DNA from: Desulfobacterales bacterium
GTDB lineage: Bacteria; Desulfobacterota; Desulfobacteria; Desulfobacterales; JARGFK01
Length of the DNA stretch: 37,478 nt
Direction: 5' to 3'
Assembly: GCA_029211065.1 (NCBI GenBank)
Contig: JARGFK010000040.1
Span: forward strand, 1-37,478
In this document: one piece after another, positions 1 through 37,478 of the stretch
How the letters are laid out: every line of letters starts with the position of its first letter
Numbering within the stretch: the stretch's first letter is position 1
Translations under genes and position numbers: made by a program
The notes under the pieces: model-generated
Told to the model about the DNA's origin: nothing
Seen by the model: the letters and a program-made list of their open reading frames with translations, nothing else
Database searches by the model: none

Positions 1-891
1 ATCATCGGCAAATGCAATAAGGAAGCGTGCTCTTTTACTGGAGATGTCTTTATCGACGCCACCGGCACCGCCGGTCCGCCGGCCAATTGCAGCAAGTACG
101 GCAATGGCTGTGCCATGTGCATCCTGCGCTGTCACGCTTTTGGCGGCCGCGTCAGCCTGGCCGCCAAGGCCGGCGTTAAAGAAATGATCGGCCGGAAGGG
201 AGACCAGATCGGCGCCGTGAGCGGTTCGTGCAAATTGCTGAAAGAATCGCTTTCAACCGAAATCCGGAATGAATTGGGCCGGAAGGGCGTGGCCGTCATC
301 CCCATCCCCCCATCCAAAATCATCAGGGGCAAGCTCAACCTGAAAGCCTGCCAGCAATATGCACTGCCGGAGTTTGAAAACAACATTGTCCTGCTGGATA
401 CCGGTCATGCCAAGCTGATGTCGCCCTTCTTTCCCCTGGACGCGCTGCGGGAAATACCGGGATTTGAAAACGCCCGCTATGAAGATCCTTACGCCGGCGG
501 ACTGGGAAATTCAGTCCGCTATCTCGGCATGTCCCCCCGGGACGACACCCTCAAGGTGGAAGGCATTGAGAACCTGTTCTGCGGCGGAGAAAAGGCCGGG
601 CTGCTGGTGGGGCACACCGAAGCGATCTGTACCGGAACGCTGGCCGGTTACAATGCTGTAAAATATATCAAGGGGAGAAAGCCCATAGTTCTGCCGCCCG
701 CACTGGCGGTCGGCGATGCCATTCAGTATGTCCGGTCCCAGATGAAAACCGAGGCGGGTCTCGGCTTAAAATACACCTTCTCCGGCTCCGTGTTTCTGGA
801 GCGTATGAAAGAGAAAGGACTTTATACAACGGATACGAAAAAGGTAACCCAACGGGTTGAAAAAGCCGGAACAGCAAATATTTTCAGCTAA
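1..891 (+). CDS. FAD-dependent oxidoreductase, C-terminal part (5' end outside window)
   Basis: The reading frame is open from base 1, so the gene begins upstream and about 296 codons of its 3' part are visible. The stretch VFIDATGTAGPP fits the second glycine-rich strand of a GidA/MnmG-like or succinate-dehydrogenase-like FAD fold. NLFCGGEKAGLLVGHTEA followed by TLAGYNAV resembles the C-terminal flavin-contacting loop that closes such proteins (LFxAGE..G..G..EA...G..AG.NA). A cysteine cluster, CSKYGNGCAMCILRC, follows the first motif and is not typical of MnmG, so this is probably a GidA-like oxidoreductase of unknown substrate rather than the tRNA-modifying enzyme. It ends 121 bases before the next gene and need not be co-transcribed with it. 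The family assignment is fairly safe and the function is open. Confidence 0.75.
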   Translation: MIGKCNKEACSFTGDVFIDATGTAGPPANCSKYGNGCAMCILRCHAFGGRVSLAAKAGVKEMIGRKGDQIGAVSGSCKLLKESLSTEIRNELGRKGVAVIPIPPSKIIRGKLNLKACQQYALPEFENNIVLLDTGHAKLMSPFFPLDALREIPGFENARYEDPYAGGLGNSVRYLGMSPRDDTLKVEGIENLFCGGEKAGLLVGHTEAICTGTLAGYNAVKYIKGRKPIVLPPALAVGDAIQYVRSQMKTEAGLGLKYTFSGSVFLERMKEKGLYTTDTKKVTQRVEKAGTANIFS

Positions 892-942
892 GCTTCAAAA
901 TATTGATATGTCAGAAATATAAGATATCCAAACCATTGTTGC

Positions 943-989
943 AACCGAAAAGTTATCCCAAACTTTAAGACTAAACGTTTTCGGTTTAG
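943..989. promoter_or_regulatory. Inverted repeats in the leader of the aldo/keto reductase gene
   Basis: AACCGAAAA (943-951) and TTTTCGGTT (978-986) form a perfect 9-base inverted repeat, and CTAAAC (971-976) with GTTTAG (984-989) forms a second, overlapping hairpin. Both lie within 70 bases upstream of the chosen start codon. They could be a repressor site or a leader hairpin. There is no T-run to support a terminator. The function is inferred from position only. Confidence 0.3.
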
Positions 990-1012
990 ACAACCGGATG
1001 GAGGCAGTAAAA

Positions 1013-2011
1013 ATGAATTATAAGGTGTTGGGACGGACAGGGGTTCTGGTTTCCGAATTGTGTTTCGGCACCATGAGTTTCGGCGGTGATGCGGATGAAC
1101 AGGAATCCGCCCGCATGTTCACGCGCTGCCGCGATGCCGGCGTTAATTTTTTTGATTGCGCCAATAACTACAACAAGGGCAAATCCGAGGAAATTCTGGG
1201 CCGGCTGATCAGCGGTTGCCGCGACGAGGTCGTGATAACGTCCAAGGCAACCCAGCGGACCGGCAAGGATATCAACGCCCTGGGGTCTTCACGACTCCAT
1301 ATCATGCTTGAAGTGGAAAAAAGCCTGAAACGCCTCGGGACCGATCGGATCGACATCTACCTTATTCACCACTTTGATCGCCTGACCCCCATCGACGAAA
1401 GCCTGCGCGCCCTCGATGATCTGGTGCGCCAGGGCAAAGTGCTCTATATCGGGGCCAGCAACTGGGCGGCCTGGCAAAACGCCAAAGCGCTGGGGATCTC
1501 CGCCAGAGAAGGCCTGGCCCGGTTTGAGTGTATCGAACCCATGTATAATCTGGTCAAAAGGCAGGCTGAAGTTGAAATTTTACCCATGGCGCAGTCTGAA
1601 AATTTAGGTGTTATCGTATACAGTCCCCTTGCCGGCGGTTTATTGTCAGGTAAATATTCCGAGGGTAGCAACGAGACGGCGGGCCGAATCACCCAAAAAG
1701 GCAGCTACATAAAACGGTACAGCGATCCGGTTTACTTCGAAATTGCGAACCGATTGAACCATTTTGCCAAAGAGGTCCAAACGCATCCCGCCACCTTGGC
1801 AATCAGTTGGGTCCGAACGCACCCGGCGATAACAGCGCCCATCATCGGGGCCCGTAATGTATCCCAGCTTGAACCTTCTCTGGCTGCGGCCGACTTTAAC
1901 ATGACGCCTGACCTGCGCGCTGAAATATCCAAACTGTCGGTTCAGCCGCCCAATGCAACCGACCGGCTGGAGGAAGTCATCGATCCAAACTTTTACTTCC
2001 GCAGCCGATAA
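1013..2011 (+). CDS. Aldo/keto reductase (332 aa)
   Basis: NAD(P)H-dependent reduction of an aldehyde or ketone is expected, in the cytoplasm. The start at 1013 is chosen because GGAGG at 1000-1004 stands 8 bases before this ATG and the product then begins MNYKVLGRTG, the usual N-terminus; the in-frame ATG at 998 overlaps that ribosome-binding site. The catalytic tetrad is visible as Asp48 and Tyr53 (FFDCANNY), Lys78 (ITSK) and His119 (YLIHHFD). The cofactor-binding IGARN motif lies near the C-terminus. Length is normal for the Tas/YajO-like branch of the family. The gene appears to stand alone, between the FAD oxidoreductase and a toxin-antitoxin pair on the other strand. The natural substrate cannot be inferred. 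The inverted repeat at 943-986 just upstream may be an operator. Confidence 0.9.
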   Translation: MNYKVLGRTGVLVSELCFGTMSFGGDADEQESARMFTRCRDAGVNFFDCANNYNKGKSEEILGRLISGCRDEVVITSKATQRTGKDINALGSSRLHIMLEVEKSLKRLGTDRIDIYLIHHFDRLTPIDESLRALDDLVRQGKVLYIGASNWAAWQNAKALGISAREGLARFECIEPMYNLVKRQAEVEILPMAQSENLGVIVYSPLAGGLLSGKYSEGSNETAGRITQKGSYIKRYSDPVYFEIANRLNHFAKEVQTHPATLAISWVRTHPAITAPIIGARNVSQLEPSLAAADFNMTPDLRAEISKLSVQPPNATDRLEEVIDPNFYFRSR

Positions 2012-2025
2012 CAAAATCCAATGGA

Positions 2026-2202
2026 TCAGGAATTCTGTGGGATAACGATCGACACGATGGATCCAATGGCCGCCAAATATAATGAAATGGTAGGAAATTC
2101 GTGAGGGGTTGCCAGAAGACCGAATATGATACCTAAAATTCCTATGATTAATAAAATTTGAAATGCTTGGAGCCGCGATGCATGGAAAAATAAAGAAAGG
2201 GG
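2026..2202 (-). pseudogene. 5'-truncated fragment of a small integral membrane protein
   Basis: On the minus strand this stretch reads through about 59 codons without a stop, ending in TGA at 2026-2028. The peptide is strongly hydrophobic, with two membrane-like segments around FQILLIIGILGIIFGLL and ISLYLAAIGSIVSIVI joined by a short polar loop. No ATG, GTG or TTG with a ribosome-binding site begins the frame, and upstream the frame runs into the 3' end of the vapC toxin gene. The simplest reading is the tail of a membrane-protein gene whose 5' part was lost, perhaps when the toxin-antitoxin pair arrived. A functional small protein using an unusual start is the alternative. No family was recognised. 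Confidence 0.35.
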
Positions 2203-2203
2203 C

Positions 2204-2617
2204 TTAAGGTTTGTACCTTCCGCAAAACGCAGTCAAGGATACCGCCACATCAGGAAACGTGCGAAGCAGTTGGTTATCAACGGTTATCAGGGGAACTTTC
2301 AAATCATTTGCAGCAGCGACGAATTCACAATCATAGGCTGAACATTTACTTCCTGAAGCAAGCCTTAATACTTCATAAGATGAAATCTCATATTCTCGAC
2401 CCTCCATCAATTCCAATGCACCTTTCATAATGTTCTGAGCCTGGTCCAAGCGGATGATATTTTTTCGCATATAGAGAGCCAGTACATTTCGCAGTTCACT
2501 GCGCCAGATAATCGGGGCCGCCCAATCACTGTTTTTCTTTAGGGCGCGTTCGGCCAGGACGGATTGATCGCTTGACAGAAATAGATAGCCGATAACATTC
2601 GTGTCAACTACAATCAT
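2204..2617 (-). CDS. vapC: PIN-domain toxin ribonuclease (VapC/FitB type)
   Basis: The 137-aa product is the right size for a single PIN domain, a Mg2+-dependent RNase that cuts RNA when freed from its antitoxin. The acidic residues that bind metal are visible: Asp5 in MIVVDTNVIGYL, a Glu in WRSELRN, an Asp in CSAYDCEFVAAA and an Asp in LITVDNQLL. Its ATG overlaps the stop of the upstream antitoxin gene by four bases (ATGA), so the two are translationally coupled. All expected acidic positions are present, so the toxin looks intact. Its exact RNA target cannot be told from sequence. The 3' end abuts a decayed membrane-protein fragment. Confidence 0.88.
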   Translation of the reverse strand: MIVVDTNVIGYLFLSSDQSVLAERALKKNSDWAAPIIWRSELRNVLALYMRKNIIRLDQAQNIMKGALELMEGREYEISSYEVLRLASGSKCSAYDCEFVAAANDLKVPLITVDNQLLRTFPDVAVSLTAFCGRYKP

Positions 2618-2856
2618 CGCCGCCCTTCAGATTTAGCACGGTTGAATTCTGTATCGCGGATCGGATGCCCGGCAGTCAGTTCCCTTAAGTGCCGAGCATT
2701 TTCAAGGACCTTTGCGGGATCTACTCGACGACTTGCTACTACATGCTCAATACATACGATAATCTCGTTATTAATAGACCTTCTGTTGGTCCCGGCAACT
2801 GCCTTCAAGCGCTCATACAGGTTATCCGGTATATTCTTTACCGTCACCGTTGCCAT
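2614..2856 (-). CDS. vapB: Ribbon-helix-helix antitoxin (FitA/VapB type)
   Basis: An 80-aa protein beginning MATVTVKNIPDNLYERLK, the typical Arc/CopG ribbon-helix-helix start (beta strand VTVKNIP, then helices). It should dimerise, bind its own promoter and neutralise the PIN toxin through its C-terminal tail (HPIRDTEFNRAKSEGRR). The start at 2856 is chosen because GGAGGTG stands just before it; the longer in-frame reading from 2919 has no such site and would cover the operator-like repeats upstream. It overlaps the toxin gene by four bases. It is probably autoregulated through the repeated AATGGTT-type sites at 2870-2903. Confidence 0.88.
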   Translation of the reverse strand: MATVTVKNIPDNLYERLKAVAGTNRRSINNEIIVCIEHVVASRRVDPAKVLENARHLRELTAGHPIRDTEFNRAKSEGRR

Positions 2857-2869
2857 ATAATACACCTCC

Positions 2870-2903
2870 AATGGTTTCGATATGGAACCATTGTGAAACC
2901 ATT
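2870..2903. promoter_or_regulatory. Probable operator of the toxin-antitoxin operon
   Basis: AATGGTTTC (2870-2878) and GAAACCATT (2895-2903) form a perfect 9-base inverted repeat, and a third half-site, AACCATT (2886-2892), sits between them. The array ends 14 bases upstream of the antitoxin start codon. FitA/VapB antitoxins bind palindromic sites of this kind in their own promoters, so this is the natural candidate for autoregulation. Confidence 0.5.
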
Positions 2904-2934
2904 TAAATGTTTTTGTCAAGTCAAAAATATTCTA

Positions 2935-3858
2935 TCAGACCCGAAACAGATCCGTGCTGATATAGCGCTCGCCGGTGCTGGCCAAAATGGCAACGATCAT
3001 TTTACCTCGGGAAGTTTCCCGCTTGGCAACCTGGAGCGCAGCCCAGGCAGCCGCACCGGAAGAAATTCCGCAGAGCAGTCCCTCTTTATCCGCCAGATCC
3101 CTGGCCGTTTGGAAGGCATCCTCGTTTTGTACGGTAACCACTTCATCGACAAGTGATCTATCCAGGACTTCGGGAACAAACCCGGCCCCGATCCCCTGAA
3201 TTTTGTGAGGCCCCGGTTTGCCGCCGGAAAGGATCGGCGAAGCCGCCGGCTCGACGGCAACCGCCTTGAAGCCCGGCTTTCTGGATTTAATGACCTGGGC
3301 CACCCCGGTAATGGTGCCGCCGGTCCCGACGCCGGCAATGAGAATATCGGCCCTTCCCTCCGTGTCGCGCCAAATCTCCTCGGCGGTGGTTTCACGGTGT
3401 ATTTTCGGATTGGCCGGATTTTTAAACTGGTCCGGCATGAAGGCATCTTTTTGGGACGACAGGATCTTTTCGGCTTCGGCAATCGCAGCTTTCATGCCGC
3501 CGGCTCCGGGAGTGAGCACCAGCTCAGCGCCCAGGTGCGTTAACAGCTTGCGTCTTTCCTGGCTCATGGTTTCCGGCATGGTCAGACACAGGCGATACCC
3601 TTTGGCGGCGCAGATAAACGCCAGGGCAATGCCGGTGTTGCCGCTGGTGGGCTCAACAATCAGGGTCTGGGGGCCGATGCGCCCCTCCAGTTCGGCCGCA
3701 TCGATCATGGCGGCTGCGATGCGGTCTTTGACACTCCCCAAAGGATTGAAAAACTCCAGCTTTGCGTACACCTCCGCATCAAGCCCTTCGGCCAACCGGT
3801 TTAAACGAACCATCGGCGTCATACCGATGGTATGGTCTATTCTGGAAAATAGTTTCAT
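2935..3858 (-). CDS. cysK: Cysteine synthase A (O-acetylserine sulfhydrylase)
   Basis: A PLP enzyme that makes L-cysteine from O-acetylserine and sulfide. The 307-aa length is standard. Lys44 in NPLGSVKDR is the expected Schiff-base lysine, TSGNTG at 71-76 binds the substrate carboxylate, [10 protein letters not shown] binds the PLP phosphate, and GISSGAA stands in the usual C-terminal position. It begins 10 bases after the serine acetyltransferase stop, with AAGGAG before its ATG, so it is the last gene of the minus-strand metY-metX-metW-cysE-cysK run. CysK and CysE usually form the cysteine synthase complex. An intact enzyme is expected. Confidence 0.95.
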
Positions 3859-3868
3859 GGTTGTCTCC

Positions 3869-4816
3869 TTATTTAAATATCAGTCGCGGCGTTTCCATCA
3901 TCACGGTGGTGTCCGGCGGGACCGATTCGGTCAGCCAGACATTGCCGCCGATAATCGAGCGCGTCCCGATAACCGTATTTCCCCCCAGAATCGTCGCCCC
4001 CGAATAAATCACCACGTCATCTTCAATGGTCGGGTGCCGTTTGGTGCCCCGCAATTGGTCTCCGGCGCCCTTGGGGACCGACAGGGCCCCCAGGGTGACC
4101 CCCTGATAAACCCGCACGTTCTTTCCGATCACGGTGGTCTCACCGATGACCACGCCGGTGCCGTGATCAATGACAAAACTCTCGCCGATCTCAGCCCCCG
4201 GATGGATGTCGATGCCGGTCAGGCTGTGGGCGTGCTCCGTCATAATGCGCGGCAGCAGCGGCACCCCGTTTTCAAAGAGCTTATGGGCAATCCGGTAAAC
4301 CGTGATGGCAAACAGACCGGGATAGCTGAAAATAATTTCATCATAACTTTTGGCAGCCGGATCGCCCTCATAGGTTGCCCGTACGTCCGTGGCAAGGATC
4401 CTGCGGATGGCGGGGATCGCGTCGATGAAACTCAGCGTAATCTCTTGGCCGCGCTCGCCGCAATCGCTGCAGGGCTGATTGTAACGGAAACAGTCATGCC
4501 GGATGCTGTTGACAACCTGCTCGGACAGCAGGTCATACAGCACGGATACCGTCTGACCCATCTTGTATTTCAGATTGACCGGATCCAGTTTTTCTTTTGT
4601 GAAATACCCCGGGAAAAATATTTCCCGCGACTTGTGAATAATTTCAACCACCGAGCCGTTTGAGGGGATCGGCTCATCATCTATGTGGGTATAACATTCG
4701 GTGTCATGACTGCTTTTGATTATCTTTTCGGCTTTTTCCGGCAGCCGCCGGCGAAAATCTGAAGATGCCGCTGCTTCTAATTTGCAGGTTTCCTGTGATT
4801 TTTGGTGGTCGTCCAT
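3869..4816 (-). CDS. cysE: Serine O-acetyltransferase, long form
   Basis: Transfers acetyl from acetyl-CoA to L-serine, giving the O-acetylserine used by the downstream cysK product. The C-terminal half is a left-handed beta-helix of hexapeptide repeats ([35 protein letters not shown]), including the catalytic-type D-H pair in FVIDHGTG. The N-terminal half is alpha-helical and carries a [10 protein letters not shown] segment that may be a metal site or disulfide; this longer N-terminus (315 aa in all) matches the EpsC/SrpH-like forms more than the roughly 270-aa enterobacterial enzyme. GGAGAAG precedes the ATG. The C-terminus, [11 protein letters not shown] then METPRLIFK, is close to that of feedback-regulated relatives. 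Confidence 0.92.
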
Positions 4817-4891
4817 TTTGTCTTCTCCGAAAAAATAGTCTCTTAAACAGGGAGCGGCATCCGTCCTTGATAGGTCAAGGGCCTGTCTGTT

Positions 4892-5524
4892 TCAGCAGGA
4901 CCTGCCGATCATGAAAATACCGTAGGTGGCGAACAGATCCGGCATCACGCTGACGATGCTCCCGCTTTTATCCTGGCTGTTGGTGTTGATGGCGCTTTCC
5001 TTTATAATCTTAAACCCGACCTCCCTTGAAAACTTTCTGAAATCCTTGAGGGTGATCACCCGGATATTGGGTGTATCATACCATTCATACGGCAGCTGCT
5101 TGGATACGGGCGCATACCCGGTCAGAAGCAGCTGCAGCCGGATACGCCAGTGACTGAAATTGGGGAAACTGACAATTCCCCGACTGCCGACACGCAGCAG
5201 CTCCTGGAGCAGGGAGGCGGGCTCGTAAACCTGCTGCAGGGTTTGACTTAAAATAACATAGTCGAAGGAATTGTCGGCATAGTCTAAAATCTCCGCATTG
5301 ATGTCGCCGTGAAGGACGGACAGACCTTTTTCAATGGCATGGGCCACGCGGGACTCCAGCCGTTCAATTCCGGTTCCCACTACCTGTTTGTTTTTCTCAA
5401 GATAATGCAGCAGATCGCCCCCGCCGCAGCCCAGGTCCAGGACCCTGGCGCCCGGTTCAATCCAGGAAGCGATTATCTGGAGATCATAGCGCATGCCGTT
5501 ATTTACGAATTTGACTGCTGGCAC
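4892..5524 (-). CDS. metW: MetW-family methyltransferase-like protein
   Basis: A 210-aa SAM-dependent methyltransferase fold with motif I as VLDLGCGGGDLL, a post-I acidic strand (LHGDIN) and the MetW-characteristic YDTPNIRVITLKDF segment. MetW nearly always follows metX and is associated with methionine biosynthesis; in several bacteria it is thought to be needed for full homoserine acetyltransferase activity. Here its start lies inside the 3' end of metX (26-base overlap), implying coupled translation and stoichiometric production. The start given is GTG with AGGGG about ten bases before it; an internal ATG at 5494 gives MRYDLQIIASWI, the commoner family N-terminus, but has no clear ribosome-binding site. 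Confidence 0.9.
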   Translation of the reverse strand: MPAVKFVNNGMRYDLQIIASWIEPGARVLDLGCGGGDLLHYLEKNKQVVGTGIERLESRVAHAIEKGLSVLHGDINAEILDYADNSFDYVILSQTLQQVYEPASLLQELLRVGSRGIVSFPNFSHWRIRLQLLLTGYAPVSKQLPYEWYDTPNIRVITLKDFRKFSREVGFKIIKESAINTNSQDKSGSIVSVMPDLFATYGIFMIGRSC

Positions 5525-6671
5525 TTTCTAAAAAACCCCTTATCAATGAATTCAGCCGCGGGCTGGGAAGCAGAAAAGCGTCATGGCCCCATTCGGCTTC
5601 GATTTCACAAAAGCTGACATCCAGGTTGTTCTTTTTCATCGCTTTCACCATGGCTTTGGATTGGTACGTCGGGTAAAGCCAGTCGGACGTAAACGATACC
5701 ACCAGAAACTTGGCGCCTGTCCTGGAAAAGGCCTTGACGCCGGACCCGTCGCCATATTGTTTTTCCAGGTCGTAATAGTCTGCGGCCTTGGTAATGTATA
5801 AAAAAGAGTTGGCGTCAAAACGATCCACAAACTTTGTACCCTGATGCCGCAGATAGCTTTCCACCTCAAAATCGGCGTCAAAATGAAAGGAAAGATCGCT
5901 TTTGTTCTGCAGCCTGCGGCCGAATTTATGCCGCATGGACTCGTCCGACAGATAGGTGATATGCCCGATCATGCGCGCAACCGCCAGCCCGTGGTTCGGC
6001 TTCTGCCCGGCGTAATAGTTGCCGTTATTCCAGTCCGGATCCGCCATGATGGCCTGGCGGGCCACTTCGTTAAACGCGATGGCAAGGGCGGAGTGCCGGG
6101 TGGTGGATGCCAGCGGAATGGCGGAAAGCACCATTTGCGGATAGCGCACGCACCATTCCAGGACCTGCATGCCGCCGATGGAGCCGCCCACCACCGACAG
6201 TATTTTCCGGATCCCCAGATGATCCATCAGCGCTTTTTGGGCTTTGACCATATCGCCGATGGTGACAAAGGGAAATTCAGGTCCATAGGGTGTGTTCGTG
6301 GCGGGATTAATGCTCCCGGGGCCGGTGGTGCCCATGCAGCTTCCCAGGATATTGGAGCAGACCACGAAATATTTATCGGTATCAATCCCTTTGCCCGGCC
6401 CCACCATGATGTCCCACCAGCCGGGCTTTGCATCGGCTGTGTCGTAATAGCCGGCGACATGGGAATCACCGGACAGGGCGTGACAAATCAGGACGGCATT
6501 ATCCTTTTCGTTGTTGAGTTCGCCATAGGTTTCATAAGCAATCGTCACCGGTCCGAGTTTGGCGCCGCTTTCAAGGGTCATAATATCAGCCGGCCCGGCG
6601 GTCGTAAAGAATTTCTTCTCAACGATGCCGACGGAAATACCGTCTTTGTCGTGTTCGATATATTCACTCAT
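5499..6671 (-). CDS. metX: Homoserine O-acetyltransferase
   Basis: An alpha/beta-hydrolase-fold acyltransferase that makes O-acetylhomoserine from homoserine and acetyl-CoA. The nucleophile elbow is GGSIGGMQVLEW, the catalytic Asp is in SFTSDWLYP and the catalytic His in EWGHDAFLL near the C-terminus. Further signatures include NILGSCMGTTGP and ISGDSH-like LSGDSHVAG. The 390-aa length is normal. It is preceded directly by metY (the ATG overlaps the metY stop by four bases) and followed by metW. Some MetX-like enzymes use succinyl-CoA or serine instead; that choice depends on residues that cannot be judged here without alignment. Product feeds the metY enzyme. Confidence 0.94.
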   Translation of the reverse strand: MSEYIEHDKDGISVGIVEKKFFTTAGPADIMTLESGAKLGPVTIAYETYGELNNEKDNAVLICHALSGDSHVAGYYDTADAKPGWWDIMVGPGKGIDTDKYFVVCSNILGSCMGTTGPGSINPATNTPYGPEFPFVTIGDMVKAQKALMDHLGIRKILSVVGGSIGGMQVLEWCVRYPQMVLSAIPLASTTRHSALAIAFNEVARQAIMADPDWNNGNYYAGQKPNHGLAVARMIGHITYLSDESMRHKFGRRLQNKSDLSFHFDADFEVESYLRHQGTKFVDRFDANSFLYITKAADYYDLEKQYGDGSGVKAFSRTGAKFLVVSFTSDWLYPTYQSKAMVKAMKKNNLDVSFCEIEAEWGHDAFLLPSPRLNSLIRGFLESASSQIRK

Positions 6672-7957
6672 TTCTTCGTACTGTCCAGAGCCTGGCCGAT
6701 ATCGTCACAAATGTCTTCCACCGCTTCGATCCCCACCGACAACCGCACCAGATCGGGGGTGATTCCGCCTGCAAGCTGCTGCGCCTCGCTGAGCTGTGAA
6801 TGGGTGGTGCTGGCCGGATGAATCGCCAGGCTCTTGGCATCACCGACATTGGCCAGATGCGATATCAGTCCCAGGCTGTTGATAAATTTTTCACCACCCT
6901 TTCTGCCGCCGGACACACCGAACACCACCATTCCGCCGAATCCGTTCTTAAATTGTCGGGAGGCATTTTCATAGGCCGGATCGGATTCGAGGCCGGGGTA
7001 GCGGACCCATTTTACCAGCGGGTGCTCTCTGAGATATCGGGCGACCTTTTCGGCATTGCTGCAATGGCGCTGCATTCTGACCGAAAGGGTTTCAATTCCC
7101 TGCAGGAACATCCAGGCATTGTCCGGGCTGATACAGGCGCCCAGATTTCTAAGGGGCACCAGCCGCATGCGCAGGATAAACGCCAGGGGGTTGAGATCCC
7201 CCAAGTCATGGGCATATTTTAAATTATGATAAGATTCGTCCGGCTGGTTGTAAAGCCGGAACTTCGGGTCCGTCCAGTCGAATGTCCCGCTGTCCACAAC
7301 AATGCCGCCGATCCCGGTTCCATGACCGCCCAGCCATTTGGTCAGGGAGTGAACCACGATGTCGGCGCCATGCGCGATGGGCCGGAAAAGATAGGGCGTC
7401 GTAAACGTGGAATCCAGCACCAGGGGGAGATGGTGCTTTTGAGCCACCTTTGAAATTTCGCTGATGTTTGCTACGTCAAGGGTGGGGTTCCCGATGGTTT
7501 CGGCAAAAATCATGCGGGTTTTGTCCGTGATCGCTTTTTCAAAATTGGCCGGTTCCAGCGGGTTTACAAACCGGACGGTAATCCCCATTTCCGGCAGGAT
7601 ATTGTTGAACATGGTATAGGTGCCGCCGTAAAGATTGTCGGCGGACACCACCTCGTCGCCAAGGCCGCAGATATTGATAACGGAATAAAATATGGCCGAC
7701 GTGCCCGATGCCAGCGCCAGGGCGGCTGCGCCGCCTTCCAGTGCGGCCATCCGTTTTTCAAGGACGTCGTGGGTGGGGTTCATCAGGCGGGTGTAAATAT
7801 TGCCCAATTCACTGAGTCCGAACAGATTGGCCGCGTGCCGGGTATCGCGAAAAACATACGAACTGGTTCGATAGAGCGGAACGCCCCGGGAAAGGGTCTC
7901 GTCAATTGCCGCGCCGGCATGCAGCGCCAGGGTATCAAACTGATATTTCTGTTCCAT
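6668..7957 (-). CDS. metY: O-acetylhomoserine sulfhydrylase (aminocarboxypropyltransferase)
   Basis: A 429-aa Cys/Met-metabolism PLP enzyme that condenses O-acetylhomoserine with sulfide to give homocysteine. The PLP lysine is in VVHSLTKWLGGHG. LALASGTSAIFYSV, YTRLMNPTHDVLE and SLAIHPASTTHSQL are family landmarks, and the length is that of MetY rather than the shorter MetB/MetC. The start is set at 7957, where AAGGAGACAG stands just before ATGGAACAG; the longer reading from 8017 has no ribosome-binding site. It is the first gene of the sulfur-amino-acid operon, so its upstream region should hold the operon promoter. No SAM riboswitch was recognised there. Confidence 0.94.
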   Translation of the reverse strand: MEQKYQFDTLALHAGAAIDETLSRGVPLYRTSSYVFRDTRHAANLFGLSELGNIYTRLMNPTHDVLEKRMAALEGGAAALALASGTSAIFYSVINICGLGDEVVSADNLYGGTYTMFNNILPEMGITVRFVNPLEPANFEKAITDKTRMIFAETIGNPTLDVANISEISKVAQKHHLPLVLDSTFTTPYLFRPIAHGADIVVHSLTKWLGGHGTGIGGIVVDSGTFDWTDPKFRLYNQPDESYHNLKYAHDLGDLNPLAFILRMRLVPLRNLGACISPDNAWMFLQGIETLSVRMQRHCSNAEKVARYLREHPLVKWVRYPGLESDPAYENASRQFKNGFGGMVVFGVSGGRKGGEKFINSLGLISHLANVGDAKSLAIHPASTTHSQLSEAQQLAGGITPDLVRLSVGIEAVEDICDDIGQALDSTKK

Positions 7958-8125
7958 TTTCTGTCTCCTTATTTCATGTCGTGCCTGCCATTTGTCGGGG
8001 AAAACGGCCGCTTTCACTGATACCTGAGTTAAATCAAAACCGCAAAAAATACCCGCGCTTTTGAATGTGATAAAAAGCCTTTTTTAGCTGGATATAAGGG
8101 AATCGGTAGAAGCGGTGGCTGTGGA
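7958..8125. promoter_or_regulatory. Leader region of the met/cys operon
   Basis: This 168-base gap on the minus strand should contain the promoter for metY-metX-metW-cysE-cysK. A possible sigma-70 pair is TTGCGG (8045 down to 8040) and TATCAG (8022 down to 8017) with 17 bases between. No SAM-I, SAM-II or T-box pattern was recognised. The AAAAAGCC-T-run near 8080-8095 is too weak to call a terminator. Confidence 0.25.
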
Positions 8126-8500
8126 TTATATCATGTCGGTCAGGACCTCACAGGTTCGGCAAATCTCCATTTTCTCTCTCCAGTTCTTATGAGGTGTCCC
8201 TTCACAAATGGTACCATTAATAAACCAGCAAAGTTTGCCGGAGCGAAATTCCCAGGCCGGACATTTCTTCTTCTGACCGGGCGGGCATTTTTTGATGGAC
8301 CAGCAGGGTTTTTGGCGGGCTTGGCCGTCGCGTGCGCGTGAAAGTAGAAAATAGAGTTGTCTCTCAACATGGGTGGGAATGGTCCGCCACCCCTGTTCAT
8401 AACTATGGATCGCTTTCAGCGAAGTTCCCATAAGTTCAGCCATCTGTTTTTGCGTCTTTTTCAGTTTTTTTCGAAATTGCGAAAATTCTTTGCTGTCCAC
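8126..8500 (-). CDS. XRE-type HTH regulator with C-terminal two-CW-like cysteine domain
   Basis: The 124-aa product has an N-terminal helix-turn-helix (about residues 5-55; LKKTQKQMAELMGTSLKAIHS is Cro/C1-like with an obvious recognition helix) and a C-terminal segment rich in Cys and Trp: CWSIKKCPPGQKKKCPAW, LCWFINGTICEG and a final CRTC. The spacing C-W ... C ... CPAW ... CW ... GT-C resembles the two-CW domain found in many deltaproteobacterial sensory proteins, presumed to bind metal or an FeS cluster. The combination suggests a small redox- or metal-responsive repressor. The start is GTG with GGAGG five bases upstream. It lies 134 bases downstream of the sigma-54 activator, and its -10 region carries an inverted repeat, suggesting autoregulation. 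Confidence 0.72.
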   Translation of the reverse strand: MDSKEFSQFRKKLKKTQKQMAELMGTSLKAIHSYEQGWRTIPTHVERQLYFLLSRARDGQARQKPCWSIKKCPPGQKKKCPAWEFRSGKLCWFINGTICEGTPHKNWREKMEICRTCEVLTDMI

Positions 8501-8536
8501 CGTCGCCTCCGTAATGATGATATTTGATTAATATTG

Positions 8537-8567
8537 ACCATACCACATGGTGACATTATCTTGTCAA
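8537..8567 (-). promoter_or_regulatory. Promoter and operator-like repeat of the HTH/two-CW gene
   Basis: On the minus strand TTGACA (8567 down to 8562) is followed after 19 bases by TATGGT (8542 down to 8537). ACCAT (8537-8541) and ATGGT (8547-8551) form an inverted repeat over the -10 box, a natural place for autorepression by the HTH protein. The 12-base palindrome ACGGTCGACCGT at 8576-8587 lies just upstream of the -35 box. Confidence 0.4.
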
Positions 8568-8634
8568 CAAAAAAAACGGTCGACCGTACATTTTGTGGTA
8601 GTTTCGGACCGATTTTTTTCTCAAACACGTCGAA

Positions 8635-10023
8635 TCAGATATTATCCAGGTCCGGTGTTAAATCAATCCCATACTTTTTCATACGGTTCCAAACCGTTAC
8701 ACGATTCACTCCCAGGATTCGGGCCGCCTGGGACTGATTGCCTTTGCTCCGGCGTAATGCCGTAACCAGAGCTTTTTTTTCAGCTTCGTCTTTTCGACCG
8801 GGCACAACAAACGACCCCGTTTTTTGCCCCGCGCCATTTCTGATCTGAAGGGGCAAATGTTCCGGCTTTACCAACCCCTTGGCAGAGACAACAAAGGCAT
8901 ATTCCAGCGCGCTTTTCAACTCCCTGACATTTCCGGGCCAATGATAGGCCATGAAAAGGCCCATCGCTTCCGCTGACAGTCCGGCAATACTCTTTTCGGT
9001 TCGGGTGTGCAGTTGCTGGATGAAGTGATTCACCAGCAGGGGAATATCTTCTCGTCGATCCCGCAGCGGAGGGATGTGGATCGGAATCACATTGATACGG
9101 AAAAAAAAGTCCTCTCTGAACTTTTTTTGCGCCATCAGTTCACCCAGGTCCTTATTTGTCGCCGTAATGATCCTGACATCCACTGAAATGGGCCGGTGGT
9201 CGCCCACCCGATCAAACTGCTTGGTTTCCAGAACCCGCAGCAGCTTCACCTGAATGGAAAGCGGCACATCGCCGATCTCATCTAAAAAGAAATCCCCGCC
9301 GTCGGCAGCCTCAAAACGCCCGAGACGATGGCGGTAAGCTCCGGTAAAGGCGCCTTTGATGTGGCCGAACAGCTCGCTTTCCAGCAGCGACTCATTTAAT
9401 GCGGTACAATTGAGTTGGACGAAAGGTCCTTTTTTTCTTCTGCCCAGATGATGAATGGCAAGCGCCACCAGTTCCTTGCCTGTACCGCTTTCACCATAAA
9501 TGATAACCGGCGCATCGCTTTGAGCGGCTTTGGGAATCACATCAAACACGTTCTGCATGGCCGCCGATTTGCCGACAAGGCCGTGAAACCCGCTGCCTTC
9601 ATCCATCTGCCGGGTAAGAAGATCGAGTTCCTGGTCCAACCGGTTTAATTCTGATATATCCGTGAGTGTTTCAACCGCCCCCAGATTCGCGTTATCGTCA
9701 TCTTTTAATAACGAAGCGTTTTTTATTATCTGCAGGTAGGTACCGTCCTTTTTCATTACCAGGCAGTTTTTGGTAATATCTTTTCCGCCGGCAAACAGGG
9801 TGCACCAGTGACCATTGCCTGCTTGCAACGTAATTTCACAGCCGTCACAATTGAGCATTTTACAGGACCTTCCCAGCACCTCTTCAGATGAATATCCGGT
9901 CAGGCACTCAAATGAGTGGTTTACCATCAGAATCGTTCCATCCGGGCTGATTACCAGCAAGCCTTCATTCATGGTGTTGATAATTTTTTTCCAGTAGCGG
10001 TTTGATTCAAGATCTTTCATCAT
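8635..10023 (-). CDS. Sigma-54-dependent transcriptional activator, PAS-AAA-Fis
   Basis: An enhancer-binding protein of 462 aa. An N-terminal PAS domain (about 12-125) senses the signal; it is cysteine-rich, with Cys40, 54, 59, 62, 74 and 87, which points to a redox, metal or FeS-type input. The AAA+ domain follows with Walker A GESGTGKE, the sigma-54-contacting GAFTGA loop, Walker B FFLDEIGD and an arginine-finger region. The C-terminal Fis-type HTH is NQSQAARILGVNRVTVWNRM. There is no receiver domain, so no partner kinase is required. AAGGA sits 2 bases before the first ATG and 5 before the second (10020), which may be the true start. It is divergent from the respiratory operon at 10236, with a sigma-54-like promoter and palindromes between, so it is the likely activator of that operon. 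Confidence 0.92.
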   Translation of the reverse strand: MMKDLESNRYWKKIINTMNEGLLVISPDGTILMVNHSFECLTGYSSEEVLGRSCKMLNCDGCEITLQAGNGHWCTLFAGGKDITKNCLVMKKDGTYLQIIKNASLLKDDDNANLGAVETLTDISELNRLDQELDLLTRQMDEGSGFHGLVGKSAAMQNVFDVIPKAAQSDAPVIIYGESGTGKELVALAIHHLGRRKKGPFVQLNCTALNESLLESELFGHIKGAFTGAYRHRLGRFEAADGGDFFLDEIGDVPLSIQVKLLRVLETKQFDRVGDHRPISVDVRIITATNKDLGELMAQKKFREDFFFRINVIPIHIPPLRDRREDIPLLVNHFIQQLHTRTEKSIAGLSAEAMGLFMAYHWPGNVRELKSALEYAFVVSAKGLVKPEHLPLQIRNGAGQKTGSFVVPGRKDEAEKKALVTALRRSKGNQSQAARILGVNRVTVWNRMKKYGIDLTPDLDNI

Positions 10024-10037
10024 TTTCCTTTATCATG

Positions 10038-10079
10038 TGTTTAAACATATTTAAGCAAGTGTTTAAATACCATTAAACA
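10038..10079. promoter_or_regulatory. Palindromic sites, candidate activator-binding sites
   Basis: TGTTTAAACA (10038-10047) is a perfect palindrome, and TGTTTAA (10060-10066) with TTAAACA (10073-10079) repeats the same half-sites with six bases between. They lie 15-56 bases upstream of the activator gene start and just upstream of the -24 box of the divergent promoter. The Fis-type HTH of the neighbouring activator is the obvious binder. Their closeness to the promoter (about -70 and -43) is shorter than usual for enhancer sites, so autorepression is also possible. Confidence 0.5.
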
Positions 10080-10086
10080 TGTATCC

Positions 10087-10102
10087 TGGCAAGCGTTCTG
10101 TA
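10087..10102 (+). promoter_or_regulatory. Sigma-54 (RpoN) -24/-12 promoter candidate
   Basis: TGGCAAG at 10087-10093 and CTGTA at 10098-10102 match TGGCACG-N4-TTGCW at most positions, with GG and the -12 G in correct spacing; the usual -12 C is T. Transcription would start near 10113 and run into the TusA-like gene at 10236. A PAS-AAA-Fis activator gene is immediately adjacent, which raises the likelihood. Confidence 0.5.
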
Positions 10103-10235
10103 ATTTTTTTTAAATATTTTTAAATATATTGATATCAAAATGTTATGATGTTTATGGCTTAAGCTTTATTTAAGCGGCATATCAATTGCAAATCATATCG
10201 CACCAAACGTTCACTAAAAGTTTCCGGATATTTCG

Positions 10236-10463
10236 ATGGGTGCAACCGTAAGATTGGATCTTGTCAATTTAATTTCACCGCTGGGGCTGCTCAAATGTAA
10301 AAGCGCCCTGAACAAAATGAATAGCGGAGATCTGTTGGAGGTATCGCTGCAGGACCCCGAAGTTTTCAAAAATATTATAAAGATCATTGAACCGTCTCAT
10401 GACCAGGTGGTTCGAACCGACAGGGAAAACGGCTGCTTTCGCCTTTTTATCGAAAAAGGATGA
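10236..10463 (+). CDS. TusA/SirA-like small protein lacking the catalytic cysteine
   Basis: A 75-aa protein with the TusA fold pattern: LDLVNLISPLGLLKCKSAL corresponds to the family's LDxxGLxCPxPLLKxKxAL, followed by NKMNSGDLLEVSLQDPE and a C-terminal strand. TusA proteins pass sulfur from a Cys in the CPxP motif. Here that position is Ser14 (codon TCA) and the second Pro is Gly, so classical persulfide transfer is not possible from this site; Cys21 is the only cysteine nearby. It may be a structural or regulatory paralogue, or bind a partner without carrying sulfur. It is the first gene after the sigma-54 promoter, and no good ribosome-binding site precedes the ATG. It ends 87 bases before the chosen start of the ferredoxin subunit. 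Confidence 0.72.
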   Translation: MGATVRLDLVNLISPLGLLKCKSALNKMNSGDLLEVSLQDPEVFKNIIKIIEPSHDQVVRTDRENGCFRLFIEKG

Positions 10464-10550
10464 TGTTGTCGCATGACCCTACCGGTCCCATTTCCACAGA
10501 CGGATTCACGCTCAAAGGCAACCATTATCGTCAACAAACAGGAGTTTTCT

Positions 10551-11495
10551 ATGGAGATGAATAGAAGGCGCTTTCTAAAAATATCCGGGGCGCTGGCTGC
10601 GACACCGCTACTGAATCAGGCTCGCACCGCCCATGCTGAAAAAGTGCCGGCTTTATCCACAGAATCATATGGGTCTCTGGTGGACACAACCCTGTGCGTC
10701 GGCTGCCGCCAGTGCGAACAGGCCTGCAACCAACGCCACGGCTTGGCCAAACCGCATGAATCGTTTAGTGAAATGACGGTTCTGGAAAAAGAAAGGCGGA
10801 TGGATGAAACCACCTATACCGTGGTCAACAAGTATTACCCCAAAACCATCGGTTCCCTGACCTGGCGCACACGGCCCACCTTTGTCAAGTTGCAGTGCAT
10901 GCACTGCAACGACCCCTCCTGTGTCTCCGCCTGTATCGTGGGGGCCTTAACCAAAGAGTCCAACGGCGCGGTGATCTATAACGCCAAAAAATGCATCGGC
11001 TGTCGCTATTGCATGGTCGCCTGTCCCTTCCAGGTCCCGGCCTATGAGTATCACAACCCCCTGACTCCGCAGGTGCGAAAGTGTACATTCTGCTTTGAAA
11101 ACATTAAAGTCGGCGGGCTGCCGGCCTGCGCCCAAACCTGCCCGCGGGAAGTGATCACTTTCGGAAAAAAGGCGGATCTTTTATCTTTGGCCCGCTGGAA
11201 GATGAAGAACAACCCCGGCAAATATGTGGATCACATCTACGGCGAACATGAAGTCGGCGGCACTTCCTGGCTGTATCTGGCGTCCGAACCATTTGAGACC
11301 ATCGGATTTCCCAAGATCGGGACCAAAGCGCCGCCGCGGCTGACCGAGGCCATCCAGCATGGTCTCTTTCAATTCTTTGCAGCCCCGATCATCTTGTTCG
11401 GACTTCTGGGCGGCACGATGTGGTTTACCGGTTTTTACAAGAAAAACAACCGGCCCTCCAAGGATAATCCCCTTGCGAAAGGAGACGTGTCATGA
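10551..11495 (+). CDS. Tat-exported four-cluster ferredoxin subunit with C-terminal anchor (HybA/DsrO-like)
   Basis: The start at 10551 follows AGGAG and gives a twin-arginine signal peptide (NRRRFLKISGALAATPLL, cleavage near AHA). The mature part holds four ferredoxin-type cysteine groups: CVGCRQCEQAC, CMHCNDPSCVSAC, CIGCRYCMVAC and CTFCFENIKVGGLPACAQTC, expected to bind four [4Fe-4S] clusters in the periplasm. A hydrophobic C-terminal segment (LFQFFAAPIILFGLLGG) should anchor it to the membrane, as in HybA. The product (314 aa) would pass electrons between the NrfD/HybB-type membrane protein encoded next (four-base overlap) and periplasmic partners. The longer reading from 10473 would bury the Tat motif and is rejected. 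Confidence 0.9.
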   Translation: MEMNRRRFLKISGALAATPLLNQARTAHAEKVPALSTESYGSLVDTTLCVGCRQCEQACNQRHGLAKPHESFSEMTVLEKERRMDETTYTVVNKYYPKTIGSLTWRTRPTFVKLQCMHCNDPSCVSACIVGALTKESNGAVIYNAKKCIGCRYCMVACPFQVPAYEYHNPLTPQVRKCTFCFENIKVGGLPACAQTCPREVITFGKKADLLSLARWKMKNNPGKYVDHIYGEHEVGGTSWLYLASEPFETIGFPKIGTKAPPRLTEAIQHGLFQFFAAPIILFGLLGGTMWFTGFYKKNNRPSKDNPLAKGDVS

Positions 11496-14400
11496 ATGCT
11501 CATGAAATCGCAGCGCCGGTTGAAGAAAAATTTCTGACCCCCGGTGTCATGGTCATGCTGGGGTTCATCGCCATCGGGCTGGCCTTTACAGCCGCCCGTT
11601 TCATATTCGGCATCGGGGCTGTTTCCAACCTCAACAATCAATACCCCTGGGGAATCTGGATCGGTGTCGATGTCGCTTCCGGCGTCGCCCTGGCCGCCGG
11701 CGGTTTTACCACCGGCCTGATCGCCTATGTCTTTAACCGGGAACAGTACCATGCCGTTATCCGACCGGCCCTGCTGACCGCCATGTTGGGATATACCTTT
11801 GTGGTTCTGGGACTGCTCGTGGATATCGGCCGGTATTGGAACATTACCAGTCCTGTCTTCAACCACAACAGCAGTTCCGTTCTATTTGAAGTCGCCATGT
11901 GCGTCATGATCTATCTGCATGTTCTCTATATTGAATTTATCCCCATCGTGGTGGAACGTTTCAAGGGCCGGGTCAATCTTCCGGGTCCCTTTGCAAAGGC
12001 CAATGGGCCCATTGAAACACTGCTGGAAATTGCCGACCGGATCCTTGACAAGGTCATGTTCCTTTTTATTATTGCCGGTATCGTTCTTTCCTGTCTGCAT
12101 CAATCCGGCCTGGGCTCGCTTATGTTGATAGCGCCCTACAAGGTCCATCCCCTGTGGTACACGCCCATTCTGCCACTGCTGTTCCTGCTGTCCGCCTTTG
12201 CCGCCGGTTACCCCATGGTCACCTTTGAGTCCATCATCGTTGCCAAATCATTCGGCCGAAAACCGGAAATGGAGGTACTCACCCCGCTGGCCAGATTCAT
12301 GCCGCTGTTCATGGGGACCTACCTATCGTTTAAAATCGGAGATATGCTGGTGCGCGGCACCTATATCTATCTGCTGGACGGCACCTATCAGACCAATTCG
12401 TTTCTGGTTGAAGTCCTTGTGGGCGTTGTGCTTCCCTTTGTCTTGCTGATATTCAGAAAGGTCCGACAATCACCGGGCTGGCTGTTTTTCGCATCCATCG
12501 TCTTTGTTCTGGGGATTCTGCTGAACCGCATCAATGTTTTTGTGGTCAGCTTTACCCCGCCGTACAAGCTGGTCTCCTATTTCCCCTCCGTGGGCGAAAT
12601 GTTTATCACAGTGGGATTGATTGCCGGCCTGATGTTTCTGTACCGCGTGTGTGTATTTATTTTTCCGGTCCTGGGCGCCGTTCCCAAGAAAATTTCAACG
12701 GCAGCCCTGATCCTGATGGCCGCATCTATTCTTTTTGCGCCGGCGAACCCAGTCCAGGCGGCCGGCCCCCGCGCGACAGCTAAAACCCCGATAGCACCCA
12801 TAACCGAACCCACGCCGTCTATTGCCGACGCGCCCAAGCTGCAGATCCTCAACAGCCCCATCATCAGCCAATACAGCGATATCTACGAACCGGTCCGGTT
12901 TATGCACAGCAAGCATGCCAATGTTCTCCAGGACTGCTCCATCTGTCACCACCGCATTCCCCGGGAAAAAGGAGATAAATACGGTGAGCCGGTCAACCTG
13001 GCAAAACTGCGCGAAAAGGAAGCTATCCCGACGTCCTGCTCGGTCTGCCATGATCACCCGTTTAATCCCAAACAGCTGCATACCCCCGGCTTGAAAGGCG
13101 CCTATCATCAGCTCTGCATGGACTGCCATCAGGAGTCGGAACAGGTGCCCCATATCCGCGGACCCATTCTATACAGCGCCATGGTCCGGGGGCCGATTGC
13201 GCGAACGCTGGATACCCGAGCCCCCACAGACTGTCTGGCCTGTCACCCCAGGAAGGTTCCCGACCATAAAAACCTGGTAAAGCTGGAAGCGGGCGTCGAC
13301 CCCATCACGGTGACGAAAAACTGCCTCTCCTGTCACGAAAATGAAGGCAAGGCCATCCTCAAGACCGCCCACTGGAACTGGCAGGGACCGTCGCCCTATA
13401 CCGTCGGGCATGAAAAACGGGTTGATCTCGGCAAGCGGCACAACACCGTCAACAATTTCTGTATCAATCTCAACGGCAACTGGCCGCGCTGCACCAGCTG
13501 CCATATCGGCTACGGCTGGGAAGATGAAAAATTTGACTTTAATGATATGACACGAATCGATTGTCTGGTCTGCCACGACACCACCGGAACATACCAGAAG
13601 GCGCCGGCGGCAGCGGGCTTCCCCGCCAAAGGCGTCGACCTGGTCGCAGTTGCCCGCAATGTGGGCCGCCCCAGCCGGGATACCTGCGGTACCAATTGCC
13701 ATTTCCAGGGCGGCGGCGGCGATGCGGTCAAGCATGGCGACCTGAATTCCACCCTGGCCAAGCCCACCCGATCTCTTGACGTTCATATGGGCACGGACAA
13801 AGGCGGTCTGGATTTCAAATGCCAGACCTGTCATAAAACCCGCAACCACATGATCTCCGGGCGCAGCATTTCGGTTGCCGCATCAGAGGGCGACCTGTCC
13901 TGTGAATACTGTCATACCGATAAACCCCATATCGAAAGCCAGATGGTCGATAACCATTTGAATAAGCATACGGCCCACGTTGCCTGCCAGACCTGCCATA
14001 TCCCTATGTATTCCAAGGGAACGCCCACCAAGGTCCACTGGGACTGGTCCACCGCCGGCCAGGATATTGATCAGCCCAAAGACCCCTATGGCAAACCGGT
14101 CTATGCAAAAATGAAGGGAAGCTTCCGCTGGAAGCAGGCAGCCAAGCCTTCCTATTACTGGTACAACGGAACGGTCAAACGCTATCTGCTGGGCGACCGC
14201 ATCAATGAATCCGGTGTTACCGAGCTGACCAAACCCATGGGAAGTGCTGCAGACAGCGCCTCCCGGATATACCCGTTTAAAGAGCACACCGGACGCCAGA
14301 TCAGCGACTCGGTCTATAAATACCTCATCGCACCCAAGCTCTGGAAAGGTTACTGGAAAGACTGGGACTGGGATAAGGCCGCCAGGGAAGGGATGCAGTC

Positions 14401-14752
14401 AGCCAATCTGGCCTATAGCGGCAAATATGAATTTGTGGACACGGTGATGTACTGGGGCCTGACCCACGAGGTGATGCCCAAAGAGCAGGCCCTTTCCTGC
14501 GCCCAGTGCCACCCCTCCCTTGCCAAGGCACCCTACTGCGGCAGCTGCCATCAGGAAAGAAACGGCGTCGACTTTAAGGCCCTGGCAAACAAAGGAATCG
14601 ATTTTAAAACCCTGCCGGTCAAAAGTGCGGAAATTGCCGCCCAGATCGGAAAAAGCAATTACATAGATTTTAAATCTCTGGGGTATCCCGGCGACCCGGT
14701 TGAAACCGGCGGCAGGTTTAAAAAGCTGACCCTGGGAAAAGCGCATCCGTAA
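11492..14752 (+). CDS. NrfD/HybB-type quinone-interacting membrane protein fused to a 13-haem, octahaem-tetrathionate-reductase-like cytochrome c
   Basis: A 1086-aa fusion. Residues about 15-395 are a polytopic NrfD/PsrC/HybB-like membrane domain (N-terminal GIGAVSNLNNQYPWGIWIG and GLLVDIGRYWNI are typical), which exchanges electrons with menaquinone. Residues about 399-424 (KKISTAALILMAAS to NPVQA) look like a complete signal peptide now used as the last membrane segment. Residues 482-1020 are periplasmic and carry twelve CxxCH motifs plus one CGTNCH (Cys732). The first few haems resemble a class III cytochrome module. The rest, with NCHFQGGGGDAVKHGDL, resembles the octahaem tetrathionate reductase (OTR) family. 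It overlaps the ferredoxin gene by four bases. It probably links the quinone pool to the molybdoenzyme and may itself reduce or oxidise a sulfur or nitrogen compound. Confidence 0.9.
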   Translation: MNAHEIAAPVEEKFLTPGVMVMLGFIAIGLAFTAARFIFGIGAVSNLNNQYPWGIWIGVDVASGVALAAGGFTTGLIAYVFNREQYHAVIRPALLTAMLGYTFVVLGLLVDIGRYWNITSPVFNHNSSSVLFEVAMCVMIYLHVLYIEFIPIVVERFKGRVNLPGPFAKANGPIETLLEIADRILDKVMFLFIIAGIVLSCLHQSGLGSLMLIAPYKVHPLWYTPILPLLFLLSAFAAGYPMVTFESIIVAKSFGRKPEMEVLTPLARFMPLFMGTYLSFKIGDMLVRGTYIYLLDGTYQTNSFLVEVLVGVVLPFVLLIFRKVRQSPGWLFFASIVFVLGILLNRINVFVVSFTPPYKLVSYFPSVGEMFITVGLIAGLMFLYRVCVFIFPVLGAVPKKISTAALILMAASILFAPANPVQAAGPRATAKTPIAPITEPTPSIADAPKLQILNSPIISQYSDIYEPVRFMHSKHANVLQDCSICHHRIPREKGDKYGEPVNLAKLREKEAIPTSCSVCHDHPFNPKQLHTPGLKGAYHQLCMDCHQESEQVPHIRGPILYSAMVRGPIARTLDTRAPTDCLACHPRKVPDHKNLVKLEAGVDPITVTKNCLSCHENEGKAILKTAHWNWQGPSPYTVGHEKRVDLGKRHNTVNNFCINLNGNWPRCTSCHIGYGWEDEKFDFNDMTRIDCLVCHDTTGTYQKAPAAAGFPAKGVDLVAVARNVGRPSRDTCGTNCHFQGGGGDAVKHGDLNSTLAKPTRSLDVHMGTDKGGLDFKCQTCHKTRNHMISGRSISVAASEGDLSCEYCHTDKPHIESQMVDNHLNKHTAHVACQTCHIPMYSKGTPTKVHWDWSTAGQDIDQPKDPYGKPVYAKMKGSFRWKQAAKPSYYWYNGTVKRYLLGDRINESGVTELTKPMGSAADSASRIYPFKEHTGRQISDSVYKYLIAPKLWKGYWKDWDWDKAAREGMQSANLAYSGKYEFVDTVMYWGLTHEVMPKEQALSCAQCHPSLAKAPYCGSCHQERNGVDFKALANKGIDFKTLPVKSAEIAAQIGKSNYIDFKSLGYPGDPVETGGRFKKLTLGKAHP

Positions 14753-14852
14753 GCGCCTGCTGATACCAGCTACAGACAGTCAGGTTTAATGCGATCATTA
14801 AAAAACGTAGGCTTTAAAACATTATATACGACAATCTAAGGAGGTAAACACG

Positions 14853-15182
14853 ATGATTCGACGATTGGGTTCCGCTTTAATTCTTTTGGTCTTTTTAATC
14901 GGCGCGGTCGGGCTTGCCCTGGCCGCCGGCGACGGCAATGCCCGCAAGGGAAAATACCTTTTTCGTAAAAACTGCCGGACCTGCCACATCGACGGCGGAT
15001 CCGCCAAGCCCCTCAGTCCCATCGACAAGACCCAGGCAAAGTGGGACGAGGTATTTAAAAACATTGAAAAGCTGCCCTGCAAGGACAAGTGGAGCGCCCT
15101 GTCGGAAAAGGATATTCAGGATATGTATGCGCAGCTCTGGGGTCATGCCTTTGACTCTCCCTCACCGGAAAAATGCGAGTAA
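14853..15182 (+). CDS. Monohaem cytochrome c, periplasmic
   Basis: A 109-aa protein with an N-terminal signal peptide (LILLVFLIGAVGLALA) and one haem-binding motif, CRTCH, placed early in the mature chain (KGKYLFRKNCRTCHIDGG), as in class I cytochromes. The distal ligand cannot be assigned with certainty; no Met follows in the usual place apart from DMYAQLW near the C-terminus. Two further cysteines (LPCKD and the C-terminal KCE) could form a disulfide. A strong ribosome-binding site, AAGGAGG, precedes the ATG. It lies between the octahaem fusion and the molybdoenzyme and is the natural soluble electron shuttle between them. Confidence 0.88.
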   Translation: MIRRLGSALILLVFLIGAVGLALAAGDGNARKGKYLFRKNCRTCHIDGGSAKPLSPIDKTQAKWDEVFKNIEKLPCKDKWSALSEKDIQDMYAQLWGHAFDSPSPEKCE

Positions 15183-15197
15183 TTTGGAGTATTGAAA

Positions 15198-17396
15198 ATG
15201 CCAGTAAAAACCAAAGGTGCGCTAACCCGTCGCAGGTTCATGCAGCTTACCGGCGCGGCTGCTGCCGGGGCGGCTGTCGGCGGCCAATCCCGGATCTTGC
15301 ATGCGCTGGTATCCAAAACAGCAGGAGATTCCAAAGCGCGCATTGAAAGGAAATTCTCCATCTGCGACATGTGCTTAAACAAGTGCGGTCTGATTGCCCG
15401 GGTGGACCCATACGGTGTGGTCAAAAAACTGGACCCCAATCCGAAGTTCTTAAAATCCCGGGGCATGCTGTGTGCCCGGGGCAATGCCGGCATCCAGCAG
15501 CTCTATGACCCCGACCGGCTGAAATATCCCCTCCTCAGAAAAGGAGAAAGGGGCCAGGGCCGTTGGCAGCGACTCACATGGGACCAGGCCCTGGACCATG
15601 CCGCTGAACAGCTGGGGCGCATCGCCGAAAAGTACACCCGCTGCGGCGTTCTGTTTATGGCCGGATCCGACCTTCAATCCACATTTGTCCACCGCTTTGC
15701 CAATGTCTTTGGATCGTACAATGTCGTATCGCATGAATCCAACTGCCTCTTGAGCCTCAACCGGGCATTTCTGGACACATATGGCGAAATCCCGATTCCC
15801 GACATGCTCAACTGCAAATATGTCATCATGGCCGGCGCCAACCGCTTCGAGGCTTTGGTTACACCGGACAGCATCGATCTGATGACGGCCATGCAGAACG
15901 GCTGCAAGCTGGTGGTCCTTGATCCCCGCTTTACCAAAACAGCGGCCCTGGCGAGCGAATGGTTCCCGATCCGGCCGGGGACCGACATGGCCTTTTTCCT
16001 GGCCATTGCACATGTATTGATCACTGAAAAACTGTACGATCCCAAGTTCATTGCCGAAAAAACATTCGGTATCGAACAGCTCAGCGCCCATGTCAAACCC
16101 TACCCGCCGGAATGGGCTGAAAAAGAATGCGAAATCCCGGCCGGCGATATTCGCCGCATGGCACGGGACCTGGCTGCAGCCGCGCCTGCGGCCATGGTCT
16201 ATCCGGGACGCAGAAGCTCCGACTACGAAAACTCCACTCAGATCCGCCGATCCTTTGCCATTGTCAATGCGCTCCTGGGAAACTGGGATCGCCCCGGCGG
16301 CCTGACGGCGGCCAGAAAAATCGGCATCAAATCCGTGCCCTATGATCCGCCCTTTTATGAGGACAACCCCGAAAAAAGGATCGATGCCGACCGGTCCGTG
16401 ATGATGTTCGAGGAGGAGGGCTCTTTTAAGCACGCCCGGGATGCCGTCATTGAAGGAAAGCCTTATCCGGTCAAAGGTTTTTTCACCTATAAGATCAACC
16501 CCATGCAAACCGGCGCCAACCGCAGCAAAACCATCGAAATGATCCACACGCTCGATTTCATGATGACCGTGGATATCGCCATGAGCGACACCGCCTGGAT
16601 GGCGGATCTGGTCTTGCCGGCCCCCAGCTATCTCGAAAGAGAGGACCCGGTGTCTGCGCTGCAGGGTTCTTCGGCCTGCGCCTGTATGGTCATGCGCGAT
16701 CCGGTGGTTCCGGCGCTGTTTGAATCCAGACCGGTTTTCTGGATTGTCACCGAGCTTTCCAAGCGCCTGGGCTTGGGTGAGCACTTCAACTACACCCTGG
16801 CGGACTACCGCAAAAAACAGCTGGAAGAGCTGCCCGATGCCATGGATGCCCTGCTGAAAGACGGCGTTTATTACAATCCCGGCAAGCTCTATGGCGTCTA
16901 TGAAGGCAAGGTTTTTAAAACCCTTTCAAAAAAAATTGAAATTTACAACCAGCGTTATGCTGACGCCGGCATCGATCCACTGCCGGTATACCAACCCCCC
17001 CAGCAGGTTCCTGAAGGAAAGTTTCGCATCGTGGTGGGACGCAACGCTTATATCACCCAGGGCTCTTCCACCAATAATGAACTGCTGCACGAACTGCTGC
17101 CTGAAAACGCCCTGTGGATACACCCCAAACCGGCCGGCCGGCTGGGAATCAAGCAGGGCGATTCCGTCGCGGTTACCAGCCCGGTAGGCAAAGGCATCCT
17201 CAAGGCTCATGTCACCCAGGAAACCCGCCCCGATACGGTTTATATGGATTCCGGGTACGGCGCCCTGTCAAAGGGCCTGACCCATGTTTTCGGCCGGGGA
17301 GCTTGCATTGCAGACATCCTTGAAGACTATAACGATAAGATTTCAGGGAATATGGCCATGCATCAAACCATGGTCACGGTCAGAAAGATAAAATAG
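15198..17396 (+). CDS. Molybdopterin oxidoreductase catalytic subunit, PsrA/PhsA-like
   Basis: A 732-aa bis-MGD enzyme exported by Tat (TRRRFMQLTGAAAAGAAVGG). CDMCLNKC plus the later MLCARGN gives the four cysteines of the N-terminal [4Fe-4S] cluster. SHESNCLLS places a Cys at the Mo-ligand position, as in polysulfide/thiosulfate reductase (PsrA/PhsA) and not Ser (DMSO reductase) or Asp (NarG). The C-terminal domain shows the MGD-binding pattern, with GRNAYITQGSSTNNELL. The start at 15198 (ATG) follows GGAG with eight bases between; the TTG at 15192 is rejected. Likely substrates are polysulfide, thiosulfate or tetrathionate, but related enzymes also handle arsenate or arsenite, so the substrate is open. 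The chaperone is probably the TorD-like protein at 19804. Confidence 0.9.
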   Translation: MPVKTKGALTRRRFMQLTGAAAAGAAVGGQSRILHALVSKTAGDSKARIERKFSICDMCLNKCGLIARVDPYGVVKKLDPNPKFLKSRGMLCARGNAGIQQLYDPDRLKYPLLRKGERGQGRWQRLTWDQALDHAAEQLGRIAEKYTRCGVLFMAGSDLQSTFVHRFANVFGSYNVVSHESNCLLSLNRAFLDTYGEIPIPDMLNCKYVIMAGANRFEALVTPDSIDLMTAMQNGCKLVVLDPRFTKTAALASEWFPIRPGTDMAFFLAIAHVLITEKLYDPKFIAEKTFGIEQLSAHVKPYPPEWAEKECEIPAGDIRRMARDLAAAAPAAMVYPGRRSSDYENSTQIRRSFAIVNALLGNWDRPGGLTAARKIGIKSVPYDPPFYEDNPEKRIDADRSVMMFEEEGSFKHARDAVIEGKPYPVKGFFTYKINPMQTGANRSKTIEMIHTLDFMMTVDIAMSDTAWMADLVLPAPSYLEREDPVSALQGSSACACMVMRDPVVPALFESRPVFWIVTELSKRLGLGEHFNYTLADYRKKQLEELPDAMDALLKDGVYYNPGKLYGVYEGKVFKTLSKKIEIYNQRYADAGIDPLPVYQPPQQVPEGKFRIVVGRNAYITQGSSTNNELLHELLPENALWIHPKPAGRLGIKQGDSVAVTSPVGKGILKAHVTQETRPDTVYMDSGYGALSKGLTHVFGRGACIADILEDYNDKISGNMAMHQTMVTVRKIK

Positions 17397-17409
17397 AAGG
17401 AAGTTGCCC

Positions 17410-18045
17410 ATGAGCCAGGACCGATCGAAACGATATGCCATTGTGATTGACACCTTTAAATGTTTTGACTGCAAGGCCTGCATGATTGCCTGCAAGGTTG
17501 AAAACAACGTTCCCAAAGGTTTCTGGCGAAACTGGGTCCGGCATACCGGCGGAATCGGCGGCCGCAGAACCCAGTACCAGCCCGGCCAGTGCATGCAGTG
17601 CGACAAACCGTCCTGTGTATCGGCCTGCCCGGTGAACGCCACTTACAAGCAGTCTAACGGCATCGTGGCCATCGATCCGACCAAATGCATCGGCTGCGGC
17701 AATTGCGTCACAGCCTGCCCCTACGGCGCCCGCTATCGCAACCCTGCCAGCCGCTTCGCCGATAAATGTGATTTTTGTCAGCACCGCTTAAGCCGTGGAG
17801 AAGAACCGGCCTGCGTCGAGACCTGTCCCACCCGGGCCCGCACTTTCGGAGATCTGAATGATCCCACAAGCACAATCAGCGAACTGGTCAAGCATAAAAA
17901 ACTGGTACAGGTGATCAACCCCAAAATAGATACCCAACCGGGAATCTTATATTTTTCAGGGACGCTGCCCCTGGACTGGCCGGTGGAACCGACCCTGCCT
18001 GGCGGTATCCATATGCCGGAAAAATTCTGGAAAACGTCGGAATGA
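17410..18045 (+). CDS. [4Fe-4S] electron-transfer subunit, PsrB/DmsB-like
   Basis: A 211-aa protein with four ferredoxin cysteine groups (CFDCKACMIAC, CMQCDKPSCVSAC, CIGCGNCVTAC and CDFCQHRLSRGEEPACVETC), the standard arrangement in PsrB, DmsB and NrfC. It has no signal peptide, so it should be exported by riding on the Tat signal of the molybdoenzyme encoded 13 bases upstream. The start at 17410 (ATGAGC) follows AAGGAAG; the TTG at 17404 is less likely. The C-terminus (LDWPVEPTLPGGIHMPEKFW) is typical of this subunit. It receives or donates electrons at the molybdoenzyme and should contact the NrfD domain or the cytochromes. Confidence 0.92.
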   Translation: MSQDRSKRYAIVIDTFKCFDCKACMIACKVENNVPKGFWRNWVRHTGGIGGRRTQYQPGQCMQCDKPSCVSACPVNATYKQSNGIVAIDPTKCIGCGNCVTACPYGARYRNPASRFADKCDFCQHRLSRGEEPACVETCPTRARTFGDLNDPTSTISELVKHKKLVQVINPKIDTQPGILYFSGTLPLDWPVEPTLPGGIHMPEKFWKTSE

Positions 18046-18129
18046 TTTACGTTCGAAAAGGGTCCGGCTGAAATGACCCGATTCTGATAATTGGTCAATC
18101 ATTATTTTAACAACAAAAGGAGGTAACGT

Positions 18130-19272
18130 ATGATGAGTAACAGCAGAATGAACTGGCTTCCCCTGCTCATAGTGATCGTCTTGGCTATGGGACTTGGGAA
18201 CGCCGCCATTGCCGCTGCTTCCGCGGAAGCCGGCAGTGTACAGACCGAAGCATGGATGTTCCATGACATTGTGACGGTTGAATTTGTGCAGCCGTATGTG
18301 AAAGTGCCCCCGCCTGAAAACGCCCTGCTCATTGATTCCAGGCCGAAACGGGCAAAATATGACAAGGGACACATCCCCATGGCAATCAATATTCCCGACA
18401 GTCAGTTTGAAAAAATGACCGACAAGCTGCCCCAGGATAAAGACACCCTTTTGATTTTCTATTGTGAAGGGATGAAGTGAAAGCTGAGCCACAACTCAGC
18501 CTGGAAGGCTGAAAAGCTCGGATACAAAAACGTCAAAGTCTTTGCCGAAGGATTCCCCAAATGGGAGAAAGTTCAAGGCAACTATCCGGCGATATCTACG
18601 GATTACATGAAAAAACTGATCGACACCAAGGCCGATATGGTCTTGGTGGACTCACGACCCAAACGTTCAATGTACGACAAGGGCCATATTCCCACTGCCA
18701 TCAGCATCCCTGACAGCGAGTTCGACAAGTTAAAAGACCAGCTGCCTCAGGACAAGGAAAAACAGCTGATTTTTTACTGTGAAGGGTTTAAATGCAAATT
18801 GAGCCATAATTCCGCCGCCAAGGCCATTGGGCTCGGCTACAAGAACGTAGCCGTCTATGCGGCCGGTTACCCTGCCTGGAAAACGCTTGATGCCGATTCT
18901 GCTGAAGAAGCAAAAAAAATGGCCGCTTCGATCAAACCCGGCAAGGAGGAAGGGAGTATCGATGTGGCCGTGTTTGAAACTATCATCGAAGAAAAACCGG
19001 AAAGCATCATTCTGATCGATGTCCGCGACCCGGATGAGTTTAAAGCCGGCAGTTTCGAGACCGCCATTAACGTCCCCACCGACAAACTGGAAGAAAAGAT
19101 CAAAACCCTGTCGGAAGAAAAGCCGGTCGTCTTCATCTGTTCAACCGGCGCCAGAAGCGGCGAGGCCTATTATATGGTCAAAGACCTGCGTCCGAAATTC
19201 AAGGATGTATATTATCTGGAAGCAGAGTTGACTTTCAACAAAGACGGCTCACATAAAATAACCAAAAAATAA
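18130..19272 (+). CDS. Exported three-domain rhodanese with in-frame TGA read as selenocysteine (Sec117)
   Basis: Read through the TGA at 18478-18480 this gene encodes 380 aa: a signal peptide (about 1-30), two closely related rhodanese domains and a third, more divergent one. Domain 1 reads YCEGMK-TGA-KLSHNSA; domain 2 reads YCEGFKCKLSHNSA, so the TGA aligns exactly with Cys222. The sequence after the TGA stays homologous to domain 2 (LGYKNVKVFAEGFPKWE against LGYKNVAVYAAGYPAWK), which rules out a normal stop. Active-site cysteines are Cys112, Cys217 and Cys337 (FICSTGARSG). The SD is AGGAGG. The TGA is followed at 18486-18519 by a SECIS-like hairpin. Rhodaneses move sulfane sulfur; this one should work in the periplasm with the molybdoenzyme system. 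If the TGA were a stop, only a 116-aa truncated first domain would be made. Confidence 0.85.
18478..18480 (+). other. Putative selenocysteine codon (TGA) in rhodanese domain 1
   Basis: This in-frame TGA follows GGG-ATG-AAG and precedes AAG-CTG-AGC. In the second domain of the same protein the matching codon is TGC (18793-18795). The neighbouring rhodanese gene has TGA at the same alignment position. Recoding as Sec is inferred from these alignments and the following hairpin. Confidence 0.82.
18486..18519 (+). promoter_or_regulatory. Bacterial SECIS-like hairpin downstream of the TGA at 18478
   Basis: The upper stem TCAGCC (18496-18501) pairs fully with GGCTGA (18507-18512) around the loop TGGAA, whose second base is G, as bacterial SECIS elements require. 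A lower stem GAGC (18486-18489) with GCTC (18516-18519) adds four pairs. The loop begins 21 bases after the TGA, within the usual window. A competing hairpin, GCTGAG (18483-18488) with CTCAGC (18495-18500), is also possible. Confidence 0.6.
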
Positions 19273-19286
19273 CCGTAAAACATATC

Positions 19287-19327
19287 CCTGGCTCCGGCAC
19301 ATAAATCAACATGCCGCCGGAGCCAGG
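19287..19327 (+). other. Intercistronic 12-bp hairpin between the two rhodanese genes
   Basis: CCTGGCTCCGGC (19287-19298) and GCCGGAGCCAGG (19316-19327) are perfectly complementary around a 17-base loop. No T-run follows, so it is not a classical intrinsic terminator. It may stabilise the upstream mRNA or reduce transcription into the second rhodanese gene. Confidence 0.55.
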
Positions 19328-19347
19328 CACTTGGCATTGTCGACACG

Positions 19348-19821
19348 ATGAAACTTTTGCAGACTCTGAAAGGCTTTTTTGTCCTGATCATCCTTTGCGG
19401 ATATGTTCCCGGCGCCGGGGCCGCTGAAAATTCCGTATGGTGGGAAAGGGCCGAAATTGTCGCCCGGCAGGAAGGCTATCATCTCGTTACGCTACAACAG
19501 CTCCAGGCGCTCTATGGCACACAACAAAATTTCCTGATTGTCGATGTCCGGCCGGACTACGAATTTAAGGAAGGCCATCTACCCCGGGCCATCCAGATCG
19601 AATTCAGTCCCGCTGACCGGTACAATCTGAAACCCGACAAGCGAGACCGTTTTGAAAGCGTCCTCGGTTCGGATAAAAACCGCAGGATTATTATTTACTG
19701 CCTGAACTACAACTGAGCCCGGAGCGAAATTGCCGTCTACTGGGCCGTGCGCCTGGGTTATAAAGATGTCAGCAGGTTTGTCGCCGGTTACCAGGGGTGG
19801 ATCTCAGTTCCGCTCCCATAG
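19348..19821 (+). CDS. Exported single-domain rhodanese with in-frame TGA read as selenocysteine (Sec123)
   Basis: Read through the TGA at 19714-19716 the product has 157 aa and ends at TAG 19819-19821. It has a signal peptide (LKGFFVLIILCGYVPGAGA) and one rhodanese domain: LIVDVRPDYEFKEGHLPRA, then IIYCLNYN-TGA-ARSEIAVYWA and LGYKDVSRFVAGYQGW, the typical C-terminal end of the fold. Active-site Cys118 and Sec123 are five residues apart, the same spacing as Cys112/Sec117 and Cys217/Cys222 in the upstream protein. Stopping at the TGA would delete the last helix and strand that every rhodanese needs. A hairpin with GT in its loop follows at 19740-19756. The final 18 bases overlap the end of the convergent torD-like gene. 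No strong ribosome-binding site is seen. Confidence 0.8.
19714..19716 (+). other. Putative selenocysteine codon (TGA) in the single-domain rhodanese
   Basis: The in-frame TGA follows AAC-TAC-AAC and precedes GCC-CGG-AGC. It stands at the Cys+5 position that is Cys or TGA in the neighbouring rhodanese domains. The frame continues with rhodanese sequence for 34 more codons before TAG. Confidence 0.78.
19740..19756 (+). promoter_or_regulatory. Bacterial SECIS-like hairpin downstream of the TGA at 19714
   Basis: CTGGGC (19740-19745) pairs with GCCTGG (19751-19756) through four Watson-Crick and two G-T pairs around the loop CGTGC, which has G at position two followed by T as in well-studied bacterial SECIS loops. 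The loop begins 29 bases after the TGA, inside the usual range. The stem is weaker than that of the upstream gene. Confidence 0.42.
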
Positions 19822-20472
19822 CTTCCCGCTTCCAAAACCGGCAACCCAATCTAATATCAAGACCAGCAGACGGGATGCCAGCGGATAGAAACGGCAGGCG
19901 GTTTCCTGCTGCAGCCGCCCGGCAAATACAGAAACCCACGGCAGCATCGTCCCGGCGGCAAAAGATCCGGCTTCATATAAAACGGACCCCTTTGGGCGGC
20001 TCCCGCTTTTGTCCAGCAGAAAATAAAGATATTCCATCTCAATGCAAAGATGGTCCGGCGGTTCGGTTATTGTTTCCGCAAGGGTTAAACCGCTGGATTC
20101 AAACCTATTTTTCATTTTAACGGCTGAAGCACCCATCAGGGGTGCGTTTTCGTATTCATAGCAGGACTGATAAAGCGGTGCCTGAATGCCTCCCTTGGCG
20201 TTGATAAAGAGCCGGACGAACGTTTCTGCCAGCTGGCGGCAAAGCAGATCGGCATCACCGAAATCTTCTGGAAAGGCCTTTATCTTCTGCAGGGGATCGG
20301 CGAACTCACCGGTCATAGCCGGTTTAAGATTTTCAAACGGAAGGAAAAAGGAGCCCGCTTTCATTGCCGCGCAATCGTCGGGATCCGGCCCCCAGAATAT
20401 TCGGCATATCGTCTTGATGGCGGACAGAAGGTCCTCTTGATGACGCCGGGATAATGCGGATGCTGTTTTCAT
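19804..20472 (-). CDS. TorD/DmsD-family molybdoenzyme chaperone
   Basis: A 222-aa all-helical cytoplasmic protein of the TorD/NarJ type. The pattern EMEYLYFLL in the middle and LPWVSVFAGRLQQETACRFYPLA towards the C-terminus matches the family's E-x-x-Y...FL and hPWhxxFxxxl...YxxhA signatures. Such chaperones bind the Tat signal of a bis-MGD enzyme and help cofactor insertion before export; the obvious client is the PsrA/PhsA-like protein at 15198, whose operon converges on this gene from the opposite strand. The two 3' ends overlap by 18 bases if the second rhodanese reads through its TGA. Its promoter would lie in the 128-base gap shared with the divergent FmdE-like gene. Confidence 0.82.
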   Translation of the reverse strand: MKTASALSRRHQEDLLSAIKTICRIFWGPDPDDCAAMKAGSFFLPFENLKPAMTGEFADPLQKIKAFPEDFGDADLLCRQLAETFVRLFINAKGGIQAPLYQSCYEYENAPLMGASAVKMKNRFESSGLTLAETITEPPDHLCIEMEYLYFLLDKSGSRPKGSVLYEAGSFAAGTMLPWVSVFAGRLQQETACRFYPLASRLLVLILDWVAGFGSGKLWERN

Positions 20473-20600
20473 TAAACCACTCAGTTGGAGTTGTTTGGAT
20501 TTGGGGTTTGAATTTTAACTCATATCTTAGTATACATGTGGTTAAAGTACCGGCACAGGTTTAAATCGGCACATACAAAGGACAAGGGATCGCTATACTT

Positions 20601-21182
20601 ATGGATGTTGATACACCTTCTTTTACTATCTGCGGCCGCTCACCGCAAGAATTTTTAGATGCCATCGAAAACTTCCACGGATGGAAAGCCCCCGGCATCG
20701 TCCTGGGCGGGTTTATGGTTGACTGGGCCCGGGAACTTTTCGGACCGGACGTTGAAGCCGACGCCATCGTGGAAACCACCCACTGCCTGCCGGATGCCGT
20801 CCAGCTGTTTACGCCGTGCACCTTCGGCAACGGCTGGCTGAAGGTTCTGGATTGGGACAAGTTTGCCTTAAGCCTGTACGACCGATACAGCCTGAGCGGG
20901 TACCGGGTCTGGCTGGATCTTGAGAAAACCCGCGCGGTAACCGACCTTTACGACTGGTATATGCGCCGGAAACCCAAAAAAGACCTGCCCCTGGATGTAT
21001 TGCTCAACGCTATTTTCACGGCACGACGATCCATTTTATCATCACGGACTATCCGAATGAAACAACTTTACCAACGTAAGAAGAAGGGACAAATTGAGAT
21101 CTGCTCCGGATGCGGGGAAGCATACCCCGCCGCCCAGGGCCCCCGATGCACGGCCTGTCAGGGTGAAGGATACTTTGAATAA
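20601..21182 (+). CDS. FmdE-like protein with C-terminal zinc ribbon
   Basis: A 193-aa protein. The N-terminal part reads FHGWKAPGIVLGGFMVDWA, which aligns with the FHGHxCPGLxxGxRxA signature of FmdE (a protein found in molybdenum formylmethanofuran dehydrogenase operons and near other molybdoenzymes), but the usual second His and the Cys are replaced by Trp and Ala. TPCTFGNGWLKVLDWDKFAL corresponds to the family's second signature. The C-terminus carries CSGCGEAYPAAQGPRCTAC, a four-cysteine zinc ribbon. FmdE biochemistry is not settled, though a metal-binding or molybdenum-cofactor-related role is often supposed. It is next to the TorD-like gene, consistent with a link to the molybdoenzyme operon. 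Confidence 0.75.
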   Translation: MDVDTPSFTICGRSPQEFLDAIENFHGWKAPGIVLGGFMVDWARELFGPDVEADAIVETTHCLPDAVQLFTPCTFGNGWLKVLDWDKFALSLYDRYSLSGYRVWLDLEKTRAVTDLYDWYMRRKPKKDLPLDVLLNAIFTARRSILSSRTIRMKQLYQRKKKGQIEICSGCGEAYPAAQGPRCTACQGEGYFE

Positions 21183-21230
21183 AAACTGACCCAAAACCAC
21201 CACAGCAAACATGTCAAACAAGGAGGGGTT

Positions 21231-21545
21231 ATGTATCTGCCGAAGATATATGAAAATTTTTCAACAAATTTTCCGGAAGTTTTCAAAGACTACAAGCAGC
21301 TGGGCATCTCCTGTCGGGATGCCGGCCCCCTGGACCCCAAAACGCAGAATCTTATCAAACTTGGGATTTCCATCGGCGCAAATTCCAGAGGCGCCATCAT
21401 GTCTCACACCCGAAAAGCGCTGTCATCCGGGGCTACCGCTGAAGAAATTATCCACAGCGTTCTGCTGGCGCTGACCACCACCGGTTTTCCGAACATGATT
21501 GCCGCCATGGGATATGTGAATGAGGTTCTAAAAGAAGACCCCTGA
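21231..21545 (+). CDS. AhpD-like (carboxymuconolactone decarboxylase family) protein without CxxC
   Basis: A 104-aa helical protein: LDPKTQNLIKLGISIGANSRGAIMSH followed by TRKALSSGATAEEIIHSVLLALTTTGFPNM matches the CMD/AhpD fold. In the redox-active members two cysteines (CxxC) precede the conserved His of the second helix. Here that segment is RGAIMSH, so no disulfide chemistry is expected, and the protein resembles the many uncharacterised CMD-like proteins. A very strong ribosome-binding site, AAGGAGGGG, precedes the ATG. It follows the FmdE-like gene by 48 bases and may share its transcript. Confidence 0.8.
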   Translation: MYLPKIYENFSTNFPEVFKDYKQLGISCRDAGPLDPKTQNLIKLGISIGANSRGAIMSHTRKALSSGATAEEIIHSVLLALTTTGFPNMIAAMGYVNEVLKEDP

Positions 21546-21752
21546 TTGGTATTTGGTTCCTGTATTTTTAAACCAAAAATACAAGGCAGTGCCGCTTAAC
21601 GCTGATCTATCCCTGACGACCAGGCTTTTCGTGTTGGAACAAACAGCCGTGGGAAGGGCGGAGAGGATCACGATGCGGATGAAAAATTTATTCCTGCCGC
21701 TTCGCGAGCCCTGTCGCCCTTGGCCCTCGGATTTCGCTGCAGCCGATCCTGT
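21546..21752. other. Intergenic region with an AT-rich hairpin
   Basis: No gene is supported here. TGTATTTTT (21561-21569) and AAAAATACA (21575-21583) form a perfect 9-base stem with a five-base loop 16 bases after the AhpD-like stop. It is AT-rich and lacks a following T-run, so a terminator role is only possible. The rest, up to the cold-shock gene end, shows no recognisable element. Confidence 0.35.
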
Positions 21753-21953
21753 CTAAACTTTTTGTACGTTCTTTGCCGACGGACCCCGCTCACCCTTTTC
21801 GACGTCAAAGGTGACCCGGTCCCCTTCAGCTAGTGTTTTGAATCCGGTCATGTTTATGGCGGAATGGTGAACAAATATATCTCCGCCTTCTTCCTGCTCG
21901 ATAAACCCGAAACCTTTTTTGTTGCTGAACCACTTTACCACGCCAGTCGCCAT
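21753..21953 (-). CDS. Cold-shock protein, CspA family
   Basis: A 66-aa single cold-shock domain that binds single-stranded RNA and DNA. RNP1 is KGFGFIEQ and RNP2 is DIFVHHSAI; the N-terminus [14 protein letters not shown] and the end [10 protein letters not shown] are standard. GAGGAGG just before ATGGCGACT decides the start at 21953 against the longer in-frame reading from 21980. Its first 19 bases overlap the end of a small upstream ORF on the same strand, which contains the ribosome-binding site, so translation of the two is probably coupled. Confidence 0.95.
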
Positions 21954-22108
21954 TTTATTTCCTCCTCTTGATAAATACACCTTCGGATGGTTTCAATTCC
22001 CTTGTCATTAAGATAGGCTAGGTCTTTGGCGGAAAGTTTAAATTTGGCCCTGAAAGCGGAGCGCTTCAGGGATAACAACGTTGCCTTTACCTTTTCTTCA
22101 ATTACCAT
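21935..22108 (-). CDS. 57-aa small protein overlapping the cold-shock gene (DUF4186-like N-terminus?)
   Basis: The minus strand from ATG at 22108 to TAA at 21935-21937 encodes a lysine-rich 57-aa peptide. Its central part, [20 protein letters not shown] followed by [10 protein letters not shown], looks like a genuine protein and recalls the N-terminal region of the DUF4186 family, but the rest of that domain is missing. It could be a truncated relative, or a leader peptide whose translation controls the cold-shock gene, whose ribosome-binding site it contains. AGGA lies 12 bases before the ATG, which is only a fair signal. The resemblance is from memory of the family pattern and is not proven. 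Confidence 0.45.
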
Positions 22109-22439
22109 TATGTTCTTTTTCGTCCTGCCGGCCTGTTACGCCACGCCCAGGTGCCGGAACCCCATAAAACCGATTCCAATAACGCTCTCTTTATATCATC
22201 ACAAGAATTGAAATCAACAATTTTTATAGCGCCGCTTCGTGAGTTCTAAATATTCTGTTTTTTTCCTCCGGAGTTTTCGGTCTTCCGGTTTCCGTTTGAC
22301 TCTTTTGGCGCTTTCCCATATAGAGCTTGCCAAAACCATCGTTTCGGTTTTAAAGACAAAAGAAAGGCCGACTGTTTTCGCGCTGGTGGAAATTATCCGC
22401 TGCAACGCACTAAAAATGAATGGATAATCAGGAACCAAA
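22109..22439. other. 331-base region without a confident gene
   Basis: Short frames exist on both strands, for instance a very basic C-terminal peptide on the minus strand ending at 22214 (KRVKRKPEDRKLRRKKTEYL). None has a ribosome-binding site or recognisable family. The promoter of the ABC-F gene at 22440 probably lies in the right-hand part. Confidence 0.3.
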
Positions 22440-24293
22440 ATGCTCTTTGTTGAAAATCTAATAAAGGGGTATGTCACCCAGTTGCTGTTTGAGGATGCAA
22501 GTTTTACCATCGCACCCAAGGAACGCATCGGGCTTGTGGGCCGAAACGGGCACGGCAAAACGACGCTGCTGCATCTCATCGTCGGTGAAGAGCAGCCCGA
22601 TAGCGGCAGCATCACCTATCCTAAAAATTATCGCATCGGCTATGTTCGTCAACATATCGAGTTTACGGAAGATACCGTCCTAAAGGAAGGGATAAAGGGG
22701 CTGCCGGCGGTGGAACAGGACCAGCACTGGAAAGTCGAAAAGATTCTGACGGGTCTCGGGTTTTCAGACAGCGATATGCAGCGGCACCCCGCTGAATTTT
22801 CTGGCGGATTTCAGGTGCGTCTGAACCTGGTGAAAGCCCTGGTGGCGGAACCGGATTTATTGCTGCTGGATGAGCCCACCAATTACCTTGATATTGCTTC
22901 GATCCGCTGGATCGAGCGCTTCCTGATGAACTGGCCCCATGAACTGATACTGATAACCCACGACCGGTCGTTTATGGATGCGGTCGTCACCCATATCATG
23001 GGAATCCACCGTCAAAAAATCCGCAAAATTTCCGGAAACACGACGAAATACTATACCCAAATCGCCCAGGACGAAGAGATTTATGAAAAGACCCGAATCA
23101 ATGAGGGGCGCCGGCGAAAAGAGATCGAGCAGTTTATCACCCGTTTCAGGGCCAAAGCCAGGCTGGCGAACCTTGTACAGTCCAGGGTCAAAACACTCCA
23201 GAAGCTTGAAAAAAAAGAAAAACTGAAAACCATTGAGGCCCTCGACTTTTCTTTTCGAAATGAACCCTTCTCGGGCAAACGGGTGCTCGCTGCGCAAAAC
23301 GTCTCTTTTTCCTATGACGGCAAAACGCAGATGATCAAAGAATTTAACTTAACCATCCGGCCGCGGGAGCGGATTTTTATTGTCGGAAGAAACGGAAAGG
23401 GCAAGACCACCTTGCTGAAGCTGCTGGCGGAAGGGCTCTCACCCCAAAGCGGCAATATTACCCTCAGCCCGGGGGTTCTAAAGGGCCTGTTTGAGCAAAC
23501 CAATATCAACCGCTTGATGGATAACTGTACGGTTGAGGAAGAAATCATACTGTCGCATCCAGATGTGGACCGGCAACAGGCCCGGAATATCTGCGGCGCC
23601 ATGATGTTCTCCGGTGACGATGCCTTGAAAAAAATCGGCGTTCTCTCCGGGGGCGAAAAAAGCAGGGTGCTGCTGGCAAAGCTTTTGGTCACGCCGGCAA
23701 ATCTGCTCCTGCTGGATGAACCCACCCACCACCTCGATATGGAGTCGTGCGATGCCCTGCTGGCCGCGCTGGTGGATTTTGCAGGAACGGTTGTGATGGT
23801 CACCCATAATGAAATGTTTCTAAACGCCCTGGCGGATCGTCTGATCGTTTTCCAGAATGACGGCATCGAGGTGTTTGAAGGCAATTACGCAGACTTTCTG
23901 GAAAGCGGCGGCTGGCAGGACGAAAAGGCCGGAAACAAACCGGCCCTTGCAGTTGACACAACAGCAGACGCGTCCAAACTGACCAAAAAAGAAAAGCGAC
24001 GGCTGCGCTCGGAAATCATTGCAGAACGATCCCGGGCGGTTAAAAAGCTTGAAACCCGGATCACGACGCTTGAGAATGAAATCGCTGCCGGCGAACAGCA
24101 GCTCAATGGCCTCAACGCCGAAATACTGGAAGCTTCCCGGTTGCAGGACGGCCCCCGGATCGAAATGCTTTCAAAGTCCCTGCATGCCGCTAACAGTGCT
24201 GTGGATAAACTCTACGCAAAACTCGAAAAACAGTCGGCGATCTATGAAGAACAGCGGGCCGCCTTTGATGAGCGCCTGGAAGAGATCGAATAA
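22440..24293 (+). CDS. ABC-F family ATPase (Uup/YheS/EttA type)
   Basis: A soluble 617-aa protein with two ABC ATPase domains and no membrane segments, the ABC-F hallmark. Domain 1 has Walker A GRNGHGKTTLL, signature FSGGFQVRL and Walker B LLLLDEPTNYLD; domain 2 has GRNGKGKTTLL, LSGGEKSRVLL and LLLLDEPTHHLD. Between them lies the charged helical linker (EIEQFITRFRAKARLANLVQ), the P-site tRNA interaction motif that contacts ribosomal tRNA. The C-terminus is a long predicted coiled coil (RAVKKLETRITTLENEIAAG), as in Uup and YheS. ABC-F proteins act on ribosomes, relieving stalls or giving antibiotic protection; the short linker and coiled coil favour a housekeeping role. AGGA precedes the ATG. 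Confidence 0.93.
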   Translation: MLFVENLIKGYVTQLLFEDASFTIAPKERIGLVGRNGHGKTTLLHLIVGEEQPDSGSITYPKNYRIGYVRQHIEFTEDTVLKEGIKGLPAVEQDQHWKVEKILTGLGFSDSDMQRHPAEFSGGFQVRLNLVKALVAEPDLLLLDEPTNYLDIASIRWIERFLMNWPHELILITHDRSFMDAVVTHIMGIHRQKIRKISGNTTKYYTQIAQDEEIYEKTRINEGRRRKEIEQFITRFRAKARLANLVQSRVKTLQKLEKKEKLKTIEALDFSFRNEPFSGKRVLAAQNVSFSYDGKTQMIKEFNLTIRPRERIFIVGRNGKGKTTLLKLLAEGLSPQSGNITLSPGVLKGLFEQTNINRLMDNCTVEEEIILSHPDVDRQQARNICGAMMFSGDDALKKIGVLSGGEKSRVLLAKLLVTPANLLLLDEPTHHLDMESCDALLAALVDFAGTVVMVTHNEMFLNALADRLIVFQNDGIEVFEGNYADFLESGGWQDEKAGNKPALAVDTTADASKLTKKEKRRLRSEIIAERSRAVKKLETRITTLENEIAAGEQQLNGLNAEILEASRLQDGPRIEMLSKSLHAANSAVDKLYAKLEKQSAIYEEQRAAFDERLEEIE

Positions 24294-24352
24294 CTGTAAG
24301 CGTCCTTTGCAAAACGCCCCTTTTTTCGTAATTTCGGCGTCAGGCATAAATT

Positions 24353-25237
24353 TTGAAACTTTTATTTTATATCAGCATTACCCTCGCAGTTGCCGGCGGC
24401 CTGTTGTTCCCGGCGCTGGGCGCTTTTTCAGGTTTGATCCCCGTGATGATTGCCGGAATGCTTTTCATTAACTTCCTGGATGCAAAAATCGATATGGCGC
24501 ATGTGTTCCGCAAGGAACTTCTTATCACCTTTTTTCTGACGGTTTTTTTTATGCCGTTTATCACCCACAACCTGCTTTCAATATGGTTCGAGGCCCCTTA
24601 TCGCGTCGGACTGCTTCTGGTTGCCTGCGCCCCCACCGGCGTCATGGGAATCATTCTCATTCGTTACCTACAGCATAGAGATTTTCACCTTGCGTTCAGC
24701 AATTTTCTTTTCTCTACTTTCGGATCGATCCTGGTCATCCCGTTTGTCCTTAAATTGTTTCTCGGAGAAACGGCTCCCATTGAATCCCGCCCCATCTTGA
24801 TTCAGACCGCCGCCCTGATTATCATTCCCTACATTGCAACCCGTCTGGTGGAGCGCTTTTGCAGGAAAACGCTGCAGCAATCCATAAAAAAAACGGCTGT
24901 TTTCCTGACCCCTGTTGTTGTTTTCATGATTGTGTCCACGACCATTGCAAGCGCGTCGGACGACCTCAAATGGAACATGACGCTGCTCAGTCTCTCTTCA
25001 TGCGTATTCGCGATTTATTTGTTGCAGGGGAGTCTGGGTTACCTGGCAGGATATCTCCTCCGGAAAAGAGATATAAAAAACACGCTGGCGCTGATTGCCT
25101 CATCGCGGAATTGTCAGATTATCCTTGCGGTTGCCATTTTAAATTTTTCACCGCTGACGGCCGTACCCATTATCATTGCCACCATTTTTCATCATCTCAT
25201 GAATGCGATCTGGTTGTGGGTCTTGCAGCGCAATTAA
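24353..25237 (+). CDS. Bile acid:sodium symporter (BASS)-superfamily membrane protein
   Basis: A 294-aa protein with about nine or ten hydrophobic segments. ACAPTGVMGIILIRYL resembles the conserved core of the BASS/ACR3/AEC-like transporters with crossed helices, and ALIASSRNCQIILAVAIL matches the second conserved repeat (family SRNxxLAxAL pattern). A Na+-coupled organic-anion transporter is therefore likely; the substrate is unknown. The start is TTG because a TAA lies immediately upstream in frame and no ATG occurs before the second membrane segment; the ribosome-binding site is weak. It follows the ABC-F gene by 59 bases but there is no evidence for functional coupling. Confidence 0.72.
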   Translation: MKLLFYISITLAVAGGLLFPALGAFSGLIPVMIAGMLFINFLDAKIDMAHVFRKELLITFFLTVFFMPFITHNLLSIWFEAPYRVGLLLVACAPTGVMGIILIRYLQHRDFHLAFSNFLFSTFGSILVIPFVLKLFLGETAPIESRPILIQTAALIIIPYIATRLVERFCRKTLQQSIKKTAVFLTPVVVFMIVSTTIASASDDLKWNMTLLSLSSCVFAIYLLQGSLGYLAGYLLRKRDIKNTLALIASSRNCQIILAVAILNFSPLTAVPIIIATIFHHLMNAIWLWVLQRN

Positions 25238-25293
25238 AGTCACTTCAAAGCTGTGCGTCGGCACTATAGAAGGAAAAGTCAGGTGCGTATATG

Positions 25294-26568
25294 TTAATTT
25301 CCGCTTTTCTTCCGAAATCGGGTAAGGATGAGATAGCACAAACCCGCAACCATGATGGACGGCATCGAACCGCCGATGCTGAATTTCAACACGGCCATAA
25401 CTTCATAGGTAACGAACCCGATTGCCCATGACAAGAGCGCAACTAAATTAAACCCTTTGGAATACCAGTACACGCCGTCTTCTCGATAGAGGGCGTCCAC
25501 ATCCAGCCGACGCCGGCGAATAATGAAATAATCGGTCAGAACCACCCCAAAGAGCGGCATGAACATGGCGCCGATAAAGAACAGGAAGTTCTCGTACTGC
25601 TCCATGGGAAATATCAGCGCCACCAGAATGGACAGAACGCCGGCCATCCACATGATGGTTTTCGCCTTTATTTTCTGGGAAATATTCATCATGGAGCAGG
25701 TGGCGGAATACACATCCGGAAAATCCGAAGTGATCGTAGAAAAAACCACCATGATCAGGGCCGGCGCCGCAAAGCCGATCTTGCCCATGATTTGCAGAAT
25801 CAATGCCCCCGGGTCGGTTTCTCCGGTTGCCAGCGTGGCCATCAGGCCCAGCAGATACATCCAGGAAGAGACGATAAAATAGCCCCACCAGGTGTTCCAG
25901 AAACTCGATACGGTATTTTTTGAAAACCGGGAATAATCGGCAACCAGCGGCATCCACGATATCGGCATGGCGATGACCAGGTCAAGTCCGATCATAAACG
26001 GCATGTCCTTGGGCTGAACAGTCAAAATTTCGCTGCCGAACTCCCTGAACGACACCCAACTCATTAAGGCACAAACCAGCAGCAGCGCAACCACTGCCGC
26101 CGTCTGCATGAATTTCCAGACAGAGCGTCCGGTATAAAGCGCCCATATAAGGGTGCCGATCCCGATCAGAACGATCCAAAAATTGTCGGAAGCCAGGACC
26201 CCGCCCAGAGGCTTACCCAGCATGGCGCCCGCCCGACCGCCGATAATCAGCATGATGGAGGCCCAGCCGATCAATTGTATGATGTTGATGAGCGCACCCA
26301 GGGTTGACCCGCGAATCCCGAAAGAAGGGCGAACGGACACCATCGACATGATACCGTGGTCCGAACCCATTACGCCGCCCAGCGCCATAAAAGTGTTGCC
26401 GATGATGTGGCCCAAAATAATGGCCCAAAAGCCCATCCAGAATCCCATCGGCGCCAGAAACCCGCCGGCCCAGATTTCAGCCAGAGAAATCGCCACCCCG
26501 GCCCACAGCAGAAAATAATCAACGCCCCCCAGGTTTCTATCAATTGACTGTATCGGTTTAATATCCAT
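25294..26568 (-). CDS. NCS1-family nucleobase/vitamin permease (CytX/CodB-like)
   Basis: A 424-aa transporter with about twelve membrane segments. The N-terminus LGGVDYFLLWAGVAIS and then the glycine-rich RPSFGIRGSTLGALINIIQL are NCS1 landmarks (purine, cytosine, hydroxymethylpyrimidine, allantoin carriers); SDFPDVYSATCSMMN lies in the substrate/Na+-site region. Length and pattern fit CodB or CytX-like members better than the longer PucI types. CytX genes often carry a TPP riboswitch, but none was seen upstream, so a hydroxymethylpyrimidine substrate is not supported. It is transcribed divergently from the hypothetical gene at 26873. Confidence 0.82.
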   Translation of the reverse strand: MDIKPIQSIDRNLGGVDYFLLWAGVAISLAEIWAGGFLAPMGFWMGFWAIILGHIIGNTFMALGGVMGSDHGIMSMVSVRPSFGIRGSTLGALINIIQLIGWASIMLIIGGRAGAMLGKPLGGVLASDNFWIVLIGIGTLIWALYTGRSVWKFMQTAAVVALLLVCALMSWVSFREFGSEILTVQPKDMPFMIGLDLVIAMPISWMPLVADYSRFSKNTVSSFWNTWWGYFIVSSWMYLLGLMATLATGETDPGALILQIMGKIGFAAPALIMVVFSTITSDFPDVYSATCSMMNISQKIKAKTIMWMAGVLSILVALIFPMEQYENFLFFIGAMFMPLFGVVLTDYFIIRRRRLDVDALYREDGVYWYSKGFNLVALLSWAIGFVTYEVMAVLKFSIGGSMPSIMVAGLCYLILTRFRKKSGN

Positions 26569-26797
26569 CGCTTATCCCGTTTCCTTTAAATTTACCCTAA
26601 ATCCGATTGTAATCAGCACTAAAATGTTTTCATCAATTTCCAGGCAAGGTTCAGGTATTACGGATGTCATAGCCTGATTGCGGATAAAAATGCAAGGTGA
26701 AGATACGAAATTAATTCTGAATCTTCTGATAAGTTTGGTTATTCAGTGTCGGGAACATCGAATCGGAATAAATACAAGATATTGTATGTCTTTTTTA
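26569..26797. other. Intergenic region between divergent genes
   Basis: Together with the promoter that follows, this forms a 304-base gap between the NCS1 permease and the hypothetical gene at 26873. It is AT-rich. ATACAA (26772-26777) and TTGTAT (26782-26787) form a perfect inverted repeat just upstream of the -35 box of the rightward promoter and may be an operator. No riboswitch or RNA gene was recognised. Confidence 0.35.
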
Positions 26798-26826
26798 TTG
26801 ACACACAAAATAGAATCTTTTATGCT
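26798..26826 (+). promoter_or_regulatory. Sigma-70-type promoter of the hypothetical gene at 26873
   Basis: A perfect -35 box TTGACA (26798-26803) is followed after exactly 17 bases by TATGCT (26821-26826). The start codon is 46 bases further on, with TAGGAG before it. This is the clearest housekeeping-type promoter in the window. Confidence 0.65.
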
Positions 26827-26872
26827 CCTCTATGAATATGTTAAATATCCCTGAATTTATAGGAGTGGACTT

Positions 26873-27163
26873 ATGTCAAAACTGAGCAAGTTAAAAGAAC
26901 GGTTGATATCACACCTGCTCCGGAAAGGACTGGAACCGAGCCTCGTGCCGGGGTTCATTCGGTGCCTGGCAATTTCTCTCAAGCTTAACCCCCGGGTGGA
27001 TATCCCGGAAATCGGTCAACGCATGAATTGCATGGGTTGGGCGGGATCTGAAATCGACGCCGACACATTGGCGCTTGCCACGGCGTATTTTGACGCCCAG
27101 GGATTAGAAATTTTGGAAGAAAAACCGGTCCGGTGGTTTGAAAAAAAATTTAAAGCCGCTTAA
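26873..27163 (+). CDS. Hypothetical protein (96 aa)
   Basis: No family was recognised. The protein is soluble, begins MSKLSKLKERLISHLLRKGL and has alternating helix-forming segments; the middle part (ISLKLNPRVDIPEIGQRMNCMGW) and the end (VRWFEKKFKAA) look like a compact helical domain with an aromatic C-terminus. There is one cysteine. It has a strong promoter and ribosome-binding site, so it is very likely expressed. It precedes another hypothetical gene by 98 bases on the same strand. Confidence 0.75.
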   Translation: MSKLSKLKERLISHLLRKGLEPSLVPGFIRCLAISLKLNPRVDIPEIGQRMNCMGWAGSEIDADTLALATAYFDAQGLEILEEKPVRWFEKKFKAA

Positions 27164-27261
27164 GAAGTCACCTCGCCGGCAGACCGGAGTTCTGGATCTA
27201 AACGGCTGCAGCAAAAAACTTTTTTTCTGCTTTCGCATGAAATCTCAAAGGAGCAAAGAAT

Positions 27262-27639
27262 ATGTCTCCCAAAGTTCTTCCTGAACAGAAAATTTCTTTG
27301 CAAACCGACACAAGAAACGAAGTGGTCGTCCTGCTGCCCGCTGCATCAGGACGCACCGTCGGCTTCATTGTCGATATCGGCCGGCACGGCATTCCATTCG
27401 GCAACGCAGCCGCTGCGAAATATACCGACAAAGAAAATATACTTGACACCCTGATGGATGGATCTTTCCTCCCTTTCGATACCGGCGCGTACAGTGAAAT
27501 CGAGGATATGGAATTCAGCGATATGTTTTACAGCATGGAAAACAGACTCCGGCGCAGCTTGCAGACCAAAGAATTGACCAGCAGACACCTGTCGGAATTG
27601 GAATATTTCATGCTGCATACCAATATGACTGAAAACTGA
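27262..27639 (+). CDS. Hypothetical protein (125 aa), possibly with a PilZ-like strand
   Basis: AAAGGAG precedes the ATG. The segment EVVVLLPAASGRTVGFIVDIGRHGIPF resembles the second half of a PilZ-like beta barrel (the D-x-S-x-x-G region, here DIGRHGI), but the arginine-rich c-di-GMP motif is absent, so binding of that messenger is not expected. The C-terminal part is acidic and helical (YSEIEDMEFSDMFYSMENRL). Function unknown. It may share the transcript starting at 26800-26830. Confidence 0.7.
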   Translation: MSPKVLPEQKISLQTDTRNEVVVLLPAASGRTVGFIVDIGRHGIPFGNAAAAKYTDKENILDTLMDGSFLPFDTGAYSEIEDMEFSDMFYSMENRLRRSLQTKELTSRHLSELEYFMLHTNMTEN

Positions 27640-27719
27640 AATGCAAATTCCCCAGAGTTGAAGCATCCGCACACCGATAAGCAATCCGGCCAAACCGAAT
27701 CCGTCAGCCTTCGCTTTAA

Positions 27720-27736
27720 AATTTATTCAATAAATT
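27720..27736. repeat. AT-rich perfect palindrome upstream of the Hsp20 gene
   Basis: AATTTATT-C-AATAAATT is a 17-base perfect palindrome about 155 bases before the Hsp20 start. It may be an operator. It does not match the CIRCE heat-shock element. Confidence 0.3.
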
Positions 27737-27780
27737 GATTTTTCATAATTATTTTATTACAATGCCGAAAACAAAAAGAT

Positions 27781-27829
27781 AGGGTCTGCCTTCACATCGT
27801 CAGCGAAGCGTTACTGCCGGACCCTTTTT
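27781..27829 (+). terminator. Possible intrinsic terminator
   Basis: AGGGTC (27781-27786) pairs with GACCCT (27820-27825), which runs into TTTT; the A-run before the first arm would pair with those Ts, so it could act in both directions. The loop of 33 bases is long. It would separate the hypothetical gene at 27262 from the Hsp20 operon. Confidence 0.35.
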
Positions 27830-27890
27830 GGGTTACAGGTCCGTTTTATTAATATTGGTACAAGGCATTTCAGATACTGGAGGTGACAGG

Positions 27891-28328
27891 ATGTCCCTTG
27901 TAAAATGGGGCCCCTGGGGGAACGATTCAGCGCATAACCATATCAATCGGATTTTTGATGATGCTTTTCCAAAGACCGGTCAGGAAAAGGGACTACCCCC
28001 ATGCGATTGGAACCCGGTGGTTGATGCGTATGAAATGGACGACGCGATTATCATTGAAGTCGAACTTCCCGGTATCGACAAAAAAGATATCGCCATTAAT
28101 CTGAAAGACCGGATCCTTTCGATTATCGGACAGCGATTTTTTAATCAGGAAATCAAGGAAGAAAATTTTCATAGCAGGGAAAGATGCTACGGCACGTTTC
28201 AGCGGTCCTTTATCCTGCCGGTCTTCGTTAAACCGGAAAATATTAAAGCCGAATTTAAGGACGGCGTCCTTAAAGTTAAAATACCTAAGCCGGAAGAAGA
28301 AAAACCGAAGCGGATCCGGATTAAATGA
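27891..28328 (+). CDS. Small heat-shock protein, Hsp20 family
   Basis: A 145-aa alpha-crystallin-domain chaperone that holds unfolding proteins. VDAYEMDDAIIIEVELPG begins the alpha-crystallin domain, GIDKKDIAINL and GTFQRSFILPVFV are standard, and the conserved A-x-x-x-x-G-V-L signature is AEFKDGVLKVKIPK. The start at 27891 follows GGAGGTG; upstream in-frame codons have no ribosome-binding site. The stop overlaps the next gene (GDSL esterase) by four bases, making a three-gene operon with the small membrane protein. No CIRCE element was found. Confidence 0.95.
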   Translation: MSLVKWGPWGNDSAHNHINRIFDDAFPKTGQEKGLPPCDWNPVVDAYEMDDAIIIEVELPGIDKKDIAINLKDRILSIIGQRFFNQEIKEENFHSRERCYGTFQRSFILPVFVKPENIKAEFKDGVLKVKIPKPEEEKPKRIRIK

Positions 28329-28942
28329 AAAAAACTCTAACCCTCATTGCTGCCGCTGTTATACTGGTCGGCGGCTATTATGTATTCAATCCGTCGCCCA
28401 GGATTACAAACTCCTCTCCGGGGGGGTTAAACATCATCTGTTTCGGAGACAGTTTGACCTTCGGCACCGGCTCAACCCCCGGTAAAAACTACCCGGCGCA
28501 ATTGTCTTTGCTGATCTCAAAACCGGTTATAAATGCAGGGATTCCGGGAGATACCACCACAACGGCCTTAAGCCGGCTTGGGAAAGATGTCTTGACGCAG
28601 TCCCCCCGGATTGTCATTATTACCCTTGGCGGCAACGACCTGAAAAACAGGGCTCCCAAACAAACAACCTTTAACAATTTAAAAAAAATCATTGAATCGA
28701 TACAGCACCAGGGGGCGCTGGTGGTTGTGGGGGGCATCGATATCCCGCTTTGGGGCAGAGGCTTCGGCGATCTCTACAAAAAAGTTTGCAGCGAGACCGG
28801 GGCCATCCTGATTCCCAATATTTTTGATGGCATTATGGGAAAGCGCGAATTCATGAGCGACCCGATCCACCCCAATGACAAAGGGTACGCCCTGATGGCC
28901 AAAAAATTTCAAAAAGCCGTTAAACCCTACCTGTCCCGATGA
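28325..28942 (+). CDS. GDSL/SGNH-family esterase or thioesterase (TesA-like), exported
   Basis: A 205-aa SGNH hydrolase. Block I is CFGDSLTFGTG with the nucleophile Ser, block II contains NAGIPGDTT with the oxyanion Gly, block III is LGGNDLK with the oxyanion Asn, and block V is DPIHPNDKGY with catalytic Asp and His. The N-terminus (LTLIAAAVILVGGYYVF) is a signal peptide or membrane anchor, as in TesA and arylesterases, so it acts outside the cytoplasm. It is coupled by four-base overlaps to hsp20 before it and to the small membrane protein after it. Substrate probably a lipid or aryl ester. Confidence 0.9.
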   Translation: MKKTLTLIAAAVILVGGYYVFNPSPRITNSSPGGLNIICFGDSLTFGTGSTPGKNYPAQLSLLISKPVINAGIPGDTTTTALSRLGKDVLTQSPRIVIITLGGNDLKNRAPKQTTFNNLKKIIESIQHQGALVVVGGIDIPLWGRGFGDLYKKVCSETGAILIPNIFDGIMGKREFMSDPIHPNDKGYALMAKKFQKAVKPYLSR

Positions 28943-29202
28943 AAACCGATTATAATGAACCCATGACAAAAGCTTTTTTCTGGATTAAACATATCTTCAT
29001 CATCCTGTTGAGCTGTCTGTTTCTGTTGTTTGGCATCCAAATCCTGATTGCCGCGTATAAGCTGGATGACCCGTTTTCGTTCATACTGACTTTTTTTGCC
29101 TCAAACTTTATCATCCTCATCAGCGCAACCCTCATTTTTGTTTTTATCTACCGGATAAAAATTTTTTACACCAAACCTGATTTAAAAGACTCTTCGAAAT
29201 AA
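28939..29202 (+). CDS. Small membrane protein (87 aa)
   Basis: Two hydrophobic segments (HIFIILLSCLFLLFGIQILI and ILTFFASNFIILISATLIFVF) with a short polar loop and a lysine-rich C-terminus. No family was recognised. It overlaps the GDSL esterase gene by four bases and is thus the third gene of that operon; a role in the envelope with the esterase is only a guess. A second in-frame ATG at 28963 could be used instead. Confidence 0.65.
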   Translation: MKTDYNEPMTKAFFWIKHIFIILLSCLFLLFGIQILIAAYKLDDPFSFILTFFASNFIILISATLIFVFIYRIKIFYTKPDLKDSSK

Positions 29203-29344
29203 GCAAAACCCAAAAAAAATTTCTTTAATCAAAATATCGGTTGCTTTAATAACATTTTTATGTATTTTTTAGCGCGATAAAAAAAAGTATGGCCGTGGCA
29301 AGACATCTCATAAACATGTTCTGCAAAGAAAAAGAGGTTTATAG

Positions 29345-30772
29345 TTGGTCCAAATGGCATCCACCCCTCATGACGCTGATACGCTCTCGCAGACCTTTGA
29401 CCTGCTGGTCATTGGCGGCGGCAACGCCGCTCTCTGCGCCGCAATGACCGCCCAGGCGGCCGGCGCCAGGGTGCTGCTGCTCGAAAGCGCTCCTATAGAA
29501 TTTCGAGGCGGCAACAGCCGCCATACCCGCAACCTGCGCTACATGCACGAACGCGGAAACGACCACCTGACCGGGCCCTACCTTGAAGACGAATTCTGGG
29601 ACGACCTGAATCGTGTCACCGGGGGCCAGACCAATGAGGAACTGGCGCGCGTTACCATCCGCCAATCCAACAATGTCGGTGAATGGATGACCCTGCATGG
29701 TGTAAACTTCCAACCGGCCATGCGCGGAACGCTTCACCTGGCCCGCACCAACGGTTTTTTTCTCGGCGGAGGCAAAGCCCTGATAAACGCCTATTATCGC
29801 ACGGCTGCAAAACTGGGGGTCCGGATCCTGTACGATGCAGAGGTCACGGACCTGGAGATTCAGGACGGACTGTTTAAATCGGCAACGTTTGTGTCCCGGG
29901 GGCTTACTCAAAAAGTCCGGACAAAAGCGGTTGTATTGGCTTCGGGCGGATTTCAGGCAAACCTTGACTGGTTGAAGGAATACTGGGGGCCGCCGGCGGA
30001 CAATTTTATTATCCGCGGCACACCCTACAATAAAGGCCGCATGCTGCGGGTTCTGCTGGACCAAGGCGCCAAGCCCGTCGGAGACCCCCGCCAGTGTCAT
30101 GCTGTGGCGATTGACGCCCGCGCGCCAAAATTTGACGGCGGGATCGTCACGCGACTCGATTGCGTACCCTTCGGCATCGTCGTCAACAAAGAAGCCCGGC
30201 GTTTTTACGACGAGGGCGAAGAGTTCTGGCCCAAACGATACGCCATCTGGGGGCGCCTGGTCGCCCAGCAGCCTGATCAGATAGCTTATGCCGTCATCGA
30301 TTCAAAATCGATTGATTTATTTATGCCGTCCGTTTTCCCCCCCATCGAGGCTGCCTCCATCGAAGAAATGGCTGCCAAAATGGAACTAGATCCGGCCGCC
30401 CTCAAAGAAACCGTAGCGGCTTTCAACGGAGCCGTACGGCCCGGCCGGTTCGATTCCAATGACCTGGACGACTGCACGACCGTGGGCTTGGAACCGGCCA
30501 AGAGTCACTGGGCCCGGCCGCTGGACCGACCGCCCTACTACGGCTACCCCCTCAGGCCCGGTATTACGTTCACCTACCTGGGGGTCACCGTCAACGACCG
30601 CGCCCAGGTAATCCTGCAGGATGATCGGCCGGCTGCAAACATCTTCGCGGCCGGCGAAATCATGGCCGGCAACATTTTGGGAAAAGGTTACATGGCGGGT
30701 TTCGGGATGACCATCGGCACTGTTTTTGGCCGCATCGCCGGAAAGGAGGCCGCGCGCCATGTCCTCTCCTGA
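29345..30772 (+). CDS. tcuA: FAD-dependent tricarballylate dehydrogenase
   Basis: A 475-aa flavoprotein of the fumarate-reductase/succinate-dehydrogenase flavoprotein class. The FAD-binding motif is LLVIGGGNAALCAAMTA, followed by LLLESAP and the TcuA-like RGGNSRHTRNLRYMH. The active-site region and the C-terminal AGEIMAGNILGKGYMAGFG-type flavin loop are intact. TcuA oxidises tricarballylate to cis-aconitate and passes electrons to TcuB, which is encoded next with an overlap. AGAGG seven bases before the TTG at 29345 favours that start; ATG at 29354 is the alternative. Family members may act on other tricarboxylates, so the substrate is inferred from the pairing with tcuB. Confidence 0.85.
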   Translation: MVQMASTPHDADTLSQTFDLLVIGGGNAALCAAMTAQAAGARVLLLESAPIEFRGGNSRHTRNLRYMHERGNDHLTGPYLEDEFWDDLNRVTGGQTNEELARVTIRQSNNVGEWMTLHGVNFQPAMRGTLHLARTNGFFLGGGKALINAYYRTAAKLGVRILYDAEVTDLEIQDGLFKSATFVSRGLTQKVRTKAVVLASGGFQANLDWLKEYWGPPADNFIIRGTPYNKGRMLRVLLDQGAKPVGDPRQCHAVAIDARAPKFDGGIVTRLDCVPFGIVVNKEARRFYDEGEEFWPKRYAIWGRLVAQQPDQIAYAVIDSKSIDLFMPSVFPPIEAASIEEMAAKMELDPAALKETVAAFNGAVRPGRFDSNDLDDCTTVGLEPAKSHWARPLDRPPYYGYPLRPGITFTYLGVTVNDRAQVILQDDRPAANIFAAGEIMAGNILGKGYMAGFGMTIGTVFGRIAGKEAARHVLS

Positions 30773-31892
30773 GATGCTGAAAGAAGCTGATCGCGTAATG
30801 GTGATCTGCAATTCCTGCCGCTACTGCGAGGGCTTTTGCGCGGTTTTCCCGGCCATGGAACGTCGCAGAACATTTACGGCGCACGATCTGAAATATTTAG
30901 CCAACCTGTGTCACAATTGCCGCGATTGTTATTACGCCTGTCAGTATGCCCCGCCGCATGAATTTGATGTAAACGTCCCCAAAACACTTGCGGAACTGCG
31001 GCTGGAAACCTATCGGGAATTCACCTGGCCGGGCGTTTTTAAGGGTCTCTTCAGGCAAAACGGATTGGCAGTCGCGCTGGTAACGACCCTTAGCGTTTTG
31101 CTCGTTCTGTTGCTGACCTTCCTCTCCAAAGGGCCTGCTGCCGTCTTTGCCATTCACTCGGGCGAAAACGCTTTTTACCAGATCATATCCTATTGGGCCA
31201 TCGTAATCCCCCTGTCCGCCCTGGGGCTTTTTGTCCTGACAACCCTTTTGAAGGGAATTGCCAATTTCTGGCGTGAAACCGGCGGGACGCCGGGTGAATT
31301 GTTCTCCCCCCAAGCAAATGCACAGGCGATTTGGGATGTATTGCAACTGAAATACCTGGACGGCGGCGGCCATGGGTGCAACTATCCCGATGACCGCTTC
31401 AGCTTTATCCGAAAATGGTTTCACCATTTTGTGTTTTACGGATTCATCCTTTGTTTTATTTCAACCACGATCGCCGCGATATACGATCATTTTCTGCACT
31501 GGCCTGCGCCTTACCCGTTTTGGAGCTGGCCGGTCGTACTGGGAACCATGGGCGGGGTCGCTCTGCTGATCGGCACGGTGGGATTGCTGGTTTTAAAGCT
31601 GAAGATGGATCCGTCGCCGGCCGCGCCGCGAGCCTTCAGCATGGATATCGCTTTCTTGTCGCTGCTGTTTTTAACGAGCCTGACAGGCCTGCTGCTGCTG
31701 GTTTTTCGGGAGACAGGGGCGATGGGAATCCTGCTGGCAGTTCATCTTGGCATCGTTGTCGGGCTTTTTATCACAATGCCCTACGGAAAATTCATTCACG
31801 CGGCCTATCGCTACGCTGCCCTTGCCCGTAATGCAAATGAGAAGCTGGCGGAAGACAGGTTGGCCGTCGATCCGACACAAAATAAAGCGTAA
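30759..31892 (+). CDS. tcuB: Citrate/tricarballylate utilisation membrane FeS protein
   Basis: A 377-aa protein with two N-terminal FeS groups (CNSCRYCEGFC and CHNCRDCYYAC) and about six membrane segments, the TcuB/CitB layout. It takes electrons from the TcuA flavin to the quinone pool; several His residues in the membrane part may bind haem b. The start at 30759 follows GGAAAGGAGG, lies inside the end of tcuA (14-base overlap) and gives a normal N-terminus; the longer reading from 30726 is rejected. The pair should be expressed at fixed ratio. Confidence 0.88.
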   Translation: MSSPEMLKEADRVMVICNSCRYCEGFCAVFPAMERRRTFTAHDLKYLANLCHNCRDCYYACQYAPPHEFDVNVPKTLAELRLETYREFTWPGVFKGLFRQNGLAVALVTTLSVLLVLLLTFLSKGPAAVFAIHSGENAFYQIISYWAIVIPLSALGLFVLTTLLKGIANFWRETGGTPGELFSPQANAQAIWDVLQLKYLDGGGHGCNYPDDRFSFIRKWFHHFVFYGFILCFISTTIAAIYDHFLHWPAPYPFWSWPVVLGTMGGVALLIGTVGLLVLKLKMDPSPAAPRAFSMDIAFLSLLFLTSLTGLLLLVFRETGAMGILLAVHLGIVVGLFITMPYGKFIHAAYRYAALARNANEKLAEDRLAVDPTQNKA

Positions 31893-31982
31893 GCATCCGA
31901 CCCCCGAGGGGATTTGACTTTCCGGAATTTCATCCACTTATTGAAATCCCACAGGTTTTCCATGCGGAAATAAAGCTTCAAT

Positions 31983-33107
31983 TCAGTCCTCGCTTTCTTC
32001 AATAAACACAACTCCTTTCATGATTTCACGAGCCGTTCGATTCAAAGCGATCTTCCGGGCCTGCCACTTTCCATCCTTTTCATCAAGTTCGGCGGTCAGC
32101 GCGATCTGCCCGGAGGGATGGCCGATGACGACCTCCGGTCCCTCACCATGGCGCATTTCGTAAACAACGCTGCCGGGCAATACGGCAGCAGCGGCTGTGG
32201 CAACCGATCCGGTAACGGCAATGGAACGGTGCATCACCCCCATGGCTGCCGTTAAAATCATGAACTGATGACTTTCGCCGGTTTGTTGTCCGCCCAGCAC
32301 GTCCTTGTAAGGCTGCGGCGGCCGCACCGCCAGCACTTTGGGAACTGCCGGTGTTTTCAGGCGGGCTTCCTCCGGAGTTTTCGCCATTCCCAGACGTACG
32401 GCCGCTGCCCCGCGAACCGCCTCCATCTTTTGCCAGAGTTCGGGATCCTTTTCCCACTGGACCGGATCTCCGTTGATGCCCAGCGCCGCCATGGAGCAGA
32501 AAACCGCCAGATTCCCCGCCTGGATGATGGTAACCTCCAGTTCCGGAGACACCCCGGGAACATCCAGCCTTTCCCGAATATTCCCGGTGGGGAGCAGGGT
32601 CCGTTCCGGGTTGCTTAAAAATTCAAGCACAATGCGGGACCCGCTGCCGGGGGCGCCGTCGATGCTGTAATCACCTTTGGGATAAAAGCGCCCCTTGCGT
32701 GTCGCAAATGTGGCCCGCAAGAGCGCCTTGGTGTTGGTGTTAAATATCACCACCGACGCCTGGTCACCCGTTGCCGCAACCAGCCCCTCATTAACACAAA
32801 AGGGCCCCACCGCCGAAGATATGTTGCCGCAGTTTCCCTTTCGGTCTGCAATCTTCTGAATCACCCCCGGATAAACAAAGGTATAGTCGACATCCGCTTT
32901 AGGAACAGTGGGCGGGCCGATGATCGCACATTTGGATGTCTGCGGGTATCCGCCCCCCAACCCATCGACCTGGAGCGAATGCCCGGAGCCGATGGCCTGC
33001 ATGATGATCCGGTCCTGTTCGTCAATACTCCCAGGCAAATCCTTTTCATGGAAAAAAATCGCCCGGGAAGTGCCGCCCCGATAAATTGAAATGGGAATTT
33101 TTTTCAT
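31983..33107 (-). CDS. PrpF-family isomerase (2-methylaconitate cis-trans isomerase-like)
   Basis: A 374-aa protein of the PrpF/DUF453 family (diaminopimelate-epimerase fold). It begins MKKIPISIYRGGTSRAIFF, then LQVDGLGGGYPQTSKCAII and DRKGNCGNISSAVGPF, the core motifs with the Cys-Gly-Asn loop. PrpF isomerises 2-methylaconitate in propionate breakdown, and related proteins isomerise trans- to cis-aconitate. Its neighbour tcuAB, which makes aconitate from tricarballylate, argues for an aconitate-type substrate here; no prpB, prpC or acnD is present in the window. The start at 33107 follows AAGGA; the reading from 33164 is rejected. It is convergent with tcuB and divergent from the ggt-like gene. 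Confidence 0.85.
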   Translation of the reverse strand: MKKIPISIYRGGTSRAIFFHEKDLPGSIDEQDRIIMQAIGSGHSLQVDGLGGGYPQTSKCAIIGPPTVPKADVDYTFVYPGVIQKIADRKGNCGNISSAVGPFCVNEGLVAATGDQASVVIFNTNTKALLRATFATRKGRFYPKGDYSIDGAPGSGSRIVLEFLSNPERTLLPTGNIRERLDVPGVSPELEVTIIQAGNLAVFCSMAALGINGDPVQWEKDPELWQKMEAVRGAAAVRLGMAKTPEEARLKTPAVPKVLAVRPPQPYKDVLGGQQTGESHQFMILTAAMGVMHRSIAVTGSVATAAAAVLPGSVVYEMRHGEGPEVVIGHPSGQIALTAELDEKDGKWQARKIALNRTAREIMKGVVFIEESED

Positions 33108-33131
33108 CTGAAGTCGGTCCTTTCTGTTTCT

Positions 33132-33150
33132 TGACAAAAAGATATTGTCA
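33132..33150. promoter_or_regulatory. Inverted repeat between prpF-like and ggt-like genes
   Basis: TGACAA (33132-33137) and TTGTCA (33145-33150) form a perfect six-base repeat with seven bases between, in the 114-base region shared by the two divergent promoters. A repressor or GntR/LysR-type activator site is plausible. No regulator gene is adjacent. Confidence 0.35.
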
Positions 33151-33221
33151 GTCTTTTGCAACATCTGTATGGTATCAAAAACATCTGCTAATTGACAATT
33201 GCAAATTCTGGAGACTGATCC

Positions 33222-34808
33222 ATGAAAAATTTTTCATATGAATTCCCCTACCCCTCCCAACGCATGCCGGTCTTTGCCAAAAATGTCGTGGCGACTTCCC
33301 AGCCATTGGCCGCCCAGGCCGGGCTACGTATGCTGCTTAAAGGCGGCAACGCCGTGGACGCCGCCCTTGCAAGCGCCATTGCCCTCACCGTGGTCGAGCC
33401 TGCCAGCAACGGGCTCGGCAGCGATGCCTTTGCCATTGTCTGGGATGGACACGAACTCCAGGGGTTGAACGCCTCCGGCCGCTCGCCCCGGGCCTGGACA
33501 CCCGCGCGTTTTGCCGGTTTAACCCAAATGCCGCAATTGGGCTGGGATGCGGTAACAGTTCCCGGCGCGGTGGATGCATGGGTTAAACTTTCCGAGCGAT
33601 TCGGTAAACTTCCTTTTGGCGACCTGTTTGAACCGGCCATCCACTACGCCCGCACCGGTTTTCTGGTGTCTCCCAAAACCGCCGCCAAGTGGGCGCAAAC
33701 GCCGCAGCTTTACAAAGATTATCCTGATTTTAGCGCCGCCTTTTTGCCGAACGGCAAAGCGCCGGGCATCGATGAAATGTTCCGGTTTCCCCATCAGGCA
33801 GACACCCTGGCGGAAATTGCCGCTTCCCGGGGAGAATCTTTTTACCGGGGCGAATTGGCCAAACGGATTGTCGCCTATGCCAATAAAACCGGGGGAGCCA
33901 TGACGGAAGCGGACCTGGCCCAGCACCAATCCGACTGGGTAGCGCCCATCTCCCAGGAATACGATGGCGTCTATCTTAACGAAATCCCCCCCAACGGTCA
34001 GGGGCTGGCCGCCCTCATCGCGCTTGGCATCTTGAAACATCACAACATCGGCCGATACCCGGTCGATTCCGCCGACAGCCTTCATCTGCAGTTTGAAGCC
34101 ATGAAAATCGCTTTTGCCGAGGCCCATCGCCATATTGCCGATCCGGCCCACATGCAGGTGGACACCCTTGCCTTTCTTGACGGCGATTTTCTGTCACAAC
34201 GGGCAGCCGAGATCGATATCCATCACGCCAAGCTTTACCGTTCAGGGCTGCCTGCGGAAAAGGGTACGGTGTATTTAACCGCCGCCGATGAAAACGGCAT
34301 GATGGTTTCGATGATCCAGTCAAACTACAACGGATTCGGTTCCGGCATCGTGGTGCCGGGAACCGGCATCAGCATGCAAAATCGCGCTTCCGGGTTCACG
34401 CTGGAATCGGGCCATCCCAACCAGGTCGGCGGCGGCAAACGCCCATTTCATACCATCATCCCGGGCTTTGTCATGAAAGATAATAAACCGCTCATGAGTT
34501 TCGGCGTCATGGGGGGAGCCATGCAGGCCCAGGGCCATGTCCAGGTGATGATCCGGCTATTCGACTACGGGCAAAATCCCCAAGCCGCTTCAGACGCCCC
34601 GCGCTGGCATGTGTTTAATGACGGCAGCGTCGCCCTCGAAGGGGGGTTTTCAGCTTCGGTTGTGGAAGAACTCACCCGCCGGGGCCATCAAATCATACTG
34701 GGTCAGCCGGGCTCGCTTTTTGGCGGCGCCCAATTGATTTGCCGTCTGGACGATGGCTATTGTGCGGCCTCTGATCATCGCAAAGACGGACAGGCCGTCG
34801 GGTTTTAA
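33222..34808 (+). CDS. ggt: Gamma-glutamyltransferase-family (Ntn hydrolase) protein
   Basis: A 528-aa member of the GGT family, which is made as one chain and cuts itself before a Thr that becomes the nucleophile of the small subunit. KGGNAVDAALASAIALTVVEP, GLGSDAF and QLGWDAVTVPGAVDAW are family blocks of the large subunit. Thr349 (GTVYLTAADENG) stands at the cleavage site; the usual second Thr and the His after it are Val and Tyr. GFGSGIVVPGTGI and PFHTIIPGFV follow in the small subunit. No clear signal peptide is seen, so a cytoplasmic acylase- or YwrD-like role is likelier than the periplasmic glutathione enzyme. TGGAG precedes the ATG. Confidence 0.85.
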   Translation: MKNFSYEFPYPSQRMPVFAKNVVATSQPLAAQAGLRMLLKGGNAVDAALASAIALTVVEPASNGLGSDAFAIVWDGHELQGLNASGRSPRAWTPARFAGLTQMPQLGWDAVTVPGAVDAWVKLSERFGKLPFGDLFEPAIHYARTGFLVSPKTAAKWAQTPQLYKDYPDFSAAFLPNGKAPGIDEMFRFPHQADTLAEIAASRGESFYRGELAKRIVAYANKTGGAMTEADLAQHQSDWVAPISQEYDGVYLNEIPPNGQGLAALIALGILKHHNIGRYPVDSADSLHLQFEAMKIAFAEAHRHIADPAHMQVDTLAFLDGDFLSQRAAEIDIHHAKLYRSGLPAEKGTVYLTAADENGMMVSMIQSNYNGFGSGIVVPGTGISMQNRASGFTLESGHPNQVGGGKRPFHTIIPGFVMKDNKPLMSFGVMGGAMQAQGHVQVMIRLFDYGQNPQAASDAPRWHVFNDGSVALEGGFSASVVEELTRRGHQIILGQPGSLFGGAQLICRLDDGYCAASDHRKDGQAVGF

Positions 34809-34837
34809 TCTGTTACTGATAAGAACATTAATGTTTA

Positions 34838-35044
34838 GACAGGATTAACAATATGTTTTTGCCTTTCTCCCGCTCTGCGGGACAGGCTGTAGAAAGGCAA
34901 AAAGCATCCATTGTTGATTCTCCGAATCTTTTTGCGCTGAAGCGGAATTGCGTTTTCACGGCTTCATCAGGAAGCCGCGAAATAAATCAAGTCAATCCTG
35001 CTAAGGTGCAGCGAAGCCTTTGGCGAAGATGGATTAATCCTGTC
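34838..35044. mobile_element. MITE-like element of about 207 bp with terminal inverted repeats
   Basis: GACAGGATTAA (34838-34848) and TTAATCCTGTC (35034-35044) are perfect 11-base inverted repeats; imperfect similarity extends outwards (TGTTT on one side, AAACA on the other). The interior has no credible gene but is rich in hairpins. A perfect 13-base pair, TTTTTGCCTTTCT (34856-34868) with AGAAAGGCAAAAA (34891-34903), encloses CCCGC-TCT-GCGGG; CGGCTTC (34959-34965) pairs with GAAGCCG (34971-34977). This is the layout of a non-autonomous miniature element. No target-site duplication was established. Confidence 0.45.
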
Positions 35045-35800
35045 AGAAAACATTTTGGCTTTATGTCTACTGGAATTTGACGAACCTGATTATTTTTCTT
35101 GACACTTGGTATGGGTGTTCTTTAACAAGCCAGCGGGGTCGTGTCTTGAAACTTGCGAAGCCAGCGGGGTCGTGTCTTGAAACTTGCATATTCGGCTGAA
35201 TTCTGCCAACAAGCTGGCAAAGGTAAAGATCGAAAATGACAATAACCTAATGAAAGTGGTCATAGGTATTGAGTAAGAATTTCATGCTGCAAGATTCAAG
35301 ACCCTGTGCGTTATGCTGTGCGTTATTAAATTCAGTATCCACCCATGACGCTATCACATACAGCACAAAGGCATCAACGCATAAGAATGTTCACCCATAC
35401 CTACGGTACGGGATTCTTATGGATAACCGGAAACATTATCCATTACCGGGACGTTTAATAAGACATGGTGCACATTTTAATTTTATGATACTGATTTTTT
35501 AGATCGTATGGCATGGATAGTATTATATCAAAGATTTACTCTTAAATATAAACACCGATTTTCGTGCTAAACATGTTTATAAATATTGAGACCATTTTCA
35601 GAAAACCAAAAATAATAAAATCCTGTAATTTTATCAACTTACAATAATCGGCCGCCTTTGGGGTCCACCTCAAAGTTTATATCTTATGACGGTAAACAAG
35701 GGAATCGCTATTGTTAAATTGCCAGAACAATTTCCTAAAATCAATCAAGGTTAAAAGCCTTAATCCGTCTACGGAAAAGAGCCAAAGGAAAAGGAAAAGG
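35045..35800. other. Gene-poor AT-rich stretch
   Basis: No gene is supported over this roughly 750-base stretch apart from the repeats listed separately. A TTGACA-like box occurs near 35099 with no convincing downstream gene. A short frame at 35269-35502 has no ribosome-binding site or recognisable family. It looks like a decayed mobile-element landing zone. Confidence 0.4.
35127..35187. repeat. Tandem 30-bp direct repeat
   Basis: The 30-base unit starting AAGCCAGCGGGGTCGTGTCT occurs at 35127-35156 and again, identically, at 35158-35187, giving a 31-base period with one G between. Motifs such as GTCGTGTCTTGAAACTTGC are reminiscent of sequences near REP-associated transposase genes, but two copies are too few for a CRISPR array and there is no real spacer. 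Confidence 0.8.
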
Positions 35801-35802
35801 AT

Positions 35803-35832
35803 AAAAGGGGACGTTGTAAAAGGGGACGTTGT
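35803..35832. repeat. Tandem 15-bp direct repeat
   Basis: AAAAGGGGACGTTGT occurs at 35803-35817 and immediately again at 35818-35832, without mismatch. The second copy runs into TTGACAAG. It lies at the 3' end of the transposase fragment on the minus strand and encodes a repeated TSPF peptide in that frame. Confidence 0.8.
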
Positions 35833-35940
35833 TGACAAGCCGGACAAACTCAAATGTTGACGTCGCTGAATCTTGACAACTACCGAAGTGGTAACATCTA
35901 ACTGCCGGGCGATTTCTGCTAATGATATATCTTTTCCTGT
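35830..35940 (-). pseudogene. Remnant of a REP-associated tyrosine transposase (C-terminal HTH)
   Basis: On the minus strand the peptide DISLAEIARQLDVTTSVVVK is a clear helix-turn-helix, matching the C-terminal DNA-binding segment of REP-associated tyrosine transposases (xISxAEIARxLGVxTSAI). An in-frame TAA stands right upstream (35941-35943), and the catalytic HUH domain is absent from the sequence above, so only the tail survives. The tandem repeats nearby fit decayed REP or transposon ends. Confidence 0.5.
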
Positions 35941-36095
35941 TTATCAACAACGTCTTTTTTATCCTTCTCCGGGGGAGAAAACATATTCTATTTATCATTA
36001 TGTAAAGGATAAAATTGGTACGTAAACTCTAAAACAACTTACGACAACCCAATCAACACTTGAATCTGGTAGGGGCCGAATGCCTTTTTGATATG

Positions 36096-37338
36096 CTATG
36101 GCCTGTTGCTGATCGGTTCGAGCGATATTATCATTACAAGACCCAGAACGCTGGACAGCGTAAAGAGCCAAAAAGCCGGACCATAACCGGAAGTAATGTC
36201 AAAAATATATCCCGCCAGAAACGGGCCGATGGCCCGCCGATGGTGCCGCTGAAAACAACGATGCCGAAAAGCGCGCCGTGGGAGGTTGTCCCGAAATATT
36301 CGGCCACCATGGGCGAAATGGCGGTAAAAATACCGCCGTGGGAAATGCCGTAAATCACTGCAAAAAGATACAACATCCACAGCTCCCGCGCGACCTGTAG
36401 CCATAAAAGCCCGCCGATAAGCAGGAAAAAACAAGTCATCATTATCACTCTGCTGCCGAGGCGATCAACGGCGACCCCGCTCACAAAGCGCCCGACCATG
36501 CTGACGCCTCCGATCGTGGCAAGAACACCGGCGGCTTTTGGGGCGGATGCACCCAGGTCCTGGGCATGTGGAACGATGTGCACCAGGATACTCATAAGGC
36601 AAAAACCAGCCGCCAGGTTGGCGAAGCAGATCGTCCAGAACGGTTGGGTTCGAAGCACCTCGCGCAAAGTTAGATCATTGCCGGTCGCATACGGTCGGCC
36701 TACCGGTGTTTTTTCCGCATCATCCAGCAAAAAACCCATCTGGCCCGGATCCCGCCTGAGAAATTGGCCGATTGAAACCAGAAGCAGCAGCACGGCTGTT
36801 CCCATAATCATGTAGGAAGTCCGCCAGCCATAAATTGTGATAAGAAAACTCGCCATGAGGGGAACAGCGAACTGCCCTGCACCTGTACCGACTTTAACGA
36901 TACCGGTCATGGCCCCCCGGTTTCGGACAAACCACCGTGCCGTCGTCACAATGCAGCGGAATACGCAGTACTGAGGGGGATGACATCGATGGCGCTCAAT
37001 CCGATGCCGACACCGACGCCATAGAAAAGGTATAGCTGCCAGACACTATGGACTCTGGACATGAGCAGGTAACCCAGGCCGAAAATGAGACCGGCAATCG
37101 TCATCATGATCCTCGGCCCAATTCTGTCGTTTAATCGGCCGACCAGAATACCCACTAAGCCCATGAAGAAAAAAGCCAGGGAGGAAGCGCCTGAAATCGC
37201 TGTCCGTGACCAGCCGAATTCAGCATTCAACGGATGGAAAAAGACCCCGTAGGATATATAAAAACCGATCCCGATGGCCTGGATCGCAAAACAGGCTGCG
37301 GCAATGACGTAGCGATGGCGATTGAGAGGCTGATTCAA
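36096..37338 (-). pseudogene. MFS transporter, oxalate/formate- or monocarboxylate-type, disrupted by two frameshifts
   Basis: Three consecutive minus-strand frames together give one MFS protein of about 410 aa. Frame 1 (37338-36946, TTG start) holds the N-terminal segments with GRLNDRIGPRIMM. Frame 2 (36949 to about 36240) resumes at TTARWFVRNRGAMTGIVKVG and carries the central segments. Frame 3 (about 36240-36096) gives AIGPFLAGYIFDITSGYGPA and the last segment. At the first junction extra bases seem to have been inserted between IDVIPLST and ARWF; at the second a single base is missing (GGC-GG-GCC). Both breaks would abolish a functional 12-segment carrier unless they are sequencing errors. 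The carrier may once have imported organic acids for the tcu/prpF genes. Confidence 0.75.
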
Positions 37339-37416
37339 GATACACCCGTATTTATTAATCTTTTAACATAAAGCTAAAATATTTTCTGAGTAGAGTAGAG
37401 GAGCAGGTGACAACGT

Positions 37417-37478
37417 TTAGGCTTCGGCATACATCCGTATCAAGGTTTCCCCGTCGTGGCTCATTATCCGCATGCCCT
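37417..37478 (-). CDS. C-terminal end of an unidentified protein (gene continues beyond window)
   Basis: The last 62 bases read on the minus strand as GMRIMSHDGETLIRMYAEA followed by TAA at 37417-37419. The peptide looks like a natural C-terminus, and the gene would lie just upstream of the MFS gene on the same strand. It is too short to assign a family. Confidence 0.35.
   Translation of the reverse strand, partial: GMRIMSHDGETLIRMYAEA

What the first reader, a model, noticed from the sequence alone, without database searches (positions are those of the whole stretch)
10236..20472. Candidate new periplasmic sulfur-redox system: NrfD-multihaem fusion, PsrA-type molybdoenzyme and selenorhodaneses in one operon
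A single-strand run combines a TusA-like protein, a Tat ferredoxin, an NrfD-OTR-like fusion, a cytochrome c, a PsrA/PhsA-like enzyme with its FeS subunit and two exported Sec rhodaneses, with a TorD-type chaperone gene converging on it. The parts are known individually (Psr/Phs reductases, Otr, Hyb-like modules), but I do not recognise this combination as a described complex. A plausible job is quinone-linked reduction or oxidation of polysulfide, thiosulfate or tetrathionate, with rhodaneses supplying or removing sulfane sulfur; selenium oxyanions or arsenicals are alternatives.
Basis: inference. Interest (0 to 1): 0.88.

Follow-up and report, generated by a model that had tools for sequence, protein, structure and literature searches.

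The report
Selenium-assisted sulfur-respiration operon, unusual membrane module
A conserved gene cluster of sulfate-reducing bacteria joins a polysulfide/thiosulfate-type molybdenum enzyme and selenium-containing sulfur-carrier proteins to a 13-haem, quinone-linked membrane protein fusion; it probably moves electrons between the cell's respiratory chain and sulfur compounds outside the inner membrane, but its substrate and direction have never been tested.

Summary
From 10236 to 20472 lies a sigma54-type operon: degenerate TusA-like protein, Tat tail-anchored ferredoxin (HmcB-like), NrfD-tetrahaem-OTR fusion (13 haem motifs), small cytochrome c, PsrA/PhsA-like molybdoenzyme, its FeS subunit, an exported rhodanese selenoprotein of three domains, and a second Sec-rhodanese. 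A TorD gene converges on it. The gene set is conserved: 24 fusion genes were found, 16 of 19 elsewhere with enough flank are followed by the molybdoenzyme, and the triple rhodanese is in 11 of 17 such operons. Sec is supported by selA/selB/tRNA-Sec, Sec/Cys swaps and a covarying hairpin. The molybdoenzyme forms its own clade near PsrA and PhsA. Its closest relatives sit in PhsABC-like operons that have a cytochrome b where this operon has the ferredoxin-fusion module, still with the triple rhodanese. Best reading: a pmf-linked, quinone-coupled sulfane-sulfur (polysulfide/S0 or thiosulfate) reductase; the reverse direction is possible. Parts were described before (ferredoxin/NrfD/octahaem module; Psr operon with triple rhodanese in Desulfurivibrio). 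I found no description of their union, of the fusion, or of this CX4U rhodanese. New variant of a known kind. The substrate is unproven.

The parts
8635..10023 (-). Divergent sigma54-dependent activator (PAS + AAA + Fis HTH), Cys-rich PAS domain
   Evidence: Pfam PF00158, PF13426, PF02954; divergent orthologue in most complete loci; five PAS cysteines conserved in 11 of 11 aligned
10038..10067 (.). TGTTTAAA repeats (10038, 10060), putative activator binding sites
   Evidence: Same octamer or its complement upstream of the sigma54 site in 8 of 14 loci; function inferred
10175..10190 (+). sigma54 -24/-12 promoter CGGCATATCAATTGCA (GG-N10-GC)
   Evidence: Sequence; a sigma54-type site is the best hit in the same intergenic region of 14 of 14 loci, 0-5 of 300 shuffles as good in each
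10236..10463 (+). TusA-like small protein without the CPxP cysteine
   Evidence: PF01206 44.6 bits; catalytic Cys absent in 13 of 13 aligned
10551..11495 (+). Tat-exported tail-anchored 4Fe-4S protein, HmcB/HybA-like
   Evidence: NCBIfam HmcB 339 bits, below cut-off 420; Tat signal PF10518; C-terminal hydrophobic stretch
11492..14752 (+). NrfD (res 1-400) - tetrahaem (451-590) - OTR octahaem (604-1010) fusion with an extra C-terminal haem motif; 13 haem motifs, 1086 aa
   Evidence: PF03916, TIGR04315 above cut-off; 1sp3 E=1e-136 with Lys153 and Cys64 equivalents K747 and C657; 24 orthologous or related fusions
14853..15182 (+). Small monohaem cytochrome c, exported
   Evidence: PF13442, CRTCH
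15198..17396 (+). PsrA/PhsA-like Mo-bisPGD catalytic subunit with Tat signal; Mo ligand Cys183
   Evidence: Best PDB match 2vpw (T. thermophilus PsrA) E=9e-122; PhsA model 536 bits, below cut-off 694; tree; active-site residues
17410..18045 (+). PsrB/PhsB-like 4Fe-4S electron-transfer subunit
   Evidence: PF13247 and others
18130..19272 (+). Exported triple-rhodanese selenoprotein, 380 aa; domain 1 C112-x4-U117, domain 2 C217-x4-C222, domain 3 C337
   Evidence: Three PF00581 stretches; model with three rhodanese folds; Sec/Cys swaps in homologues
18478..18480 (+). UGA read as selenocysteine (U117)
   Evidence: selA, selB and tRNA-Sec in the genome
18484..18521 (+). SECIS-like stem-loop downstream of the UGA
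   Evidence: z = -3.6, 0 of 200 shuffles; covariation 0.149 against 0.089 in shuffles, 0 of 500
19348..19821 (+). Exported single-domain Sec-rhodanese, CLNYNU (CX4U), UGA at 19714-19716
   Evidence: PF00581 60.7 bits; local fold z = -2.2
19804..20472 (-). TorD-type chaperone, convergent
   Evidence: PF02613 71.7 bits; orthologue at the same place in most loci

Best explanation
It is a Psr/Phs-type periplasmic sulfane-sulfur oxidoreductase operon in which the usual membrane anchor has been exchanged for an Hmc/Qrc-type, proton-coupled quinone module fused to a multihaem wire. Proposed working. (a) Exported rhodaneses take sulfane sulfur from polysulfide/S0 or thiosulfate onto the loop Cys. Sec at the end of the same loop (CX4U) can attack the persulfide, releasing sulfide and leaving a selenenylsulfide, or speed delivery to PsrA. 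(b) The PsrA-like enzyme with its FeS subunit reduces that sulfur (or splits thiosulfate) in the periplasm. (c) Electrons come from menaquinol at the NrfD/HmcB pair, pass the tetrahaem and OTR haems and the small cytochrome c, and reach the PsrB-like subunit. (d) The QrcD-type proton path in the NrfD half lets the proton motive force push electrons to these low-potential acceptors, or conserve energy if the flow reverses. (e) A Cys-rich PAS sigma54 activator switches it on. Shown by sequence: parts, export signals, Sec coding, conservation, evolutionary exchange of the anchor, promoter. Inferred: substrate, electron order, direction, the role of Sec.
For: Catalytic subunit nearest by sequence to T. 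thermophilus PsrA (411 bits; next, acetylene hydratase, 209) and to the PhsA model, with Tt Cys173, Arg81 and Arg332 equivalents kept. Sister operons (61-68% identical enzyme) have a PF01292 cytochrome b, as in PhsABC, plus the same small cytochrome, triple and mostly also single rhodaneses and TorD. With the outgroups used, the fusion-bearing enzymes form one clade (99/98) inside the cytochrome-b ones, so the module stands where PhsC stood. L123/L124 operons keep NrfD-tetrahaem but lack OTR, so OTR is dispensable to the enzyme. Triple rhodanese and enzyme clade co-occur in 6 of 8 genomes of a 297-genome sample (hypergeometric 6e-9, not corrected for kinship); relatives found by tblastn make it 8 of 8. 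Sec evidence. QrcD residues: 8 of 9 proposed proton-path positions match on the alignment with the genome's own QrcD-like protein (residue list PMC6303296). Precedent: Psr operon with exported triple rhodanese strongly upregulated in S0 disproportionation (PMC12142623).
Against: No activity data for any member. The Desulfurivibrio enzyme could not be placed in the tree. Psr/Phs-type sequences do not fix the substrate. The triple rhodanese is missing from 6 of 17 operons, so it is an accessory. HmcC/HybB/QrcD relatives are thought to favour quinone reduction, which would suit the oxidative direction. The AlphaFold model of the fusion failed (pLDDT 38), so the electron path is not modelled.
Confidence: 0.55

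Rival explanations
1. Same complex run oxidatively: the PsrA-like enzyme oxidises sulfide, polysulfide or thiosulfate in the periplasm, and the NrfD half reduces menaquinone electrogenically, as Qrc does.
For: The NrfD half belongs to the 10-TM HmcC/HybB/QrcD group that is thought to favour quinone reduction (PMC6303296) and keeps the proton-path residues. Desulfarculaceae genomes carry both the cytochrome-b and the fusion type, which would suit one operon for each direction.
Against: The genome has dsrA and lives by sulfur-compound reduction as far as can be told; menaquinone is a poor match for thiosulfate oxidation; the only expression evidence, in a possible relative, is for sulfur disproportionation, where the authors assign Psr to S0 reduction (PMC12142623).
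Confidence: 0.22
2. The OTR half is the terminal enzyme (tetrathionate, nitrite or hydroxylamine reduction); the molybdoenzyme is a second, separately working subunit.
For: OTR signature above cut-off, with Lys haem ligand and Cys64 equivalents kept. OTR of Shewanella reduces tetrathionate, nitrite and hydroxylamine in vitro (cited in PMC4911364). Stand-alone OTR operons with a cytochrome b and a triple rhodanese exist.
Against: OTR is absent in two operons of the same clade that keep everything else seen there, and absent from the cytochrome-b sister operons; triple rhodaneses travel with it, which points to sulfur, not nitrogen, compounds.
Confidence: 0.12
3. The real substrate is a selenium, tellurium or arsenic oxyanion; the Sec rhodaneses mark selenium handling.
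For: A rhodanese gene lies in the Geobacter ext cluster, whose porin affects selenite/tellurite reduction (PMC5877670); Psr-like enzymes are diverse.
Against: ArrA, TtrA and selenate YnfE/F models score far below PhsA for this protein. Sec sits at a position that is Cys in close homologues, as expected of a redox residue and not of a selenium substrate carrier.
Confidence: 0.07

Closest known systems
Polysulfide/thiosulfate reductases PsrABC and PhsABC
   Same: Tat-exported Mo-bisPGD catalytic subunit with Cys ligand, 4Fe-4S partner, TorD chaperone, quinone link; sister operons have a PhsC-like cytochrome b
   Different: No PsrC or PhsC in this operon; electrons can only leave through a tail-anchored ferredoxin and an NrfD-tetrahaem-OTR fusion plus a small cytochrome c; the catalytic subunit is its own clade, below the PhsA cut-off
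Psr operon of Desulfurivibrio dismutans (RS06465-06490, PMC12142623)
   Same: Psr genes with an exported three-rhodanese protein; upregulated in S0 disproportionation
   Different: The paper does not mention a fusion, an OTR or selenocysteine there; sequence not available here, so orthology is untested
Tail-anchored ferredoxin / HybB-like / octahaem module (PMC10924467)
   Same: Same three functions in the same order
   Different: There separate genes and no conserved flanking genes; here NrfD, tetrahaem and OTR are one polypeptide with conserved PsrA/PsrB/rhodanese neighbours
Hmc and Qrc complexes
   Same: HmcB/HmcC-type pair, multihaem partner, QrcD proton-path residues
   Different: No HmcA, D, E or F; a true hmc operon and a qrc operon lie elsewhere in the genome
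Octahaem tetrathionate reductase OTR (1sp3)
   Same: Eight haem motifs, Lys ligand and Cys64 equivalents
   Different: Fused to a membrane protein, ninth haem motif, CX3CH at one site
MOLY cluster of sulfur disproportionators (PMC12998232)
   Same: PsrA/B-type pair with a TorD chaperone in Desulfobacterota
   Different: MOLY lacks a membrane anchor; MolyA sequences could not be compared here
Sec-rhodaneses: TsoB (NF045694), NF041203, rhodanese-like forms 1-5 (PMC13188914)
   Same: Rhodanese fold with selenocysteine
   Different: Three domains without DsbD; CX4U with the catalytic Cys kept; far below the TsoB cut-off (129 against 805 bits)

Membership tests
PsrA/PhsA-type molybdoenzyme | Mo-bisPGD domains with an N-terminal Fe4S4 motif and Tat signal | tested here: met
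   PF00384, PF01568, PF04879; RRRFMQLTG signal in sequence
PsrA/PhsA-type molybdoenzyme | Cys as Mo ligand and active-site Arg residues of T. thermophilus PsrA | tested here: met
   C183, R94, R338 align with Tt C173, R81, R332; Tt H145 is Gly here (which Tt residues matter is from memory)
PhsA (NCBIfam equivalog NF012032) | Score above the curated cut-off | tested here: not met
   535.9 against 694 bits
PsrABC/PhsABC complex | Dedicated PsrC (NrfD) or PhsC (cytochrome b) anchor | tested here: not met
   Only an HmcC-type NrfD in a fusion; cytochrome b only in sister operons
PsrABC/PhsABC complex | Polysulfide or thiosulfate reductase activity | not testable with these tools
   Needs biochemistry
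OTR (TIGR04315) | Model score, eight haem motifs, Lys ligand | tested here: met
   530 against 375 bits; alignment to 1sp3
Hmc complex | HmcA 16-haem, HmcD, E, F partners; HmcB/HmcC above cut-off | tested here: not met
   HmcB 339/420, HmcC 281/550 bits; partners absent from this operon
QrcD/HybB/HmcC-type NrfD | Proposed proton-path and quinone-site residues | tested here: met
   D60, Y80, Y101, Y141, E148, E155, H203, E369 align with QrcD D70, Y88, Y110, Y150, E157, E164, H199, E413; N100 is Arg; D111 and E133 with D120 and E142 (residue list; mapped by motif and spacing, not on the D. vulgaris sequence itself)
Bacterial selenoprotein | In-frame UGA where homologues have Cys, SECIS, selA/selB/tRNA-Sec | tested here: met
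Bacterial selenoprotein | Selenocysteine seen in the protein | not testable with these tools
   Needs mass spectrometry or 75Se labelling
TsoB | NF045694 score and DsbD-like part | tested here: not met
   129 against 805 bits
TusA | CPxP catalytic cysteine | tested here: not met
   Absent in window and 12 orthologues
MOLY cluster | MolyA orthogroup OG1 | not tested
   Reference sequences not available here

The most novel reading that the evidence does not exclude
A distinct respiratory complex: two catalytic centres (Mo-pterin and OTR haem) on one proton-coupled quinone module, fed by rhodaneses whose CX4U loop is itself a redox-active sulfane-sulfur reductase (persulfide cut by Sec, selenenylsulfide re-reduced by the cytochromes). 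This would be a new biochemical route for S0/polysulfide respiration or disproportionation in sulfate reducers.
Probability: 0.2. Interest if true: 0.85.

Novelty: new variant of a known kind. Interest (0 to 1): 0.6.

Why it matters
The physiological role of OTR cytochromes and of the orphan ferredoxin/NrfD/octahaem module is open; here both are tied by conserved operons to a Psr/Phs-type enzyme and to rhodaneses, which makes a sulfur role testable. How sulfate reducers handle S0, polysulfide and thiosulfate outside the inner membrane, and how disproportionation starts, is a standing question. The operon is found in uncultured and cultured Desulfobacterota, including an Olavius-associated bacterium.

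Tried and rejected
Sequencing artefact or chance fusion: rejected, 24 fused genes. Two separate rhodanese ORFs at 18130-18480 and 18607-19272: rejected, one frame through UGA with swaps to Cys in homologues. TtrA, ArrA, selenate or DMSO reductase identity: rejected on profile scores and tree. Hmc operon: rejected, the true hmc operon is elsewhere. TusA sulfur relay: weakened. AlphaFold of the fusion: failed (pLDDT 38). Rfam at gathering threshold: nothing. Plasmid search for the triple rhodanese: no full-length relative. MOLY paper source (PMC9676032): not held. Names for the G-numbered genomes could not be had.
Full report
WHAT IS THERE. Corrections: the rhodanese ORFs at 18130-18480 and 18607-19272 are one gene, since reading UGA at 18478 as Sec gives one 380-aa exported protein with three rhodanese domains (model with three rhodanese folds, mean pLDDT 77). 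A second, single-domain Sec-rhodanese follows. In both the catalytic Cys is kept and Sec stands five residues on (FYC-EGMK-U, IYC-LNYN-U). The fusion has 13 haem motifs, one of them CX3CH. The TusA-like protein has no CPxP cysteine, nor do 12 orthologues.

REGULATION. A divergent sigma54 activator lies at 8635-10023. Between it and the operon a -24/-12 site (CGGCATATCAATTGCA, 10175-10190) is found, and a sigma54-type site is the best hit in the same intergenic region of all 14 loci examined, with 0-5 of 300 shuffles as good in each; TGTTTAAA octamers (or their complement) lie upstream in 8 of the 14. The PAS domain carries five cysteines conserved in all 11 proteins aligned.

SELENIUM. selA, selB and tRNA-Sec are in the genome over their cut-offs. 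In homologues the domain-1 position is Sec in 12 and Cys in 6, domain 2 Sec in 8 and Cys in 9 (tally made by hand). The 54 bases from the UGA fold better than all 200 shuffles (z -3.6; the Cys site of domain 2, -0.9). On 19 sites the hairpin pairs covary: score 0.149 against 0.089 in shuffles, none of 500 as high, and slid versions reach at most 0.057. The second rhodanese's site is weaker (z -2.2).

CONSERVATION. A genome scan gave the fusion in Desulfobacterales, Desulfarculaceae and a SAR324 MAG, with a more distant one in a Myxococcales MAG. 24 distinct fusions besides the window's cover the whole query, each with 13 haem motifs; one of them, L050, is divergent and shorter. Of 19 other loci with at least 5 kb downstream, 16 have the molybdoenzyme and its FeS subunit next (my count). 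In 17 fusion-plus-enzyme operons, the window's included, 11 have the triple rhodanese. Three (L034, L037, L038) have ferredoxin and fusion but no molybdoenzyme nearby.

PHYLOGENY. The window enzyme and 25 relatives form a clade (99/100) apart from T. thermophilus PsrA and a PhsA carried on an E. coli plasmid. Within it, enzymes with the fusion module form one group (99/98); those from operons with a PF01292 cytochrome b (two tested by Pfam; the others by position and hydrophobicity or not seen) lie outside it. With these outgroups the cytochrome-b form looks older and the module looks like a later exchange; the root is at the midpoint and some outgroups have long branches, so this is an inference. 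Two rows nested in the fusion group (L123, L124) have lost OTR but keep NrfD-tetrahaem, as far as the one complete locus shows (L173). Desulfarculaceae-like genomes G092, G209 and G232 have both types. Best profile is PhsA but below its cut-off.

A THIRD ARRANGEMENT. In L114, L115, L120 and L187 a stand-alone OTR lies with a triple rhodanese, a CytC-like protein without a haem motif, a small cytochrome-b-like protein and a like sigma54 activator, without the molybdoenzyme. So OTR and triple rhodanese are linked apart from PsrA.

HOW IT PROBABLY WORKS. The operon lacks PsrC and PhsC; the NrfD half is of the HmcC/HybB/QrcD kind and keeps 8 of 9 residues of the proton path proposed for QrcD, by alignment with the genome's own QrcD-like protein. 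Reduction of polysulfide and of thiosulfate with menaquinol is uphill (my knowledge: thiosulfate near -400 mV, menaquinone near -70 mV; Phs of Salmonella is known to use the pmf). A module that couples quinol oxidation to the membrane potential would fit. PMC6303296 itself notes such reverse, pmf-driven use. The rhodaneses resemble in role the Sud protein that hands polysulfide sulfur to Psr in Wolinella (my knowledge). The CX4U loop suggests a step beyond transfer: Sec could cut the persulfide. All of this paragraph except the residues is inference.

KNOWN AND NEW. The ferredoxin/HybB-like/octahaem module was described as an orphan with no conserved flanks (PMC10924467). A Psr operon with an exported triple rhodanese was described and is upregulated in S0 disproportionation (PMC12142623). 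MOLY clusters (PMC12998232) and Sec rhodaneses (PMC13188914) are described. Nine text searches of the library found no account of the fusion, of its tie to PsrA, or of a triple CX4U rhodanese; most subscription papers are not in that library. I file it as a new variant of a known kind.

Noticed in passing
L102 (G000:C42), 8381-20000: A paralogous module in the same genome: ferredoxin, separate NrfD, and a separate 13-haem tetrahaem-OTR cytochrome, with a cytochrome-b-like protein, an 8-haem protein, a TorD and another molybdoenzyme with FeS subunit upstream.
   Followed up: partly
L114 7959-12020, L115 8228-12101, L120 7587-11773, L187 6789-10785: Operons of triple rhodanese, stand-alone OTR, small cytochrome-b-like protein and a CytC-like protein that has lost its haem motif, under a similar sigma54 activator.
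   Followed up: partly
8635-10023: PAS domain with five conserved cysteines (CxxLxCxxC ... WCxLF ... C): possible FeS or thiol/persulfide sensor.
   Followed up: partly
20601-21182 and 21231-21545: Small proteins with FmdE-like (by eye) and AhpD/carboxymuconolactone-decarboxylase-like (by eye) sequences after TorD; a 73% relative of the second lies beside the paralogous module in L102, and relatives of the first near the rhodanese in L173.
   Followed up: partly
L173 11918-13627: NrfD-tetrahaem fusion of 623 aa without OTR in an otherwise similar operon.
   Followed up: partly
L034, L037, L038: Fusion and ferredoxin present but no molybdoenzyme nearby; L034 has a second OTR at 18605-19906.
   Followed up: no
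L036 18015-19019: A second, divergent triple-rhodanese gene directly after the first.
   Followed up: no

Follow-up and report, generated by a model that had tools for sequence, protein, structure and literature searches.

The window analysed here is a stretch of 37,478 nucleotides from a Desulfobacterales bacterium (GenBank assembly GCA_029211065.1, contig JARGFK010000040.1). It carries a gene cluster that includes one long open reading frame (ORF), in which an NrfD/HybB/HmcC-type membrane domain is followed by a 13-haem cytochrome related to octahaem tetrathionate reductase (OTR). The features of the cluster, in window coordinates, are these:

8635–10023, minus strand: divergent PAS-sigma54 activator, conserved beside the operon in fused loci
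10473–11495, plus strand: HmcB/HybA-like 4Fe-4S (FeS) subunit with a Tat signal and a C-terminal hydrophobic helix
11492–14752, plus strand: fused ORF of 1086 amino acids, with membrane domain, putative internal signal peptide and 13-haem OTR-like cytochrome
11492–12685, plus strand: NrfD/HybB/HmcC-type membrane domain (residues 1–398)
12683–12760, plus strand: joint PKKISTAALILMAASILFAPANPVQA (residues 398–423), a predicted internal Sec-type signal peptide, called from the sequence and from the n-h-c pattern in relatives
12893–13291, plus strand: tetrahaem c7/c3-like module (residues 468–600)
13301–14515, plus strand: OTR module (residues 604–1008), from the TIGR04315 and 1sp3 matches
13460–13732, plus strand: equivalents of the OTR active-site residues, placed by alignment
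13685–13702, plus strand: CX3CH haem motif CGTNCH
14537–14551, plus strand: thirteenth haem motif, CGSCH (residues 1016–1020), outside the OTR module
14853–15182, plus strand: monohaem c-type cytochrome, its position conserved in many fused loci
15192–17396, plus strand: PsrA/PhsA-like molybdopterin oxidoreductase with a Tat signal (2vpw_A, 9e-122), adjoining most fused loci
17404–18045, plus strand: PsrB/TtrB-like 4Fe-4S subunit, from family scans
18130–19272, plus strand: tandem rhodanese, probable selenoprotein, with the TGA at 18478–18480 read as selenocysteine
19348–19821, plus strand: rhodanese, probable selenoprotein, with the TGA at 19714–19716 read as selenocysteine

The fused ORF runs through 1086 uninterrupted codons, without a stop or frameshift. 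PF03916 (NrfD) matches residues 44–351 at 83.7 bits, against a Pfam gathering score of 25.8, and the HybB model NF008133 matches residues 7–395 in the NCBIfam scan; the Pfam/NCBIfam scan places Cytochrome_C7 at residues 468–547 and Cytochrome_cB at residues 847–1008. The tetrahaem module is akin to the C-terminal part of HmcA and to nine-haem cytochromes. Over residues 604–1008 TIGR04315 scores 530 bits, above the curated cut-off of 375 that defines the OTR family, and the OTR crystal chain 1sp3 aligns by sequence to residues 605–1009 (E 1e-136) and matches the module by structure (Z 22.1). By score, the fusion belongs to the OTR and NrfD families and falls below the NCBIfam equivalog cut-offs for HybB (360 against 450), HmcC (281 against 550) and QrcD (118 against 570). 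The initial annotation had read this ORF as a single chain joining an NrfD/HybB membrane domain, an N-terminal class III-like haem module and an OTR-like module with the signature GGGGDAVKHGDL. That signature is present, the class III-like module corresponds to the tetrahaem module, and the open ORF and family scans bear out the rest of the description. We have very high confidence in the domain assignments, in the fusion and in its spread.

Haem motifs are present at thirteen sites: four in the tetrahaem module (residues 482, 516, 542 and 581), eight in the OTR module (611, 667, 691, 732, 777, 804, 832 and 1003) and one beyond it (1016). Twelve are of the CXXCH form and one, at residue 732, is CX3CH, so that the earlier count of 13 haems holds provided that the CX3CH site is used. 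Most fused relatives also have CX3CH there, 1sp3 has CGSCH, and an ordinary motif is found instead in loci L041, L046, L050, L051 and L111. Alignment with 1sp3 equates C657 with Cys64, D744 with Asp150 and K747 with Lys153. Among the fused relatives the equivalents of Cys64, Asp150 and Lys153 are kept in 30/31, 26/31 and 31/31 sequences, respectively, and the retention of the cysteine and the lysine argues that the octahaem part may still be catalytic. The fused sequence of L111 has lost the Cys64 equivalent, with NNTT in place of NNFC.

Because the source assembly consists of 269 contigs and unfused pairs are common among relatives, we considered whether the fusion might be an assembly join or a frameshift artefact. 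The same fusion is open, with conserved flanking residues, in about 29 other genomes that were assembled independently (some on contigs that end early), which refutes this explanation and leaves it a negligible probability. A set of 58 related genomes, each representing one family of the order, contains five further carriers, and a scan of the genome collection together with a survey of 395 genomes across the phylum raises the count to this total. The carriers include Desulfobacterales, Desulfarculaceae such as Desulfocarbo indianensis SCBM (L040), one SAR324 bin and, more distantly related, a bin of Myxococcales. Searching for the same domain pair therefore confirmed that the fusion is real, and showed that it is not a one-off.

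A tree of the OTR part places 28 of the 29 fused rows in one supported clade, to which unfused pairs are sister. The sole unfused row inside that clade (L049) is a fused gene that a contig end has split: the NrfD half (L053) is found on a second contig of that assembly. Together with the independent genomes, this topology shows that the fusion is old and has been kept. L051, from the Myxococcales bin, pairs with L023 on long branches, so that the case for a second origin is insecure. Two loci (L112 and L113) have a short fusion, a 623-residue open frame of NrfD plus tetrahaem module without OTR, in an unchanged operon; the octahaem part is either dispensable or a later gain. Separate NrfD-type and OTR polypeptides are the usual form, as the initial annotation had supposed: unfused pairs occur in relatives, and the source genome itself has an unfused paralogous pair on contig C42, behind its own FeS gene. 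Our literature searches, which covered open-licence papers, found no account of an NrfD-OTR fusion. An OTR adjoining a membrane subunit, as separate genes, was noted earlier in Thermosulfurimonas dismutans (PMC4911364).

The surroundings of the fusion are also conserved. The end of the FeS gene overlaps the start of the fusion by four bases (ATGA), which couples their translation, and an HmcB/HybA-like gene lies upstream in nearly all loci with flanking sequence. The monohaem cytochrome, the PsrA-like and PsrB-like proteins, the rhodaneses and the sigma54 activator recur at most fused loci that have enough flank; L039, L042 and L043 have no PsrA-like gene next door. At L111 a TtrB-like gene lies downstream, with no PsrA-like match in the flank examined. 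A search for the sigma54 -24/-12 consensus found no excess above chance. The recurrent Psr-like, monohaem and rhodanese neighbours point to a role for the operon in the respiration of a sulfur compound, which could be polysulfide, thiosulfate or tetrathionate.

Both rhodanese genes at the end of the cluster are related to TsoB and contain an in-frame TGA. In the tandem rhodanese this codon falls in the active-site loop (CEGMK[U]KLS, where the second repeat reads CEGFKCKLS) and is followed by a hairpin with a z-score of -3.3; in the other, the context is YCLNYN[U]ARSE and the hairpin past the TGA has a z-score of -2.3. SelB scores over its cut-off in the source genome and, with the first of these hairpins, makes the tandem rhodanese a probable selenoprotein. 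The unfused OTR genes of L016–L023 have one in-frame TGA at the OTR Cys64 position, right before ISPISNEARCTSCH or MANTSNWCRCTSCH, which is probably an active-site selenocysteine. In the phylum survey, many other OTR matches are reported with one TGA, counted irrespective of its position. An OTR-family selenoprotein is given as annotated in GenBank in a 2026 review.

Topology and structure prediction, which the initial annotation had proposed as checks, agree with the domain description, giving about 10 transmembrane helices in the membrane domain and folds resembling ActC for that domain and 1sp3 for the OTR module. Structure comparison matches the membrane domain best to ActC of alternative complex III (Z about 31); by sequence, a profile of the NrfD half hit no solved structure. 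We also compared the domain with QrcD, which transfers periplasmic electrons to menaquinone and for which a proton channel has been proposed that comprises D70, Y88, N100, Y110, Y150, E157, E164, H199 and E413 (Duarte et al. 2018, PMC6303296). Mapped through the QrcD of the source genome, seven of these nine residues are aligned and identical in the membrane domain (D60, Y79, Y101, Y141, E148, E155 and H203), and N100 and E413 are unmatched.

The joint between the two halves has the layout of a signal peptide, with a positively charged n-region (PKK), an 11-residue hydrophobic core and a small-x-small site; cleavage by signal peptidase I is predicted after A423 (V-Q-A) or A418 (A-P-A). Of 32 distinct fused sequences, nearly all keep this n-h-c pattern, and a few joints (L046, L052 and L111) have weak cleavage sites in the scored window. 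Behind the core, [AVSG]xA is observed in 26 of the 32, compared with 18.5 +/- 2.4 when the residues behind the core are shuffled (p 0.001, with related sequences treated as independent). As a control the same statistic was applied to NrfD helices, but their conservation made it uninformative. Residues 401–440 are the least conserved stretch of the fusion, at 36–39% mean column identity compared with about 60–97% elsewhere. Unfused NrfD proteins end about 10–15 residues past their last helix, and the number of helices places the C-terminus of NrfD in the cytoplasm, the orientation that an internal signal peptide needs. In unfused relatives NrfD and the cytochrome have a gene each, and many of these cytochromes bear a signal peptide of their own at the N-terminus; in L112 and L113, where the fused partner stops after the tetrahaem module, the joint is unaltered. 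The signal-peptide pattern expected of a cleaved polyprotein is found, with moderate statistical support, and we have fairly high confidence in the prediction that the joint is an internal Sec signal peptide.

Two products could also arise if translation restarted at the joint. Many relatives have a methionine there (PKKM) that may descend from the initiation codon of the ancestral cytochrome gene, but the codon at this position is ATT in the window and CTT, CTC, ATC or ATA in other relatives, no clear Shine-Dalgarno sequence lies upstream of the putative start, and initiation at the methionine would lose the conserved KK of the n-region. With neither a conserved start codon nor a Shine-Dalgarno sequence, we ruled out an internal start, to which we assign a very low probability.

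A more serious possibility, though still an unlikely one in our judgement, is that the chain stays whole. The joint would then be an eleventh transmembrane helix, by which the 13-haem cytochrome is kept tethered, on the periplasmic side, to the quinone module. Over the best 19 residues of the joint, hydropathy has a median of 1.86, inside the range of the NrfD helices (1.49–2.53). A tethered cytochrome also seems workable in this family, since the unfused C42 paralogue starts with an anchor-like, apparently uncleaved segment without an A-x-A site, and the retention of a single ancient fusion in about 29 lineages could mean that tethering is beneficial. Against this, nearly all sequences have a small-x-small site behind the core even though the segment is poorly conserved, and the helix predicted at the joint by AlphaFold is just 12 residues long (403–414) and of low confidence. 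The full-length AlphaFold model (mean pLDDT 55) can be used only in the membrane domain, as the cytochrome half is of poor quality. The signal-peptide pattern and the analogy with the FbcH precursor discussed below lead us to favour cleavage over a permanent eleventh helix, and we think that signal peptidase probably cuts the protein in the cell. The proposal in the initial annotation of a long haem wire within one molecule would then give way to two chains.

We therefore favour, with somewhat better than even confidence, the reading that two operon neighbours were fused long ago and have been kept as a precursor polyprotein, which is cut into a quinone subunit and a periplasmic 13-haem cytochrome. 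Residues 1–398 would insert as a 10-helix subunit of the NrfD/HmcC/QrcD type with both ends in the cytoplasm, and the next 25 or so residues would work as a standard Sec signal peptide and initiate cytochrome export. Cleavage by signal peptidase I past the A/V-x-A site would free a periplasmic protein composed of the tetrahaem module, the OTR-like octahaem catalytic module and one more haem. With the HmcB-like FeS protein, both products would make up a quinone module, facing the periplasm, and a haem relay that operate alongside the PsrAB-like molybdoenzyme and the monohaem cytochrome. The process served, judged from the neighbours only, would be respiration of tetrathionate, polysulfide or thiosulfate. 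Electrons might flow either way, from quinol, the source named in the initial annotation, through the haems to the sulfur compound or from the periplasm to quinone; retention of seven of the proposed channel residues of QrcD, a quinone reductase, suggests that the second direction may apply, and a QrcD-like proton path would let quinol oxidation proceed against the proton-motive force. Cleavage, complex formation, substrate and electron direction are thus what we infer. More tentatively, and with less than even confidence, we suggest an undescribed respiratory complex, present in Desulfobacterota of the sulfur cycle and in a few further lineages, whose quinone subunit and 13-haem OTR-like cytochrome come from one precursor that is split by signal peptidase in a fixed 1:1 ratio, and which acts jointly with PsrAB and selenoprotein rhodaneses.

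To our knowledge, neither the physiological role of OTR nor its electron partner has been settled. The fusion links it to a quinone module of the QrcD/HmcC type, and the operon connects the two with rhodaneses and a molybdoenzyme of the Psr type, offering a specific and testable assignment for OTR. Like the OTR of Shewanella (1sp3), the fused protein has eight haem motifs in this module, equivalents of Cys64, Asp150 and Lys153 and the GGGGDAVKHGD motif; the Shewanella protein is separate and soluble with eight haems, whereas the fused ORF has five additional haem motifs, CX3CH for CGSCH and a membrane domain in frame. The unfused Desulfobacterota pairs (C42, L013, L014, L114–L120 and others) share the two proteins, their order, the FeS gene and 13 motifs, but have separate ORFs, several with TGA at the Cys64 codon (probable selenocysteine). 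In common with QrcCD, HmcBC and HybAB, a 10-helix NrfD-family subunit adjoins a HybA/HmcB-like FeS protein, but here the partner cytochrome is OTR-like and shares one ORF with the membrane subunit. Alternative complex III (ActA–F) likewise combines multihaem c, monohaem c, FeS, NrfD and molybdoenzyme-like subunits; its ActA is a separate cytochrome of 5–6 haems, it has no OTR module, and its molybdoenzyme-like and FeS parts are fused in ActB. The Ohc complex consists of octahaem OhcA, FeS protein OhcB and haem-b protein OhcC. A divergent sigma54 regulator is common to that complex and the fused locus, but membership is ruled out because the membrane part is of the NrfD type rather than a haem-b protein. 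The nearest analogy for the joint is FbcH of Bradyrhizobium japonicum, the precursor of cytochromes b and c1, which has an internal signal peptide and for which cleavage has been shown. Each precursor combines a membrane quinone subunit with an exported c-type cytochrome; the proteins are unrelated, FbcH belonging to the bc1 complex, and cleavage of the NrfD-OTR fusion is a prediction. If uncleaved, the fusion would hold a quinone site and a 13-haem chain within a single molecule; if cleaved, it would be a second kind of quinone-subunit/cytochrome polyprotein, besides that of cytochrome b/c1.

Follow-up and report, generated by a model that had tools for sequence, protein, structure and literature searches.

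The window, that is, the whole 37,478-nucleotide stretch analysed here, corresponds to contig 40 of a draft assembly (269 contigs, 4.94 Mb). It carries a gene cluster that starts with a divergent PAS/sigma-54 activator (8635–10023, minus strand), which lies beside the rhodanese in most homologous loci. On the plus strand follow an HmcB/HybA-like 4Fe-4S subunit with a Tat signal (10473–11495), an NrfD membrane protein fused to an octahaem tetrathionate-reductase-family cytochrome (11492–14752; one 1086-residue ORF with 12 CxxCH motifs), a small c-type cytochrome (14853–15182), a PhsA/PsrA-like molybdopterin oxidoreductase (15192–17396), a 4Fe-4S electron-transfer subunit resembling TtrB, NrfC and DsrO (17404–18045), and two rhodanese genes. 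A convergent gene for a TorD/NarJ-type molybdoenzyme chaperone (19804–20472, minus strand) completes the order. The octahaem protein belongs to the TIGR04315 family (530.4 bits, cut-off 375); the molybdoenzyme reaches 535.9 bits against the PhsA equivalog NF012032, under the cut-off of 694, and is PhsA-like rather than PhsA.

The first rhodanese gene (18130–19272, plus strand) has a clear Shine–Dalgarno sequence, AGGAGGT, at 18118–18124, and its product begins with a signal sequence. In the ORF analysis, the initial frame (18130–18480) closes with the TGA at 18478–18480; with this codon read as U117, the frame stays open to the TAA at 19272 and gives 380 residues. The first ATG past the TGA, at 18607, has no Shine–Dalgarno sequence upstream. 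The protein scores 173.5 bits against PF00581 (gathering threshold 22.2) in three stretches, and profile search and AlphaFold place the rhodanese domains at about residues 45–150, 151–258 and 276–372. In each, an active-site cysteine opens a six-residue loop (C112, C217 and C337). The first-pass annotation had placed the TGA inside one polypeptide and opposite a cysteine of the tandem copy, and both points hold. Over 81 residues, domains 1 and 2 share 70% identity (BLOSUM62 score 320, against at most 48 in 200 shuffles), and the part of domain 1 that follows the TGA is by itself 69% identical to its domain-2 counterpart over 29 residues. The internal alignment, YCEGMKUKLSHNSA against YCEGFKCKLSHNSA, pairs U117 with C222, whose codon is TGC. 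With U or C at exactly these two columns in 86 homologous loci, this pairing goes far beyond chance.

The active-site loop of rhodaneses comprises six residues counted from the persulfide cysteine; thiosulfate cleavage depends on the last, which is as a rule Arg or Thr/Ser (RDL2; PMC8533005). In the window protein, the loops read CEGMK-U in domain 1, CEGFK-C in domain 2 (18778–18795, Cys217 to Cys222) and CSTGA-R in domain 3 (19138–19155, Cys337 to Arg342), the last being a canonical rhodanese loop. Cys112 (18463–18465), invariant in the three-domain family, is the expected persulfide carrier of domain 1. Comparison of the loops shows Sec117 to be the sixth, loop-ending residue, five after C112, and not the persulfide cysteine; the pair is thus C-x4-U in domain 1 and C-x4-C in domain 2, and domain 3 has an ordinary C-x4-R arrangement. 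The AlphaFold model (mean pLDDT 82.9, pTM 0.55) contains three rhodanese domains whose relative placement is unreliable, and puts residues 112–118, with U117 past C112, in a strand-to-helix loop.

Homologues came from one scan of named genome contigs and from searches of genomes of the same order (291) and phylum (395). In 86 loci (83 different sequences), both loop sites were readable, and their states at sites 1 and 2 were Cys/Cys in 63, Sec/Cys in 10, Sec/Sec in 13 and Cys/Sec in none. Some genes are counted twice among these loci; the distinct ones are 10 Sec/Cys and 11 Sec/Sec genes in 21 genomes. The homologous proteins run full-length, with Cys/Sec exchange at residue 117, which the first-pass annotation had named as a check; the layout of Sec, Cys and standard domains that it took to be unusual is one of three family states (CC, UC and UU), not a fixed arrangement. 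When the two columns are left out of the tree, at least seven changes are required at site 1 and at least four at site 2. The matches found outside the order are all Cys-only. As most homologues carry Cys at the Sec site, Sec is not essential to function.

Positions C112, 117, C217, 222 and C337 are invariantly thiol or selenol in a 29-row alignment. The Sec-form domain-1 loops follow C[GEQ]x[PLM][TK]U, and domain 3 mostly reads CxTGAR. In seven close pairs of Sec genes, dN/dS is well under 1 (about 0.05–0.2) both before and past the TGA. Two divergent relatives (L118 and L119, from genomes G120 and G083; 35–36% identity) keep CGGPTU in domain 1 and CQTGAR in domain 3 and have lost the domain-2 site; this pattern suggests that it is the domain-1 pair that matters. 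Within the compared region, a single in-frame TGA lies beyond the two loop columns. It is an extra N-terminal codon in L068, which reads TDTSUKFH where relatives have TSWKFH with a conserved Trp, and it is probably a TGG-to-TGA error or mutation in that metagenome-assembled genome. A Cys-form copy near an octahaem cytochrome (L037) lies on a contig labelled Rhodocyclaceae; horizontal transfer or misbinning is possible. No plasmid or phage match covers most of the three-domain protein, and an origin from such elements was rejected on this ground.

A bacterial SECIS element is recognised here as a hairpin about 16–37 nt past the UGA that has G among the first two bases of its apical loop. Such a hairpin spans 18478–18527 on the plus strand, with a lower stem at 18482–18489/18516–18523, an upper stem at 18496–18501/18507–18512 and an apical GG at 18503–18504, 22 nt past the TGA. 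Nearly all Sec codons in the three-domain gene are followed by a hairpin of this kind, with its apical GG 22–23 nt from the TGA, and the stem covaries. With at least five of six stem pairs and GG at +22/+23 demanded, and both sites pooled, the element occurs in 29 of 31 Sec and 5 of 124 Cys sequences. Taken separately, and with relatedness ignored in the Fisher tests, it follows site 1 in 19 of 20 different Sec sequences versus 5 of 57 Cys sequences (p 1.5e-12), and site 2 in 10 of 11 versus 0 of 67 (p 9e-12). Mean folding z-scores for Sec versus Cys are −3.45 and −1.35 at site 1, and −2.52 and −0.42 at site 2. The window's own Cys copy in domain 2 has no comparable hairpin (z of −0.98, versus −2.80 at the Sec site).

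The element also leaves its mark on the protein and on synonymous positions. The eighth residue past Sec is Trp or Arg (TGG, AGG or CGG) in 30 of 31 Sec sequences and mostly another residue in Cys forms, owing to the GG requirement of the SECIS. At the synonymous positions +18 and +30, nearly all site-1 Sec forms pair C-G, U-A or A-U, and more than half of the Cys forms have no pair there. Across 17 different Sec sequences, 88% of cells are paired, none of 500 shuffles reaches the covariation score, and all slid registers of the alignment do far worse than the true one. A SECIS-like hairpin is kept in five Cys forms (L020, L022, L026, L044 and L059); these few cases may be relics of Sec-to-Cys reversion.

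All of selA, selB, selC and selD are present in the genome, with matches of 610.3 bits for SelA, 391.6 bits for SelB and 77.2 bits for tRNA-Sec. SelD is encoded three times, each gene having one in-frame TGA (genome G000, C7:48811-49737, C26:15131-16048 and C37:30071-30988); three copies per genome seem unusual, and the contamination of the assembly is estimated at 4.3%. Several genes in the neighbourhood of the three-domain rhodanese close with an ordinary TGA stop, so the genetic code is not reassigned; these stops, together with the Cys in homologues, rule out UGA as a codon for tryptophan or another reassigned residue.

Presence of tRNA-Sec does not discriminate between Sec genomes (20 of 22) and Cys-only genomes (29 of 37; Fisher p = 0.29), because nearly the whole clade decodes Sec, and this contrast was dropped as proof of Sec. 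SelA occurs in all tested genomes that are at least 90% complete, and the two Sec genomes lacking a tRNA-Sec match are 79–80% complete. Loss of Sec decoding in Cys genomes such as G185 was rejected, as SelA is present. The Sec assignment made in the first-pass annotation is thus borne out by the decoding genes, the Cys/Sec exchange and the SECIS hairpin, alongside an in-frame UGA with homology on both sides and Cys homologues at the same column. Judged from sequence, 18130–19272 almost certainly encodes one exported three-domain rhodanese in which UGA codon 117 directs Sec insertion by SelB and tRNA-Sec at the SECIS hairpin.

A second Sec rhodanese, overlooked in the first-pass annotation, adjoins the first. 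This exported, single-domain protein (19348–19821, plus strand; 157 residues) has its in-frame TGA at 19714–19716 (Sec123, loop CLNYNU), in the context IIIYCLNYNUARSE, and shares the CxxxxU motif with domain 1 of the three-domain gene. Sec is assigned because ten loci have TGA at the same column, Cys relatives exist (L039 and L081–L084), and homology continues through the codon. The SECIS is less clear: most members show no significant fold, and a good GG-loop stem is seen only in L075 and L076. A scan of the window for TGA-interrupted frames found, besides the three-domain gene, only apparent ordinary stops or antisense frames; it was not exhaustive, as its composition and length filters missed this second rhodanese. 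Homologues are often longer, the window copy ending past the rhodanese domain, and their extra C-terminal stretch reads as possibly thioredoxin-like. The second rhodanese accompanies the molybdoenzyme layout in the window, in L026 and L039, and in L151, which has no three-domain gene.

Two layouts recur around the three-domain gene. The window-type arrangement is found again in, for example, L021/L136, L140, L146 and L148, while most loci have a shorter one, made up only of the regulator, a cytochrome c, the three-domain rhodanese and the octahaem cytochrome. Of the loci with enough sequence to judge, nearly all contain the octahaem cytochrome, the small cytochrome c and usually the sigma-54 regulator; the molybdoenzyme is confined to a subset. 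The constant partner is therefore the tetrathionate-reductase-family octahaem cytochrome, and the molybdoenzyme operon, to which the first-pass annotation had tied the protein, is a true setting in the window and that subset but not the conserved one. One genome (G286) has both: its copy in the molybdoenzyme operon (L102/L148) is Sec/Sec, and that in the short octahaem layout (L149) is Cys/Cys. The NrfD–octahaem fusion of the window is also seen in L146. Further along the window, 20601–21545 encodes FmdE-like and carboxymuconolactone-decarboxylase-family proteins, and both recur by the rhodanese in L021.

Sec-containing rhodaneses are known as a kind, TsoB included. A review of 2026 lists five forms, namely UxxS, UxxG, CxU, UxxG and UxxxxU/TsoB (PMC13188914), in agreement with what the first-pass annotation says of selenoproteome surveys; no three-domain form is among them. 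Forms 1–4 share with the window protein a rhodanese domain in which Sec aligns with Cys. Form 1 (UxxS, type WP_010941598) may share the Sec column of the three-domain rhodanese: UKLS in this gene and UARS in the second fit its motif, the comparison being with the printed motif only. The CxU form, rhodanese_LYCAU (NF041203), gives 82.5 bits, under the cut-off of 115, and the window protein has C-x4-U rather than C-x-U. TsoB (NF045694), the rhodanese/DsbD fusion-like protein of the 'three selenoprotein operon', is the top NCBIfam match of both Sec rhodaneses (128.9 and 96.3 bits) and likewise has Sec five residues past the first loop residue (UxxxxU; PMC13188914). However, TsoB includes a DsbD-like part and has Sec at both ends of the loop (positions 1 and 6), whereas the window protein has Cys at position 1 (CxxxxU, not UxxxxU), three rhodanese domains and no DsbD; its 128.9 bits are far under the 805-bit cut-off and cover only positions 39–175 of 572.

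Among solved structures, Foldseek places multi-domain rhodaneses and single rhodanese domains nearest, the top matches including E. coli YnjE (PDB 2wlr and 3ipo), EanB (6ktx), a PA protein (1yt8) and a Francisella protein (6mxv). YnjE, an exported three-domain rhodanese, and the other multi-domain proteins lack Sec and are about 15–22% identical to the window protein; we know of no CxxxxC/U loops in YnjE, EanB, 1yt8 or 6mxv. The top PDB sequence match is Bacillus halodurans BH2092 (3nhv and 3o3w), whose C-x4-C loop YCWGPAC aligns with YCEGMKU; it differs in being a single-domain Cys form of unknown function. Domain 3 matches Wolinella Sud (1qxn; E 7e-6), a Cys-only, single-domain dimer that is a periplasmic polysulfide-sulfur transferase encoded beside a polysulfide-reducing molybdoenzyme, and for which, to our knowledge, no octahaem partner is known. 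A CxxxxU loop, a three-domain build, a chain with zero to two Sec and a link to an octahaem cytochrome are undescribed in the literature searched, the scope of which excluded the TsoB-defining papers and early surveys.

The multi-haem cytochrome next to the three-domain rhodanese is one feature pointing to a role in sulfur respiration. A useful but distant parallel is found in Dethiobacter, where an octahaem cytochrome gene is clustered with rhodanese genes and upregulated in thiosulfate respiration (PMC10376724). The literature yielded no biochemistry of any member of the three-domain family. On balance, the Sec rhodanese probably works by a redox C-x4-U mechanism, either reducing persulfides in the periplasm or serving as a partner that delivers sulfur to an octahaem sulfur-compound reductase. 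In a tentative scheme, domain 3, with its Arg, would take up sulfane sulfur from thiosulfate, polysulfide or the product of neighbouring reductases; Cys112 and Cys217 would be loaded as persulfides, by domain 3 or by free polysulfide. Attack of Sec117 (or Cys222) on the persulfide would release HS− and leave a selenylsulfide (or disulfide), to be re-reduced by the adjacent cytochrome c and the octahaem cytochrome. Sec would make the sulfide-release step faster, and the downstream single-domain protein, with its own C-x4-U pair, would perform the same chemistry with the molybdoenzyme branch. This full sequence of sulfur loading, Sec attack and re-reduction by cytochromes, which we infer, is plausible but somewhat less secure than the general role.

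It is less likely, though still to be weighed seriously, that the CxxxxU loop serves solely in transfer or storage of sulfane sulfur, with Sec as a better nucleophile or leaving group in an interdomain relay and no net reduction. The classical rhodanese is a sulfurtransferase with a ping-pong persulfide mechanism (PMC8533005), the site of domain 3 has the canonical form, and persulfide-carrying multi-domain enzymes, EanB and YnjE for example, are among the nearest folds. Against simple transfer, redox-active proteins account for most occurrences of Sec (PMC9312934), the gene has electron-transfer cytochromes as its constant neighbours, and the two invariant chalcogen residues, spaced five apart, look like a redox pair.

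It is improbable that the substrate is a different oxyanion of the periplasm, be it selenite, tellurite, arsenate or nitrite/hydroxylamine, in place of sulfane sulfur; in that case, the Sec protein would be a detoxification or assimilation factor of the octahaem/molybdoenzyme system. In its favour, enzymes of the OTR family reduce nitrogen compounds in vitro. Rhodanese genes also lie in selenite- and tellurite-linked cytochrome clusters of Geobacter (ExtH/ExtI; PMC5877670); yet the PhsA-like, TtrB-like and tetrathionate-reductase-family neighbours and the three rhodanese domains of the window indicate sulfur.

Far less probable again is a selenium-dependent switch, in which UGA would yield a 116-residue domain-1 fragment without selenium and the full protein with it. 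Such a product would keep the signal peptide and most of domain 1, but the stop falls inside the active-site loop, so that the fragment is unlikely to fold as a rhodanese domain, and the Cys-only and Sec/Sec relatives reflect ordinary Sec/Cys exchange. That the TGA is an ordinary stop or a sequencing error, that the gene is a pseudogene, or that a second gene begins at ATG 18607 has next to no probability. TGA does terminate several neighbouring genes and the draft lies in 269 contigs, but the recurrence of the same TGA with its SECIS in 20 other sampled genomes, purifying selection past the TGA and the missing ribosome-binding site before 18607 refute such readings for the family; the first-pass annotation had argued from homology against a normal stop.

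Returning to the redox reading, it can be extended, more speculatively still, to the origin of the protein as a respiratory persulfide reductase made from rhodanese domains. Replacement of the loop-ending Arg by Sec or Cys may have turned a sulfurtransferase site into a redox one that is recharged by the octahaem cytochrome. Domain 1 would have acquired Sec before domain 2 did, under matching SECIS elements in the tandem repeat; the order is proposed because UC and UU forms occur in this sample and CU never does.

The three-domain rhodanese adds to the bacterial selenoproteome a clear Sec/Cys-exchanging family with an internal duplicate. Annotation pipelines that stop at TGA will truncate its Sec-form genes. 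The natural CC, UC and UU series on one scaffold could be used to measure the benefit of selenium in sulfane-sulfur chemistry, and the family links Sec rhodaneses to the octahaem tetrathionate-reductase-type cytochromes of sulfur-metabolising Desulfobacterota.
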